Both the position numbers and the translations under genes were made by a program. From contig CAJFTY010000060.1 of assembly GCA_904420045.1 (NCBI GenBank), positions 1-64,000 of the forward strand: DNA of 64,000 nucleotides, read 5' to 3'. Of this stretch, positions 1 to 64,000 are shown piece by piece (the first letter of the stretch is position 1; every line of letters begins with the position of its first letter). The stretch comes from Candidatus Metaruminococcus caecorum (GTDB taxonomy: Bacteria > Bacillota > Clostridia > Oscillospirales > Ruminococcaceae). The notes under the pieces were generated by a model. The model had not been told where the DNA came from, did no database searches, and saw only the letters and a list, made by a program, of their open reading frames with translations.

Positions 1-2
1 TG

Positions 3-1910
<1,908 letters not shown>

Positions 1911-1931
1911 GAACCACGCTTTTAACAGCGT

Positions 1932-1966
1932 AAAAACTCCCCTGGCAAAGGCCAGGGGAGTTTTTT
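1932..1966 (+). terminator. Rho-independent terminator after ppdK
   Basis: ACTCCCCTGGC-AAAG-GCCAGGGGAGTTTTTT stem-loop plus T tract. Confidence 0.9.
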
Positions 1967-2263
1967 GTCTACACGGCTTATTAGCAATTCGGTTTTGAAT
2001 GAAATAAAGGGATTTAACCCTGTATCGGGCCAAGACAACTGGAAAGCCCTTGAAAGGAGAGAAAAAAGCCTGTTATCTCCGCCGCTCGCGGCCGCCCGAC
2101 GGTTGACGGAAGACCGCCTTTATGGTATCATAATGCCATCTTTTTAATCGTAAGGAGACTGAATTTCGTGGACGACACCCCTGAACCTGGGCCGTTCTCC
2201 AAACAATTGCTATTTCGCATCATCTGCGCAAGATTAATTCGATAGACATTGGGAAAATTTCTG

Positions 2264-2331
2264 TGGGGATGCCGTCCCCTGTTTCGCTGTGCGAAACCAC
2301 AGGTTTTACCGCCGTCAAAGGCGAATCCCCA
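2264..2331 (+). promoter_or_regulatory. Possible structured 5' leader upstream of the CNNM-type transporter
   Basis: Outer stem TGGGGAT/ATCCCCA enclosing GTTTCGC-TGT-GCGAAAC and CGCC-GTCAAA-GGCG; GGGGA can alternatively pair with TCCCC at 2275-2279. Confidence 0.35.
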
Positions 2332-2447
2332 TTGCCTGTCGCTTTGGTTCTTGCGCTTTTTTGCGTCCTTTATGAGTGCTCTGCCAAGCCGTCCGCATAT
2401 GTTTCAAACCAATGTCCAATACAAAGAAATGAGGATTTATCAAGATT

Positions 2448-3773
2448 ATGAGTGTTTTACCCAGTATTCTGCTGCTGATCGTGCTGATCGGCGTCAACGC
2501 TTTTTTTGCCATGAGCGAAATCGCCATTATCTCCGCCAACGCCACCAAGATGAAAAATCTGGCGGATGAGGGGAACAAAAAGGCCGCCCTGCTTTTAAAA
2601 ATTACCGATGCACCGTCGGACTTTCTGGCTACGATTCAGGTAGGGGTCACCCTGTCGGGATTCCTGGCCTCCGCGGTGGCGGCGGATAAATTTGCCAACA
2701 TGCTCACCGCAAAACTCACGTTTATCCCCATCCCCCTGTCGGTGCTCAGCGGCATCGTGCTGGTGGTAATCACGCTGGTGCTGTCCTACTTCACCCTGAT
2801 CTTCGGAGAACTGGTCCCCAAGCGGATCGCCATGAAATATTCGGATAAAATGTCCCTGGCGGTGGTGAACATCATCTGGGGCGTGTACAAAGTATGTCGC
2901 CCGTTTATCATCCTGCTGTCCGCCAGTACAAACCTGGTGCTGCGCTTGTTCGGCATCGGCAGCCAGAACGAGGAAGAAAAAGTCACCGAAGAAGAAATCC
3001 TGATGATGGTGGAGTCCGGCGGTCAGGCCGGTACCATCCGTCAGGACGAAACCGAGATGATAAAAAATATTTTCGAATTTGACGACCGCCGGGTCTCGGA
3101 TGTGATGACCCACCGCACCGACCTGGTTGCCATTGAGGAGAACGCCACGCCTCAGGAGCTCAAAGACCTGCTCCGGGAAGAACGCTATTCCAGGCTTCCG
3201 GTCTATCTGGACGATTTGGACAACATCACCGGCATGATTAGCGTGCGGGATGTTTTGCTGTGCGACGACCTGCCCGACACCATCAAGCCCTTTGTCAAAC
3301 CTGTGCTGTACGTTCCCTCCACCGTGCGGTGCAGCGCGCTTCTCAACCAGTTTAAAGAGCAGCGCGCCCACCTGGCCGTGGTGGTGGACGAATACGGCGG
3401 AACCGAAGGCCTGGTCACCATCGACGATCTGCTGGAGGCCATCGTGGGCGAACTGGAGGATGAAGAGGACGAGGAGGAAAACCGGGTCACCCTGACCGAG
3501 GACGGCGCCTATCTGTTGGACGCCGATCTGTCGGTGGAGGATGCCGAAGCGATCTTCGGCTCCCCCATTTTTATCGGGGAAACCGATTATGAAACCATCA
3601 ACGGTTTTGTCTGCGGCGAACTGGACCGGATTCCCAAGGTGGGTGAAGAATTGTGCCTGGGCGAAGGCGCATACCGCCTGCGGGTGCAGGAGGCAAACTC
3701 CCGCCAGGTTCTTTTGGTTCGCATTGAAAAATTGCCCGAACCGAATCCTCAAAAGGAACAAGATCCCCAATAA
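2448..3773 (+). CDS. Hemolysin/CNNM family protein (DUF21 domain, CBS pair, CorC/HlyC domain)
   Basis: N-terminal DUF21 membrane domain, CBS region (VSDVMTHRTDLVAIEENATPQEL; VVVDEYGGTEGLVTIDDLLEAIVGEL), C-terminal CorC_HlyC. Confidence 0.93.
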   Translation: MSVLPSILLLIVLIGVNAFFAMSEIAIISANATKMKNLADEGNKKAALLLKITDAPSDFLATIQVGVTLSGFLASAVAADKFANMLTAKLTFIPIPLSVLSGIVLVVITLVLSYFTLIFGELVPKRIAMKYSDKMSLAVVNIIWGVYKVCRPFIILLSASTNLVLRLFGIGSQNEEEKVTEEEILMMVESGGQAGTIRQDETEMIKNIFEFDDRRVSDVMTHRTDLVAIEENATPQELKDLLREERYSRLPVYLDDLDNITGMISVRDVLLCDDLPDTIKPFVKPVLYVPSTVRCSALLNQFKEQRAHLAVVVDEYGGTEGLVTIDDLLEAIVGELEDEEDEEENRVTLTEDGAYLLDADLSVEDAEAIFGSPIFIGETDYETINGFVCGELDRIPKVGEELCLGEGAYRLRVQEANSRQVLLVRIEKLPEPNPQKEQDPQ

Positions 3774-3819
3774 CATAAAACCCGCCGGATTACAATTGAA
3801 ATCCGGCGGGTTTTATGTT
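3773..3819 (+). terminator. Rho-independent (bidirectional) terminator
   Basis: AACATAAAACCCGCCGGATT-loop-AATCCGGCGGGTTTTATGTT, long perfect stem. Confidence 0.88.
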
Positions 3820-3908
3820 ACGATGATACATGTGATTCACACGCGTTTTGCAACAAGTTTTTAAAAAAAGAAGGACCGCTTCATACGCGATCCTTGTTGA
3901 AAAAACTG

Positions 3909-4142
3909 TTATTCCCAGGTCAGCAATTCTGACGGCGAGCGTTTGAGCGCCTTGGACAGTGAAAACAGAATATCCATGGAAAAGGAGCTTCCGTCTCCCG
4001 CCGTTTCGATTTTGCTTAAATATCCACGGGAAATGCCCGCTCTGTCGGCTAAGACTTGCTGAGACCAGCCCATTTGCTTGCGGCACTGACGAATCTTTTT
4101 TGCAAGCATTTTGAATTCTTCTTGATTTCCTCTCATCGTCAA
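3909..4142 (-). CDS. XRE-family helix-turn-helix transcriptional regulator
   Basis: KKIRQCRKQMGWSQQVLADRAGISRGYLSKIETAGDGSSFSMDILFSLSKAL, classic HTH_3. Confidence 0.9.
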   Translation of the reverse strand: MTMRGNQEEFKMLAKKIRQCRKQMGWSQQVLADRAGISRGYLSKIETAGDGSSFSMDILFSLSKALKRSPSELLTWE

Positions 4143-4308
4143 CCACCCTTTTTCTTTTAATTATAGAAGCCGATTGACGAATATTTTGTCGTATTCTGTC
4201 GTTTATCACAGCAAAATCTTGAATATTTTGTTAATTATAGGTTGTTTTAGGCGATTTTGCGCTATATAAGAGCGTTATCGGAAGAATGCTTCCTGTTTCG
4301 TTCTTTTT

Positions 4309-5475
4309 CTACGCAATACTATCGTATACTCCAATTATGCTTCCATTTTTCCAATAAGTGCGGGGAACGCGTTTTCCGATCAGACAAACGGTTTCATAGG
4401 GAATGGTCCCAACGCCCTGAGCCAGTTCCTCCACCGGGAGGAATCCATCCCCGTCCCGGCCGAATACTGTGACGATATCCCCTGTTCGCGTTTCGGGGAT
4501 GCCGGTGACATCCACAATCATCTGATCCATGCAGACGTTGCCCAACACCCGGGCCCGCCGGCCGTGGATCAGCACCTCGCCCTTGTTGGACAGAAGCCTT
4601 GGATACCCATCTGCATAACCGATGGGTATGGTGGCCACCCGCATTGGCTGTTCCGCCACAAAGGTGCGGGAATAGCTGATCGCTGTGCCCTTTTCCACAG
4701 TTTTGACCATGGCGACGGTGGATTTTAACTCCATAACCGGCTTTAAAGGGAGTGTTGTCCCCATTTCATTCGAAGGCGCGATCCCGTACAGGATGATGCC
4801 CGGCCGGGCTAGATCGTACGAAAGCTCGGGATAGTCCATGATACCCGCGCTGTTTTGCAGGTGAAGTATCAAATTGGGAAACGCCTGTTTAAACACCTCT
4901 GCTGCTTGGTCAAACCGCTTGATTTGAAGCCGGGTGTATGCTCTGGCCTCCTCCCCGTCGCAGTCCGCATGGGAAAAGTGAGAAAAAAGCCCGGTGGGCA
5001 AAAGGCCCCGGCATTCTTGAAGCTCCCGGACCGCTTCCTGGCAGGACTCCGCTGCAAAACCAATGCGGCCCATGCCGGTGTCCAGCTTGACGTGCACGTT
5101 CACCTGTACACCGCTCTCCAACGCCGCCGCGTTTAAAGCCTGGGCATATTCCGGCGAAAAAACCGCCTGGGTAATGTTGTGCGCTTCCAGATCCTTCCCG
5201 TGCTGTACAGGCGTCATCCCCAAGATCAGAATATCCCCTGTAATGCCAGCCCGGCGCAGGGACAGCGCCTCCTCCAGGTTGGACACCCCGAACCAGCAAA
5301 GCCCCATGTTTTGCAGCTCTCTTGCCACAAAGGCGTCGCCGTGACCATAGGCGTCCGCTTTGACAATGCCCATCATCTGGGTAGAAGGGTGAAGCCTGTT
5401 GCGGATGATCTCCACATTTTCCCGCAGATGATCCAGATTAATCTGTGCCCAGGTTCTTTTTAAAAAATCATTCAC
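4309..5475 (-). CDS. alr: Alanine racemase
   Basis: PLP motif MGIVKADAYGHGDAFVA, AQINLDHLRENVEIIRN N-terminus, C-terminal YADGYPRLLSN and VLGNVCMDQMIVDVT; probable GTG start at 5475. Confidence 0.95.
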   Translation of the reverse strand: MNDFLKRTWAQINLDHLRENVEIIRNRLHPSTQMMGIVKADAYGHGDAFVARELQNMGLCWFGVSNLEEALSLRRAGITGDILILGMTPVQHGKDLEAHNITQAVFSPEYAQALNAAALESGVQVNVHVKLDTGMGRIGFAAESCQEAVRELQECRGLLPTGLFSHFSHADCDGEEARAYTRLQIKRFDQAAEVFKQAFPNLILHLQNSAGIMDYPELSYDLARPGIILYGIAPSNEMGTTLPLKPVMELKSTVAMVKTVEKGTAISYSRTFVAEQPMRVATIPIGYADGYPRLLSNKGEVLIHGRRARVLGNVCMDQMIVDVTGIPETRTGDIVTVFGRDGDGFLPVEELAQGVGTIPYETVCLIGKRVPRTYWKNGSIIGVYDSIA

Positions 5476-5613
5476 AATTGTTTCCTCACATTCTCGATCT
5501 TGTTGCGATGGTGCAAATAATTTTTGTATACAGATAACAACGCCGGCTTGCTGAAATTCCCGTTTTACAAAAGCGAAACCGCGTCTGCCGGCCAAAGAAA
5601 AAGGAGATTTGCC

Positions 5614-6141
5614 ATGGCCACCGAATACACCGCCTGTTTTACCGGCCACCGCCCGGAAAAACTCGTTTCTTATGGCACGGATCGGCTGGACGCCGTTTCC
5701 TCCGTCAAAAAGCAACTTTATCAGATGATTGTGCAAGCGGTGGAACAAGGCTATACGCATTTTTACAGTGGAATGGCCCGAGGCGTGGATCTTTACGCTG
5801 CCCAAACCGTGCTGTATCTGAAGCGGCAGTATCCCCGCCTGACGCTCACTGGCGTGATCCCCTTTTCGGGCCATCATCAGGATTGGAGCATTGCCTGGCA
5901 GCAGTGCTTTCAGGTGGTGCTGGCCCAATGCGACCAGGTGGAAACCTTGAGCAGTCAGTACTTTCCCGGCTGCTACCAACAGCGCAACGAGTACATGGTG
6001 GACCGGTCGGGGCTGGTCATCGCCGTGTGGAACGGGCGCAGAAGCGGAACTGCCAATACCCTGCAATACGCCCGTTTGACCGGAAAAGAAATCCGCTGTA
6101 CGCGAATTGATCCAGCCGGCGGCTGCCCTGGGCGGAGATAA
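5614..6141 (+). CDS. DUF1273/YpsA-like SLOG family protein
   Basis: ACFTGHRPEKL N-terminus, HFYSGMARGVDLYAAQTVLYLK and NEYMVDRSGLVIAVWNGRRSGTANTLQYA motifs. Confidence 0.85.
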   Translation: MATEYTACFTGHRPEKLVSYGTDRLDAVSSVKKQLYQMIVQAVEQGYTHFYSGMARGVDLYAAQTVLYLKRQYPRLTLTGVIPFSGHHQDWSIAWQQCFQVVLAQCDQVETLSSQYFPGCYQQRNEYMVDRSGLVIAVWNGRRSGTANTLQYARLTGKEIRCTRIDPAGGCPGRR

Positions 6142-6170
6142 AGGCGCAACCCTGTTTTGGTTGCGCCTTT
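6141..6170 (+). terminator. Rho-independent terminator
   Basis: AAGGCGCAACC-CTGTTTT-GGTTGCGCCTTT. Confidence 0.8.
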
Positions 6171-6216
6171 CATGATCGTTTGCGTTCCGGCCGGTGACAG
6201 CTTTCCGGCCAAACCG

Positions 6217-6402
6217 CTATTTTTTGCGCTTTTTCCCCGTCCTGGTGGTCAGCAAAACAATTCCCACCACATTGGCCAAAATGGAAACCACAATCAGGAC
6301 AAAACCCAGTCCGGATTCCGCAAACAGCATCAGACAAAGACTGACGATCAATAAAAGAATTCCCGCGGCCAGCAAGACCGCTCCCGCTATTTTCAAACCC
6401 AT
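6217..6402 (-). CDS. Small predicted membrane protein (two hydrophobic segments)
   Basis: MGLKIAGAVLLAAGILLLIVSLCLMLFAESGLGFVLIVVSILANVVGIVLLTTRTGKKRKK. Confidence 0.55.
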   Translation of the reverse strand: MGLKIAGAVLLAAGILLLIVSLCLMLFAESGLGFVLIVVSILANVVGIVLLTTRTGKKRKK

Positions 6403-6710
6403 TCCACACGCACCTTTCACACACCGTTTCTTATAATATACTATACTTTCCGGCGGATTACAACCGGTTTTCCCGGATTTTTCCCCCAATATCACGCAAA
6501 ACCGATCCCGAATTTTAATCGAAATCCCGACGGAATCTCCTCATATTTATTACGTTTTGTAATAATCCTTTTCATTATACAGACTTTCAACCTTTTCCAC
6601 ATGGTTTTCAACACTTCCGGTTGAAAACGTGGAAAAAACAAACACCCTTACCGCTTCTCGACTGCCTGAGGCAAATACCGAACCGCTTTTTTCTCACATC
6701 AGAAAAAGAC

Positions 6711-6739
6711 AAAAAAAATTGACGAGCTAACTGCTCGCC
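6711..6739 (-). terminator. Rho-independent terminator for the tadA transcript
   Basis: Minus strand: GGCGAGC-AGTTA-GCTCGTC followed by AATTTTTTTT. Confidence 0.7.
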
Positions 6740-6854
6740 ACAAAATAAGGTAAGTATGGAGTTAATTATAAAGGAGGGGGGATTGACATGGAAACAAATC
6801 TGTTTCCATGTTTTCATTTTATCATCCCACTTTCCTTGATTTGTTAAATAAATG

Positions 6855-7376
6855 TTAATTTTCGCAGAAAGTTCTTATATCCCGCATCTTTTTTCTCTCC
6901 TCCCGCAAGCGGGAAAAGAAATCGCTGAGCAGCCCGGCGCATTGATCCTCCAGCACACCGCCGAACAGCTGGGGGCGGTGATTAAACGGAAGGGCAAACA
7001 AATCGGTCACCGACCCCGCGCATCCGGCCTTGGGATCGTATGCCCCAAAATACACAGTTTGAATCCGGGCGTTGATAATGGCGCCGCTGCACATGGGACA
7101 GGGTTCCAACGTCACGTACAGATCGCACTGGTGGAGACGCCATCCTCCCAGCCTGCGGCAGGCGTCCTCAATCGCGGCAATTTCCGCATGAGCGGTGGCC
7201 AGCTTCCCCGTTTCCCGGGTGTTGTAGCCCGTACCCACCACCTGGCCGTTTCGCACCACCACGGCGCCGATGGGAACTTCACCCAACTCCTCCGCCAAAT
7301 GGGCTTGGCGGATCGCTTCCAGCATAAACTGCTCCTGATACCCTTCCGGCAGCGGCTTATGCTCGGTCTGGGTCAT
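6855..7376 (-). CDS. tadA: tRNA adenosine(34) deaminase
   Basis: HAEIAAIEDACRRLGGWRL and TLEPCPMCSGAIINARI zinc deaminase motifs. Confidence 0.94.
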   Translation of the reverse strand: MTQTEHKPLPEGYQEQFMLEAIRQAHLAEELGEVPIGAVVVRNGQVVGTGYNTRETGKLATAHAEIAAIEDACRRLGGWRLHQCDLYVTLEPCPMCSGAIINARIQTVYFGAYDPKAGCAGSVTDLFALPFNHRPQLFGGVLEDQCAGLLSDFFSRLREERKKMRDIRTFCEN

Positions 7377-8671
7377 CCCAGCACCTCAAAGTTGATCGCG
7401 ATGGTCACCACATAGTAAATCGCCGCGATCAGGAAGCCCGCGCTGAGCAGCGCGGTTTTCACCCGGGCCCCCACCGAAAGAGCCCCGTCGGGGTTAATCA
7501 ACCGGAACGCGTGTTTATCCCGCACGGCAAACACCACCACACCGATGATACCACCCAATAAAAACGCGGCGCTGATGATGAGGTTGACAAGCTCCCCTGT
7601 CTGCTGAGAAAATCCCGCCAACACAAGCGGGAGCAGCGTGGCAAGCACGTTGTTGAGTAAGTGCAGCAGGATTCCCGTCCACAGGGAACCGGTGCGCAGG
7701 ATGAAATAGCCCATGACCATGGCCAGCAAAAAGGCGTTGACCGCCTGTACAAAATTCCCGTGCACCAGCGCAAACAGCAGAGAAGAGACAAGCAGCGCCA
7801 CCGTGTCTCCGTACCGGCGCAGGGAGGTCATGATTACTCCGCGAAACAAAAGCTCCTCCAAAAAGGCGGGAACCACCGTCATGCAAAGGGTAAACACCAA
7901 AAACGCGGCGGTGTCCCCCTCGGGAGCCGTGAAGTCCGGCGTCACCGGTGACAGCCGGAACCGGCTCAAAAACTGTTCCAGAAGTCCGATTAATCCGCTG
8001 GACACCACCGTGACCCCTAAAAAGATCGGGACGGACAAAAGCGCCGGCTCGGCTTTGGGCACCTGAAACAGCCGCTTCATAGAAAACGGCCGACGCAAGG
8101 CCAAAAACAAAAGCACAATACAGGTCAGCAGGCAGAGGATGTAAATCGTATTGTTAAAAATGGATGCCATCAACTGGGTGGTAGCTACCGTCCTGCCCTG
8201 CTGCGCATCATAGTAGATCTGATCGGTAAACAGGTGGAACAAAAACGTCATGGGCAGCACCAGCAGGCCGGACAGCACCGAAAACAGCACGGCGGTCAAC
8301 GACACCGCGGTCACCGTTTGTTTAATGGAGCGTTTTTCCTTCATGTCAGGCCGTTCTTCCACAAAGCCCAGGCCCTGCATATAGGCATATCCGGTCTGCG
8401 GCGGGGGCGTCCATCCCGGAGGGACCCCAGGCTGCGCGTTTTGCTGGGCATAGGGATCCCACCCATAGGGCTGCTGAGGGCCGCCCATTGGAGCACCGCC
8501 GCCTGCATTCCAGGTGTTTGACCCGGATGCACCGGTCTGAAAACCCGGAGGGACATCCTCCGTATTCTGATTGGGCTGACGGTAAATCCAGTCGTTACCG
8601 GAGGAATGCTCCCGCTGGGGGTTCTGTTGTCCCCCCTTGTACCCGTAGCCGTTTTCAGGATATTCGTTCAT
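7373..8671 (-). CDS. CPBP family intramembrane metalloprotease with a Gly/Pro/Gln-rich N-terminal region
   Basis: EELLFRGVIMTSLRRYG and ALVHGNF motifs of CPBP (Abi/CAAX) proteases; start taken at MNEYPENGYGYKGGQQ. Confidence 0.85.
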   Translation of the reverse strand: MNEYPENGYGYKGGQQNPQREHSSGNDWIYRQPNQNTEDVPPGFQTGASGSNTWNAGGGAPMGGPQQPYGWDPYAQQNAQPGVPPGWTPPPQTGYAYMQGLGFVEERPDMKEKRSIKQTVTAVSLTAVLFSVLSGLLVLPMTFLFHLFTDQIYYDAQQGRTVATTQLMASIFNNTIYILCLLTCIVLLFLALRRPFSMKRLFQVPKAEPALLSVPIFLGVTVVSSGLIGLLEQFLSRFRLSPVTPDFTAPEGDTAAFLVFTLCMTVVPAFLEELLFRGVIMTSLRRYGDTVALLVSSLLFALVHGNFVQAVNAFLLAMVMGYFILRTGSLWTGILLHLLNNVLATLLPLVLAGFSQQTGELVNLIISAAFLLGGIIGVVVFAVRDKHAFRLINPDGALSVGARVKTALLSAGFLIAAIYYVVTIAINFEVLG

Positions 8672-9118
8672 CCAACCAAACCCTTTCCACACACCAAAAT
8701 CTAGCTCCAGGACGTTCACGCCCGAACCTATACAAAAAGCCATCCGCGTCCCCTTTTTTTCGAAAAAGACTGGGCAGCACGCCCGGTCATAAAAAGGAGC
8801 CTGCTTTTTCACTCTGCGGATATTATAGCATCTCCCCAAATGTGAATCAATATCATTTTTGGTGGTTTTCTTTAGCAAACTGTAAAGATTACAGGCTTTC
8901 TCCCTTTAAAACATGCGGAACAAGACAAGGCCGCCGGTTTCCCGGCGGCCTCAGACTGTGAACAACCCAATGTAAACAAGATAAAAATTGCAAAACCGGC
9001 AACAAAGGTGCAACGCCTTTTCAAGCCGTATGGTTTTGCCGACGACAAATCCCATGACGATGGGATTTGTGGGGAAATGTTGGAAGAGGGGGTTTCCCGG
9101 CGGCCTCCATGCCGCAAA

Positions 9119-9152
9119 ACGCGCCCCGGGAAACCGTTCCCCGGGGCGCGCA
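9119..9152 (-). terminator. Rho-independent terminator for the alcohol dehydrogenase gene
   Basis: Minus strand: GCGCCCCGGGG-AACGGTTT-CCCGGGGCGCGTTTT. Confidence 0.75.
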
Positions 9153-9176
9153 AATTCAGCTTTATACAGAAAAAAG

Positions 9177-10325
9177 TTACAACAGCGAACGGTACAGCGC
9201 CGCGATTTCTTCCACGCTGGTCTCCCGCGGATTGCCGGGGCGGCAGGCGTCATCGTAGGCAGACTGGGACAAAAACGCCACGTCCTCCTCTTTGACGATG
9301 GCCTTTAAGTCGGAGGGGATTCCCACGTCCGCAGCCAGTTTGCGCACCGCGTCCACCGCGGCTTTGCGGTATTCCTCCTGGGACATGGCCTCGGTTCCCT
9401 CCACACCCATGGCCGCCGCGATATCCCGGTATTTTTCACCGGTGCAGGGGGCGTTGTACTCCATGACGGTGGGCAGCAAAATTGCGTTGGCCACACCGTG
9501 GGGCGTGTCGTACACTGCACCCAGAGGATGGGCCATCGAATGGACGATCCCCAGTCCCACGTTGGAAAAGCCCATACCGGCCACATACTGCCCCAGCGCC
9601 ATGCCTTCTCTTCCTTCAGGAGTGTTGTCCACCGCGCCCCGCAGGTGGTTGGAGATGATCTCAATGGCCTTGAGATGGAACATATCCGACAGCGCCCATG
9701 CGCCCTGGGTAATGTACCCTTCAATGGCGTGGGTCAAAGCGTCCATTCCGGTGGCGGCGGTCAGCCCCTTAGGCATCGAGCTCATCATGTCAGGGTCCAC
9801 CACGGCCACCACGGGAATATCGTGCACGTCCACGCAGACCATCTTTCGCTTTTTTTCCTCGTCGGTGATCACGTAGTTGATGGTGACCTCCGCCGCGGTG
9901 CCCGCCGTAGTGGGCACTGCCAGAATCGGAACGGATTTATTTTTGGTAGGCGCTACACCTTCCAGGCTTCGGACGTCGGCAAACTCCGGATTGGCGATGA
10001 TAATGCCGATGGCCTTGGCGGTGTCGATGGACGATCCGCCGCCGATGGCGACAATGCAGTCCGCTTTTGCCTCCTGATACGCCGCCACGCCCGCCTGCAC
10101 GTTGGCAATGGTGGGATTCGCCTTGATGCCGTCGTACACCGCGTAGGGGATGGACGCGCCCTCCAGCACGTCGGTCACCTTTTGGGTGACGCCGAATTTA
10201 ATCAGATCCGGGTCGGAGCAGACAAACGCTTTTTGGAGCCCTCTGCCCTTGATTTCGTCCGCGATGCTTAAAATCGCGCCCGCCCCGTGATAAGAAGTTT
10301 CATTTAATACAAACCGGTTTGCCAT
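9177..10325 (-). CDS. Iron-containing alcohol dehydrogenase family protein
   Basis: AIGGGSSIDTAKAIGIIIANP, TTAGTAAEVTINYVIT, GMDALTHAIEGYIT, HSMAHPLGAVYDTPHGVANAILLP. Confidence 0.95.
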   Translation of the reverse strand: MANRFVLNETSYHGAGAILSIADEIKGRGLQKAFVCSDPDLIKFGVTQKVTDVLEGASIPYAVYDGIKANPTIANVQAGVAAYQEAKADCIVAIGGGSSIDTAKAIGIIIANPEFADVRSLEGVAPTKNKSVPILAVPTTAGTAAEVTINYVITDEEKKRKMVCVDVHDIPVVAVVDPDMMSSMPKGLTAATGMDALTHAIEGYITQGAWALSDMFHLKAIEIISNHLRGAVDNTPEGREGMALGQYVAGMGFSNVGLGIVHSMAHPLGAVYDTPHGVANAILLPTVMEYNAPCTGEKYRDIAAAMGVEGTEAMSQEEYRKAAVDAVRKLAADVGIPSDLKAIVKEEDVAFLSQSAYDDACRPGNPRETSVEEIAALYRSLL

Positions 10326-10393
10326 AGTACTTCCTCCTTTTAATTGAAAAACGTGTTTCCCGTTCTTTATTAAACACCGAAGTCTTTATCTTC

Positions 10394-10422
10394 ATCTTAA
10401 AATACTGCAAAATTTTTGTCAA
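10394..10422 (-). promoter_or_regulatory. Probable sigma-A promoter of the alcohol dehydrogenase gene
   Basis: Minus strand TTGACA-N17-TAAGAT. Confidence 0.65.
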
Positions 10423-10575
10423 TCTCATCCGGATAAACTGTGAATTTTCACAACTTTTGACCAGTCTTTTTCGGCAATAGTTCCATTTATAAAAAATAGG
10501 TTTCGGCATTTTACCCGTTTGTTCCCGCACTTTTTTAGATCCGGGCTGCACTTGAACCGACCGTGCAAAAAAACA

Positions 10576-10603
10576 TGGACATTTCCTTTCTCCATGCTAT
10601 AAT
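10576..10603 (+). promoter_or_regulatory. Probable sigma-A promoter of the Gfo/Idh/MocA gene
   Basis: TGGACA-N16-TATAAT about 110 nt upstream of the ATG. Confidence 0.6.
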
Positions 10604-10711
10604 GAAGGAAAAAGTGCGGCCGGCCTCTAAAGCGGCCGCGGCAAAGAAATAAAACACAGCGCTCCCATTTCAGAAGTTTAAAAGGGAGCCCGTCCGGAAA
10701 GGAAGATTTTT

Positions 10712-11680
10712 ATGCTCAACGCCGCCTTGATCGGCGCCTGGCACGTTCATTTTGGCCAGCACGCCGACGAATTCGCCTCCCGAAACGACTGCCGCATCTC
10801 GGCCCTGTGGGATGACGATCCCGTCCGGGGAAAGACATGCGCCGCCAAATACGGCTGTGATTTTGAGCCGGACTATGACGCGGTTCTGGCCCGCCCCGAC
10901 GTGGACGCGGTCATCGTCAACTCCGCCACCAACCAGCACACCGAGCTGCTGCTAAAGGCCGCCCGGGCGGGCAAGCACATCTTTACCGAAAAGGTGCTCT
11001 GCCTGACGGTGGAGGACGCCCTGGCTTTAAAAAAGGCGGTGGAACAATCCGGCGTCAAATTCTGCATCGCGTTTTTCTGGCGCTCTCACGGGGATATGCA
11101 GACCGTCAAGTCCCTGCTGGAGCAGGGCGCGCTGGGCGAAGTCACCTACGCGCGGATGCGCAACCCCCACGACGGCGCCATCGCAGGATGGCTTCCCGAG
11201 CATTTTTACGATCCTGTCCAGTGCGGCGGCGGAGCGATGATCGATCTGGGCACCCATCCTATGTACCTGCTGGCCTGGCTGCTGGGGATGCCCAAAGCGG
11301 TTTCCTCGGTGTTTACCTCGGTTACCGGCCATGCGGTGGAGGACAACGCCGTATCGGTGCTGGAGTATGAAAACGGCGCCATCGCGGTGAGCGAAACCTC
11401 CTTTGTGGCCTGTCAGGGCCCTGCGTCCTTAGAAATCTGCGGCACCAAGGGCAGCCTCTGCCTGGGCGGCGCCCACGGCGGCCTGGTGGTCAACACCGGC
11501 GAAGGCTGGAAGGCTCCCGAAATCCCCGCCGACCAGAAAATCCCCATGGATTTCTGGGTGGACGGCATTCTCACCGGCAGCGAGATCCCCTACGGCATCG
11601 ACGACGCGGTGAACCTGACCCTTTTGATGGACGCGGCCTACCGCTCCCACCGGGAGGGAAAAAAGGCGTTTTTGAAATAA
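10712..11680 (+). CDS. Gfo/Idh/MocA family oxidoreductase
   Basis: Rossmann N-terminus, HIFTEKVLCLTVEDALAL, GGGAMIDLGTHPMYLLAWLLG. Confidence 0.93.
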   Translation: MLNAALIGAWHVHFGQHADEFASRNDCRISALWDDDPVRGKTCAAKYGCDFEPDYDAVLARPDVDAVIVNSATNQHTELLLKAARAGKHIFTEKVLCLTVEDALALKKAVEQSGVKFCIAFFWRSHGDMQTVKSLLEQGALGEVTYARMRNPHDGAIAGWLPEHFYDPVQCGGGAMIDLGTHPMYLLAWLLGMPKAVSSVFTSVTGHAVEDNAVSVLEYENGAIAVSETSFVACQGPASLEICGTKGSLCLGGAHGGLVVNTGEGWKAPEIPADQKIPMDFWVDGILTGSEIPYGIDDAVNLTLLMDAAYRSHREGKKAFLK

Positions 11681-11685
11681 CGCAT

Positions 11686-11729
11686 AAAAGCCCGGCCCGC
11701 TCTGTACAGAGCGGGCCGGGCTTTCTTTT
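11686..11729 (+). terminator. Rho-independent terminator
   Basis: AAAAGCCCGGCCCGCTCTGTACAGAGCGGGCCGGGCTTTCTTTT. Confidence 0.9.
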
Positions 11730-11778
11730 CCCACAGGAAAACGACACCGTTAAAAAAACGCTGCTGAAACAGGGACAC

Positions 11779-12744
11779 TTAAAAAAAGTACTGCAAACAG
11801 GCTTTAATGTTGGTGTATGTCCCGTCCTCCCCGGCGTGGAGGTGCACGTAATAGGCCCTGAATTCCAGGTCTTCGCTCCCCTGCGCCTCGGGAAATTTCA
11901 CCACGCTCCCGATTTCCATATCCCGAATTCCCGGAAGCACTGCCTCCAGGGTTTGGGAATGGATATTGGAGCGGCTGAGGGTTTCTTTTCCGTATTGAGA
12001 CAGGTTTTGGTACCACCGTTCGCTGGGGAACAGATACCGTTCCCGGCGCACATTTTCCAGCAGCGCGACGCCGTTGTCCGTGGAGTAACTGAAATCCTCA
12101 TCCTCGGTTTCATAGCTGTTTTTTAAATACACCCGGGACAGCATTTCCCCCCGGTTGCGGTGAAACGTCAGGGAGGAATACCGCAGCCCGTCCGAACGCA
12201 AGTTGGATACCCAGAACACATCCTGAACCTCCGACGCGGTGTCCTTTAAATATCCGTCCCGGGTCACACAAAGGGGCCGCCGGTAGCTTTGACGGCAGTA
12301 CAAGTCCACAACGTCCCAGCAGGACATGCCTTTTTCCACCACCAAATAGTTCTGCTCCTTGTCGGAACTAAACCGGATGCCGCGGACGCCGTAGGGCTCG
12401 GCAAACTGCTGGAACACCGTTTGTGGCGTGAGCTTAAAATAGACGCCGGGCTTGGGCTGGTTGTCCGCCATTCCGGCGCTTAAACCCCGGCACCGCAGCA
12501 GCCGGCGCATTCCCTGATTCGTCTGAAGAAATGACTGCACGTCCACCTTACCCTCAAAGATGATCCTTCCGTCCAGGTGGATAAACACCTCCTGATACAC
12601 CCGGCCGGGCTTGGCAAACGCCGCCTCCAGCTCCAGGGAATCGCAGGGCTCGTACCGATCAAAGATCAGATCCAGCCGGGTGACCGGGGCAATCTCCTCC
12701 CACATGGATTCGCCGGTTCTTTTTCCATATACGCGTATGGTCAT
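11779..12744 (-). CDS. Phage baseplate hub / late control gpD-like (XkdQ-type) protein
   Basis: Last gene of a phage structural operon; MTIRVYGKRTGESMWEEIAPVTRLDLIFDRYEPCDSLELEAAF; hub-like N-terminus FIHLDGRIIFEGKVDVQSF. Confidence 0.65.
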   Translation of the reverse strand: MTIRVYGKRTGESMWEEIAPVTRLDLIFDRYEPCDSLELEAAFAKPGRVYQEVFIHLDGRIIFEGKVDVQSFLQTNQGMRRLLRCRGLSAGMADNQPKPGVYFKLTPQTVFQQFAEPYGVRGIRFSSDKEQNYLVVEKGMSCWDVVDLYCRQSYRRPLCVTRDGYLKDTASEVQDVFWVSNLRSDGLRYSSLTFHRNRGEMLSRVYLKNSYETEDEDFSYSTDNGVALLENVRRERYLFPSERWYQNLSQYGKETLSRSNIHSQTLEAVLPGIRDMEIGSVVKFPEAQGSEDLEFRAYYVHLHAGEDGTYTNIKACLQYFF

Positions 12745-12756
12745 GGCGTCCTCCCG

Positions 12757-13107
12757 TCAGCTTTCCAAATCTTCCACAAACTCAAAGGCAAAGGTCAGCG
12801 TGTCCGGATCCGGTTGTCCGGTGACCGCCAGACGGGTGCACCACGCCGGGAACCCGGCAAGTCCCGCCACCGTAAGCTGCGCTTTGTCCGCGGTGAGAAA
12901 ATCCGCCTTGAGCGCTTCGTACTGCCCGGACAGATCGTCCCCATACAGCATCCCGGTGCCGGTCACCACCCGGGGGCCAAGGCCCATATCCTCAAACAGT
13001 TCCCCACCGTTTGGGAGCGGCGTGCGGATGTGGGCCCGCCTGTGCTCAATGGTAAACGAGGCGGGGTTGACCGGAAAGCTTTTCCCCCCGTATGCAAACA
13101 CGCTCAT
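12757..13107 (-). CDS. Short phage tail protein resembling the N-terminal domain of Mu gpN (DNA_circ_N-like)
   Basis: GGELFEDMGLGPRVVTGTGMLYGDDLSGQYEALKADFLTADKAQLTVAG...TLTFAFEFVED; context. Confidence 0.5.
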   Translation of the reverse strand: MSVFAYGGKSFPVNPASFTIEHRRAHIRTPLPNGGELFEDMGLGPRVVTGTGMLYGDDLSGQYEALKADFLTADKAQLTVAGLAGFPAWCTRLAVTGQPDPDTLTFAFEFVEDLES

Positions 13108-13391
13108 ACCCCGCCCCCATTCTCCGCCATGCGGGTTGCCGCCCGCAAAAGATCGGAAAACGGCAGCCGCCTGAGCGCGTCGTATCCCGATTCAAAGGCC
13201 CTTACCCCGTTTTGATATAGGCATATGGAGCACCAGGTTCCCACCTGGCTGAGCGTCTGGGCCAGCGGGGAGTCCCCCGCGTCCTTGGGGCGGATATTCT
13301 GTTCCAAGAGGGCCGCCTGAAGGCAGAACTCCTTTTTGGAAAATCCCGCGCGCACCTCATAGGCCCCGCTGGATAATACGAGCTGTTTCAT
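13104..13391 (-). CDS. Phage protein, position consistent with a tail assembly chaperone
   Basis: 4-nt overlaps with both neighbours; small protein immediately after the putative tube gene. Confidence 0.45.
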   Translation of the reverse strand: MKQLVLSSGAYEVRAGFSKKEFCLQAALLEQNIRPKDAGDSPLAQTLSQVGTWCSICLYQNGVRAFESGYDALRRLPFSDLLRAATRMAENGGGV

Positions 13392-13786
13392 TTCGATTCG
13401 CTTTCCTCCGTTCTGTCCCCGGCGGTCAGTTCCATGACGTTGTACCAGACGCCGTCGGGCTCGACGGTCTGCTTGAGCTCGGTCCACCGGCACCCGGAAT
13501 AAACAACGCCGCGCCCATCTTGCCGGACCGTCAGGGAAAAGTCCCACAGTTCGAACAAGTCCGGCTGCACAAACGGACCGGCCGGCCGGTACTGGAAAAG
13601 GCTCAGCCGGTACCGGGGCTTTCCCAGCAGCGTCTGCCGCCCTTTCCCGGCCTGGGGGGCGAACTGCTCCGCCTCCCGTTGTTCTCGCCGGGCCTGTACG
13701 GTGAGCTTTTGCACAAATCCAGCCGGCTTGCCGCCGATCAAAATTTCAATTTCGTTTCCGGCGCTTGCCGGCAGAAGTTCTTTCAT
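13388..13786 (-). CDS. Putative phage tail tube protein
   Basis: MKELLPASAGNEIEILIGGKPAGFVQKLTVQARREQREAEQF...; position after the tail completion gene. Confidence 0.45.
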   Translation of the reverse strand: MKELLPASAGNEIEILIGGKPAGFVQKLTVQARREQREAEQFAPQAGKGRQTLLGKPRYRLSLFQYRPAGPFVQPDLFELWDFSLTVRQDGRGVVYSGCRWTELKQTVEPDGVWYNVMELTAGDRTEESESK

Positions 13787-14238
13787 GATTCTCCTCCGGT
13801 TCCCTGGTTTTTCAGCACCGCTTTCAGCACGGCGGCGGCCGTAAGCTTGACGCCTCCGGTGTCCGGATCGTCGGACAGCTCGCTGCACTCCACAGACGAA
13901 AAAGCAAACCCGCTGTCAAACGCCAGAAAGGATAGGAGCTCCCCCGCCAGCTCCTGCAGCCTGCCGCCGCCCTGATCCGGCCCGGCGTACAGGGTATACG
14001 CCACCGTAATGGTCAGCGCCCGGCCGGACAGGGTCGCGCCGTCCCCGCCGCACCCCAGCAAATCCCCAGGATCACAGGACGACATCGCCGCTTTTTGGAC
14101 CCCGATCTGGATTTCCGGCGCGTCCAGCGGGAGAATTTCCCTCGCCGGAAATTCAGCCCCCACCCGGCATCCTGCAAAGGCGGGGGCGTTTTTCAGTTCC
14201 TCCGCCAGAGCGGCGGTTAACTGTTCAAACGTTGTCAT
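13783..14238 (-). CDS. Phage tail terminator/completion-like protein
   Basis: MTTFEQLTAALAEELKNAPAFAGCRVGAEFPAREILPLDAPEIQIGVQ...; operon position. Confidence 0.45.
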   Translation of the reverse strand: MTTFEQLTAALAEELKNAPAFAGCRVGAEFPAREILPLDAPEIQIGVQKAAMSSCDPGDLLGCGGDGATLSGRALTITVAYTLYAGPDQGGGRLQELAGELLSFLAFDSGFAFSSVECSELSDDPDTGGVKLTAAAVLKAVLKNQGTGGES

Positions 14239-14560
14239 CGGTTCCCTCCGTCCTCTTCATCAGCGCCCGCACATACAAACGCTTCCCCGCCAGGCGCATT
14301 TCTTCGCAGCGCAGAACCCGGTAAATCTTTTTGCCCCGGCAGATTATGTCCCCCGGCGCGGGGCCGGGTTCCCCCAGGTACTGAAACCGCCCCCGCCGGG
14401 TGATCCCCCTGGCCCCCGCGGCGCGCTCCGGCGCGTCCGCGTTGTCCTTGACGGTGGTGAGGATTCCGTGCACCGTCCAGGAGTTTTGTTCCCCCCGCTT
14501 GCAGCAGAGGGTTTCCCCATACCGGCGCAAAAACTGCTCCAGCGCGCGGATTATCCACAT
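14225..14560 (-). CDS. Phage head closure / head-tail joining-like protein
   Basis: MWIIRALEQFLRRYGETLCCKRGEQNSWTVHGILTTV...RFQYLGEPGPAPGDIICRGKKIYRVLRCEEM; operon position. Confidence 0.45.
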   Translation of the reverse strand: MWIIRALEQFLRRYGETLCCKRGEQNSWTVHGILTTVKDNADAPERAAGARGITRRGRFQYLGEPGPAPGDIICRGKKIYRVLRCEEMRLAGKRLYVRALMKRTEGTDDNV

Positions 14561-14934
14561 AGGGTCACCGCCTGACGGAAGAGAAATCCCGAATCGGTCA
14601 GATAAGGGGCTAAAGCCAGTAGGGATTCCTCTTTGAGCGCCTTTGCCCGCTCAAGGCGGGAGCTTCCGTCCTCGGGGGTGGCCGTCACCTCTCCTGCCTT
14701 TACAGCGGGCTCGGGGGCCGTCGTTGTCAGATAGCGGCAGGCCGCCATGGCCGCGCAGGCCCAGGTCAGGATTTCCCCCGGCTGTGCGCCGGGCCTAAGC
14801 CTCGCTTCCAGCTGCCGGATGCAGGCGTCGATCAGCGGAAGCTGAATGGCCGCCTGCTCCGGGCAAAGCCCGGTCATCTGCCCAAACAGGGCCGTCACGC
14901 TGTTTCTCTCCAACGCGTTTTCCTCCCTTGTCAT
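14551..14934 (-). CDS. Phage head-tail connector-like protein
   Basis: LIDACIRQLEARLRPGAQPGEILTWACAAMAACRYLTTT...LLALAPYLTDSGFLFRQAV; directly downstream of the capsid gene. Confidence 0.45.
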   Translation of the reverse strand: MTREENALERNSVTALFGQMTGLCPEQAAIQLPLIDACIRQLEARLRPGAQPGEILTWACAAMAACRYLTTTAPEPAVKAGEVTATPEDGSSRLERAKALKEESLLALAPYLTDSGFLFRQAVTLCG

Positions 14935-14986
14935 GATCGGCGGAGAAGGGCTTTGCGCCCTTTCTCCGCATATTTCTGAATCCGTG

Positions 14987-15997
14987 TTACACCTTGAGCA
15001 CCTTGGCCGCGTCCCCGAAGATCTTCGCAAAGCCTGTGATGGAGGTAATCGCGCTGCGCTCCATCTGCCGGTCGATCAGCTTGTCGTGCTCGATCATCAC
15101 ATCCCCGGCGGACACCATCTCCAGCGCGCACCGGCGGTCTAAGCCGATGATCTTGCCGGCGGGCACGCAGCTGGAACGGATCAGCGTGGCCCCCACCGGG
15201 GTCACCAGCTTGCCGGTGCCGTGGAAGGTAAGCCCTGCCGCCGCGTCCTTAAACTCGTCCAAATTGAGCAGCTTGCCCATCACGTCGGGGGCGGCGATCA
15301 TGGTGTTGAGCTCGTACCGGTCGAAGGAATTCCACAGCTTGACAATGTCCCCGTAGGTCACTGTGCCGGGGGTTTCCACCGAAATTTCATCGGCCGGGCC
15401 AAGGTTTCCGTCGCCGTTTACTAAAACGTTCACCGCATCCTTCATCTGGGAACGGGCAATGTACGCGCCGATCTGCTTGAGAGTGACGGTAAACAGATCC
15501 AGCCGCTGGAACCGGATGGCCTCGTAGGACGCCACCAGCATTCTGCCCCGTTTGACCAGCTTTACAAAATTTTCCTGCAGGGTGATTTTGGTTGTGGGGA
15601 TCGCAGCGCCCTCCGCCACGGTTTTCAGCTCCTTGTCCTCCTCGGAGGGGGTGGAGCAGATGCTGCGGTAATCCAGGCCGTTGATCATCGTTCTGGTGGC
15701 GACGATCTCGTTTAGACAATTCGCTTCCTCCATGCCTTGGCGAACCGCCCGGGCCACATACTCCGGGAACAGCGCAGCGGAATCCGCAGTGGTGAAAAAT
15801 TTTTCCACCACGTCTGACGCCGCGCCGGACACCTTGATGTCAAACCGCTTGAGCTGCCGCTGAAACGCGTCCAGATCCGCCAGTTCGGTGTTTTTGTACG
15901 CCGCGCTGGGGTCCAGCGCCTCCAGCGCCTGGGTAAAAGTTTTTCCCGCCAAATTGTAGAGGCTCTTGTCAATCTTGATTGATTCGTACTGTGCCAT
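14987..15997 (-). CDS. Phage major capsid protein (HK97-fold family)
   Basis: MAQYESIKIDKSLYNLAGKTFTQALEALDPS...VNVLVNGDGNLGPADEISVETPGTVTYGDIVKLWNSFDRYELNTMIAAPDVMGKLLNLDEFKD. Confidence 0.75.
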   Translation of the reverse strand: MAQYESIKIDKSLYNLAGKTFTQALEALDPSAAYKNTELADLDAFQRQLKRFDIKVSGAASDVVEKFFTTADSAALFPEYVARAVRQGMEEANCLNEIVATRTMINGLDYRSICSTPSEEDKELKTVAEGAAIPTTKITLQENFVKLVKRGRMLVASYEAIRFQRLDLFTVTLKQIGAYIARSQMKDAVNVLVNGDGNLGPADEISVETPGTVTYGDIVKLWNSFDRYELNTMIAAPDVMGKLLNLDEFKDAAAGLTFHGTGKLVTPVGATLIRSSCVPAGKIIGLDRRCALEMVSAGDVMIEHDKLIDRQMERSAITSITGFAKIFGDAAKVLKV

Positions 15998-16056
15998 AGG
16001 TCGCATCCTTTCTTCTTTCTTTTTCTTCCCCGATCCATCCGGGAGCTTTCTGCTTT

Positions 16057-16416
16057 TTACAGCAGGATGGTGACGGCCTTGGTTTGGGTGTCCACCGCCA
16101 TGGTCAGCCGCTTGATCCCGTCGGCGCTGACCTGCACGGCCTTGTCGCTGCCGGCGGTAAAGCCGTTGTAGCCCACCGTGGGCGCAGAATCCCCGGTGTA
16201 GGGCAGGGTGATCGCCCCCCGGATCTGCACGCCTGCGTAACCGCCGTTGCGGCTGACGCACACCCCGGCAAAGTGTTCCTTCGCCGCGGATTTTTTGACC
16301 TCGCCGCTGGCGGACAGGGTCACCACGTCTCCCACCGCGGGAAGGGTGTCCTCCTCCCCTGCTTTGCAGGCAAACGTGGCCACCGTGCGGCCGATTCCTT
16401 CAAAACCTACGTTCAT
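16057..16416 (-). CDS. Capsid decoration/head-associated protein (putative)
   Basis: Small protein between protease and capsid genes; DTLPAVGDVVTLSASGEVKKSAAKEHFAGVCVSRNGGYAGVQIRGAITLPYTG. Confidence 0.5.
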   Translation of the reverse strand: MNVGFEGIGRTVATFACKAGEEDTLPAVGDVVTLSASGEVKKSAAKEHFAGVCVSRNGGYAGVQIRGAITLPYTGDSAPTVGYNGFTAGSDKAVQVSADGIKRLTMAVDTQTKAVTILL

Positions 16417-16436
16417 GTTTTCTTCCTCCCATGTTG

Positions 16437-17420
16437 TTAAATTTGAAACGGGGCGTTGCGGGCCTCGTTTTCGTTTTGTTCCTCCGGCAGCAACTGACAG
16501 GTTTCCCTGCCGTCGAGCTTTTTGGAAAACGCCTTGCACATCTGGTCCAGCTCCTCTGCGTCCATCCCCTGTACCGCGCTTTGCAGCACGCCGGCTGGGA
16601 TTCCGCAGTCCGCCAGATATCCCAACCGCACCGCGTCCTGTCTTAGGCGGCCAAGATACGCTTCTCCCGCCCGGGCGTTTTTCTCAAGCTCCCGGATCAG
16701 CGCGGAAAGCTCTCCCGCCTCCGGGCCGGTCAGATAGGCGGCGCCTTTTTCCACCGCCGCCAAAACCTCCTCCCGGCTGCGGGGAGGAAGAACGCCTTCC
16801 CGCTCCCGGTAGGATTTGACCACCCCCGCGCCCACCTGGGCGGGAACGGCCACAAACGACCACTCGTAGGCGTCGGTAGGCTCGTCCAGTTCCACGCAGC
16901 ATTTCACCTCGCCGTAGGTCTCCCCCGGGCGGTGGCCGCAGGGGTCGTGACGGGGATCCTTGCCGCACACCGAGCAGGCGGATTTGGCCACTGCACAGCC
17001 CACGCTGACCTCCTTTTTGATGCCGCCGTCGATCTCCAAAATCAAATCGGCGTTGGCCTTGGTGCGCACCATATACGCCCGGGCCTTTAAGCGGCGGTAG
17101 GGCTCCCCTGCACAGGTCGTCCGCTCCGGGTCCTCCTCCACGGCCGTCTCAAAGATGCGGGCAGTCTGGTTGTGCCCCTTGGGGTTGTGGTCAAAAATCC
17201 CCGTCTTGCCCACAAACAGCCCGCTGAGGGTATGAAGCGCCCTGGTGGTAAAACGCTCCCCGTCCCGGTCGATCTCATTGTCACACAGCACCACCGGGAA
17301 CACGTACACCTCCTGTGCCGTCAGCTTCCGGCGGGTAAACTTGTTGATGGTTTCCATGTCCTGTTCCGTGGGAATTCCTTCCCCTGGAACCCCCTTTTTC
17401 TGGATGGTTGATTCCAGCAT
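16437..17420 (-). CDS. Prohead protease-like protein with a Cys-rich insert
   Basis: GIFDHNPKGHNQTARIFETAVEED, KKEVSVGCAVAKSACSVCGKDPRHDPCGH, AYEWSFVAVPAQVGAGVVKSY; between portal and capsid genes. Confidence 0.65.
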   Translation of the reverse strand: MLESTIQKKGVPGEGIPTEQDMETINKFTRRKLTAQEVYVFPVVLCDNEIDRDGERFTTRALHTLSGLFVGKTGIFDHNPKGHNQTARIFETAVEEDPERTTCAGEPYRRLKARAYMVRTKANADLILEIDGGIKKEVSVGCAVAKSACSVCGKDPRHDPCGHRPGETYGEVKCCVELDEPTDAYEWSFVAVPAQVGAGVVKSYREREGVLPPRSREEVLAAVEKGAAYLTGPEAGELSALIRELEKNARAGEAYLGRLRQDAVRLGYLADCGIPAGVLQSAVQGMDAEELDQMCKAFSKKLDGRETCQLLPEEQNENEARNAPFQI

Positions 17421-17437
17421 GTCTCTCTCCTTCCCCG

Positions 17438-18583
17438 TCAGCCGTTCTGGCGCTCCAGCTGTTCGGCCTGGGCGTTGTACAGTCTGGCCTTGGCGCTTTC
17501 CACCTCGTCCTGGAGGTTGATGGTATTCCATTTGACCACCGGCTCGCAGGGGCAGCCCCGCAGCCGCAGAAACGTCCGGCAGACCCGCATCAGCACCGGG
17601 GTGAGCAGCCTGCGGTAGTATTCCAGCTCACTGGTCAAAATGTCCGCCTGCTGCTTGCTCATCCGCTCGGTGGTGGACCAGTTGAGCCCCAGCAGGAACG
17701 GCGGAATCGACAGCTTGGCGATGATCTGCTCCAGCATCTGGCGCACCGGAACCTGGGTGTCCAAAATCTGGTTGTCCGCCCCGATCACCTTGATGTCCAC
17801 ATCCCCCACCGACACAAAATCCCGCACCTGGCCCCGGCCGCCCGCGCTCATGCCCTGGGACCATTCCCGGGCGATCTGCTGAGCCCGCTCCTTGGCGTAG
17901 GCCCGATCCATATCGCTTCCCGGCTTGTAGGTCACCGCGAACCGGACGTTGCCCACCCGGTCGAAGTTTTTGCCGGTGGCGTCAAAAATCTTGAGCAAAA
18001 TAGAGGTGACAAACGGCAGGCTTTTGAGCACCGACTCCCCCTTGATCCCGGAGGGAGGGGGACTCAGCGCCGTGAACATCACAAGCTGGGGCATTTTCAC
18101 CGGCTGAAGCTCGGCTCCCCGGCGCACGCACACCTGGGCGTCAAAGGGCGTCTTTCCCGCCCGGACCTGAAGCCCGGACAGGGAGGCGTTGTAAAGTCCC
18201 GCCACTGCCCGGCGGTCTTTGGACAGCACGATCTCTCCCACGGCGTTTCCGTAGGTGAGCAGGCTGTCCAGGTATTCCCCCAGAAAGGTTTCCAGCCCCC
18301 GGCCGCCCGCGCCCACCTTCACCTCCCGGCAAAAGCGTTCCAGCTCCCGCTGGCTGGCGGGGTCGCCGCACTCCACCCGAAAGCCGCCAGCCAGCCGGAC
18401 GATCTTGGTCAAAGCGGCGTCTACTAATGGCACCGCCTCCCGAATGGCCTCATAGAGCTTCGCATCCCCGCCCGACAGGGGCGTGTACCCGCTGACCGGC
18501 CAGAAGGGATGGGAAGCCTCCCGCCCCGTCTGCACCGCCGCGGCCGCCGGCTCCGGTTTTTGTTTTGTTTTCAGAAGTCCCAA
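17438..18583 (-). CDS. Phage portal protein
   Basis: DAALTKIVRLAGGFRVECGD, LLTYGNAVGEIVLSKDRRAVAGLYN, LSIPPFLLGLNWSTTERMSKQQADILTSELEYYRRLL. Confidence 0.8.
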   Translation of the reverse strand: MGLLKTKQKPEPAAAAVQTGREASHPFWPVSGYTPLSGGDAKLYEAIREAVPLVDAALTKIVRLAGGFRVECGDPASQRELERFCREVKVGAGGRGLETFLGEYLDSLLTYGNAVGEIVLSKDRRAVAGLYNASLSGLQVRAGKTPFDAQVCVRRGAELQPVKMPQLVMFTALSPPPSGIKGESVLKSLPFVTSILLKIFDATGKNFDRVGNVRFAVTYKPGSDMDRAYAKERAQQIAREWSQGMSAGGRGQVRDFVSVGDVDIKVIGADNQILDTQVPVRQMLEQIIAKLSIPPFLLGLNWSTTERMSKQQADILTSELEYYRRLLTPVLMRVCRTFLRLRGCPCEPVVKWNTINLQDEVESAKARLYNAQAEQLERQNG

Positions 18584-19860
18584 TGGGTTCCCTCCTTTTG
18601 GCTTCTTGACGCGGAAAGGACAAAAAATCCGTCGTCCTCAGGGGCGGCCAGCACCGTGCTAACAAAATACCGAATGTCGTCCATGGCGTGGTCGTTCTGT
18701 TTTTTGGGCGTGTCCCCCGCCGCCCGCTCATCCCAGCAGTACAGGGAAAATTCCCGCAATGTGTCCTTGCAGGAGGGGGAGAACAAAAGCCTCCCCTCTT
18801 TCAGTGCGTCCGACACCCGTCGGATGCCGGACACCACGTCGTTTTTCGCCGGGATCACCCGAAACCGCCCGTGGCGGCGGATGCACTCGATGAAGCTGGC
18901 GGCGGAGGGGTCGACGATCACCGCCGTCACCGGAAGTCCGCCCGCCAGCTCCTCCAGAGCCCGGTAGTGCTCCTCGTCGGTGCGGCTTTCCCCCTTTTCC
19001 CGGGCGTCGTAGTAGTACTCCCGCAGGCGGTGCCAGCTCCCGCCGCACCGGCCCCAAAGCCCCGCCGAGGTGGGGTTTAACGTCCCATAATCGCAGGACA
19101 GGTAGTACTGCTCGCACCGCTCGGGCGGGTGGGCCACGTGTCTCGCTTCGCTAAACATGGGATAAATCCGCCCCGAGGCCGCCACCCATTTTCCCAGCAC
19201 GAACCGGTCGTAAAACGCCCCTTCGTACAGGGATTCATACCGCTTTCGGATCGCCGGGGAAAGCGAAGGGTTGTCCTCCATGGTAAAGTGCAGGTACAGG
19301 GCGTTTTTCTCCCGGGCCTTTTGGATCCACTCCCGGTAAAACCAGTGGCGGGGGTGCTCGGGGTTGCAGTTAAACCAAAATTTCGAGCCCGCCACGCTGC
19401 ACCGGGCCAGGGCCTGTTCCACAAAGCTGCGGGGCATCAGCGCCACCTCGTCAAACAGCACCCCCGCCAGAGTCGCCCCCTGGATCAGCGCGGCGGAGGA
19501 CTCGTCCTTTCCCCCAAACAGGTACAGGGTGTTGCAGTGCTTTCCCCGCCGGATCTGAAGCAGGTTTTTGCTCACCTGCTCCCGGCAGGTAAACCCCAGC
19601 TCCTCAAGCCTTGCGGTCAGCGGGCGCACCACGTTGCGCCGCAAAGAGGTCACCGTCTTGCCGCACAAAGCGAAGGACTCCCCTTTAAACCGGGAGAACG
19701 CCCACAGCACAAAGGACAGGGACATGCACAGGGTCTTTCCGCTTCGCACCGCGCCGTCGCAGATGATCGCATCCCGATCCCGGTCGGGGCTGCCCGGCGT
19801 CCACCAGGTCATCACCCGCCGCTGCTTGTGGGAAAACGCCGCGATCTCAGTCATGGGCAT
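18571..19860 (-). CDS. Phage terminase large subunit (PBSX family)
   Basis: ICDGAVRSGKTLCMSLSFVLWAF Walker A, GVLFDEVALMPRSFVEQALARCS Walker B region, FWFNCNPEHPRHWFYREWI, CDYGTLNPTSAGLW nuclease domain. Confidence 0.92.
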   Translation of the reverse strand: MPMTEIAAFSHKQRRVMTWWTPGSPDRDRDAIICDGAVRSGKTLCMSLSFVLWAFSRFKGESFALCGKTVTSLRRNVVRPLTARLEELGFTCREQVSKNLLQIRRGKHCNTLYLFGGKDESSAALIQGATLAGVLFDEVALMPRSFVEQALARCSVAGSKFWFNCNPEHPRHWFYREWIQKAREKNALYLHFTMEDNPSLSPAIRKRYESLYEGAFYDRFVLGKWVAASGRIYPMFSEARHVAHPPERCEQYYLSCDYGTLNPTSAGLWGRCGGSWHRLREYYYDAREKGESRTDEEHYRALEELAGGLPVTAVIVDPSAASFIECIRRHGRFRVIPAKNDVVSGIRRVSDALKEGRLLFSPSCKDTLREFSLYCWDERAAGDTPKKQNDHAMDDIRYFVSTVLAAPEDDGFFVLSASRSQKEGTHWDF

Positions 19861-20341
19861 CCTCCCCGCGGGCGGATGGGCCGGCATTTTCCAGGGCCTT
19901 ATACAGCGCGGCGAGGCCGTCGTTCCCCTGGGCGCCGTCCTCCAGCTCCAGCAGTTTTTCCAGCGCCTTCATCCGGTCGAAGAACTTCATCTCCATGCCG
20001 CCGTCTTTGGTCTTTTTGACCTCCGACAGCATGAACAGATCCAGCGCCTGCACCTGCGCCTCCTCCAGGTCGGGGTAAAACAGCAAAAGGCGTAGGCAGT
20101 CCCCCACCGGGGAAAACGCCAGCCGCCTAAGCCCCGCCAGGGCCGCCCTCTCCTCCGGATGACCGCCCAGCCGGCGAAGCTTCGCCAGATGCCGGCGCAC
20201 CCGGGGCGTTCCCAACAGCCGCAGGCCCTCGGCCTCCGCCTCCTCCGGGGAAAAGCCCGCCCGCAGGGCGGCCTCCCGGGGATTTTGGATTTGCAGATAG
20301 CACCGGCAGAACAAATCCTGCCGGTCGGTGAGTTTTTCCAA
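19847..20341 (-). CDS. Phage terminase small subunit (probable TTG start)
   Basis: LTDRQDLFCRCYLQIQNPREAALRAGFSPEEAEAEGLRLLGTPRVRRHLAKL; directly upstream of terL. Confidence 0.8.
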   Translation of the reverse strand: MEKLTDRQDLFCRCYLQIQNPREAALRAGFSPEEAEAEGLRLLGTPRVRRHLAKLRRLGGHPEERAALAGLRRLAFSPVGDCLRLLLFYPDLEEAQVQALDLFMLSEVKKTKDGGMEMKFFDRMKALEKLLELEDGAQGNDGLAALYKALENAGPSARGEDAHD

Positions 20342-20462
20342 AGCGTTTCATCTCCTCCTTTGTCCTTTCCACCCATCCCCCGTTTGCCGGGAAAAGTTGC
20401 ATGGGCCGGTACAACAGCCGTAAAAAAATCTTTTTTGCACCTGTGAACAAAGGGAAAACTTG

Positions 20463-20491
20463 TTGACAAACCGTGAATGCAACCGTATAAT
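20463..20491 (+). promoter_or_regulatory. Consensus sigma-A promoter of alaS
   Basis: TTGACA-N17-TATAAT. Confidence 0.85.
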
Positions 20492-20499
20492 AAAAATAT

Positions 20500-20812
20500 A
20501 TATAAAAAGCTGTGAAGAGAAAAACCAGCCTGGACAATCCGGCTTTCGCCGTCTTGTTCCGCGCAGCCCGCAAGAGAGGAAAGCCGTTTTGCTGCAAGGC
20601 TTTCGCTGTGCGTCCGGCCGGGGGCCGTCTTGGAGCTTCGGGGGGAACTTTTTTAACCTCCGGCGTTTCCCGCGTTAAGGGAATTGAGGGGCCGGCGTTT
20701 CACAACGTGAAAAGCGCTTGGCAATTTGGGTGGTACCACGGAATCAAAAGTCTTCGTCCCATATCGGCGAGGGCTTTTACTATTTTTTGCCGGATTTCCC
20801 GGCAGTCTTTTA
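20500..20812 (+). promoter_or_regulatory. T-box riboswitch leader of alaS
   Basis: T-box core GCAATTTGGGTGGTACCACGG, followed by TCTTCGTCCC and terminator stem AAAAGTCTTCG/CGAGGGCTTTT with a T-rich tract. Confidence 0.88.
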
Positions 20813-20824
20813 GGAGAGATGAAG

Positions 20825-23479
20825 ATGGAATGGACAGGGTTAAACGAATTGCGGGAGCAGTTTCTGTCGTTTTTTGAAAGCAAGGGCCACACCCGGCTCC
20901 CCAGCTATCCGCTGGTGCCGCAAAACGACAACAGCCTGCTGCTCATCAACTCCGGCATGGCGCCGATGAAAAAATTCTTTTTGGGGCAGGAAACCCCGCC
21001 CAACAAACGGGTGACCACCTGCCAGAAGTGCATCCGCACCCCGGATATCGAGCAGGTGGGCAAAACCTCCCGCCACGGCACCTTCTTTGAAATGCTTGGA
21101 AACTTCTCCTTTGGGGATTATTTCAAAGTAGAGGCCACCGCCTGGGCGTGGGAATTTATCACCCAGGTGCTGAAAATGCCCACCGACAAGCTTTGGATCT
21201 CCATCTACGAGGACGATGACGAGGCGTTTGACATCTGGACTCAGAAGGTGGGCATCCCACCCGAACGCATTGTCCGCCTGGGCAAAGAGGATAACTTCTG
21301 GGAGCACGGCTCCGGCCCCTGCGGCCCCTGCTCGGAGATTTACTTCGACCGGGGCGAGGAACACGGCTGCGGCAGCCCCGACTGCAAGGTGGGCTGCGAC
21401 TGCGACCGGTTTATGGAGTTCTGGAACCTGGTGTTCTCCCAGTTTGACAGCGACGGCAACGGCCACTACGAGCGGATGGACCACCCCAACATCGACACCG
21501 GCATGGGGCTGGAGCGTCTGGCCTGCATTTTGCAGGGGGTGGACAACCTGTTCGAGGTGGACACCGTCCAGAACATCATGAAGCACATCTCCAAAATCGC
21601 GGGCGTCACCTATAAAGAGGATCCGAAAACCGACGTGTCCCTGCGGGTGGTCACCGACCACATCCGCTCCACCGTGTTTATGGTGGGCGACGGAGTGCTG
21701 CCCTCCAACGAGGGCCGGGGCTACGTGCTGCGCCGGCTTTTGCGCCGGGCCGCCCGCCACGGCCGCCTGCTGGGAATCGGAAAGCCCTTCCTGTACCAGG
21801 TGGTGGACACCGTTGTGCAGGAAAACGAAAAGGCGTACCCCGAGCTCCGGGAAAAACAGGACTACATCAAAAAGGTCATCCGGGTGGAGGAAGAAAGCTT
21901 CGCGAAAACCATCGACAAGGGCATGGAGCTGTTAAACCAGCTCATCGACAAGATCGACCGTCCCGACTTTGACGGCGGCCGGGTGCTGTCCGGCGAGCAG
22001 GCTTTCAAGCTGTACGACACCTTCGGCTTTCCCATCGACCTGACCCGGGAGATCATCGGCGAGCGCTCCATCCAGGTGGACGAGGATGAGTTCATGCGCC
22101 TGATGGAACAGCAGCGCACCCGGGCCCGCCAGGCCCGCTTAAAGGGCGAGCAGTCCTCCTGGTCGGACGATTCCATCGCCTTTTTGCCCGACACCCCCAC
22201 TGAGTTTGTGGGCTACGATCAACTGGAGTGCGAAACCAAAATCCTCGCCCTGATTGTGGACGGGGAGGAACGCCAAACGGTAAACGAGGGTGAGACCGCC
22301 ACCATTGTGCTGGAAAAGACCCCCTTCTACGCGGAAAGCGGCGGACAGGTGGCAGACAACGGCGTGATCGTATCCGGCTCCCACCGCATTCAGGTGATGG
22401 ACTGCCAGAAAACCGCTTCCAAACACTACCTGCACACCGGCACAGTGACTGCGGGGAGCTTTGCGGTGGGGCAAGCTGTCACCGCCCGGGCGGACGAGAT
22501 GATCCGCCAGGCCGTCATGCGCAGCCACAGCTGCGCCCACCTGCTCCAAGCGGCCCTGCGCAGCGTGCTGGGCGACCATGTGCACCAGGCGGGCCAGCTG
22601 GTGGAGGCCGACCGCTTCCGGTTCGACTTTTCCCACTTTAACCCCATGACGAACGAAGAACTCGCCGAGGTGGAACTCCAGGTCAACCGGGCCATCCTGT
22701 CCGCCCTGCCGGTCCGCGTGTTCGAAACCGACATCGACTCCGCCCGGAAGATGGGCGCCATGGCCCTGTTCGGGGAAAAATATGGCGATATCGTCCGCGT
22801 GGTGGATATGGACGGCTACTCCATCGAGTTGTGCGGCGGCACCCATCTGACCAATACCGCCCAGGTGGGATTGTTTAAAATTACCAGCGAGTCCTCGGCG
22901 GCGGCGGGCGTGCGCCGGATCGAGGCTGTCACCGGCATGCGGGTGCTGACCCTGATCAAGGACGCCAACCAGACGATCCGTCACGCGGCGGAGGCCCTGA
23001 AGGTCTCGAACGCCCAAGAACTGGTGGGCCGCTGCGGCTCCCTGATGGCGGAGCTCAAGGAAAAGGACAAGGAAATTGACCGGCTGACCCAGAAGATCGC
23101 GGACACCCAACTGGAAAACATGTTTGAAAACGCCCAGGCGGTGAACGATGTTCCGGTCATCAGCGCGGTGTTAAACGGCGCCAAAACCGACGGCCTGCGG
23201 GCCATCGGCGACAAGATCCGGGAGCGGGAGCCCAAAATGATTGCGGTGCTGGCCAGCATCCGGGACGGCAAGGGAACCCTGCTGGCGGTCTGCGGCAAGG
23301 AAGCCATTGCCAAGGGCGCCCACGCGGGCAACATCGTGCGGGAGATCGCGGCTTTGGCCGGCGGCAAGGGCGGCGGACGTCCTGAAAGCGCCATGGCCGG
23401 CGTGCCCGAAATTTTCAAGATCGACGAGGCGCTGGCCCAGCTCCCCTCGGTGGTACAAAAAATGGTGGGGGACAACTAA
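20825..23479 (+). CDS. alaS: Alanyl-tRNA synthetase
   Basis: LREQFLSFFESKGHTRLPSYPLVPQNDNSLLLINSGMAPMKKFFLG, HSCAHLLQAAL, ELCGGTHLTNTAQVG; C-terminal DHHA1 domain. Confidence 0.98.
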   Translation: MEWTGLNELREQFLSFFESKGHTRLPSYPLVPQNDNSLLLINSGMAPMKKFFLGQETPPNKRVTTCQKCIRTPDIEQVGKTSRHGTFFEMLGNFSFGDYFKVEATAWAWEFITQVLKMPTDKLWISIYEDDDEAFDIWTQKVGIPPERIVRLGKEDNFWEHGSGPCGPCSEIYFDRGEEHGCGSPDCKVGCDCDRFMEFWNLVFSQFDSDGNGHYERMDHPNIDTGMGLERLACILQGVDNLFEVDTVQNIMKHISKIAGVTYKEDPKTDVSLRVVTDHIRSTVFMVGDGVLPSNEGRGYVLRRLLRRAARHGRLLGIGKPFLYQVVDTVVQENEKAYPELREKQDYIKKVIRVEEESFAKTIDKGMELLNQLIDKIDRPDFDGGRVLSGEQAFKLYDTFGFPIDLTREIIGERSIQVDEDEFMRLMEQQRTRARQARLKGEQSSWSDDSIAFLPDTPTEFVGYDQLECETKILALIVDGEERQTVNEGETATIVLEKTPFYAESGGQVADNGVIVSGSHRIQVMDCQKTASKHYLHTGTVTAGSFAVGQAVTARADEMIRQAVMRSHSCAHLLQAALRSVLGDHVHQAGQLVEADRFRFDFSHFNPMTNEELAEVELQVNRAILSALPVRVFETDIDSARKMGAMALFGEKYGDIVRVVDMDGYSIELCGGTHLTNTAQVGLFKITSESSAAAGVRRIEAVTGMRVLTLIKDANQTIRHAAEALKVSNAQELVGRCGSLMAELKEKDKEIDRLTQKIADTQLENMFENAQAVNDVPVISAVLNGAKTDGLRAIGDKIREREPKMIAVLASIRDGKGTLLAVCGKEAIAKGAHAGNIVREIAALAGGKGGGRPESAMAGVPEIFKIDEALAQLPSVVQKMVGDN

Positions 23480-23516
23480 GGTTTTCCCCGCTCTGTGAGA
23501 AAAGGAGGTTCCATCC

Positions 23517-23855
23517 ATGGACTGCTTGTTCTGCAAAATCGCGGCGCATTCCATTCCCTCGGCCATCCTGTACGAGGACGACCAGGTCTGCGCCTTCAAA
23601 GACATCGACCCCCAGGCGCCCACCCATTTTTTGGTGGTGCCTAAAGCCCACATCCAAAGCGTGGACGAAATCACCAGCCAAAACAGCGGTGTAATCGCCC
23701 ATATCTACGAAGTGATCGCAATGCTCTGCAAAGAGCAGGGCCTTACCGGCGGATACCGAGTGGTCACCAACTGCGGGGCGGACGGCGGCCAGACCGTCGG
23801 ACACCTGCACTTCCACGTACTGGGCGGCAGAAGCCTGGCCTGGCCTCCCGGCTGA
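23517..23855 (+). CDS. HIT family protein
   Basis: DCLFCKIAAHSIPSAILYEDD and GQTVGHLHFHVLGG histidine triad. Confidence 0.95.
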   Translation: MDCLFCKIAAHSIPSAILYEDDQVCAFKDIDPQAPTHFLVVPKAHIQSVDEITSQNSGVIAHIYEVIAMLCKEQGLTGGYRVVTNCGADGGQTVGHLHFHVLGGRSLAWPPG

Positions 23856-23893
23856 TTGGAGAGCCTTGGCAATTCGACACAATCAACCAGCGG

Positions 23894-26146
23894 TTGTTCC
23901 CAGACAAAGACAATGGGATCGGGGATGGACAAAGCGCCATGCGGATGTTTGGCATCGTGGGTTTCACCTATGTGACAGGGCTCATCGCCGCGTCGTTTCT
24001 CGGCTTGTATCCAAGCCTTGTAATGGCGGGGGCTTTCCTGTTTGCGCTTATTTTGATCCTGCTTTTTGTCAAAGGGCAACATCGCGTCCATTATGCCGCA
24101 GCCGCGCTCGCCGCAGCCGCGCTCGCCGCAGTTGCGGCATTCGGCGTTTTCTCCCTGAACGACGTTCAGACCAGGCGGCAGGAGGTCTTAAACGGCCTAA
24201 CCTGTACGGTGGAGGGTGTCATCGTCTCCAAGGCCGAAACCCAGACCGGAAAATACCGGTACCAAGTTAAAACCACCCGCATCGACTGTTCCGGGCGGGA
24301 GGATCTGCCCCAGTCGGTTGTCCTGTCGGTGACGCCTCCGGCGGACCAGACCTATGAGCTCCACCAGACAGTGCGGTTTACCGACACCCTGCAAACCCAG
24401 TTCTCCACTCTGAACCCCTTCGGCCGGCCGGTTTTGTCCATCCGGGGAATCAAGGGCGGCCTGCTCACCGTCACCGGGTTCCAGGATTCCCTGGGCGCTA
24501 AGATGGACGCGCTCAAAGCCCGCATGCAGGCCGCTGCTTCCCCCTATCTGGACGAGAACACCGCCCGGATTCTGGAGGGCGTGACCTTTGGCGGCACCGA
24601 CGGCTTTCCCCGGGAGCTGACTTTGACCTTCCGCCAGGGCGGGATCCTCCATGTGTTCTCAGTCTCGGGCTTTCATCTGGCGGTGCTGGCCCAGGCGGTG
24701 ATGAGTTTGCTCAGCGCCCTTCGGATCAACAAAAAGGCCGCTTCCCTTGTCACTGTGGGATTTACAGTGTTTTTCATGATGCTGGTGGGCTTTCGCTACG
24801 CGGTGATCCGGGCGGGGGTGATGACCATCCTGCGGTACCTGGCTCCCTTGTTCGGCCGGGAGGCGGATTCCCTCAACTCCTTAGGGTTCGCGGCGCTGCT
24901 CGTCGCGCTGATCGATCCGGCTTCGGTGTACGATACGGGGTTTCTGTTGTCCTTTTCCGCCACCCTGGGCATCCTTTTGTGTGCAAGCCGGATCAAAAGC
25001 TTCCTCACCCTGCGTCTGCGGCTCAAACGCCGATTCTGGATCGGATGCGCCTCCCTATTGGCGGTGAGCGTAAGCGCCACGCTGTTCACCCTACCAGTGA
25101 TGATTCTCACCTTCGACGAGCTGTCCCTGGTGGGGCTTTTGGCAAACGTCCTGCTCACTCCCCTGTTTTTCGTGCTTTTGTGCGGCGGTTTTCTGTTTTA
25201 CTTAATCTGTATGATCCCCTTTTTGTCATTTCTCTGTCCGTTTTTTGGGAGCGTGCTGACCGTCTGTGTCAATCTGGTTGTAAAAAGCCTGTCGCTGCTC
25301 GTCAAACTCCCCTACTCCACCCTGCCGTTGGGGTACGATTTTATCCCTTTGTGGCTGGCATGCACCGGTGTGATCCTCGGGGCAGGCGTTCTGCTTACCC
25401 GCCGGAAGGTGCGGGTCACCGCCCTTTGCATCACGGCTTCCCTCCTCCTGTTGTTTTCGGGTGTGATTTCTTCACTGGCGTGTAACCATAATGTTATTGA
25501 AGTCGACGTGATAACCAGTTATAATGGTACATGTGTTTTGGTGCGGGACCGTTCCACCGCGTCGGTGGTGATTGTAAAGGGGGACCGGTACCTGTTTTCC
25601 TCCTTAAGCCGGGAGCTTTTCGGCAAAGGTGTCAAACGCCTGACCACCCTAGCGGTGTTGGAGGATTCCGCCTCCGCGTCCGGCTGCGGAGCGGACATCG
25701 TCTCCTCCTTTCCCACGGGCCAGGCGGTGTTCCCGGAGGAATCGGTGAGCATGATGTCCCTTGCCGCCGCATGCCGGCGGACTGGTACGCTTACAGCCTC
25801 CACCCGGCGGATGGACCTGACGGTCAGCCCCCGGATCACCCTGTCCATCGACCCCGATCCTCAAACAGGGGAAGCCGGCGCGGTTGTGCAAACGCCCTTT
25901 ACCCGCCTGGGAATCGGGGCGGATTATGACGCTTTGACCCGTCTGGAAGCCGCCTGTCAACTAGACGCCGGGATCACCTGCGGCGGCGGGGAACTGGATT
26001 TACATGCTTTGTCCGCGCCGGTGCTCATAAACGCCCTGCCGGAGCAGCTTCACCTATACACCGACAAACAATACTGCGCCCCCGGCCAGCAGAGCATCGT
26101 CCGCCTGCTGATCCGGGACGCTTCACTCACTCTGAAACCCCAATGA
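23894..26146 (+). CDS. ComEC/Rec2 family competence protein with an apparently degenerate C-terminal domain (real start may be 23939-23942)
   Basis: LEGVTFGGTDGFPRELTLTFRQGGILHVFSVSGFHLAVLAQ competence-domain signature; multiple TM helices. Confidence 0.87.
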   Translation: MFPDKDNGIGDGQSAMRMFGIVGFTYVTGLIAASFLGLYPSLVMAGAFLFALILILLFVKGQHRVHYAAAALAAAALAAVAAFGVFSLNDVQTRRQEVLNGLTCTVEGVIVSKAETQTGKYRYQVKTTRIDCSGREDLPQSVVLSVTPPADQTYELHQTVRFTDTLQTQFSTLNPFGRPVLSIRGIKGGLLTVTGFQDSLGAKMDALKARMQAAASPYLDENTARILEGVTFGGTDGFPRELTLTFRQGGILHVFSVSGFHLAVLAQAVMSLLSALRINKKAASLVTVGFTVFFMMLVGFRYAVIRAGVMTILRYLAPLFGREADSLNSLGFAALLVALIDPASVYDTGFLLSFSATLGILLCASRIKSFLTLRLRLKRRFWIGCASLLAVSVSATLFTLPVMILTFDELSLVGLLANVLLTPLFFVLLCGGFLFYLICMIPFLSFLCPFFGSVLTVCVNLVVKSLSLLVKLPYSTLPLGYDFIPLWLACTGVILGAGVLLTRRKVRVTALCITASLLLLFSGVISSLACNHNVIEVDVITSYNGTCVLVRDRSTASVVIVKGDRYLFSSLSRELFGKGVKRLTTLAVLEDSASASGCGADIVSSFPTGQAVFPEESVSMMSLAAACRRTGTLTASTRRMDLTVSPRITLSIDPDPQTGEAGAVVQTPFTRLGIGADYDALTRLEAACQLDAGITCGGGELDLHALSAPVLINALPEQLHLYTDKQYCAPGQQSIVRLLIRDASLTLKPQ

Positions 26147-26162
26147 GAAAGGAGGCTTTCCC

Positions 26163-27200
26163 TTGCCGGAACTCACCGATGTTGCACTGATGAAAAACAT
26201 CCGCCAGGGCCAGATTGACCCGGTGTACTTTTTTTACGGGAAGGAGCTTTTGCTCCTGCAAAAAGCCCTGTCCGCCCTGATAAAAAAGGTTGTTTCCCCG
26301 GGGATGGAAAGCTTTAACCTGCAAAAATTCGACTCGGACAAAACCACCGTGGAGGAGATTGAAAACGCGGCGGAGGCCCTTCCGGTCATGGCCCAGCGCA
26401 AATGCGTGGTGGTGCAGAACCTCAATGTGGAAAAGCTGGCCGCCGCCCAAAGCGACAAGCTCAAAGCCCTGTTGAAAGACCCGCCTCCCGCCACCGTGCT
26501 GGTCTTTGTGGTCACCGCCTTTGAGGTAAACCCCAAAAACGCCAAGGTCAAGGCGTTTAGCACGGCGGTCTCCAAGGTGGGCAGCGTGGTGGATTTCTCC
26601 CTGAAGGACAAGTCCACCCTGGTCAAAGCCCTGTGCGAGCACGCGGCCAAGCGGGGGGCGTCCCTTTCCCCTGCCAATGCCTCCCGGCTGATCGAGCGGT
26701 GCGGCCAGTCTCTGACCTCGCTGTACAACGAGGTGGACAAGCTGTGCGACTTTGCGGGGGAAGGAAGCGAGATCACCGCCGCCCACATCGACCAAAGCGT
26801 GGTGCAGACGGTGGATTCCTCCGCCTTCGATCTGGCAAAAGCGGTGCTTCGGGGCCAAAGCGACCGGGCGCTATCCCTGCTGGGGGAGCTTTTTTACCAA
26901 AAGATCGAGCCAGTGGTGATCCTAGGCGCCTTAAACATGTCGATGATCGACCTGTACCGGGCCAAAACCGCCGCAGCGGCGGGCAAAAAATCCCCGGAGA
27001 TCCTGGCGGATTTTGGCTATAAAAAGAATGTGGAGTTTCGGGTGCGAAACGCCTTGAACGACTCCTCCAAGATGTCCATGAGCCACCTGCGCGCCTGCAT
27101 CCAGGCGCTGTACCAAACTGACGCCGCCCTAAAGTCCACTGGGGCGGACGGACGGATTTTGCTGGAAGAACTGGTGGTCGCCATGCTGGCGGCGCGGTAG
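26163..27200 (+). CDS. holA: DNA polymerase III subunit delta
   Basis: PVYFFYGKELLLLQKALSALIKKV, LIERCGQSLTSLYNEVDKLCDFA, ILGALNMSMIDLYRAK. Confidence 0.9.
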   Translation: MPELTDVALMKNIRQGQIDPVYFFYGKELLLLQKALSALIKKVVSPGMESFNLQKFDSDKTTVEEIENAAEALPVMAQRKCVVVQNLNVEKLAAAQSDKLKALLKDPPPATVLVFVVTAFEVNPKNAKVKAFSTAVSKVGSVVDFSLKDKSTLVKALCEHAAKRGASLSPANASRLIERCGQSLTSLYNEVDKLCDFAGEGSEITAAHIDQSVVQTVDSSAFDLAKAVLRGQSDRALSLLGELFYQKIEPVVILGALNMSMIDLYRAKTAAAAGKKSPEILADFGYKKNVEFRVRNALNDSSKMSMSHLRACIQALYQTDAALKSTGADGRILLEELVVAMLAAR

Positions 27201-27238
27201 CGCCCCGAAAAACCAAACCGGAAAGGGGGCTTTCGCCC

Positions 27239-27820
27239 ATGCTCCGCCTGACCCAGGCCGTCGTCGTGGAGGGAAAATACGATCAAATCAAGCTTAGCGC
27301 CCTGCTGGACGCCACCATTATCCCGGTGGGGGGCTTTCGGATCTACAAGGACACCGAGACCCTGGAGCTCATCCGCCTGCTGGCTAGAACCTGCGGGATC
27401 ATCATCGCCACCGATTCGGACGCCGCGGGCTTTCAGATCCGGAACTTTCTCAAATCCGCCGTCACCCAAGGGGATATCCGGCACGTGTACCTGCCGGATG
27501 TGTACGGAAAGGAGCGGCGAAAGCCCACCCCCTCCAAGGAGGGGAAACTGGGGCTGGAAGGGATGCCCGAGCCGCTTTTGCTCGATCTGTTCCAAAAGGC
27601 GGGCGCGGACGTCTCTTCCGCCGGCAAACGGCGCACGCCTATCTCCAAGCTCGACCTGTACGAGGACGGGCTGTCCGGCGGGCCGGACAGCCGCCAAAAG
27701 CGGCTTCGGCTTTTAAAGGAGCTTCATCTCCCCGAACACCTGAGCACGGGGGCCATGCTCCCGGTTCTCAATTCCCTGCTCACCTATGACGCATATAAGA
27801 CGCTGATCGCAAATCTTTAA
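27239..27820 (+). CDS. rnmV: Ribonuclease M5 (Toprim domain)
   Basis: QAVVVEGKYDQIKLSALLDATIIPVGGFRIYKD, GIIIATDSDAAGFQIRNFLK. Confidence 0.9.
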   Translation: MLRLTQAVVVEGKYDQIKLSALLDATIIPVGGFRIYKDTETLELIRLLARTCGIIIATDSDAAGFQIRNFLKSAVTQGDIRHVYLPDVYGKERRKPTPSKEGKLGLEGMPEPLLLDLFQKAGADVSSAGKRRTPISKLDLYEDGLSGGPDSRQKRLRLLKELHLPEHLSTGAMLPVLNSLLTYDAYKTLIANL

Positions 27821-27845
27821 TTCTCGAAAGGACGGAACGACTCCC

Positions 27846-29249
27846 ATGGTTTTTTCAAGCCTAACCTTCCTCTACGTCTTTTTGCCGGTTGTGTTCCTGC
27901 TGTACTTTATCCTTCCGAAAAAGGCGAAAAACATCGTGCTGCTGCTCTCGGGCCTTTTGTTCTACGCCTGGGGCGAACCGGTTTACGTGCTGCTTTTGAT
28001 CCTCACTGCCAGCGTGGACTACACCGCCGGGCGGCTTCTGGACAAATACGACGACCGTCCCAAACTGCGGGCCTCGTTTTTGATCGGCGCTTTGGTGATC
28101 AATCTGGGGCTGCTGGCGGTGTTCAAGTACACCTCGTTTTTTGTGGTCAACGCAAACGGCCTGTTCGGGCTCAATATCAACGATCCCAAGCTGCCGCTGC
28201 CCATCGGTATCTCGTTTTACACCTTCCAAAGCTTAAGCTACACCCTGGATATGTACATGCGCAAAATCAAAGTGCAAAAAAACTATCTGAGCTACCTGAC
28301 CTACGTCACCCTGTTCCCCCAGATCGTGGCGGGCCCCATTGTGCGGTATTCGGATGTGGCAAACGAGATTGACGAGCGTAAAACCACCGTTTCCCTGGCG
28401 GGCGAGGGCGTGGGCCAGTTTGTCCGGGGCTTGGGGAAAAAGGTGCTCTTAGCCAACAACATCGGCGCGCTGTGGACTCTTGTCAAGGGAATCCCCGCGG
28501 ACGAGCTTCCCATGATGACCGCATGGCTGGGCATTCTGGCGTTTACCTTCCAGATCTATTTCGACTTCTCGGGATACTCCGACATGGCCTGCGGCCTGGG
28601 CAAGGTTATGGGTTTCCACTTCCCGGAAAACTTCAACTACCCCTACCTGTCCAAGAGCATTTCAGAGTTCTGGCGGCGGTGGCACATCACCCTGGGAAGC
28701 TGGTTTAAAAGCTATGTGTATATTCCCCTGGGCGGCAACCGGGGCGGAACCGCCAAGACCCTGCGCAACCTGCTGGTGGTGTGGTTTTTGACCGGGCTTT
28801 GGCACGGCGCCAGCTGGAACTTCATCCTGTGGGGTGTTTACTATGGCGTCATCATCATCTGCGAAAAGCTGTTTTTGATGAAATTTCTGGATAAACTCCC
28901 ATCCTTTATACGAATTGTATATTCTTTCTTTCTGGTGGTCATGGGCTGGGTGCTGTTTGACATCGACGGCCTGGGCGCGGCAGGAAATTTCTACAAGGCC
29001 CTGTTCGGCTTTGGCAAAGGCGGGCTAATGGACGGAAATTCCCTGTATCTGTTGAGCACCTACGCGCTGATCTTTGTGCTGTGCATCCTGGGCAGCACGG
29101 ACTACCCCAAAAAGCTTGCCAACAAACTGATCCACAAGTTTAAATACGCCTGCTATCTGGCGCCCGCCTACGAGCTGGGGCTGATGCTTGTGTGCACGGC
29201 GTTTTTGGTCAACGCCACCTACAATCCGTTTTTGTACTTCCGCTTTTAG
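27846..29249 (+). CDS. MBOAT family O-acyltransferase (AlgI/PatA-like)
   Basis: SFYTFQSLSYTLDMYMRKIKVQ, PQIVAGPIVRY, SISEFWRRWHITLGSWFKSYVYIPLGGNRGG, FLTGLWHGASWNFILWG. Confidence 0.95.
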   Translation: MVFSSLTFLYVFLPVVFLLYFILPKKAKNIVLLLSGLLFYAWGEPVYVLLLILTASVDYTAGRLLDKYDDRPKLRASFLIGALVINLGLLAVFKYTSFFVVNANGLFGLNINDPKLPLPIGISFYTFQSLSYTLDMYMRKIKVQKNYLSYLTYVTLFPQIVAGPIVRYSDVANEIDERKTTVSLAGEGVGQFVRGLGKKVLLANNIGALWTLVKGIPADELPMMTAWLGILAFTFQIYFDFSGYSDMACGLGKVMGFHFPENFNYPYLSKSISEFWRRWHITLGSWFKSYVYIPLGGNRGGTAKTLRNLLVVWFLTGLWHGASWNFILWGVYYGVIIICEKLFLMKFLDKLPSFIRIVYSFFLVVMGWVLFDIDGLGAAGNFYKALFGFGKGGLMDGNSLYLLSTYALIFVLCILGSTDYPKKLANKLIHKFKYACYLAPAYELGLMLVCTAFLVNATYNPFLYFRF

Positions 29250-29299
29250 GGAACGTCTCACGGCTTTTGCGCCGCGCTGGAAAGGAATGATTCTGACAC

Positions 29300-30430
29300 A
29301 TGAACGCAAAAAAACTTTCGGTGATCCTGTTTTTTGTCCTGTTGTTTTTGCTTCCCATCCTTACCTTTGTGCTCCCGAAAAAGACCTTCTCCGAGAGCGA
29401 AAACCGGGTGCTGACCACCATGCCCGCGCCCACCCTGGACAACATCACAGACAAAAAATTCATGAATGGGTTTGAGGGATATTTTTCCGACCACTTTGTC
29501 CTGCGGGATCAGTGGATCGCCGCAAAAACCCAGGTGGAGCTCGCTGCTGGGAAAAAAGAAATCGGCGGCGTGTTTCTGACCAAAGACCGGATGATGGAGG
29601 ATGTATCCAAGCCGGATCAGACTCTGGTTGACAAAAACCTGGCCGCCATCAAAACCTACGCCGACCGCCACAGCTCCGTCAGCGTACTGCTGGCTCCCAC
29701 CTCCGCGGAGATTTATAAGGACGAGCTTCCTCCCAACGCCCCCGTGCTGGATCAAAGCGCGTGGATCGCTTCCGCCTATGAAAAGCTGGGGGCAAACGCT
29801 CATCCCATCGACGCTGTAAGCGCCCTGCACAAGGCGAAAAACAAAGAAATCTACTACCGCACCGACCACCACTGGACCAGCCTGGGGGCGTTTACCGCCT
29901 ACCAGGCGTCGGGGGACGTCCTGGGCTTTACTCCCCTTTCCGCCAGCGCCTTTGAGGTGGAGCGGGCCTCCGACCAATTTTTGGGAACGCTTTACTCCAA
30001 AACCCTGTACAATGGAATCGGCAAGGATTCCATTGACCTGTACCATTATCAGGACGACAACGCCGTTTCGGAGGTCGTAGTCAACGCGGGTTCCAAAAAA
30101 AGCTCCTACCAAAGCATCTATTTCCGGGACTTTCTGGACAAAAAGGATAAATACTCAGTGTTTTTAGGCTCCAACCAGCCGGTGGTCACCGTTAAAACCG
30201 GCAACAAAAACGGCAAAAAGCTGCTGATCTTCAAAGACTCCTACGCCCACTGCTACGCCCAGTTTTTAATTCCCCACTACGAGGAGATCGCCCTGGTGGA
30301 CCTGCGGTATATCAACGGCTCCTACGAAAAATACCTGGAGAGCTCCGACTACGATCAGACGTTGTTTTTGTACAACGTCAGCACCTTTACCACCGACAAC
30401 AGCATCCAAAAATTAGCTCTGGCCCAGTAG
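29300..30430 (+). CDS. DHHW / AlgJ-like SGNH-hydrolase-related protein
   Basis: YYRTDHHWTSLGAFTAYQA motif, LLIFKDSYAHCYAQFLIPHYEEIALVDLRY; paired with MBOAT. Confidence 0.88.
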   Translation: MNAKKLSVILFFVLLFLLPILTFVLPKKTFSESENRVLTTMPAPTLDNITDKKFMNGFEGYFSDHFVLRDQWIAAKTQVELAAGKKEIGGVFLTKDRMMEDVSKPDQTLVDKNLAAIKTYADRHSSVSVLLAPTSAEIYKDELPPNAPVLDQSAWIASAYEKLGANAHPIDAVSALHKAKNKEIYYRTDHHWTSLGAFTAYQASGDVLGFTPLSASAFEVERASDQFLGTLYSKTLYNGIGKDSIDLYHYQDDNAVSEVVVNAGSKKSSYQSIYFRDFLDKKDKYSVFLGSNQPVVTVKTGNKNGKKLLIFKDSYAHCYAQFLIPHYEEIALVDLRYINGSYEKYLESSDYDQTLFLYNVSTFTTDNSIQKLALAQ

Positions 30431-30514
30431 CCTGTTCTTCGGCATTGCAAAAATAAAAAAGAGTGCGGCCGCCCCAAACGTCCGACCGCGGATGATAGAA
30501 AGGATGGACGATTC

Positions 30515-31585
30515 ATGAAAACCCCTTTAAAACTTTGCCTGGCCGCCCTGAGCGCCGCTCTGCTCCTGACGGGATGCAGTTCGGTCAGCCCTGACGAGAG
30601 CTCCTCCGGCGGTACGGCGCCGGTATCTTCGGCGGCACAGCAGCCGGTGAGCTCCGCCTCCCCCCAGGGGAACTTTAACCCCCTGACCGGGGAGCACAAT
30701 CTCCCCGACGCCGCCGTGGGCAAACGTCCGGTGTCGATCATGGTCAGCAACATCAAAAAGGCGCTGCCCCAGTACGGGCTCTCCAAAGCGGACATCTGCT
30801 ACGAGGTGCTGGCCGAGGGCGGCATCACCCGAATTATGGCGGTGTTTTCGGACTATCAGAGCATTCCAACCGTTGGACCGGTGCGCTCGGTGCGGGATTA
30901 TTTTGTGGATCTTGCCTCCCCTCACAACACCATCTTCGCCCACTTCGGCGGAAGCCCCAAGGGATATGAGGTCATCAAGAGCCGGGACATCGACAACATC
31001 GACGGCATCACCCTGTTGTCCGCCTTCCAGCAGGACAAGCAGCTGGCCGCCAGCAAAGGGCGGGAACACAGCTTTTTCATGACGGCCTCCACCCTGAAAA
31101 AAGGCCTGGACAAAAAGAAGTACACCACCTCGGGAGAAACTCCTGCGGCATTCAAATTTGCGGACTCCCCCGCAAACGCCACCATGGGGAGCGAAACCGC
31201 CGGCACCATCAAGGTGCCCTACTCGGGCTACTGCACCGCCACCTTTGACTACGACGCCGCCACCGGCAAATACAAAAAAGGGGAGTTCGGCGCTAAGCAC
31301 ATGGATGCGGGCGCAGGCAAACAAATCGCCGTGCAGAATGTGATCGTGGTCAAAACCAGCTGCACCCCTGTTCCCGGCGATAAGAGCGGGCGGATCCAGG
31401 TGGCGCTTTCCTCCGGCAGCGGCTATTACTTCACCGGCGGCAAAGCCACCCCCATCAACTGGAAAAAAGGGAGCGATCAAAAGCCCTTTGTGTTCACCGA
31501 CAAGTCCGGCAACGAGATCAGCGTCGCCCCCGGCCAGACCTGGGTCAGCGTGGTGAGCTCCGGCAACACGGTGAGCTACTCGTAA
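30515..31585 (+). CDS. DUF3048 domain-containing lipoprotein (YerB-like)
   Basis: Lipobox LLLTGCSS; RPVSIMVSNIKKALPQYGLSKADICYEVLAEGGITRIMAVF and GPVRSVRDYFVDLA. Confidence 0.9.
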   Translation: MKTPLKLCLAALSAALLLTGCSSVSPDESSSGGTAPVSSAAQQPVSSASPQGNFNPLTGEHNLPDAAVGKRPVSIMVSNIKKALPQYGLSKADICYEVLAEGGITRIMAVFSDYQSIPTVGPVRSVRDYFVDLASPHNTIFAHFGGSPKGYEVIKSRDIDNIDGITLLSAFQQDKQLAASKGREHSFFMTASTLKKGLDKKKYTTSGETPAAFKFADSPANATMGSETAGTIKVPYSGYCTATFDYDAATGKYKKGEFGAKHMDAGAGKQIAVQNVIVVKTSCTPVPGDKSGRIQVALSSGSGYYFTGGKATPINWKKGSDQKPFVFTDKSGNEISVAPGQTWVSVVSSGNTVSYS

Positions 31586-31599
31586 AGCGCAGTTTTAAA

Positions 31600-31635
31600 A
31601 GCAGGGCGGAGATATTTTCTCCGCCCTGCTTTTTG
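31600..31635 (+). terminator. Rho-independent terminator
   Basis: AGCAGGGCGGAGA-TATT-TTCTCCGCCCTGCTTTTT. Confidence 0.88.
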
Positions 31636-31649
31636 CGGGTTCTCGCACC

Positions 31650-32240
31650 GGCGGGCGGGATTCTTGCGGGGTTCCCGGCGGCTTTAGCCGCCTGCCCGCT
31701 ATCATTCCTTTGTCGCGTTCCGCCGCGACAGCACGGAGCAACCTTTTTGCGGGGTTCCGTCCCCGCGCGACGGGTTAGCCTTTTGCTCCGCCAAAAGACT
31801 AACAACAAAAGGCGGCGTAAGGGAGAAGTTTCTCCCTTACGTATCCTTCTCACAGTTGCAGACTCGGTGGGCTGACAAAGGCAGGGAGGCTTTGTCATAA
31901 GCTCTTGCTCGGTGTAAACAATTTGTGTTAGCGTCCAGGTACAGCGCTTGTAGCTTATGGCTGCGTGTAAATAATGAAAAAAGGCCCACCCAATTCCCCC
32001 AAAAAAGGTAGGAACACTGGTAGGGGGATAGGCAACTAAAGTTGCCAGAGAAACCCGACTGATTTCGATTGGTGCAAAAGCCTTGCCGCAGTTTCTGCGG
32101 CAATTTCCCCATCATAAGCGAAGCTTTTTGCTGGCTGATTGTAGCGCAGCGGAAATCAGGCTTCCCCCTTTGATCGCCTTTTTATCCAACCTTTTATGTG
32201 GCTTTAGCCACATTGTGACGACAAAAAGGTTGGGCGTCAC
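31650..32240. repeat. Noncoding region densely packed with short inverted repeats
   Basis: At least nine short, mostly perfect stem-loops, e.g. 31677-31692, 31749-31766, 31774-31803, 31816-31841, 31873-31897, 32030-32045, 32083-32103, 32186-32233. Confidence 0.6.
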
Positions 32241-32342
32241 GCGGGGCGCAACCCTACGAAAAACCTTACATCCATTCGGGCGTAAATTCAGCACTTTATA
32301 AAATTCTCTGCTAAAATAAAGAAAAAAAGGAGGTGTTCCTCT

Positions 32343-32531
32343 ATGGAACAAAAGCAAGATACCTGTGAAAACTGCAAACACTTTCGGCAACACTATATAA
32401 AAGAGGAGGAAGGCGACTCCCGTATCATCATTCAAAAAATCCACGCCGGCCACTGTGCAAAGCCCCGGCTTCGCAGCAAATCCCCCCTGGATACGGCCTG
32501 CGAACGTTTTGAGGAAAAAGATCCCCAATAA
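32343..32531 (+). CDS. Small Cys-containing protein of unknown function
   Basis: AAGGAGG ribosome-binding site; MEQKQDTCENCKHFRQHYIKEEEG...HAGHCAKPRLRSKSPLDTACERFEE (CxxC...C...C). Confidence 0.65.
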   Translation: MEQKQDTCENCKHFRQHYIKEEEGDSRIIIQKIHAGHCAKPRLRSKSPLDTACERFEEKDPQ

Positions 32532-32534
32532 AAT

Positions 32535-33275
32535 TCAGCTTTGGGGTTCCTCCTCGGACTGTGCCTGTTCTCTTTTTTGATCCATGCGCCGTGTGACGAT
32601 CCGGTACACGATCATCCCCACAATTCCCACGGCGCCGAACACGCCGAACAGCACCGCCGTGCTCACCACATTGCCTTTCATCAGGTTAGCGCCGCCGATG
32701 GTGGTCACCAAAATGGAGGGAATCCGCCCAATGGAGGAAATCACAAAAAAACGAGAGGGCTTGATGGGCGTTAGCGCCGCCAGATAGGTGAACACGTCCT
32801 TGGGCAGCCCGGGGATAAAGTACAAAATAAACGTGATGAACTCCAGCCGTTTGGCGTTTTCCAGGAACTTGAACTTTTTAATATGCTTTTGTTGAATAAA
32901 GGCCTCCACAAAGGGTTCCCCGTACCGCCGTACCAGCGAGAAAAGCAAAAACGTTCCGATTAGCACCCCCAGGGAGCACACGGCGAACCCCCAAAAGCCG
33001 CCGTAGCACATCCCAGCGGCCAGCTCGATGGGGTCGGCGGGAATCACGGCGAAAAACACCTGGAGCACCTGGATCAGCAGCAGAACCACAACCCCCGGCG
33101 CGCCAAAGGATTTGACAAAATCCCGAAACTGAACAATGTTGCTTGGATCGTTAATCAGTTGTTTGAAGTAAGGCGCATACCGGATACCCAGATAGGCCGC
33201 CAGCCCCAGCATGGCCGCAACCAGTCCCATCTTGACCGCAAGCACCAGCTTTGCTTTGCCCGTTCGTTTTCCCAT
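32535..33275 (-). CDS. TVP38/TMEM64 family membrane protein
   Basis: VVVLLLIQVLQVFFAVIPADPIELAAGMCYGGFWGFAVCSLGVLIGT, YFIPGLPKDVFTYLAALTPI. Confidence 0.92.
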   Translation of the reverse strand: MGKRTGKAKLVLAVKMGLVAAMLGLAAYLGIRYAPYFKQLINDPSNIVQFRDFVKSFGAPGVVVLLLIQVLQVFFAVIPADPIELAAGMCYGGFWGFAVCSLGVLIGTFLLFSLVRRYGEPFVEAFIQQKHIKKFKFLENAKRLEFITFILYFIPGLPKDVFTYLAALTPIKPSRFFVISSIGRIPSILVTTIGGANLMKGNVVSTAVLFGVFGAVGIVGMIVYRIVTRRMDQKREQAQSEEEPQS

Positions 33276-33442
33276 CCGTTCCCCTTCTCTGCTCCCTGGA
33301 TTTAAATGCGTTGCCCCCGTTTTTCAAAGGGATACGCAGTCAACCTGTCTGTTCCCTTTCAGTGTAATGGCCATTCCCATAAAAGTCAATGAAAAAACGC
33401 GGGAGCTTGTTCACTCCCGCGCCCTTTTTTATTGTATGCCTG

Positions 33443-34219
33443 TTACTGCTTTTTAATGACCGAGAAGGGGTCCACCCACTTGTCGTCTTTTTTCAGGCCG
33501 AAGTGCAGGTGCTGTTCCTCGGCAATCTCGCACTGAGCGGTGTCCCCGATGCTGCCGATCACGGTTCCCACCGACACTTCCTGGCCTTTTTTCACGTTCA
33601 CGGTGGTGTTCAGGCTGCAATAGTATCCCACATAGCCGTTTTTATGGTCAATGGTCACCATTACACCCCAAAGAGGATCCTCTTTGATCTCCAGCACAGT
33701 GCCGTCCGCACAGGATTTGACGGGCGTTCCGTTTTTGCCCTTGATGTCGATGCCGTCATGGGTTCTCCAGTCCCCCATGGTCTTGCTTTTAACCAATTCG
33801 TTTTTGGAAAACTCATTGATGATGTCTCCGCTCAGCGGCATTGCATAGGTGTTTGGCACAGAAGCCTGTGATCCGGTCCGACTGCTTGTACTGTTTGAAG
33901 AGGCGGATTTGCTGGACGAGGAAGTACCCGCAGACCCCGATCCGGGCCGCGACGACTGGGAGCCGGAGGTCACGGGCACCCCGCTTTGGTTTTGATTGGC
34001 GTCCTGGGTGGGAAAGCCCCACTCGTTGGCCGATGACTGGGAGGACAGGTCCATGGTATCGCCTCCATGGAGATTGTCCATGGTGCGATTTACGGCGAAA
34101 AAAGTTGCAGTCCCCACCGCCACAATGCTTATGGCTAAAGCGATGTAAAAGCCTTTTCCTGAAAAGACCTTTTCCGCTTTGGATTTTCCAAAATGGTTGT
34201 TTTTCATAGTTGTGACCAT
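33443..34219 (-). CDS. M23 family metallopeptidase, SpoIIQ-like (start 34219 or 34207)
   Basis: N-terminal TM segment; MGDWRTHDGIDIKGKNGTPVKSCADGTV and CEIAEEQHLHFGLKKDDKWVDP LytM motifs. Confidence 0.85.
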   Translation of the reverse strand: MVTTMKNNHFGKSKAEKVFSGKGFYIALAISIVAVGTATFFAVNRTMDNLHGGDTMDLSSQSSANEWGFPTQDANQNQSGVPVTSGSQSSRPGSGSAGTSSSSKSASSNSTSSRTGSQASVPNTYAMPLSGDIINEFSKNELVKSKTMGDWRTHDGIDIKGKNGTPVKSCADGTVLEIKEDPLWGVMVTIDHKNGYVGYYCSLNTTVNVKKGQEVSVGTVIGSIGDTAQCEIAEEQHLHFGLKKDDKWVDPFSVIKKQ

Positions 34220-34402
34220 TCCTTTCCATGTTATACGTCCCGGCGCATAACTTGTGTAATCACGATGGCGTGTCCGCCTGATACTGATAGTCTTGCCCGG
34301 TTATCCTAGGTTTATGCCATCCGGTTTCGAAACTTTTTCGCCGTTTTTTTGTTTTGTTTTTGTTATTTTGTTCCGTTTTGTTTAAAAAATTAAAGCACGC
34401 AC

Positions 34403-34446
34403 AAAACGTCCCCACAGGGCGGTATGACCGCCCTGTGGGGACGTTT
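34403..34446. terminator. Bidirectional hairpin terminator downstream of spmB
   Basis: AAAACGTCCCCACAGGGCGGT-ATG-ACCGCCCTGTGGGGACGTTTT, near-perfect 20-bp stem. Confidence 0.85.
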
Positions 34447-34467
34447 TGATTTTTAAAGTAAGAATTG

Positions 34468-34986
34468 TTAAAACAGCAGGCGCACGGCGACACCGCTCAT
34501 AACGAACCCCACAAAATCCGCAATCAGCGCACAGAAAACCGTATACCGGGTGCGCTTGACGTCCACGGAACCATAGTACACCGCCACCGCGTAAAAAGTC
34601 GTTTCGGTGGAGCCCTGCATCACCGCGGCCATCCGGCCAATGGAGCTGTCCGGCCCGTAGGCGGTTAGGATGGTCTCAAAGATCGCCAGCGCTCCGCTGC
34701 CGGAGATCGGCCGCAGCAGCGCCAGAGGAACCAGCTCCCCCGGCATTCCCAAAGCGCCGGACAGGGGCGACAGGGCGTGGGTGAGCACATCCAGCGCGCC
34801 GGAGGCTTTGAACATCCCCACGGCGGTCATCAGACCGATCAGCGCGGGCAGGATCTTCACCGCGGAGCTTAACCCCTCCTTGGCCCCGGAAATGAACTCG
34901 TCAAACACGCTCACCCCACGCACAGCGGCGAACAGCAGGATTCCCCCAAGGATCACAGGGACAAAAAAACTCGTTACTGCCTGCAC
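34468..34986 (-). CDS. spmB: Spore maturation protein B (probable GTG start)
   Basis: FVPVILGGILLFAAVRGVSVFDEFISGAKEG, GLMTAVGMFKASGALDVL, GSTETTFYAVAVYYGSV. Confidence 0.92.
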   Translation of the reverse strand: MQAVTSFFVPVILGGILLFAAVRGVSVFDEFISGAKEGLSSAVKILPALIGLMTAVGMFKASGALDVLTHALSPLSGALGMPGELVPLALLRPISGSGALAIFETILTAYGPDSSIGRMAAVMQGSTETTFYAVAVYYGSVDVKRTRYTVFCALIADFVGFVMSGVAVRLLF

Positions 34987-35594
34987 GGCTTCGCCCCCTC
35001 TTTGGGAGGATATGCCTGCGGTTTTGTCAGCCGCTGACAGATCTTCACCGCGATCAGCCCGCAGGACAGGGAGATCACTGACGTGAGCAAAATCGCAGGC
35101 ATAATATCCAGCGGGGAAACGCTGCCGTGCTTGAATCGAAGGGTGGCGATGGTGGTGGGGATCAGCTGGATCGAGGCGGTGTTGAGCACCACAAACAGGA
35201 TCATGTGGCTGGAAGCCACTGGGCTGTGCCCGTTTTGCTCCGAAAGCTCCTTCATCGCCCGGATTCCCAAGGGCGTGGCGGCGTTGCCCAGCCCCAGCAG
35301 GTTGGCGGTGATGTTCATGGAGATGGATTTCAGCACCGGCGCATCCTTGGGAATCCCCTTGAATAAAAATCCCAGCAGCGGAGAAAACAGCCTGGCCAGC
35401 GCCTTGGTGATCCCCGCCTTGTCGGCCACGTTCATGATCCCGCTCCACAGGCACATAGCTCCGGTCAGGGAGAGCACCAGCTCCACCGCCCCGGCGCAGG
35501 AACTGATAGCGGCATTGCTCACCTGAGGCATTCTTCCATTGAGGGCGCCGAACACCACCGACAGCGCGATCATCCCGCAAAAAATCCACTTCAT
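34974..35594 (-). CDS. spmA: Spore maturation protein A
   Basis: NITANLLGLGNAATPLGIRAMKEL, FVVLNTASIQLIPTTIATLR. Confidence 0.93.
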   Translation of the reverse strand: MKWIFCGMIALSVVFGALNGRMPQVSNAAISSCAGAVELVLSLTGAMCLWSGIMNVADKAGITKALARLFSPLLGFLFKGIPKDAPVLKSISMNITANLLGLGNAATPLGIRAMKELSEQNGHSPVASSHMILFVVLNTASIQLIPTTIATLRFKHGSVSPLDIMPAILLTSVISLSCGLIAVKICQRLTKPQAYPPKEGAKPCRQ

Positions 35595-35769
35595 GCCCGC
35601 TTCTTTCCTTTCCGTTGCGGCTGCGGGAACGCATTTCCCCTATGTAAAGCACACCGCGTTTTTCATAGCATTCCATCTTTCATACGGTACACTATATTCC
35701 AAAACAGCCGATTCATTTCCAGTTTTTAGAAAATGAATCGGTTTTCATCCATTTTTTCTCACAAACAAT

Positions 35770-35798
35770 TTGACAAAAACTCCCATTTATAGTATGAT
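35770..35798 (+). promoter_or_regulatory. Probable sigma-A promoter of the AbrB-like gene
   Basis: TTGACA-N17-TATGAT. Confidence 0.7.
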
Positions 35799-35871
35799 TA
35801 TAGAAGAATTCAGAAGAATTCGACAAACATTGTGGGATTGGTTTGTAGATTATGGATTAGGAGGAAGCACT

Positions 35872-36120
35872 ATGAAATCGACGGGAATTGTGCGGCAGGT
35901 CGACAACTTGGGACGGGTTGTGCTGCCGGTTGAACTGCGCAGGCATTTCGACATCAATGTAAAAGATTCACTGGAAATCTATGTAGACGATGAGCATATT
36001 ATCCTGAAAAAATATGCTCCTTCCTGTATCTTTTGCAACAACGCCACGGACACCACCTATTTTAAAGGGAAAATTGTGTGCGCCGATTGTATCAAAGAAC
36101 TGGAAGAAAAACAAAAATAA
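35872..36120 (+). CDS. AbrB/MazE/SpoVT-family transition regulator
   Basis: MKSTGIVRQVDNLGRVVLPVELRRHFDINVKDSLEIYVDDEHIILKKY; C-terminal CxxC...CxxC. Confidence 0.93.
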   Translation: MKSTGIVRQVDNLGRVVLPVELRRHFDINVKDSLEIYVDDEHIILKKYAPSCIFCNNATDTTYFKGKIVCADCIKELEEKQK

Positions 36121-36133
36121 CCTGCCACAAGCC

Positions 36134-36179
36134 AAAAAGCGCCCCGGAAAAGGATTGCTCTTTTCCGGGGCGCTTTTTT
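36134..36179 (+). terminator. Rho-independent terminator
   Basis: AAAAAGCGCCCCGGAAAAGG-ATTG-CTCTTTTCCGGGGCGCTTTTTT. Confidence 0.85.
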
Positions 36180-36232
36180 GTATTTTCATTCGCGCAGCAG
36201 CGACCTTACCTCAAATTTGCGCGTATCATGTC

Positions 36233-36269
36233 AAAAAAGCAGGCGTTGTTTTACAACGCCTGCTTTTTC
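36233..36269 (-). terminator. Rho-independent terminator of the serA transcript
   Basis: AAAAAGCAGGCGTTG-TTTTA-CAACGCCTGCTTTTT. Confidence 0.8.
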
Positions 36270-36295
36270 AATCACTTACACCATACGTTCTTTAT

Positions 36296-36318
36296 GGACT
36301 TTGGGACCCCAAAAGTCC
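36296..36318 (-). repeat. Repeat end module abutting the serA stop codon
   Basis: CCATACGTTCTTTATGGACTTTgGGACCCcaAAAGTCCTATTTATAA, near identical to 48205-48240. Confidence 0.55.
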
Positions 36319-36321
36319 TAT

Positions 36322-37488
36322 TTATAAGCTCCACACACGGATTATGCCGTCCGCAGCATTTAACTTGTCAATGGCCTCCTGGGAAACTGGCGCCGACACG
36401 TCCAGCATGGTGTACGCATAGTCCTTTTTGGACTGGTTAATCATGCTCTCAATATTGACGCCGTTGTCCGACATCGCCGTGGTGATCTGGGACACCATAG
36501 AAGGCATGTTCTTGTGGATGATGCACAGCCGGTTCTGGGTAGCGCGGGGCATAGAGGCCGCCGGCATGTTCACCGAGTTCTTGATGTTGCCATTTTCCAG
36601 AAAATCAATGACCTCCTGGGCAGCCATAAACGCGCAGTTATCCTCGCTTTCAGGGGTGGATGCGCCCAGATGAGGCAGCGCCACCACGCCGGGAGCACCG
36701 ATCATATCGTCGGTGGCAAAGTCGGTGACATAAGCACTCAGCTTGCCCTCTTCCAGCGCTTTGAGCACATCGGCGGGCACCGCCAGATCGCCCCGGGCGA
36801 AGTTTAAGATCCGCACGCCGGTTTTCATAGTGGCGATGGACTCAGAATTAATCATCCCCTTGGTCTCGGGGGTGGCGGGTACGTGAACCGTGATGTAGTC
36901 GCAGGATTCAAAAATCTCCTTTAAGCTGGTGGCATGTTTGACGTTGTGGGACAAATCCCACGCAGCATTGACCGACAGATAGGGGTCGTAACCGTACACC
37001 GTCATCCCCAGGTGAGAAGCGGCGTTGGCCACCAAAACGCCAATGGCGCCCAGGCCGATGACGCCCAGCTTTTTGCCGGAGATTTCCGGCCCTACAAACT
37101 GGCTTTTTCCTTTTTCCACCAGCTTGCTGACCTCGTCGCCCTTGCCCTTAAGGGTTTTCATCCAGTCCAGAGCCGGAGCAATTTTCCGAGAGGAAATCAA
37201 AAGGCCCAGCAGAACCAGTTCCTTCACGGCGTTGGCGTTGGCTCCGGGGGTGTTAAACACAACGATTCCCTGTTCGGCGCATTTGTCGCAGGGAATGTTG
37301 TTGACGCCTGCGCCCGCCCGGGCGATGGCCTTTAAGCTTTTGGGAAACTCCATTTCGTGCATGGAAGCAGAGCGCACCAAAATTGCATCGGGATTTTCAA
37401 TCTCGTCCCCGCAGGTGTATTTGTCCCGGCTGAACTGATCCAGCCCCGCGGGAGAAATTTTGTTAAGGGTTTTGATCTGAAACATCAT
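36322..37488 (-). CDS. serA: D-3-phosphoglycerate dehydrogenase
   Basis: KKLGVIGLGAIGVLVANAASHLGMTVYGYDPY, LNFARGDLAVPADVL, LPHLGASTPESEDNCAFMAAQEVIDFLENG; C-terminal ACT domain. Confidence 0.93.
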   Translation of the reverse strand: MMFQIKTLNKISPAGLDQFSRDKYTCGDEIENPDAILVRSASMHEMEFPKSLKAIARAGAGVNNIPCDKCAEQGIVVFNTPGANANAVKELVLLGLLISSRKIAPALDWMKTLKGKGDEVSKLVEKGKSQFVGPEISGKKLGVIGLGAIGVLVANAASHLGMTVYGYDPYLSVNAAWDLSHNVKHATSLKEIFESCDYITVHVPATPETKGMINSESIATMKTGVRILNFARGDLAVPADVLKALEEGKLSAYVTDFATDDMIGAPGVVALPHLGASTPESEDNCAFMAAQEVIDFLENGNIKNSVNMPAASMPRATQNRLCIIHKNMPSMVSQITTAMSDNGVNIESMINQSKKDYAYTMLDVSAPVSQEAIDKLNAADGIIRVWSL

Positions 37489-37548
37489 CGGTTCCTCCTC
37501 ATTTCATTTAAACGGCGGGAGCGTCCCGCACATGATCTCATCAAGGGC

Positions 37549-37575
37549 AAAACCGGCGACTGGTGCGCCGGTTTT
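37549..37575 (-). terminator. Hairpin between serC and serA (terminator/attenuator-like)
   Basis: AAAACCGGCG-ACTGGTG-CGCCGGTTTT. Confidence 0.5.
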
Positions 37576-37703
37576 CAATCACAGGGTAATCGTTGGAGTT
37601 TTGATCCGAAAATCTGAAGATGCTGGCATGAAACGATGAAACGGCCGTTCATCCTGTCCGAACGTAAAAATACGTTCTTCACAGATGTCTGGATCCCCAA
37701 ATC

Positions 37704-38789
37704 CTATTTGTTGTCGGCTTCAAATTCCTTCATGAACTCCACCAGGGCCTTGACTCCTTCGGTGGGCATGGCGTTGTAAATCGAAGCGCGCATACCGCCT
37801 ACGGAACGGTGGCCTTTGATGTTGACAAAGCCTTTTTTACCGGCTTCGGCTACAAATTTCTTATCCAGTTCCTCGTTGCCGGTGACAAAGGGGATGTTCA
37901 TCAGCGAACGGCTGTCTTTTTCCACCGTGCCTTTGAACAACTGGGACTGATCCAAAAAGTCGTACAGCACTGCAGCTTTTTCCTCGTTGATCTTTTTCAT
38001 GTTCTCCAAGCCGCCGATATCGTTTTTCAGCCACTCCAGCACCAGTTTGCAGATGTAGATCGCATAGGTGGGCGGCGTGTTGTACATGCTGCCCGCGTCG
38101 GCGTGGGTCTGGTAGTTAAACATGGTGGGGGTGATATCCCGGGCGTTTCCGATCAAATCCTCCCGGATGATTACCACGGTAAGGCCCGCGGGGCCCATGT
38201 TTTTCTGAGCGCCGGCGTACAGCATGCCAAACTTGGACACATCGATGGGCTCGGACAGGATGCAGGAGCTCACGTCCGCCACCAGCGGAACGTTGCCCGT
38301 CTCGGGAAGGGTGGGGAACTTGGTTCCGTAGATGGTGTTGTTTAAGCAGATATGGAAGTAATCCGCATCCTTGTCAAACGCTGCGGGATCCAGCTCGGGA
38401 ATATAGGAAAAGGTCTTGTCGGCGGAAGAAGCCACCACGTTGGCGGTTCCGTAGCGGGAAGCTTCCTGATAGGCTTTTTTTGCCCACTGGCCGGTGATGA
38501 CAAAATCAGCCTTGCCGGAACGGTTCATCAGGTTTAAGGGAATCATCGCGAACTGAGAAGACGCGCCTCCCTGTAAGAACAGCACTTTGTAATTGTCGGG
38601 AATGTTCATGACTTCCCGCAGAAGCGCCTCGCATCCAGTGATAATTTCCTCATACACCTTGCTGCGGTGGGACATTTCCATCACAGACTGGCCGCTGCCG
38701 TTGTAATCCAGCATTTCGTCCGCCGCTTTTTTCAGTACGGACTCGGGCAACGTGGAAGGGCCCGCGCTAAAGTTATACACTCTTGCCAT
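37704..38789 (-). CDS. serC: Phosphoserine aminotransferase
   Basis: YNFSAGPSTLPESVLKKAADEMLDYNGSGQSVMEMSHRSKVYEEII, LYAGAQKNMGPAGLTVVIIRE. Confidence 0.97.
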   Translation of the reverse strand: MARVYNFSAGPSTLPESVLKKAADEMLDYNGSGQSVMEMSHRSKVYEEIITGCEALLREVMNIPDNYKVLFLQGGASSQFAMIPLNLMNRSGKADFVITGQWAKKAYQEASRYGTANVVASSADKTFSYIPELDPAAFDKDADYFHICLNNTIYGTKFPTLPETGNVPLVADVSSCILSEPIDVSKFGMLYAGAQKNMGPAGLTVVIIREDLIGNARDITPTMFNYQTHADAGSMYNTPPTYAIYICKLVLEWLKNDIGGLENMKKINEEKAAVLYDFLDQSQLFKGTVEKDSRSLMNIPFVTGNEELDKKFVAEAGKKGFVNIKGHRSVGGMRASIYNAMPTEGVKALVEFMKEFEADNK

Positions 38790-38885
38790 GGTCGTTCAGT
38801 CCTTTCCGGCTGATTTCCCGTTCTATTCCGGGCAGCCGCTGCATAATTTCATGATTCCGCCCCAGATCAGACAGAACCGTTTTGT

Positions 38886-38944
38886 GTAATACATACACAA
38901 AATTGTATTACTTTTATTCTATATTTTTCTGGAATAATAGTCAA
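38886..38944 (-). promoter_or_regulatory. Probable serC promoter with a start-site-proximal inverted repeat (candidate operator)
   Basis: Minus strand TTGACT-N17-TAGAAT (38944-38916), then GTAATAC-N12-GTATTAC inverted repeat at 38886-38911. Confidence 0.55.
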
Positions 38945-39129
38945 TGGATTTTTGGAAAATCCCGGCTAATTTCCAAAAAATTTTGGGTAAAGTTTGACAA
39001 AACAACCGAAAACCAGCAACAATGTTGTTTTTTGCCTTGGTTGTACACATTTCATGGCATGCTCTGCCGGATCCTGCCGCGTTCGACAACGGCCAGCCAA
39101 AAGGGCCTATATTTTCACCCGTAACCATG

Positions 39130-39158
39130 TTGTCATTTTTCACAAAATACGATATAAT
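39130..39158 (+). promoter_or_regulatory. Probable promoter of the signal-peptidase-like gene
   Basis: TTGTCA-N17-TATAAT. Confidence 0.55.
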
Positions 39159-39316
39159 AAAAAACATTCCAAGCATCGCGGATACAAAAGTTCACAGAAT
39201 CTGTGACAATCCGCGGGGCGCATCTGTTTCTTGCTTTGTTTGCAGAAAATAGGACCTTAATCGTTCTGTGAAAAACCGTCGCATGCGGGCTTTTCGATCC
39301 TTTCGGTGAATGTATT

Positions 39317-40018
39317 ATGACGATCAAACGAGTTGTTTCCCATATCTGTTTTATAATGCTTTTGTCCCTGACGGCTCTATGCCTGCTGTTGACGGCCGGT
39401 TTTTCCTGGATTGCCGCCGCCGGGAATGAACAAACGGGCACCATTTCAGCGTTTGGATACCGTATTTATCTGAATGACGACAGCAGTATGGCGCCGGCGG
39501 TAAAAAACCATTCCTTTATTCTTGCCAAGCAGGTAGATCCCGCTTCGGTGGAAAACTGGTCGGTGATTACCTACACCGTTCGGGAGCCCGGCGGTCGGCT
39601 CGCCACTCAGACCAAACGGGTCATGGACGTTTCTCCCAATCAGGAAGGGGAACTGGTGTTTACCTTTAAAGGGGACAACGAAGAGAGCCTGTACTTTATC
39701 CGGCAAAGCGAAATGGTCGCCCTGTCTGAATCGGTGTTTTCCTCTTCCCTGCTGGGACGGTGCCTGTTGTTTTTCTACCGCAACCGAACGGTTTGCCTCG
39801 TTGTTTTTTATCTTTTGTTGGGCCTGCTGTTGGCAGGGTGCCTCCTATTGCTTATCCTGCGGGGAAGAAAACGTTATGCGGCGCTGGGAGAGGTAAAAAC
39901 CAACGGTCTTTCCGCCCTGTCGTTGGAGGAGCTCGTTTCTCTTGAGCAGGACGTGGTATTTGAAAAAAGCTCCCATCCACAGGAAGACCCCCACCAGCAG
40001 GATCCGCTGACCGTGTAG
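39317..40018 (+). CDS. Signal peptidase I-like (SipW-type) membrane protein
   Basis: TM segment followed by YRIYLNDDSSMAPAVKNHSFILAKQVDPASVENWSVITYTV (Ser-Met active-site context), C-terminal TM. Confidence 0.7.
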   Translation: MTIKRVVSHICFIMLLSLTALCLLLTAGFSWIAAAGNEQTGTISAFGYRIYLNDDSSMAPAVKNHSFILAKQVDPASVENWSVITYTVREPGGRLATQTKRVMDVSPNQEGELVFTFKGDNEESLYFIRQSEMVALSESVFSSSLLGRCLLFFYRNRTVCLVVFYLLLGLLLAGCLLLLILRGRKRYAALGEVKTNGLSALSLEELVSLEQDVVFEKSSHPQEDPHQQDPLTV

Positions 40019-40062
40019 CGGAATTTGACTCCAAGATTACCAGCAATGAGGGATGACTTAGT

Positions 40063-40677
40063 ATGCTTGCCTTTTATATGAGCATGATCGATACACCGGA
40101 CGAACAAAATAAATTCCGGCAGATCTATGAAGAATACAAAGGCCTGATGTTTGTCGTCGCTAACCAAATTCTTCACGACGATTCGCTCTCTGAAGATGCA
40201 GTTCACACCGCATTCACCCGAATTCTTCCAAATCTTAATAAAATTGAGGATGTATTTTGTCACAAAACAAAAGGATATGTGATTATAGTAGTAGAGAATG
40301 TGGCAAAGCAGATGTACAACCGGCGAAAAAAAGAATCGCTTACATCCTTTGACGATTTGGAATATGAACTTTCCAGCGAAGAACAGGCGCAGCCCGATCA
40401 GGCTATAATCGGCCGGATGAGTTTGGAAAGCATTGTCAAACAGATCAAAGCGTTGCCGGACATCTATCGGGATGTCATGCTGCTGAAGTACCTCCACGAT
40501 TTCTCGGATAAAGAAATTTCCCGCGTTTTAAAAGTGACCCAGCCCACTGTGCGAAAACGGCTGGAACGCGGAAAGGCCAAACTGATTTCTTTATTAGCAA
40601 AGGAGGAAGCGTCCGATGAACAATCAACCAACCACCGTCCCAGCAAAGCTTATTCAGGCGCTGGAATGCTATCATGA
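40063..40677 (+). CDS. ECF-type RNA polymerase sigma factor
   Basis: Region 2: YKGLMFVVANQILHDDSLSEDAVHTAFTRI; region 4: LPDIYRDVMLLKYLHDFSDKEISRVLKVTQPTVRKRLERGKAKL. Confidence 0.93.
   Translation: MLAFYMSMIDTPDEQNKFRQIYEEYKGLMFVVANQILHDDSLSEDAVHTAFTRILPNLNKIEDVFCHKTKGYVIIVVENVAKQMYNRRKKESLTSFDDLEYELSSEEQAQPDQAIIGRMSLESIVKQIKALPDIYRDVMLLKYLHDFSDKEISRVLKVTQPTVRKRLERGKAKLISLLAKEEASDEQSTNHRPSKAYSGAGMLS
40257..40288 (+). promoter_or_regulatory. Copy 1 of bipartite motif TTGTCACAAAA-N14-ATTATAG (inside the sigma gene)
   Basis: Exact match of both halves, same spacing as 41500 and 42131. Confidence 0.45.
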
Positions 40678-41401
40678 AGAATGGGTTTCTTCTTTCCCTT
40701 CAAAAGAAGAAGCCGAGCAGTCCCACCAGTTTTCCAAAAGCTTTGAACGGCAGATGAAGCATCTGAGTCATCACCCGCCCAAATCCGGGATTATGCTGTT
40801 CAATACCTGGGGGAAACGCGTGGCCTGTCTTGTCGTCGCCGCATCGGTCACAGTGGCCGCCGCTCTGTTCGGCGTCAAGGCGTTTCGTGATCCCAAAGTC
40901 AATTTTACCATACAAACCAATCCCCATTATTCCAATGTCTTGTTCGATAAAAACACCCTCTCTTCTGGCGAAAAGGAGAAATTATACATCCAGCAGTACT
41001 ATATCCCCTCCGACATTCCGAATGGCTATAAAAAGACCATCGACACGCAGAGCTACTCGGACGCGACGATGGAGTGGAAAAACGATGAAGGTAAAACCAT
41101 TAGTTTTAATCAGATGCTCAACACCTCTGGGCTGAGCGCCTTAGTCCTCGATACAGAAGGCGCAGACAAAATTGACCAGGTGAAAATCGGGGATGTCATC
41201 GGTCTGTATTTTTATAGCAAAGATCGCGGGCATGTATGGTGGTGTACCGGACCGTATATTTTTTCCGTGTCCACCCCCGGAACCAAAGACGAAACCCTGG
41301 AAGTGGCCAAGTCCTTAAAAGAAGGAAAAAAGGTCACTTCCAATCCTTATGATGCTCCGCCTATCTATGACGCCTCTCCCGGACCGGATGATGACGATTA
41401 A
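40616..41401 (+). CDS. Single-pass membrane protein, putative anti-sigma factor (DUF4367-like extracellular domain)
   Basis: Overlaps the sigma gene; TM ACLVVAASVTVAAALFGVKAF; extracellular region with YYIPSDIPNGYKKTIDTQSYSDATMEWKNDEGKTISFNQ. Confidence 0.75.
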   Translation: MNNQPTTVPAKLIQALECYHEEWVSSFPSKEEAEQSHQFSKSFERQMKHLSHHPPKSGIMLFNTWGKRVACLVVAASVTVAAALFGVKAFRDPKVNFTIQTNPHYSNVLFDKNTLSSGEKEKLYIQQYYIPSDIPNGYKKTIDTQSYSDATMEWKNDEGKTISFNQMLNTSGLSALVLDTEGADKIDQVKIGDVIGLYFYSKDRGHVWWCTGPYIFSVSTPGTKDETLEVAKSLKEGKKVTSNPYDAPPIYDASPGPDDDD

Positions 41402-41435
41402 AACCGTCGCCTTATATTAGGCGACGGTTTTTGCT
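41401..41435 (+). terminator. Rho-independent terminator
   Basis: AAACCGTCGCC-TTATATTA-GGCGACGGTTTTT. Confidence 0.85.
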
Positions 41436-41499
41436 TTTTCGCGTGAAACGCGTTCCCCCAAAGAACATACTTGTATAAATATACAAAATCAATCCTTTT

Positions 41500-41531
41500 T
41501 TGTCACAAAATGGGTTTTGAAACAATTATAG
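41500..41531 (+). promoter_or_regulatory. Copy 2 of bipartite motif TTGTCACAAAA-N14-ATTATAG, upstream of the DUF6147-like gene
   Basis: TTGTCACAAAATGGGTTTTGAAACAATTATAG, 86 nt upstream of the ATG. Confidence 0.65.
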
Positions 41532-41585
41532 AAATGGATGTGAAAGTCCGTCCAACCCAATTACTGACAGAAAGGAACGATTCAA

Positions 41586-42020
41586 ATGTTGAAAAAAGTT
41601 TTTGCTGTGCTGATGTGCGGCGTTATGCTGCTGTCGGCTTCCCTGTCTGTGGGCGCGTCTGCGCCCGAACAAACTACCCCTGTGCTGGAGGACGTTCAGC
41701 CGCGCTTAAACTACATTTCATCCGCCACATCCAATCTATCTTTTTCCGGCCACATGGCGACCTGTACGGCGGAATTAAAAGGCATTGCCGGCAAAACCAC
41801 CGCTGTGTGGATTACCATGAAGTTACAGAAAAAAACGCTTTGGTGGTGGAGCGACGTGAACTCCTGGATCAAATACTTTGACACACAAGACGCACGATAC
41901 AGTCTTGTCTATCCTGTAGATGGCGGAGGAACCTACCGGCTGGTCAGCGAATTCACTGCCAAAAGCGGATCGGCTGAGGAGACCATCACCGTAACCAGCG
42001 CGGAAAAGACAATTAGCTAA
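41586..42020 (+). CDS. Small secreted protein, DUF6147-like
   Basis: Signal peptide MLKKVFAVLMCGVMLLSASLSVGASA; RLNYISSATSNLSFSGHMATCTAELKGIAGKTTAVWITMKLQKK...W. Confidence 0.7.
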   Translation: MLKKVFAVLMCGVMLLSASLSVGASAPEQTTPVLEDVQPRLNYISSATSNLSFSGHMATCTAELKGIAGKTTAVWITMKLQKKTLWWWSDVNSWIKYFDTQDARYSLVYPVDGGGTYRLVSEFTAKSGSAEETITVTSAEKTIS

Positions 42021-42130
42021 CATCTGCACGATTAAACAAATTGATTTCCTGTCGACGATGACGCCAAAATTTGTATTGAATGCACAGAAAATTCATAATT
42101 TCTTGCATATTTCGACAAAGTTTTAAAACT

Positions 42131-42162
42131 TTGTCACAAAACCGCATCAAATCCGATTATAG
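42131..42162 (+). promoter_or_regulatory. Copy 3 of bipartite motif TTGTCACAAAA-N14-ATTATAG, upstream of a candidate RNA
   Basis: TTGTCACAAAACCGCATCAAATCCGATTATAG. Confidence 0.6.
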
Positions 42163-42168
42163 TGTGTA

Positions 42169-42373
42169 ACAGAGCATTCAGCAAAATAGAAAAAAAGCTG
42201 CACTCTGTCGGCTAAAAAGGTTGTATGTCCTGGGACGCGGGGGATTTATTCAAAGGGGTATAAAAAGAAAGTTTTGGATTGTCATGGTCTCAAATACAGA
42301 ATATGGACAAACCGTCCAGTCCGCAAAACAAGGAAAGTCTGGAGTAAGAAAAGCGTCCCCTACAACCTTTTTT
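42169..42373 (+). ncRNA. Candidate structured small RNA (long rod-like fold, intrinsic-terminator-like 3' end)
   Basis: 12-bp stem AAAAAGGTTGTA (42214-42225)/TACAACCTTTTT (42361-42372), then GGGACGC (42232-42238)/GCGTCCC (42353-42359), GTTTTG-GATTG/CAGTC-CG-CAAAAC, and a 5' hairpin CAGAG...CTCTG; no convincing ORF. Confidence 0.45.
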
Positions 42374-42473
42374 CATTTCCTCTAAGCGATCACCGCAAGG
42401 TTTGCCCCCTTGCAGCGATCTACAAACCAACCTGGCCAAAACGGAGTTTTTCCGTTCTGGCCGCAATTCTCAC

Positions 42474-42529
42474 CACAAGGGAGCCGAAGCCTCTACACGT
42501 TCAGGGTTCGGCTCCCTTTGTGATTTTTT
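42474..42529 (+). terminator. Strong hairpin terminator
   Basis: CACAAGGGAGCCGAA...TTCGGCTCCCTTTGTG-ATTTTTTC. Confidence 0.7.
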
Positions 42530-42552
42530 CCTGTTCGTCCCGTGCTTAGAGC

Positions 42553-42592
42553 AAAATCCCCGGTTTGCATTCATGCAAACCGGGGATTTTTA
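42553..42592 (-). terminator. Bidirectional terminator at the end of the ATP synthase operon
   Basis: AAAATCCCCGGTTTGCAT-TC-ATGCAAACCGGGGATTTTT. Confidence 0.85.
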
Positions 42593-42612
42593 GCGAGTGC
42601 CCTTCGGCCGCT

Positions 42613-43011
42613 TTACGCTCCAGTCACCCGGAGCCGCGTGAGCGCCCGTTTGAGCTTTGCCTGAGCCAAATCAAACTCTTTGCCGCTTGTGTAGACAGCC
42701 ATCTGCTCTCTGGCCTGCTGCTCGGCCCGGCGGGCACGTTCCACGTCGATTTCGTCCGCCCATTCACAGGCAGAAGCCAAAACCGTCACCTTGTTGTCGT
42801 GAACCTTCAGAACGCCCCCGTGGACCGCACCCCGGCGGAAGCTTCCCTGTCGTTTTACTTTCATCGGGCCGCTTATAAGCGCGGCGATATAATCCGCGTG
42901 GCCCGCCAGAATCCCCACGTCGCCTTCGGTGGTGCGAAACACCGCATGCTCCGCCGGGCCTTCGAAAAACGCCCCGTCCGGCGTGAGGATGGTCAGCACA
43001 AATTCCGCCAT
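42613..43011 (-). CDS. atpC: ATP synthase epsilon subunit
   Basis: LTILTPDGAFFEGPAEHAVFRTTEGDVGILAGHADYIAAL; operon context. Confidence 0.95.
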   Translation of the reverse strand: MAEFVLTILTPDGAFFEGPAEHAVFRTTEGDVGILAGHADYIAALISGPMKVKRQGSFRRGAVHGGVLKVHDNKVTVLASACEWADEIDVERARRAEQQAREQMAVYTSGKEFDLAQAKLKRALTRLRVTGA

Positions 43012-43023
43012 AACAAGGCCCCC

Positions 43024-44490
<1,467 letters not shown>

Positions 44491-45357
44491 TTATTCTCCC
44501 CGGCTGGCGTTTGCGCCCGCCACAATCTCGGTGATCTCCTGGGTGATGGCGGACTGCCGGGCCCGGTTGTAGTGCAGGGAGAGCGTTTCGATCATCTCCT
44601 TGGCGTTGTCGTTGGCGGACTCCATGGCGGTGCGGCGGGCTCCCTGCTCCGAGGCGAAGGACTCGCACGCCGCCCCAAACAAAATTCCCTTGACGTATTC
44701 GGGGATCACCGCGTCGAACACCGCCCCAGGGGAGGGATCGTAGATTGTCAGTTCCCCCGGGCCTTCCTCGCCGTCCTGGGCGCCGGCCAGCGGCAGCAGC
44801 TTTTGAAGCGTGGGCTTCTGGTGCAGGCTGTTGAGAAACCGGGTGTACACCACATACACCTCGTCCGCCTCCCCGTCGGTGTAGTACTGCAGCGCCAGCG
44901 AAGCCAGCTCGTCCAAGTCCGAAGCAGTCTGCACCCCGGCGATCTCCGGCAGGGTGTGCAAAAGCCGGGGCGCGCCGGGGCCGCGGCCCTCTTTGGAGTA
45001 TTCCTCCACCGCCTTGCGCCCAACGGCGAACACCAGGGCATTTTTCCCCTCCATGGCCTGCCGCGCCAATTTGAACGCGCCGCTGTTGTAGCCTCCGGCA
45101 AGGCCCCGGTCGCCTGCCATGACGATAAACAGGCTGTGCTTTACCGGGCGCTGCCGCAGGTAGACCGAATCGTTCCCCTTCGCGCCGATGGAGTTCATCA
45201 GCGCCGCCATTCCCTCGAAATAGGGGCGGGAACGCTCCACCCGCTCCTTGGCCCTGCGCAGTTTGGAGGAGGCCACCAGCTCCATAGCTTTGGTGATCTG
45301 CATGGTGCTGCGCACACTTTTGATCCGCTGTTTAATGCCCTTCATGCCGCCGGCCAT
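44491..45357 (-). CDS. atpG: ATP synthase gamma subunit
   Basis: GIKQRIKSVRSTMQITKAMELVASSKLRRA; ARRTAMESANDNAKEMIETLSLHYNRARQSAITQEITEIVAGA. Confidence 0.97.
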   Translation of the reverse strand: MAGGMKGIKQRIKSVRSTMQITKAMELVASSKLRRAKERVERSRPYFEGMAALMNSIGAKGNDSVYLRQRPVKHSLFIVMAGDRGLAGGYNSGAFKLARQAMEGKNALVFAVGRKAVEEYSKEGRGPGAPRLLHTLPEIAGVQTASDLDELASLALQYYTDGEADEVYVVYTRFLNSLHQKPTLQKLLPLAGAQDGEEGPGELTIYDPSPGAVFDAVIPEYVKGILFGAACESFASEQGARRTAMESANDNAKEMIETLSLHYNRARQSAITQEITEIVAGANASRGE

Positions 45358-45370
45358 TGCTCCGCCTCCC

Positions 45371-46885
45371 TTAGTTTGCCTTTAAAAACCGCTCTGCCGC
45401 CTCGAGCAAGGCTGTTTCCAACTGCTGACGAACGTCGTCGGACAGCTTGCCTGTATCCAGAATCGCCTTGGGGATCTCCGGATGCGCTTGCCCAATAAAT
45501 TCGAACAGATCCTGCTCAAACGCCTGGATTTGATCCAGAGGAATATCCTTTAAAAAGCCATTTACCACCGCGTAGATGATAATAACCTGGTACTCCACCG
45601 GGACTGGGGAGTTTTTGTCCTGCTTTAAAACTTCCACGATCCGCTCGCCCTGGGCAAGCCGTTCTTTGGTGTCCGCGTCCAGGTCGGAGCCGAACTGGGA
45701 AAACGCCTGGAGTTCCCGGAACTGGGAATACAACAGCTTTAAGCTCCCCGCCACCTGTTTCATGGCCTTAATCTGGGCGTTTCCTCCCACCCGAGACACC
45801 GAGATGCCCGGGTTGACCGCCGGACGCACGCCGGCCCGGAACAGCTCGGTTTCCAAAAAGATCTGTCCGTCGGTGATGGAGATTACGTTGGTGGGGATAT
45901 ACGCAGACACGTCCCCGTCCTGGGTCTCGATGATGGGCAGGGCAGTCAAGGAACCGCCGCCGCTTTCCTTGTTTAAATTCGCCGCCCGCTCCAACAGCCG
46001 GGAATGGAGGTAAAACACATCGCCGGGGTACGCCTCCCGTCCCGGGGGGCGCTTTAACAGCAGCGACAGCGCACGGTAGGCCACCGCGTGCTTGGACAGG
46101 TCGTCGTAAACGCACAAAACGTCTTTTCCCTGCTCCATAAAGTACTCGCCCATGGCGCAGCCGGAATAGGGCGCGATGTATTGCAAAGGAGCCAGCTCCG
46201 ACGCGGAGGCGGACACCACAATGGTGTACTCCAAAGCGCCGTTTTTCTCCAGGGTGTCCACCACCTGGGCCACCGTGGACTGCTTCTGCCCGATGGCCAC
46301 ATAGACGCAGATCACTCCCTGCCCCTTTTGATTGACAATGGTGTCCAACGCGATGGCGGTCTTTCCCGTTTGACGGTCGCCGATAATCAGCTCCCGCTGG
46401 CCCCGGCCGATGGGGATCATCGAGTCGATGGCCTTGATGCCGGTCTGCAAAGGCCGGTTCACCGACTGGCGGGCGATGATGCCCGGCGCGGGGGATTCAA
46501 TGGGCCGGGTTTCATTGGTCAGCGCCTCTCCCTTGCCGTCGATGGGCTGCCCCAGGGCGTTCACCACCCGTCCCAGCAGGGCCTCCCCCACCGGGACGGA
46601 CACCAGCCGCCCGGTGCGGGATACCGCGTCCCCTTCTTTGATGTCGGTGTCCGGCCCCAGCATAACCGCGCCCACAAATTCCTGTTCCAAGTTTAAGGCC
46701 ATGCCGTACACCCCGCCGGGGAATTCCAAAAGCTCCCCGGCCATACAGCGGTCAAGCCCATAAATGCGGGCAATGCCGTCGCCCACCGTCACAACGCTCC
46801 CCACGTCGGACAGTTCGATTTTGTGCTCAAATTCCCGGATCTGCTGTTTAATTAAACTGCCGATCTCCTGCGGACGCAGTTCCAT
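45371..46885 (-). CDS. atpA: ATP synthase alpha subunit
   Basis: [62 protein letters not shown]. Confidence 0.98.
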
Positions 46886-46932
46886 AGCGTTTGTTCCATC
46901 CTTTCCTTTTGAGGGTGCGGGGCAGCCCCTTG

Positions 46933-47478
46933 TTAAGCTGGGAGCTCATCCACTGCTTTTTTCAGTGTTGCAAGCTCCCCTTTGACGGTGGCGTCGATCC
47001 GGGAGCCCTCCATCTCAATCAGCAGTCCGCCGATCACCCCAGGCTCCACCCGGCAGTCAAGCTCCACTCGCTTACCGGTTTTTTTCTCCAACGCTGCGGC
47101 CAGCCGGACGCGCTGTTCTTCCTCCAGGGGAACCGCCGTCGTCGCCGTTATGTTTAGTATATTTTTATATTGATTATACAATTCGGAGTAATAATCTGTA
47201 ATTTCCATCGCCAACAAAACCCGGCGGTTTTGGATCAGAAGCTTTAAAAACCCCAGGGTGTCGGGGGAAAGCGCCTGTCCGAACGCCGCGCCCGCCAGCT
47301 CCTGCCGCTGCCGGGCGGACACCGCTGGGGAATCCAGCAGTACGGCGTATTCCGGGAATTCCTGGAAGGTCTGCCGAAGGAACATAAGCTCCCGGAGCGT
47401 CCTCTCCTGGGAGCCGGATTCCTCCGCGATTTCAAACAGCGACCGGGCGTACAGCCGCTGCGGGGATTCGCTGTTCAT
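46933..47478 (-). CDS. atpH: ATP synthase delta subunit
   Basis: OSCP-like; [13 protein letters not shown]-type N-terminus, [33 protein letters not shown]. Confidence 0.95.
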
Positions 47479-47485
47479 AGGCCGG

Positions 47486-48007
47486 TCACTCCTTTTCCAG
47501 ATCGCCGATCACATCGTCCAGCAGTTGCCGGTGGTCGTCGGGCGAAAGTTCCTTCTGAAGGATTTTTTCCGCCGCCGCAAAGGCCACGCCGCTGATTTCC
47601 TGCTTCATTTTGCTTCTGGCCTGTTTTTCCTCAGTCTCAATGCGCTCTTCGGCTTTTTGGACGATGTGGGCGGCGTTTTGTTTGGCCTCGGCCACAATTT
47701 CCTCCGAACGGGACTGGGCCCGGCGGGAGGCCTCCTGCATCAGGGCGTTCGCTTCCTGCTTTGCATTTGCCATCTGGGCTTCGTACTGCGCCTTAGTCTG
47801 CTGGGCAGCCGCCTCAGCCTCGCCGGCGCGTCGGTAGGTGTCCTCCACCTCCTGCCGGCGTTTATTGAGCATCTCTTTCACCGGCTTGTACAGAAAGTGC
47901 TTGAGGATCAGACACAGGATCAGCAGGTTGACAATGGTCAGGATATCCGTCCAGACATTGACGCTGATAAACGGCTCGGTTGCCGCTTCTAATACGATCC
48001 AGCTCAC
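47486..48007 (-). CDS. atpF: ATP synthase subunit b
   Basis: N-terminal TM, long coiled coil QAEEERIETEEKQARSKMKQE-type; operon position. Confidence 0.93.
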   Translation of the reverse strand: MSWIVLEAATEPFISVNVWTDILTIVNLLILCLILKHFLYKPVKEMLNKRRQEVEDTYRRAGEAEAAAQQTKAQYEAQMANAKQEANALMQEASRRAQSRSEEIVAEAKQNAAHIVQKAEERIETEEKQARSKMKQEISGVAFAAAEKILQKELSPDDHRQLLDDVIGDLEKE

Positions 48008-48035
48008 GCAAAAAGCCTCCTAACGGTTGCAGATC

Positions 48036-48343
48036 TCAAGTAGTAGCGCCGCTTTGCGGCAGTTGGTATGTTGTCTCATCAGCAATTTTCCCAATGGACT
48101 TTCGACCCGAAAGTCCTATGCACCGAGCGTAGGCAATGAAAATTCTGGCGCCGCTTTGCGGCGGTTGACACGTTGTGTCAACAAGAATTTTCCAAGAACG
48201 TATTCCATACGTTCTTTATGGACTTTTGGACCCGAAAGTATAACCTGCTTGCTTCCCCCTATGAAAATTGCGGTTTTGCGAAGCAAAAGATGAGACGTTG
48301 TCTCATCAGCAATTTTCCCAATGAACTTTCCGCGGGAAAGTTC
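48036..48343 (-). repeat. Structured repeat cluster between atpE and atpF: three 55-nt units (one decayed) plus 21-nt end hairpins
   Basis: Units 48036-48090 (decayed), 48138-48192, 48263-48317 with layout 9|GG|15|19|A|9; 21-nt hairpins at 48096-48116, 48195-48215, 48323-48343. Confidence 0.8.
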
Positions 48344-48346
48344 TAT

Positions 48347-49363
<1,017 letters not shown>

Positions 49364-49379
<16 letters not shown>

Positions 49380-49753
49380 CTTTTCCCCTCCTTTCCAAAG
49401 ATTCCGCAGGCCATCAGCGACAACCTGGGCGCCAGCATGGGCGCAGCCACCGCCAGAGGATGCAGATACGGCGCCGCAAACCCCAGCGTCAGCACTAAGG
49501 CGGTCAGCGCATACCGGATCAGATACTGCACCCTCATGTAGGAACTCGCCTTGTTCGGAGGCCGGTACACCGCCTTGACCACGGCGATTGCCAGCATCCG
49601 GAAATTGAGCAGCGTGTAAACGGTGCCCAAAATCAGCCCCAGCACCCACTCATAGGTAAACGCGCCCAACGGCAGCGCAATCAGCGTAGCCAGCAGGTCG
49701 ATCACTCCCGTCCCTGCCGCCACCTGTTTCATCTCCCGTTTAAACAGCGCCAT
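49364..49753 (-). CDS. ATP synthase subunit I-like protein
   Basis: MALFKREMKQVAAGTGVIDLLATLIALPLGAFTYEWVLGLILGTVYTLLNFRMLA; directly upstream of atpB. Confidence 0.75.
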
Positions 49754-50037
49754 GATCCGGCTTCTCCTTTCGTCCGTCCTGCCACCGGGTCTGTTTGAGC
49801 GCCCCCGGCAACCCCATCTGTGAGCATGTCCCTCAGCCGCCCAAATTTGGCGTATGCCGGACCGCTTTGCGCCTCCTGATGAAAAGCTGCACGGCAAGGA
49901 TCACCGAACCGCCGCAATCCCTGCTTTTTCCACGGTTCGCACTTCCCGCGCGGAATTCACAAGCGCTGTTTCCTATTAACAAGATAACCCAAAGGCAGGC
50001 GTTTATGTGCGATCCGAAAAAGCCCGCCAGAAAATCG

Positions 50038-51288
50038 TCAGCGGTCAAAGCCGCCCCGCTCGATAAAAAATTCCCGGATCGCTACGGCGCATCCCGCCAG
50101 ATAAATCATTTTTTTGGAGATCACGCTTTCTTTGACCATGTCCTCCAAACGGTAGTGGGCCAGATGCGCCATCCGGGCCTTTACATACTCCAAAAACGCC
50201 TTGTTCAGGCAGATGTCTCCAAAAAAGACCACCTTTTCCGGATCGAACAGGGTAATCATATGGTTGACCGCAATGGCAAAATACTCCGCCCCGTTTTTAA
50301 AAATCTCCGCGACCGGCTTGTCCGCAAACTGCAGCGAGACATTCTGCACCAGCACGCCCACATTGTCCGGATTTCCCCCAGTGGCTTCAAACAGCGCGGG
50401 GGTTTGCTCTTTTGAGTACACCTGCCGCACCTTGCCAAGCAGTGCCGGACGGGAGATCTCCGTCACCGTACAGCCCACCCGGCCGCAGCTGCACTCCTTT
50501 CCACCGGGATTGACGATCATATGCCCAAACCGGGCCGCCCGGTTGTTGGTGCCGGAATAAATCCGGTTTTGCAGCACCACCGCCGCGTCGATTTCGTCCC
50601 CATACCGGATAAACACCATATTCCGGGGCTTGACCTGCTCCTTAAAATCAAAATCAATTTCCGCCAGCGCCAGGGCGCGAACGGTTTCATGCACCGTCAC
50701 CGGCATGCCCACCGCCTGTTCCAGTTCTTTTTTCAGCCCGGTCAGATCGGGAACATAATGCTCCACTGCCACCTGCATGCGGGCATACTCACTTTCAGAT
50801 ACGCCCACCCCTACGCCCAGAATATCTGAATCGTCCAGGCAGTTGTTCGCCTTTGCCCCTGCGATCATCTCGCGGATCTTATGCACTGCCTGCGGGCGCT
50901 TGTCCTGAGGATCCAACGTGTAAAACTGCTTGTCCAGCACTTCTCCGTTGATGTTGGACAGCCCGATGCTGATGCACCCGGCGTCCACCACCACGCCAAA
51001 GGCGAATTTGTAGTTGCTGTTAATATCCAGTAAAATTTTTTTGCGGCCTCGGGCGGCCTTTTGTCCCAAAAGGTTCATCTCACCCTTTTCATAGATCACG
51101 CCCTGCTCAATCATCTCGTTCGTGATAATGGTCACCGCCGCCCGGGTCAGCTCCAGCGCAGCCGAAATATCAATTCGGGAGGTGGGCCCTTTTTGGCGCA
51201 GCAGCTTTAAAATCTGCATTCGGTTGCGCCGTTTCAAGTCCAATTTGCTAATTCCGAATTGATCCATTTCGACTACTCCTTTTATCAT
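50038..51288 (-). CDS. ROK family transcriptional regulator/kinase-like protein
   Basis: N-terminal wHTH RNRMQILKLLRQKGPTSRIDISAALELTRAAVTIITNEMIEQG; ROK GHMIVNPGGKECSCGRVGCTVTEIS. Confidence 0.92.
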   Translation of the reverse strand: MIKGVVEMDQFGISKLDLKRRNRMQILKLLRQKGPTSRIDISAALELTRAAVTIITNEMIEQGVIYEKGEMNLLGQKAARGRKKILLDINSNYKFAFGVVVDAGCISIGLSNINGEVLDKQFYTLDPQDKRPQAVHKIREMIAGAKANNCLDDSDILGVGVGVSESEYARMQVAVEHYVPDLTGLKKELEQAVGMPVTVHETVRALALAEIDFDFKEQVKPRNMVFIRYGDEIDAAVVLQNRIYSGTNNRAARFGHMIVNPGGKECSCGRVGCTVTEISRPALLGKVRQVYSKEQTPALFEATGGNPDNVGVLVQNVSLQFADKPVAEIFKNGAEYFAIAVNHMITLFDPEKVVFFGDICLNKAFLEYVKARMAHLAHYRLEDMVKESVISKKMIYLAGCAVAIREFFIERGGFDR

Positions 51289-51385
51289 GATCCGATGCCA
51301 GAAATATCCTGTGATTACCTTCAGTGTACTAAAATTAATTCGTCAATACAATGAACAATTTGTTAATATGTGTAAATTTGTTCTT

Positions 51386-51976
51386 CTATTCGTTGCTTTT
51401 TTGTGTATAAAGAATTGGCTGAATCTGCCGGCCCTCCAAAGCGGCTTCCACCGTCGGGGCAATTTGAGAAAAATCCGCCACGATGGAAGTAGGCTTTTTC
51501 TCACAGTTGTCCTGATTCATAGGCACAAAATAGTAGTTTTTCATATTGAGCAGCGCGCCGATATTTTTTGCGCTGCCCGCCAGCGCATCGTTGGTGGAGA
51601 CTGCTAAAACCACCGGCCGGGAGTTCCTGAGATGGGATTTGACCGCCATGGTCACCGGGGTGTCCACAATTGAGGCGGCCAGTTTTGCCAAAGTATTCCC
51701 GGTGCAGGGCGCCACCACCAGCGCGTCGAACATCCGCTTGGGGCCAATGGGCTCCGCCTGCTGAATGGTGTGGATCACACTTTTTCCACAGATGCTTTCA
51801 ATCTGCGCAATAAAGTCCTCCGCCTTGCCAAATCGTGTGTCCAGGTTGTAGGCGTTGTAGGACAGAATGGGGTACAAGTCGTATCCCTGTTGAGTTAGCT
51901 GCTCCATCTGGCGGATGACCGTGCTGAAGGTGCAAAACGATCCGCACAGGGCAAACCCTAATGTTGTCGGTTTCAT
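51386..51976 (-). CDS. dpaB: Dipicolinate synthase subunit B
   Basis: Flavoprotein fold, GFALCGSFCTFSTVIRQMEQL, DALVVAPCTGNTLAKLAASIVDTPVTMAVKSHLRN. Confidence 0.93.
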   Translation of the reverse strand: MKPTTLGFALCGSFCTFSTVIRQMEQLTQQGYDLYPILSYNAYNLDTRFGKAEDFIAQIESICGKSVIHTIQQAEPIGPKRMFDALVVAPCTGNTLAKLAASIVDTPVTMAVKSHLRNSRPVVLAVSTNDALAGSAKNIGALLNMKNYYFVPMNQDNCEKKPTSIVADFSQIAPTVEAALEGRQIQPILYTQKSNE

Positions 51977-51977
51977 A

Positions 51978-52856
51978 TTATTCGCTTCCCCTTTCCTGAA
52001 TCATGTTGCGTATCGTGTTGCAGATGATTTCTCCTGCGGTTACAGGCGCCACTTTTCCGGGAAGCGACAGCGCCCAAATCGCCTTGACGCCCAGCTCTTT
52101 TGCCATGGTAAAATCCACTCCGCCCGGCTTGGAGGCTAGGTCAATCAGCAGACTTCCCTTTTTCATCGCCCGCAGGACAGAACGGTCAAACAGCATGGCA
52201 GGCACGGTGTTGAGCACCAGGTCGTACTGTCCTACCACGCTGGGAAGCTCCCGGATGGGAACCGCCTTGCAGCCGTACACCTGAATCCAGGCCAGGTCCC
52301 CATATTTTCGGGCAGAAACGGAAACCTCCATCCCCAACCCGCTCAGCGCCCGAATCAGTGCCTTAGAAATACGCCCAAACCCGGTGATCAGACATTTTTG
52401 TCCGTACAGAGTGGTGGGCATTTCCTCCATGGCGATCTGAATGGCGCCCTCCGCGGTGGGAACAGCGTTTAATACCGCCAGTTCCTCCCGCTCCATGTAG
52501 TCGATCAGTTCCAGTCCCTGCAAATGGCACATGGCGGCCAGGGATTTTCCTGCCTTGCCGGCAAATATCACGGTGTCAGGGCTTGCGGCCTCCAGGACAT
52601 CCTGAAGCCGGGTATGTTTATGTGAAAGAGGCATGTTTACATGTTCAGAATCATTGCTTGCGGGAATGGGAAACACAATGTAGTCGGGCGGTCCGCCCAG
52701 CTCGCACACAGACTCAATGGGAATCACCCGGTCGTCGAGCTCCACATCGTTGTCAAATCCCAAAGCGTAGACGGTGTATTCCCGGGCCAGATGCCCGGCT
52801 ACAAACGCCTGACGCAGATCTCCTCCCGCAACCAAAAAGGTCTTATCGCTCTTCAT
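51978..52856 (-). CDS. dpaA: Dipicolinate synthase subunit A
   Basis: FLVAGGDLRQAFVAGHLAREYTVYALGFD; CLITGFGRISKALIRALSGLGMEVSVSARK; LIDLASKPGGVDFTMAKELGVKAIWALSLPGKVAP. Confidence 0.95.
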   Translation of the reverse strand: MKSDKTFLVAGGDLRQAFVAGHLAREYTVYALGFDNDVELDDRVIPIESVCELGGPPDYIVFPIPASNDSEHVNMPLSHKHTRLQDVLEAASPDTVIFAGKAGKSLAAMCHLQGLELIDYMEREELAVLNAVPTAEGAIQIAMEEMPTTLYGQKCLITGFGRISKALIRALSGLGMEVSVSARKYGDLAWIQVYGCKAVPIRELPSVVGQYDLVLNTVPAMLFDRSVLRAMKKGSLLIDLASKPGGVDFTMAKELGVKAIWALSLPGKVAPVTAGEIICNTIRNMIQERGSE

Positions 52857-53060
52857 AAGAAGTCCCCCATCGGTTGTAATAGAATTTGTCATGTATAAAA
52901 TCCAACCTTTTCCCGGACGTTTGCCCGGGCCTCCGGCCGGATGATGGTTTCTTATTTTCCTGTTTACGAAAAACGAGCTTGTGCCGCAGCGCCCGCTCGT
53001 AAAAGGATGGCGCCGCTTGTGCGGCGGACGGCGTTTCACGCCATCCATCCTTTTTGTACC

Positions 53061-53312
53061 TTTCCACGGGAAATCGCTTTACCGCGCCCCGGTGCTGAAA
53101 AATACCTGCCGGTACGGCGGGGATTTTTCCAATGGATTTTCATTCAGCTTCCCCATATGAAAATTGCGGTTTTGCGAAGCAAAAGATGAGACGTTGTCTC
53201 ATCAGCAATTTTACCAATGAACTTTCCGCGGGAAATAGCTTCACCGCGCCTCGGTGCTGAAAAATACCTGCCGGTACGGCGGGGATTTTTCCAATGGATT
53301 TTTTGAACCAAA
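53061..53312 (-). repeat. Second structured repeat cluster, upstream of dpaA
   Basis: Approx. 80-bp direct repeats at 53061-53140 and 53223-53302, flanking a 55-nt unit (53159-53213) nearly identical to 48263-48317. Confidence 0.8.
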
Positions 53313-53371
53313 AAATCCTATATCATCCTATGGCGTCCACGCCGGGTGGGTTCCACCTTTTTCGAAACGGC

Positions 53372-53415
53372 AAACGCCCCTCAAAGCCGGGTATTCCCGG
53401 CCCTGAGGGGCGTTT
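53372..53415 (-). terminator. Rho-independent terminator of the DUF1015 gene
   Basis: AAACGCCCCTCA...TGAGGGGCGTTT. Confidence 0.75.
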
Positions 53416-53436
53416 ACACATTTTATTTTTTGCTTG

Positions 53437-54702
53437 TTACCGGATTCGTCTTGACTCCAGATAGTACCGCTTGTCCCATGCATGCCCCATAGAAAAGGTC
53501 TTTCTGGGCAGTGCACCGTCCAAAATCACTGTGGGAAACAGCTGGGATTTCTCCATATTGGGGAGCAAAAAGCCCACGTTACTCGGCTGTTCCGACAGCT
53601 CCCGAACCACTTGCTCTCCATGGATATAATCCACTTTTCCGCCGTTGTCCCGCAGATACTCGTCCAAAAACGCCTGCAAAGATCCCACCGCCAGATTGGA
53701 GCAGGGATTTTTGATCCACAGCTCCTGCTCCCTTCCCTGCCGAAGCACCGTGATCTTTTGTCCGTTGCAGGGAGTTTCCGAAAGCAGAAAATACTCCGCC
53801 AGACGTTTCATCATGTTATCCGGGTCCGCGCCGAATACCACCCGGTGGATCGGCTCGAATTCCAGCGCCGGGTCGTGGATATTTACAAGCTCCACCAGGG
53901 CGTACCGGGCGGGATGTACGGCCGCCTGCTCAGGCGAGAGTACCGCCTTCAGGTTTTCGTAGCAGGCTTTGGCGGTGGCCAGCGAATGGTTGCCATCGCC
54001 CACCGCAAACAGCAGCGCCCCTTTTCCGGCCACCTGGTATTTTTCTTCGAATACCTCCTGGTCGGCCAGGGTTGTTAAGGCCTCCTGCACTCCGCCGGCC
54101 CTGTCTTTGGGAACCTGCCAGCCCCGAATGCTCCCTCCGTTTTCCATCAGCGCAAAATCGTAGACCTGCTTTAGCTCCCCCGTCTGGGCTCCCAGCGGCT
54201 CAATCACCGTGCGGGCCTGGTCATCCACCAGCAGCATGATGTGAGGAAGCTCCAGCGCGGCGTTTTCCCGCACCCTGACCCTGGGAGGAATTCGCTCCAA
54301 AACCGTCCCCTCGGTGGCCCGGATCAACGACTGGGAACCCCGGGCGTAATCGTACTGTTCCAGATCCACCGCACCTACCAGGCCCTTGCGCACCTGTTTG
54401 TCCGCCAGGGTGCGCTCCACATAAAGAAAGCTGTCGCAAAGCACTTGCAGCAGATCTTCCTGCAAATACTTCTCCATCGTTTGATTGATCGTTTGGATGC
54501 GCCCGGGAAGATCTTCTCCCTCCAGATATACCTCCGGCAGGGTGATGTGCAGGGTGGAGGGCGCCTCACCGACCTGTTCTTCCACCCGGTGCCAGTAGTC
54601 CGGCTCCGAGGTGTACTGGTCGCAGGCGACCACGCTCCACTTGGTCATATCCACATTCTTGGGGAGCAAAATATCCGCAGTGCAAAATACAGCTTTATCC
54701 AT
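53437..54702 (-). CDS. DUF1015 family protein
   Basis: SVVACDQYTSEPDYWHRVEEQVGEAPSTLHITLPEVYLE, LFAVGDGNHSLATAKACYE, YALVELVNIHDPALEFEPIHRVVF. Confidence 0.93.
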   Translation of the reverse strand: MDKAVFCTADILLPKNVDMTKWSVVACDQYTSEPDYWHRVEEQVGEAPSTLHITLPEVYLEGEDLPGRIQTINQTMEKYLQEDLLQVLCDSFLYVERTLADKQVRKGLVGAVDLEQYDYARGSQSLIRATEGTVLERIPPRVRVRENAALELPHIMLLVDDQARTVIEPLGAQTGELKQVYDFALMENGGSIRGWQVPKDRAGGVQEALTTLADQEVFEEKYQVAGKGALLFAVGDGNHSLATAKACYENLKAVLSPEQAAVHPARYALVELVNIHDPALEFEPIHRVVFGADPDNMMKRLAEYFLLSETPCNGQKITVLRQGREQELWIKNPCSNLAVGSLQAFLDEYLRDNGGKVDYIHGEQVVRELSEQPSNVGFLLPNMEKSQLFPTVILDGALPRKTFSMGHAWDKRYYLESRRIR

Positions 54703-54890
54703 ATTCGATCCCTTTCTTTCTCAATCCTTCATCGTTGCTTTTAGTATACCGGATATCCGCCGGGATTACAAGGTTTGACACAGTCTCTTTCCCCTCCATT
54801 AGATTGCGCGTATTTTGCGTGTAATCGTATGTGGAAGAACCAAGAATGATGTTGCCTGCAAAAGAAAAAAGCGTCCGCTTTGCAGACGCT

Positions 54891-55097
54891 TTACTTTTTG
54901 CTGATCTCTTTAAATTTTCCGATGTCTTCCGGCGTAATCGGGCCGTTGATGCTTTCAAACTCCTGAATGCACCGGCGGATCAGGTGAATAATCTGTCCTT
55001 TTCCGCTTCTGGTCTCGGCTCCAGCAATGTAAAAAAGCTTGTCGTAAGTCTCTTCATCAATTTTAAAACTGATATTTTTCTCTCCCGGATTTGTCAA
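54891..55097 (-). CDS. Small ribbon-helix-helix-like protein (putative)
   Basis: MTNPGEKNISFKIDEETYDKLFYIAGAETRSGKGQIIHLIRRCIQEFE; followed by hairpin AAAGCGTCTGC-AAA-GCGGACGCTTTT. Confidence 0.55.
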   Translation of the reverse strand: MTNPGEKNISFKIDEETYDKLFYIAGAETRSGKGQIIHLIRRCIQEFESINGPITPEDIGKFKEISKK

Positions 55098-55255
55098 ATT
55101 CGCACGCCCCCCAAATGATAAATTAATTTGATCATATAGGAAGTTTGCGCTGTAATTTGCACATTACACGTCGTTGACATGTTGAAAATTTTGCCAAGCC
55201 TATAAAATTCCCGAAACAGGGCAACCATCCGTCGGCTCTGTCGGATGGAGAAACG

Positions 55256-55288
55256 AAAAAAGGACCGCATGTTTGTGCGGTCCTTTTT
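55256..55288 (-). terminator. Bidirectional terminator downstream of the foldase-like gene
   Basis: AAAAAGGACCGCA-TGTTTG-TGCGGTCCTTTTT. Confidence 0.85.
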
Positions 55289-55302
55289 ATGATCCGTTGC
55301 AA

Positions 55303-56469
55303 TTAATAGGCAGCCGTGCTGGACACTTTCGGATCTGCCACCTTTTTGGGCTTATAGCGGGAAACCGACGCCTCGTTGGTCTCCACCTTCAACTCCTTGC
55401 CCCATCCGTCGATCAGGCCCTGGAAGTCCTCCGTCTTGTAGGTAAACAGTACGCTTTTGCGGGACTGGTCGAAGATTTCCTTGTCCTCTTCCACATCAAA
55501 CCGCTGGAGCACAGCGTAGTAGCTGGTATCCTCCACAAAAACCGGGTCGCCCCCCGCCTTGGCGTTAAATACAGCCGTGGTAAATTTTTCCGGATAGGAG
55601 GTGTTGTCCTTTTCTACCTGCATGATATTCGGGTCGATGCTGGAGGACGACGTGCTGGCGGACGATGCGCCCGACGCAGAACTGGAAGCGTTGCTGCCGA
55701 CCGCACTGGAAGTATCGGAAGCGGACGAGCTTCCCCCGGAGGTGGTAGAAGAGGTTCCGGAGGACGACGCGGAAGTGGTGCTCTCTTCTTTATACTCCGC
55801 GATGATTTTGTCGATATCCTCGCCCTTTTTGATCCGGTCCAGATATTTTTCCGCTTTGGTCTTGAGCTCTTTTTTCTGCTCGTCGCTCAGGCTTGCGCCG
55901 GTGGTGGTGTTTTGCAGGGGCAGGACCACCGCTTTTACATGGGCGTAGTTTTCCTTGTAGTACTTCATCAGCTCGGTGTCGCTGACTTCCTGAAGGCCGC
56001 CCTTATCGTAATATTTGTCAAACAGCAAAGAGGATTTATAGCTGTTTTCCATCACCTTGGCAAACGACGCCTTGCCCGCCCCGTTGGGCTCGTAGTAGTT
56101 GGATGTGCTGGCCCAGTAGGTTTCCACATTGCTGTTGATCTGCTCCTTGTCCTCGTCGGTGAGTTTAAGACCCAGACGGTCAAATTCTTTTTCCACCGCC
56201 GCGTACTGGAGGCTCATTTTTTTCGCGTAGTCCTTCACCCACTCCTGGGCGTCTTTGTTTTCAATCTTCTGGCTCCACAGGTCTTTGGAGGTGTCCTCCA
56301 CCTTCTGGGAAGCCTCCTGCTTTCCGTTGACCAAAAAGGTCAGGTACATGCCGGAGGTGATTTCCACACCGTCGATTTTATAGACCCAGGAAGTATCCTT
56401 ACATGCTGCCAGCGTCAGGCACAGGCATGCGGCCACAGCGCCTGCGGCAGCTCGTTTTAAAATTGACAT
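55303..56469 (-). CDS. PrsA/SurA-like foldase lipoprotein
   Basis: Lipobox CLTLAACKD; SurA_N-like helical region; Ser/Thr-rich insert; position next to mfd. Confidence 0.75.
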   Translation of the reverse strand: MSILKRAAAGAVAACLCLTLAACKDTSWVYKIDGVEITSGMYLTFLVNGKQEASQKVEDTSKDLWSQKIENKDAQEWVKDYAKKMSLQYAAVEKEFDRLGLKLTDEDKEQINSNVETYWASTSNYYEPNGAGKASFAKVMENSYKSSLLFDKYYDKGGLQEVSDTELMKYYKENYAHVKAVVLPLQNTTTGASLSDEQKKELKTKAEKYLDRIKKGEDIDKIIAEYKEESTTSASSSGTSSTTSGGSSSASDTSSAVGSNASSSASGASSASTSSSSIDPNIMQVEKDNTSYPEKFTTAVFNAKAGGDPVFVEDTSYYAVLQRFDVEEDKEIFDQSRKSVLFTYKTEDFQGLIDGWGKELKVETNEASVSRYKPKKVADPKVSSTAAY

Positions 56470-56600
56470 TGTACGTCCTCCTTCGGGAAGATTCCCTACT
56501 CCGAAATTTTCAAATGTAAGATTAGTATACATGCAAATGGACGAATTGTCCAGTATTCGCCGCCTGTTTTCCGCAATTTTTTGGTTTTTTCACCGATTGT

Positions 56601-59600
56601 TCATTCCTTGGCGAAGGGAACCGGAATGGTCTGCAAAACCCCCAGCACCTCCCGGGTAGCGTCCAGGGCGGTCTGCCCTTTTTTCAGGCGCACGCCCAAA
56701 TAAGGCGTCCCGCTGGCGCTGACGGTCAGCCGCTTGCCCAAAGCCTGAGCCATCTGGCCCGCCAGCTCCATGTTCAGCGTTTTGGGGGTGAGCGCCAGCG
56801 TATCCCCTTTCTGGGTGATTTCAGTAAAGCCGTGAGCTGCCGCCGTGTTGCGCAAAAGCGCCACGTCGATGAGCCCTTTCACCGAGGCCGGAGGCTCCCC
56901 GAACCGGTCGATCAGCTCGTCGGTCAGATCCAAACTGTCCTCCACAGTGCGCACCGAGGCGATCTTGCGGTACACGTCGATGCGCTGGGACAGGTTTTCA
57001 ATGTACCGCTCGGGGATGTGGGCCTCCATTTGTAAATCCACCAGACACTCCTCAGCGTTCGGCTTTGGGGCGTCCCCCCGCTGCTCGCGGATGGCGTCCG
57101 AAAGCAGGCGCAGGTACATGTCGTAGCCCACCGCCTCCATGTGGCCGTGCTGCCGGGCGCCCAAGATGCTGCCTGCGCCCCGGATCTCCAGATCCCGCAT
57201 GGCGATGCGGAACCCCGAGCCGAACTTCGTAAACTCCCGGATGGCGGAAAGGCGTTTTTCCGCGATCTCGGTCAGGGCTTTCCCCCGCTGGAAGGTGAAG
57301 TACGCAAACGCTCTGCGGTTGCTGCGCCCCACCCGCCCTCTGAGCTGGTAAAGCTGGGAAAGCCCCATGCGGTCGGCGTTTTCAATAATCAGGGTGTTGA
57401 CGTTGGCCACATCCACTCCGGTTTCGATCAGGGTGGTGCACACCAGAATGTCGATTTCGTGTTCGATGAGCTGCCGCCAGATATCGGACAGCTCATCTTC
57501 GCTCATCCGGCCGTGGGCGATGCCGATCTTCGCGTCGGGAATGGCCTGGGCGATCTTAGAGGCGCACAGGTCGATGCTCTCGATCCGGTTGTGGATGTAA
57601 TAGGCCTGGCCGCCCCGCCTCAGTTCCCGGCGCAGGGCGTCCATCAAGACCCCGTGATCGTATTCCAGCACGTAGGTCTGCACCGGATACCGGTCGTGGG
57701 GGGCCTCCTCGATCACCGACATGTCCCGGATACCCGACATGGCCATATTGAGCGTCCGGGGAATGGGGGTGGCCGATAGGGTGAGCATGTCGATCCCCCG
57801 GAACATCTCTTTAAACTTTTCCTTGTGGGCTACTCCGAACCGCTGTTCCTCGTCCACGATGGCAAGGCCCAGGTCTTTAAACTCCACGTCGCTCTGCACC
57901 AGCCGGTGAGTGCCCACCACGATGTCCACCGTCCCGGCCTTTAATTCCTTAAGAATCTGTTTTTGCTGCTTGGGGGTGCGGAAGCGAGACAACAGCTCCA
58001 CGTTGACGGGAAAGCCCTCCATCCGCTTGAGAATATTCTGGTAGTGCTGCCAGGCCAAAATGGTGGTGGGACACAAAATGGCGCACTGCTTGCCGTCCAG
58101 CACGCATTTAAACGCCCCCCGCAGGGCCACCTCGGTTTTGCCGAAGCCCACGTCCCCGCACAAAAGCCGGTCCATCGGCCGGTCTTGTTCCATGTCCTCC
58201 TTGATTTCCTCGATACAGCGGAGCTGGTCGTCGGTCTCCTCGTAGGGGAAGTGTTCCTCAAACTCCTTCTGCCAGTCGTTGTCCTGAGAAAAAGCGTACC
58301 CCTTGGTCTGCATCCGCTCGGCGTAGAGCTTGATGAGCTCGTCCGCCATCTCCGCCACGGCCTTTTTGACCCGGCTGCGGGTTTTCTGCCACTCGCCGCT
58401 GTTTAAGCGGTTTAACTTCACATGGCTGTCGTCCTGAGGCCCGATGTATTTGGACACCAGATCCAGTTGGGTGACAGGCACATACAGCGTGTCCGCCCCG
58501 GCGTACTTGATTTTGATGTAATCCTTGACGATCCCGTGAAGGTCCAGCTTATTGATCCCGTCGAACACGCCGATGCCGTGTGCCACATGGACCACCAAAT
58601 CCCCCACGTTTAAATCGGACAGGCTTTTGATTTCCTCGCCCTTGCGCTTTGATTTCCTCCGCTTGACGTTGAGGGTCTTGGAGTTTGTAATCAGCGAAAA
58701 CTTCACGTCGGGGTACTCAAACCCCGCGGACAGGTTCCCTTCCAGCACGAACACCTTGCGGTACACAATCCCTTTGACGTCCTTGACGTAGTCCGCGGGG
58801 ATGTTTTGCCGCCTTAAATCCAGCGCCAGGGTCGAGGCCGCCTTGGCCGTCCCCGCCAGCACCGCGCAGCAGTATCCCTGGCTTAACAGGGAGGTCAAAT
58901 CCTCGCACAAAAGCTTTACCTCCCCCGACCAGCCGGAGTTCTGCAAAGCGGTGACGTTTAAAAGCGTCTTGATGGAAAGCTCCGGGGAGGTGCGGGCGAA
59001 CGCCTCCAGGTACACCACGTCCCCCTCCGCCTCCATTCGGTGGTGAAAATCGGGGAAGGTCAGGCAGAACTGGGAAAGAGGCTCGCACAGCTCCCCCTCC
59101 TCCAGCAGGATCTTGATGTCCTCATAGTGCTGCCACAGGTAGTTTTTCGCCCGCTCCTTGACGTTGATAAACTCGCTGACAAACGTGAGCGGGGAATCGA
59201 AATAGTCCAGCAGGCAGGCGGGGCGGGCATACGCCACCGGCAAAAATTTGTCCAAGGCGTTTAGTTCCATTCCAGCGTCCAGGCGCTCCAAATCCTTTTG
59301 GAGCCGCTCTTTGGCCTGCGCCGCCGCCTTGCCCCGCCCAAGTTTTGCGATGACTTGCCGAATGGCGTCCCGCAGCGCGTCGGGGGAATCGAACAGCACC
59401 TCGCAGGCGGGGGTGATCTTCATCCGGTCTAAGGGCGCTGTGCGCCGCTGGGTGTCCAGATCGAAATAGCACATGGAGTCGATTTCGTCTCCCCACAGCT
59501 CCAGCCGGACAGGGGAGGTCTCCTGAGGCGGGAAAAAGTCCAGAATACCGCCCCGGACGGAAAACTGGGACACCCCTTCCACCTGGGGGCGGCGCACATA

Positions 59601-60083
59601 CCCCGCCGCCAGTAGCCGGGCGGCCAGATTCTCCAGATCCACCGGCCGGTCGGTGCGGATCTCATAGCTGCGGCGGGCGAGCTCCTCCGGGGGGATGGTC
59701 CGCTGCAGCGCCGCGTCCACCGTGGTCACCACAATCCCGCAGGCGCGGTTCATCACCCGGGAAAGCACCCCCAGCCGGATCTGCTCGTATTCCCGGGAGA
59801 CGGTTTCCATTTCCCGCAGGGTGAAGTCCCGCGCAGGATAAAAATACGCTGCGTCCTCCCCCAGCATGGCGTTGACGTCCTCGGCCAGCCGCCGGGCGGT
59901 GAGCTCGTCGTCGGCGATCACCAAAGCGGGCCGGCGGTCCCGGGCATAAGCGCCCGCGATCACATGGGCCTTGTGAATGGAGGAAAGCCCCACCATCATG
60001 CAGGGGGTTTTGCCCTGATCCAGGGCGTTTAGCAGTTCCCCGAAGGGGGAAAGCTCGTGAAATACGCTTTCATACAGTTTCAA
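56601..60083 (-). CDS. mfd: Transcription-repair coupling factor
   Basis: RLLCGDVGFGKTEVALRGAFKCV, IVDEEQRFGVAHKEKFKEM, LSATPIPRTLNMAMSGIRDMSVI, DMGLSQLYQLRGRVGRSNRRAFAYF. Confidence 0.98.
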   Translation of the reverse strand: MKLYESVFHELSPFGELLNALDQGKTPCMMVGLSSIHKAHVIAGAYARDRRPALVIADDELTARRLAEDVNAMLGEDAAYFYPARDFTLREMETVSREYEQIRLGVLSRVMNRACGIVVTTVDAALQRTIPPEELARRSYEIRTDRPVDLENLAARLLAAGYVRRPQVEGVSQFSVRGGILDFFPPQETSPVRLELWGDEIDSMCYFDLDTQRRTAPLDRMKITPACEVLFDSPDALRDAIRQVIAKLGRGKAAAQAKERLQKDLERLDAGMELNALDKFLPVAYARPACLLDYFDSPLTFVSEFINVKERAKNYLWQHYEDIKILLEEGELCEPLSQFCLTFPDFHHRMEAEGDVVYLEAFARTSPELSIKTLLNVTALQNSGWSGEVKLLCEDLTSLLSQGYCCAVLAGTAKAASTLALDLRRQNIPADYVKDVKGIVYRKVFVLEGNLSAGFEYPDVKFSLITNSKTLNVKRRKSKRKGEEIKSLSDLNVGDLVVHVAHGIGVFDGINKLDLHGIVKDYIKIKYAGADTLYVPVTQLDLVSKYIGPQDDSHVKLNRLNSGEWQKTRSRVKKAVAEMADELIKLYAERMQTKGYAFSQDNDWQKEFEEHFPYEETDDQLRCIEEIKEDMEQDRPMDRLLCGDVGFGKTEVALRGAFKCVLDGKQCAILCPTTILAWQHYQNILKRMEGFPVNVELLSRFRTPKQQKQILKELKAGTVDIVVGTHRLVQSDVEFKDLGLAIVDEEQRFGVAHKEKFKEMFRGIDMLTLSATPIPRTLNMAMSGIRDMSVIEEAPHDRYPVQTYVLEYDHGVLMDALRRELRRGGQAYYIHNRIESIDLCASKIAQAIPDAKIGIAHGRMSEDELSDIWRQLIEHEIDILVCTTLIETGVDVANVNTLIIENADRMGLSQLYQLRGRVGRSNRRAFAYFTFQRGKALTEIAEKRLSAIREFTKFGSGFRIAMRDLEIRGAGSILGARQHGHMEAVGYDMYLRLLSDAIREQRGDAPKPNAEECLVDLQMEAHIPERYIENLSQRIDVYRKIASVRTVEDSLDLTDELIDRFGEPPASVKGLIDVALLRNTAAAHGFTEITQKGDTLALTPKTLNMELAGQMAQALGKRLTVSASGTPYLGVRLKKGQTALDATREVLGVLQTIPVPFAKE

Positions 60084-60112
60084 AGGGGCGCATCCTTTCT
60101 ATATCGTGTGGG

Positions 60113-60736
60113 TCAGCCGTTATAGCGGCTCATGGCCTGGTCGATCTGCCCGGAGACCATCAGCTCCACCGCGGCAGCAGCGTTGTCAAAGGCGGTGTTC
60201 ATCTGCTCCAGTTCCTTGTCGGTAAATTTTGAGAGCACCCAGGCCGCCAGGTCGTAATCCGGCCGGGGCTTTTTGCCCACGCCGATTTTTACCCGGGGGA
60301 ACTGGTCGGAGCCGGTCAAATAGAGGATGCTCTTGATTCCGTTGTGCCCCCCGTCGCTGCCCTTGCGGCGAATCCGCAGATGGGACGGCTCCAGCGAGAT
60401 GTCGTCAAACACCACGATCACCCGTTCGATGGGGATCTTATAGAAGTTCATGGCCTCCACCACCGCTTCGCCGGAATTGTTCATGTAGGTGGAGGGCTTC
60501 ATCAGCAGGCAGCGTTTATCCCCCAGCATCACGTCCCCGCACAGGGATTTAAACTTGAGCCGGTCGATTTTGACCCCGTGTTTTTCCGCCAGCCGGTCCA
60601 AGGCCAGAAACCCCGCGTTGTGGCGGGTGCATTCGTACTGGACACCGGGATTTCCCAGGCCTGCGATCAGGTACTCCACCGGTCCGGACACGCCGGCGGG
60701 TGAATTTTTTTTCAGCTTGTCAAACATACGGAACAT
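60113..60736 (-). CDS. pth: Peptidyl-tRNA hydrolase
   Basis: YLIAGLGNPGVQYECTRHNAGFLALDRLA, LLMKPSTYMNNSGEAV, HLRIRRKGSDGGHNGIKSI. Confidence 0.97.
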   Translation of the reverse strand: MFRMFDKLKKNSPAGVSGPVEYLIAGLGNPGVQYECTRHNAGFLALDRLAEKHGVKIDRLKFKSLCGDVMLGDKRCLLMKPSTYMNNSGEAVVEAMNFYKIPIERVIVVFDDISLEPSHLRIRRKGSDGGHNGIKSILYLTGSDQFPRVKIGVGKKPRPDYDLAAWVLSKFTDKELEQMNTAFDNAAAAVELMVSGQIDQAMSRYNG

Positions 60737-60883
60737 CCGGGCAACATCCTTTGCGTTTTATTCTGGATTAGTTTGTAAATTTTTTCGTTTTTCCACAGCA
60801 GAACAAGGGGTAGAATCACTCTACCCCGTCCTGTGCCATATTGTATTATTGTACATGTGGCCCGGCTGGTTGTCAATAAATCC

Positions 60884-61060
60884 TCAGACGTTCTGCTCCT
60901 GATAACGGCGATTCTGGCAGCCGCCCAGCTCGGTCTCGCACTTGTTTTTATGCAGGCACCGTTCGGTGATCCTGCCGTCGTTGTGACGGGAAAGCTCCAC
61001 GGAAACATTGTGCTCCACCCGCGGGCAGTAGCGTTCAATAATGGATCGATAGGTGACCAT
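60884..61060 (-). CDS. Small Cys-containing protein of unknown function
   Basis: MVTYRSIIERYCPRVEHNVSVELSRHNDGRITERCLHKNKCETELGGCQNRRYQ. Confidence 0.6.
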   Translation of the reverse strand: MVTYRSIIERYCPRVEHNVSVELSRHNDGRITERCLHKNKCETELGGCQNRRYQEQNV

Positions 61061-61360
61061 TTTTCCATTCTCCTGTCTCTCCGCCAAACGATGAGCGGCC
61101 GTCTTGTCCCTCTTGCGTCCATGCGCCGGTCAAACACAGGGCGCCAGTCATAAACGGACGCGGCAAAAAACAGCGGGGCGGAGGTTCCGCTGTTTTTTTA
61201 GCGAATGCTTCCGCTCCTCCCAAACAGAAAGGAACGGACAGGTATCACTAGTATATTCCTGCGGAGATAAAAATAAACCCGAATTTACGTGGTAAAAATG
61301 ATTAAAAACAAGAATATTTGGCCAGAATTTCATCATAAAATATGCCAAGGGGTGTAAGCT

Positions 61361-61669
61361 ATGGAACTCGCACTGAAAACCCTGCCAAAGCCGTTCGCCA
61401 TGCTCAAAAGCCGTGTCATGAAGGAAAAGGCCGTGGAGCAGGACCCGTTGATTTTTGAAATGAATGAAGTCCGCCAAAAAATTCAGGGCTGCCAAAACCA
61501 GTTCGACGCGTCGGACGACGATGACCTGATCGACTCGTATATCTTTGAGCTGGAATCCCTGCAGGCCCGGTACCGGTATCTAATCAAGCAGGCCAAAAAG
61601 AAAAACCTCTGCTGCGAGGTGGCGAGTCAGATGAGACTGGAAAGGATGGAACGCCAATGGGATAGATGA
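61361..61669 (+). CDS. DUF2508 family protein
   Basis: EMNEVRQKIQGCQNQFDASDDDDLIDSYIFELESLQARYRYLIKQAKKK; directly upstream of bofA-like gene. Confidence 0.75.
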   Translation: MELALKTLPKPFAMLKSRVMKEKAVEQDPLIFEMNEVRQKIQGCQNQFDASDDDDLIDSYIFELESLQARYRYLIKQAKKKNLCCEVASQMRLERMERQWDR

Positions 61670-61676
61670 AATCGTC

Positions 61677-61922
61677 ATGCTGCTGTGCTGCATCGCGGCC
61701 GCGGTGTTTATGTTCGTGTTTTACGCACGGACCCGAAAGCCGGTGAAAAACGCGCTGATCGGCATGGGCTCCGGCGCACTGTCCCTGGGGGCGGCAAAAC
61801 TGCTGTCCATGGGCCTTGGGTTCGGATTCACCATAAATGTATTCACCTGCTTTGTCTCGGTGATTCTCGGAATACCCGGCGTAATATCAATGGTTGTTTT
61901 AAACCTGTTGTTTAAAGTGTAG
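61677..61922 (+). CDS. Pro-sigmaK processing inhibitor BofA family protein
   Basis: RKPVKNALIGMGSGALSLGAAKLLSMGLGFGFTINVFTCFVSVILGIPGVISMVVLNLLF. Confidence 0.9.
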   Translation: MLLCCIAAAVFMFVFYARTRKPVKNALIGMGSGALSLGAAKLLSMGLGFGFTINVFTCFVSVILGIPGVISMVVLNLLFKV

Positions 61923-61928
61923 CAAAAC

Positions 61929-61970
61929 AAAAAACGCCTGTGACCATTCAAAGGGTCACAGGCGTTTTTT
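61929..61970. terminator. Bidirectional rho-independent terminator
   Basis: AAAAAACGCCTGTGACC-ATTCAAA-GGGTCACAGGCGTTTTTT. Confidence 0.88.
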
Positions 61971-61987
61971 GTCGTGAATAAAATCCT

Positions 61988-62962
61988 TTAGGAAAGCGTT
62001 TCTAAGCCCAGCAGCGTATCAATTGCAAACCAATGCTCCGTCAGCCAGACGATTTCCTCCCGGTAGCGAGTCGCCTTACAGGGAGCCATGGCAAAATAGT
62101 CCGGCTGGATCCACCAGGGGGCCTCGATGCACCAGGTAATCCGCAACGCGTCGGCGATATCCTGCATGGCCAGCGGAAGATGCCGGGTATATCCTTCTAT
62201 AAACGCGAAGACTTTGTCACGGTTCAGTTGTTCTCCCTCCAGGGCAAAGGACAGCACCACCCTGCCCACATCGTGCCAGGTAAAGCTGTAACAGCACCGG
62301 TCAAAGTCGATCACTGCGGTCACGCCGTTTTCATCAAATAAAAGATTGTCCGGGGTCAAATCCTCGTGGGCGATCCCCTTGGGCAGCCGGCGGAAAAACG
62401 CCTCTGATAGCCGGTTTAAAACCAGCCCCTGCGCCAGCAACGCACGCCGGTAGTCCGGTAAACTGTCCAAAGCGAGCGCACATCTGCGGGTATGGTATTG
62501 CTCCCACAAAGCATCCAGCACCTGCCCTTCCTGGATCGGATAACCCTTTGCCCCAGTGGCGGACAGTTTGGAAAATGCCTGGCGCATCCGGGCGCAGAGA
62601 CTGCCCAGACTGTGCATCTGCTCCAGGGAGATCAAGCCTGCGGGCAGGTTTTTCCCCCTTACAAACTCCATCACCGTGTAGGAGGTCCCGCCCCAGCGGC
62701 GAACGGCCCGCCCCCCGCTGAGAAAGACGCGTGGACACGGGATGCCGTCCACTTGCAAAAGGATCTGCCGGCGCAATGCCGCCTCGATCTGTTCCAACTG
62801 ACGGGGGCCAAACCGCTGGGGGCTAAATTGTTTGATCAGCAGCTCCCCATGATCCGTCTCCGCTCTCCACAACCGGTTGAGCCATCCGCCGTCTACGGGC
62901 TCCATGGTTTTTACGTGAATCCCGTAGCCGGCTTCAAGATCGTTTGCAAGTTCCCCGTTCAC
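61988..62962 (-). CDS. Phosphotransferase/CotS-like kinase family protein
   Basis: GIAHEDLTPDNLLFDENGVTAVIDFDRCCYSFTWHDVGRVVLSFAL (APH/CotS catalytic motifs); probable GTG start. Confidence 0.82.
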   Translation of the reverse strand: MNGELANDLEAGYGIHVKTMEPVDGGWLNRLWRAETDHGELLIKQFSPQRFGPRQLEQIEAALRRQILLQVDGIPCPRVFLSGGRAVRRWGGTSYTVMEFVRGKNLPAGLISLEQMHSLGSLCARMRQAFSKLSATGAKGYPIQEGQVLDALWEQYHTRRCALALDSLPDYRRALLAQGLVLNRLSEAFFRRLPKGIAHEDLTPDNLLFDENGVTAVIDFDRCCYSFTWHDVGRVVLSFALEGEQLNRDKVFAFIEGYTRHLPLAMQDIADALRITWCIEAPWWIQPDYFAMAPCKATRYREEIVWLTEHWFAIDTLLGLETLS

Positions 62963-62987
62963 GGCGAATTCTCCTTTCCTGTCCGCC

Positions 62988-63677
62988 TTAACGCTTACGC
63001 AGGCGCACAATCATGATAATGGGCGTCGAGCGTCCCGGAAACGGGACCTCGTGAAATCCGTCCAGGACAAATCCCGCCTCAAACGCGGCGTTCAGAACAT
63101 CCTGGATGGAGCGGTGATAGTAGTTTTGCAGGACAGGCTGTCCTTCGATGGCCTCTCCGCGATCAATGCAGCTGGTAAAATAATCTCCGTTCGGATAAGT
63201 AAAGCAGGGGTGGTGGGCGGCGAACACAAACACCCCGTTTTCCCGCAACAAGGTGAACACGGCCTGAAACAGGGGCTCAATGTCGTTCATATCCATGATC
63301 GCCATATTGCTCACCGCCTTGTCAAAAGGTTCCCCCTGTCCCAGGGCCAGCACCGCCCGGCGGTCCGCGGCGTCGCAGACGTAAAACGCCACCCGGTCCA
63401 AATAGCCGACCCGGCGTTTTTTCGCCAACGCGATCATCGCCGGGCTGTAGTCAAAGGCCACCACCCGCGCGCCCTGTTCGGCCAGCCGGGCGGAAAAATT
63501 TCCGTTGCCGCAGGCGATATCCAACACCCGTTCCCCCGGATGAACGTCCAGAAACTGCTCTGTCCCAGGGCGTACCAGGTCCCGGTGGAAGTAGTTGCTT
63601 TCGTCCCCCATATAGTCGTCCCAAAACGAGGCGTTCGCCTCCCAGGCGAAAAGTCCGTTGTCCTCAAAACGAGTCAT
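62988..63677 (-). CDS. Class I SAM-dependent methyltransferase
   Basis: ERVLDIACGNGNFSARLAEQGARVVAFDYSPAMIALAKK. Confidence 0.92.
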   Translation of the reverse strand: MTRFEDNGLFAWEANASFWDDYMGDESNYFHRDLVRPGTEQFLDVHPGERVLDIACGNGNFSARLAEQGARVVAFDYSPAMIALAKKRRVGYLDRVAFYVCDAADRRAVLALGQGEPFDKAVSNMAIMDMNDIEPLFQAVFTLLRENGVFVFAAHHPCFTYPNGDYFTSCIDRGEAIEGQPVLQNYYHRSIQDVLNAAFEAGFVLDGFHEVPFPGRSTPIIMIVRLRKR

Positions 63678-64000
63678 GTCCTCATCTCCAGATTTTTAAA
63701 TGTTATAAAAGTGTTCCTTCTGCCATAAAGCGAACCGGCAGAATCGGTTCTACTGGCGGCAAAAGGACGCAAAGCGAATCAGCCGCCATGGCCAACAGAG
63801 GGCAAAATCGATCCCTGTAGCTATTCTACCATGACCTTCCCCCGTTTTCCATCGGGCGGTGCGGAAAATCTTACGAATTACAATCTTTTTAAAGAACAGG
63901 GTTGAATTGCGCCGTTTTCATGCGATATAATAACACTGCCATTTGTTTTTACAAAGAATCAGCCGGAACAAGGCTGCGGTTCCCGCCGGGGGATTAAAAA

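Follow-up and report, generated by a model that had tools for sequence, protein, structure and literature searches.

Short repeats between the atpE and atpF genes of Candidatus Metaruminococcus caecorum fold into a three-way junction (3WJ) whose stems differ from copy to copy and stay paired. The question raised by this locus is what keeps them paired: selection on an RNA made there, selection on a single-stranded DNA (ssDNA) form, or the mutation process itself. The window analysed here is a stretch of 64,000 nt, which was compared with the rest of its own genome (G000; 2.23 Mb, draft, 92.5% complete) and with relatives.

Covariation and copy number of the three-way junction

The earlier note had described two 55-nt copies, at 48138-48192 (copy A) and 48263-48317 (copy B), and both were confirmed letter for letter, with the layout 9-GG-(6-3-6)-(8-3-8)-A-9. 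Copies A, B and D gave RNA folding z values of -4.0 to -5.8 on each strand. The copy at 48036-48090 is decayed, as had been stated, with 22 of 32 pairs and z values of -2.5 and -1.4 on the two strands. The copy at 53159-53213 had been proposed, with A and B, as a seed for a covariance model; it lies in an 89-nt block (53147-53235) that is 98% identical to 48251-48339, and is therefore a recent duplicate that adds no independent covariation. A further well-paired 3WJ, at 53000-53055, had been missed. With a descriptor demanding strict pairing, an outer stem of at least 7 and two hairpins of at least 5, the matches in the window were copies A and B and 53160-53212 only, and its 10 dinucleotide shuffles contained no match. 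Across about 470 kb of the genome this descriptor picked out 16 distinct perfect copies, compared with none in shuffled sequence.

The genome-wide covariance search on which the earlier note had let its proposal depend was favourable. When the 2.23-Mb genome was searched with a covariance model built from 16 copies (R1, with a short calibration), 49 matches passed E<=1 and about 41 of these also passed E<=0.01; most of the matches lie in arrays. Since these 16 copies had been picked for pairing, which biases pair statistics, the model was rebuilt on the gene-sense strand and extended by the adjacent hairpin (R2), and pairs were counted on all matches, decayed ones too. Watson-Crick pairs accounted for 1396 of 1538 stem pairs (91%) in the own genome and for 1570 of 1792 (88%) in relatives. 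Among 24 hand-picked units, both partners vary in 28 of the 32 base pairs, the number of double-changed cells was 171 vs 53 ± 6 after shuffling, with slid registers nowhere near, and pairing stood at 94.2% vs 73.4% in shuffles. These data bear out the claim that pairing is kept despite the differences between stems. Rfam gave no match to the element at the gathering threshold and no convincing one at E<=1, phage, plasmid and viral-contig scans gave no match (the viral scan used one strict pattern), and literature searches on a hairpin-plus-3WJ architecture returned nothing relevant.

Anatomy of the unit and its copies in the window

The 55-nt 3WJ is part of a larger unit, whose strand, second hairpin and anchoring at stop codons had escaped the earlier description. 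The readable form lies on the minus strand, as do the atp genes near 48 kb. On the gene-sense strand the unit measures about 100 nt (about 87-100) and consists of (A)TAG, hairpin A (GGACTTTTGG-GGT-CCAAAAGTCC and variants), a spacer (ATTGG, CTTGG or CTTAC), the 3WJ in the order P1, T, hp2, hp1, CC, P1', and a linker of ~17 nt, roughly A[T/G]NNCC..AGGCT, after which the next unit opens with its (A)TAG. The G of hairpin A is preceded by ATA, which makes ATAG, in 22 of 41 parsed units. Some units contain an extra hairpin B (AAGAACGTAT-GGA-ATACGTTCTT). The hairpins hp1 and hp2 are unlike in sequence and length, and the tips of P1 take many forms among units that share one hp1 sequence, indicating that the domains vary semi-independently. 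Units are grouped in arrays of 1-4 with a period near 102 nt.

Three minus-strand units fill the atpE-atpF gap. Unit 1 (48261-48347; R2 96.2 bits, E 1.2e-18) adjoins the atpE stop codon TAA (48347-48349), the anchor of the array, and comprises ATAG, hairpin A, ATTGG and the 3WJ of copy B, with 32 of 32 Watson-Crick pairs; its hairpin A (48323-48343) is GAACTTTCC-CGC-GGAAAGTTC, with the ATAG directly after the TAA as its foot. Unit 2 (48136-48218; 75.2 bits) contains the 3WJ of copy A and a hairpin B (48194-48216), and an imperfect hairpin A was found for it at 48220-48239. In unit 3, the most stop-distal (48034-48120; 55.8 bits), hairpin A is intact (48096-48116), the 3WJ is the decayed one at 48036-48090, and the end lies close to the atpF ribosome-binding site.

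The second array of the window, at 53000-53330, is also on the minus strand. It includes a near-duplicate of unit 1 with a damaged hairpin A (53157-53243, containing the 3WJ at 53159-53213), a unit with the GC-rich 3WJ 53000-53055 (52998-53081; R1 46.9 bits, R2 43.7 bits) and a partial unit with hairpin A and a shortened second domain (53258-53322; R2 35.3 bits). A module of 81 nt, 95% identical, was observed at 53060-53140 and 53222-53302, one on each flank of the 53159 unit, which makes this array look like a mosaic or a tandem duplication of module plus unit. The array lies beyond a strong terminator-like hairpin (53372-53415). Elsewhere in the window, a minus-strand remnant (36231-36322; R2 33.8 bits) with ATAG, hairpin A and half of hairpin B sits between the stop of a serA-like, 3-phosphoglycerate-dehydrogenase-like ORF (36322-37488) and a terminator-like hairpin, AAAAAGCAGGCGTTG...CAACGCCTGCTTTTTT, and a weak, degraded unit was found on the plus strand at 2241-2309 (R2 31.6 bits).

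Anchoring of the arrays at stop codons

Hand counting on the ORFs of the own genome placed the start of 17 of 20 arrays exactly at a stop codon, that of a gene on the same strand. The anchored arrays are those at 48036-48345 and 36231 in the window, two each in L040 and L034, and one each in L035, L046, L048, L031, L051, L041, L055, L060, L065, L066 and L068; the window array at 53000-53330 and those in L042 and L039 are not anchored. If any tolerated NTAG were a target, 9.3% would be expected on stops (66 of 710, the sites being stops and every NTAG outside genes; an approximate figure, with genes called by ORF length only), giving P of about 2.5e-15. Anchoring takes two forms. In one the TAG of the element is the stop codon itself (...GTA[TAG]GATTTT), and the element often supplies the TAG of the upstream gene in this way; in the other ATAG immediately follows the stop, as at atpE ([TAA]ATAGAACTTTC...).

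The genes upstream were identified by Pfam as ATP synthase c, a GlgD-like protein, glutamine synthetase III, an alcohol-dehydrogenase-like protein, aconitase, GroES, HisE, EF-P, FtsX and RF1, and the anchoring genes, which include atpE, groES, efp, prfA, ftsX and aconitase, are ordinary housekeeping genes. The downstream gene, read from translations, is often the next in the operon (GroEL, AtpF, glycogen synthase, isocitrate dehydrogenase), with flanking pairs such as atpE/atpF, groES/groEL, glgD/glgA and aconitase/isocitrate dehydrogenase. Near the array after efp there is an FMN riboswitch (RF00050; L008 497-634, minus strand), and the ORF downstream of it resembles a riboflavin-type ECF transporter. 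The atpE-atpF gap filled by the array measures 339 nt, vs 14-82 nt in the eight relatives with both genes placed, indicating that the array is an addition.

Pairing also declines along the arrays. The unit farthest from the stop had the lowest score in 12 of 15 multi-unit arrays (permutation P=0.0018), and from the stop outward the atpE-atpF units have 32, 31 and 22 of 32 pairs Watson-Crick. This polarity fits growth of arrays at the stop side, although end truncation could mimic distal decay.

Distribution of the fold among relatives

The same fold, with other stem letters, recurs in other genera, in another family and in another order. These comparisons rest on one draft genome per species. 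Carriers were found in the same genus (G001) and the same family (G005, G034, G142, G219, G240, G012, G156 and G016), the family total being 17 of 301 genomes and 14 of 126 genera under filters that drop weak matches. The fold is also present in G660, from another family, and in G824, which shares only the class with the window's genome and thus belongs to another order; G824 has 24 copies and three congeners have none. The identical units within G824 arrays suggest tandem duplication in that genome. In G034, G005, G142, G660 and G824, the positions of P1, the junction T, hp1 and the YC ahead of P1' are unchanged, and hp2 is mostly GTC[stem]YYC. One G000 gene has an orthologue in G001 whose protein is 89% identical; the two loci share the stop-anchored first hairpin, and the later units differ.

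Roughly 7 of 20 copies in G034 are stop-adjacent. In the promoter-type arrays of G824, as well as in G005 and G660, the sequence directly 5' of hairpin A is TAYAAT, often with an upstream TGN (about 9 of 12 in G005, 4 of 5 in G660, three arrays in G824). These -10-like motifs at the elements of G005, G660 and G824, which may be promoters of the elements, have no counterpart in the window's genome. G005, G660 and parts of G824 have TAYAAT where a stop codon would be expected, so the anchoring rule depends on the lineage.

Matches resembling the 3WJ in G256, G033, G038, G052 and G214 were left out of the membership on account of unconvincing context or score. Those of G256 (L101, L109) are identical copies with a similar fold adjoining a tRNA gene; they are possibly rRNA operon spacers, and the fold may be convergent. 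Repeats with periods of ~155-158 nt and a weak model match were seen in G142 (L268 and L269), and may be a further dialect of the 3WJ family.

Mismatch symmetry of the stems

Selection on RNA retains G-U pairs and rejects A-C. Mismatches were counted on the sense strand at the inner stem pairs of 107 distinct elements (49 from the own genome and 58 from relatives), with 2069 Watson-Crick, 48 G-T, 33 A-C and 158 other pairs as a result. Eleven tRNAs in the same data, used as control, had 215, 15 and 0 Watson-Crick, G-T and A-C pairs, respectively, so that the ratio of G-T to A-C differs between elements and tRNAs (48:33 vs 15:0; Fisher p=0.002). When helix ends were added for well-paired copies, the ratio was 63:59. 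A cis-acting structured RNA would tolerate G-U and avoid A-C on the transcribed strand, and the element, at 48 vs 33, does not show this behaviour; its G-T tilt is small (p=0.12) and would be compatible with weak RNA selection. These data are most simply read as pairing that is selected while the element is copied or moved, after which both strands decay alike. The earlier proposal of selection on a folded form is thus upheld in that the fold is kept, with the same architecture in other genera and in another order, and not as RNA selection locus by locus. Of the two forms that it had left open, RNA agrees poorly with the nearly strand-symmetric mismatches, and ssDNA that is copied and re-inserted fits better.

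A structured 3' UTR RNA kept by the host is an unlikely source of the covariation. Such an RNA would slow terminating ribosomes or block 3'-to-5' exonucleases, allowing genes of an operon to differ in expression, for example the c-subunit gene atpE and atpF. The strong RNA folds agree with it, as does the orientation of the arrays, which are always sense to the upstream gene and lie mostly between co-directional genes, and E. coli REPs within 15 nt of the stop codon stall ribosomes (as cited in PMC12306157). However, the excess of G-U over A-C is unlike that of tRNA stems, atp operons of relatives lack the array, many copies are decayed, and copy numbers differ sharply among congeners. A mutational origin, in which template switching during replication copies one palindrome arm onto the other and perfects stems on both strands, would account for stems that are almost purely Watson-Crick, for their near strand symmetry and for hp1 loops in both orientations (AAA/TTT, TTC/GAA). 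We consider it quite improbable: the unpaired junction T, the CC ahead of the 3' arm and the spacer are conserved across genera and orders, as are domain order and stop-codon anchoring, distal units do lose pairing, and dispersal is left unexplained.

A proposed REP-like mobile element with a different fold

The reading that we favour, with a probability of roughly 0.55, is that the repeats are a non-autonomous REP-like mobile DNA element whose fold is needed for mobilisation, probably as ssDNA. It draws on the copy number, the constant unit layout, the covariation, the anchoring at stop codons of housekeeping genes, the low scores of stop-distal units and the near strand symmetry of mismatches; the patchy spread, the different units at an orthologous gene and the larger atpE-atpF gap speak indirectly for mobility. 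The lineage-dependent anchoring and the apparent tandem duplications in G824 count against it. The two-domain fold would most likely be the ssDNA form recognised by an enzyme supplied in trans. A copy would have to pair to remain mobile, and both sides of a stem would therefore change together while active lineages diverged. Entry of new units would take place at the (A)TAG of the stop codon and would bring or recreate TAG, leaving the upstream protein intact; arrays, with their oldest units stop-distal, would build up through repeated entry at one site, and copies would decay after insertion. No precise pair of empty and filled sites and no target duplication was seen among the genomes, one draft per species. 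The arrays lie within operon transcripts, and effects on mRNA are therefore possible, but secondary. The array may possibly separate atpE from atpF expression, and ribosome stalling at the stop or protection of atpE from exonucleases would be a plausible route to an effect on the atp transcript.

Among known systems, GTAG REPs come closest. Many of them contribute the TAG at which the preceding gene stops, and they are concentrated 3' of genes, where the neighbours are co-directional or convergent (PMC3733652); the present element is likewise a short palindromic intergenic repeat of high copy number, mostly 3' of genes, with an NTAG foot that is often the upstream TAG stop. REPs, however, are single palindromes of 20-50 nt with GTAG, and TnpA_REP reads the folded single strand with its tetranucleotide (PMC8266576), whereas this element is a hairpin plus a 3WJ, of ~100 nt, with ATAG and no detectable RAYT gene, and 17 of its 20 arrays are anchored exactly at a same-strand stop. 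The Y1 transposase domain (Y1_Tnp, PF01797) had no match in the 92.5% complete draft of G000, with controls working, nor in the carriers G005, G256, G012, G156 and G016, and 12 Y1 loci of relatives had no 3WJ element nearby. A RAYT/IS200 transposase was rejected as the mobiliser on these grounds. It is highly improbable that the element is a true GTAG-REP whose RAYT transposase was missed in or lost from the draft; the incompleteness of the genome and the supply of stops by the NTAG at the foot of hairpin A would allow it, but the motif is ATAG, REPs have no counterpart of the 3WJ domain, several carriers at least 97% complete lack PF01797, and the Y1 loci of relatives stand apart from the element. 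The absence of GTAG, the different and larger fold and the absence of Y1 together led us to propose a REP-like element with another, putative partner.

The element resembles REPINs, with their compensatory hairpin changes and possible clover fold (PMC3116915), in being miniature mobile DNA with such changes. A REPIN consists of two inverted copies of one REP; here, in contrast, hp1 and hp2 have no sequence relationship to each other, and they follow a separate hairpin A. Like MITEs derived from IS200/IS605, the element would use ssDNA hairpins beside a short target motif (PMC8266576), but no Y1 transposase was detected in the window's genome, and no insertion sequence with ends matching the element, or autonomous copy, was present among the loci examined. 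With Rfam structured RNA families it shares covarying stems, although it scores above no curated covariance model.

If the favoured reading is true, the REP/REPIN kind gains a new architecture and a new bacterial group; the text of a GTAG/CGTC survey (PMC3733652) nowhere mentions Firmicutes or Clostridia. The copies would then form a natural set of folded dialects, with shape kept and letters not, and a route to a shape-reading enzyme. Strong covariation alone would not prove a functional RNA, and the comparison of G-T with A-C, as a test of strand symmetry that helps to tell RNA from DNA, could be applied to other orphan covarying motifs. A more tentative proposal, which we regard as possible but doubtful, is a separate class of ssDNA-mobilised elements, spread within one bacterial class over at least two orders and several families. 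A putative enzyme would read hairpin plus 3WJ, and entry would occur at stop codons in some lineages and at -10-like TAYAAT motifs in others, with the motif restored and the host unharmed.

In G824, a 255-aa Y1-transposase-like gene (L307, C159, 948-2054) was found beside copies of a different repeat (TGTCATGGGGACGTGCCATTTTGACAC...) that has no relation to the 3WJ element; this gene and its repeat are possibly a separate REP/RAYT-like system.
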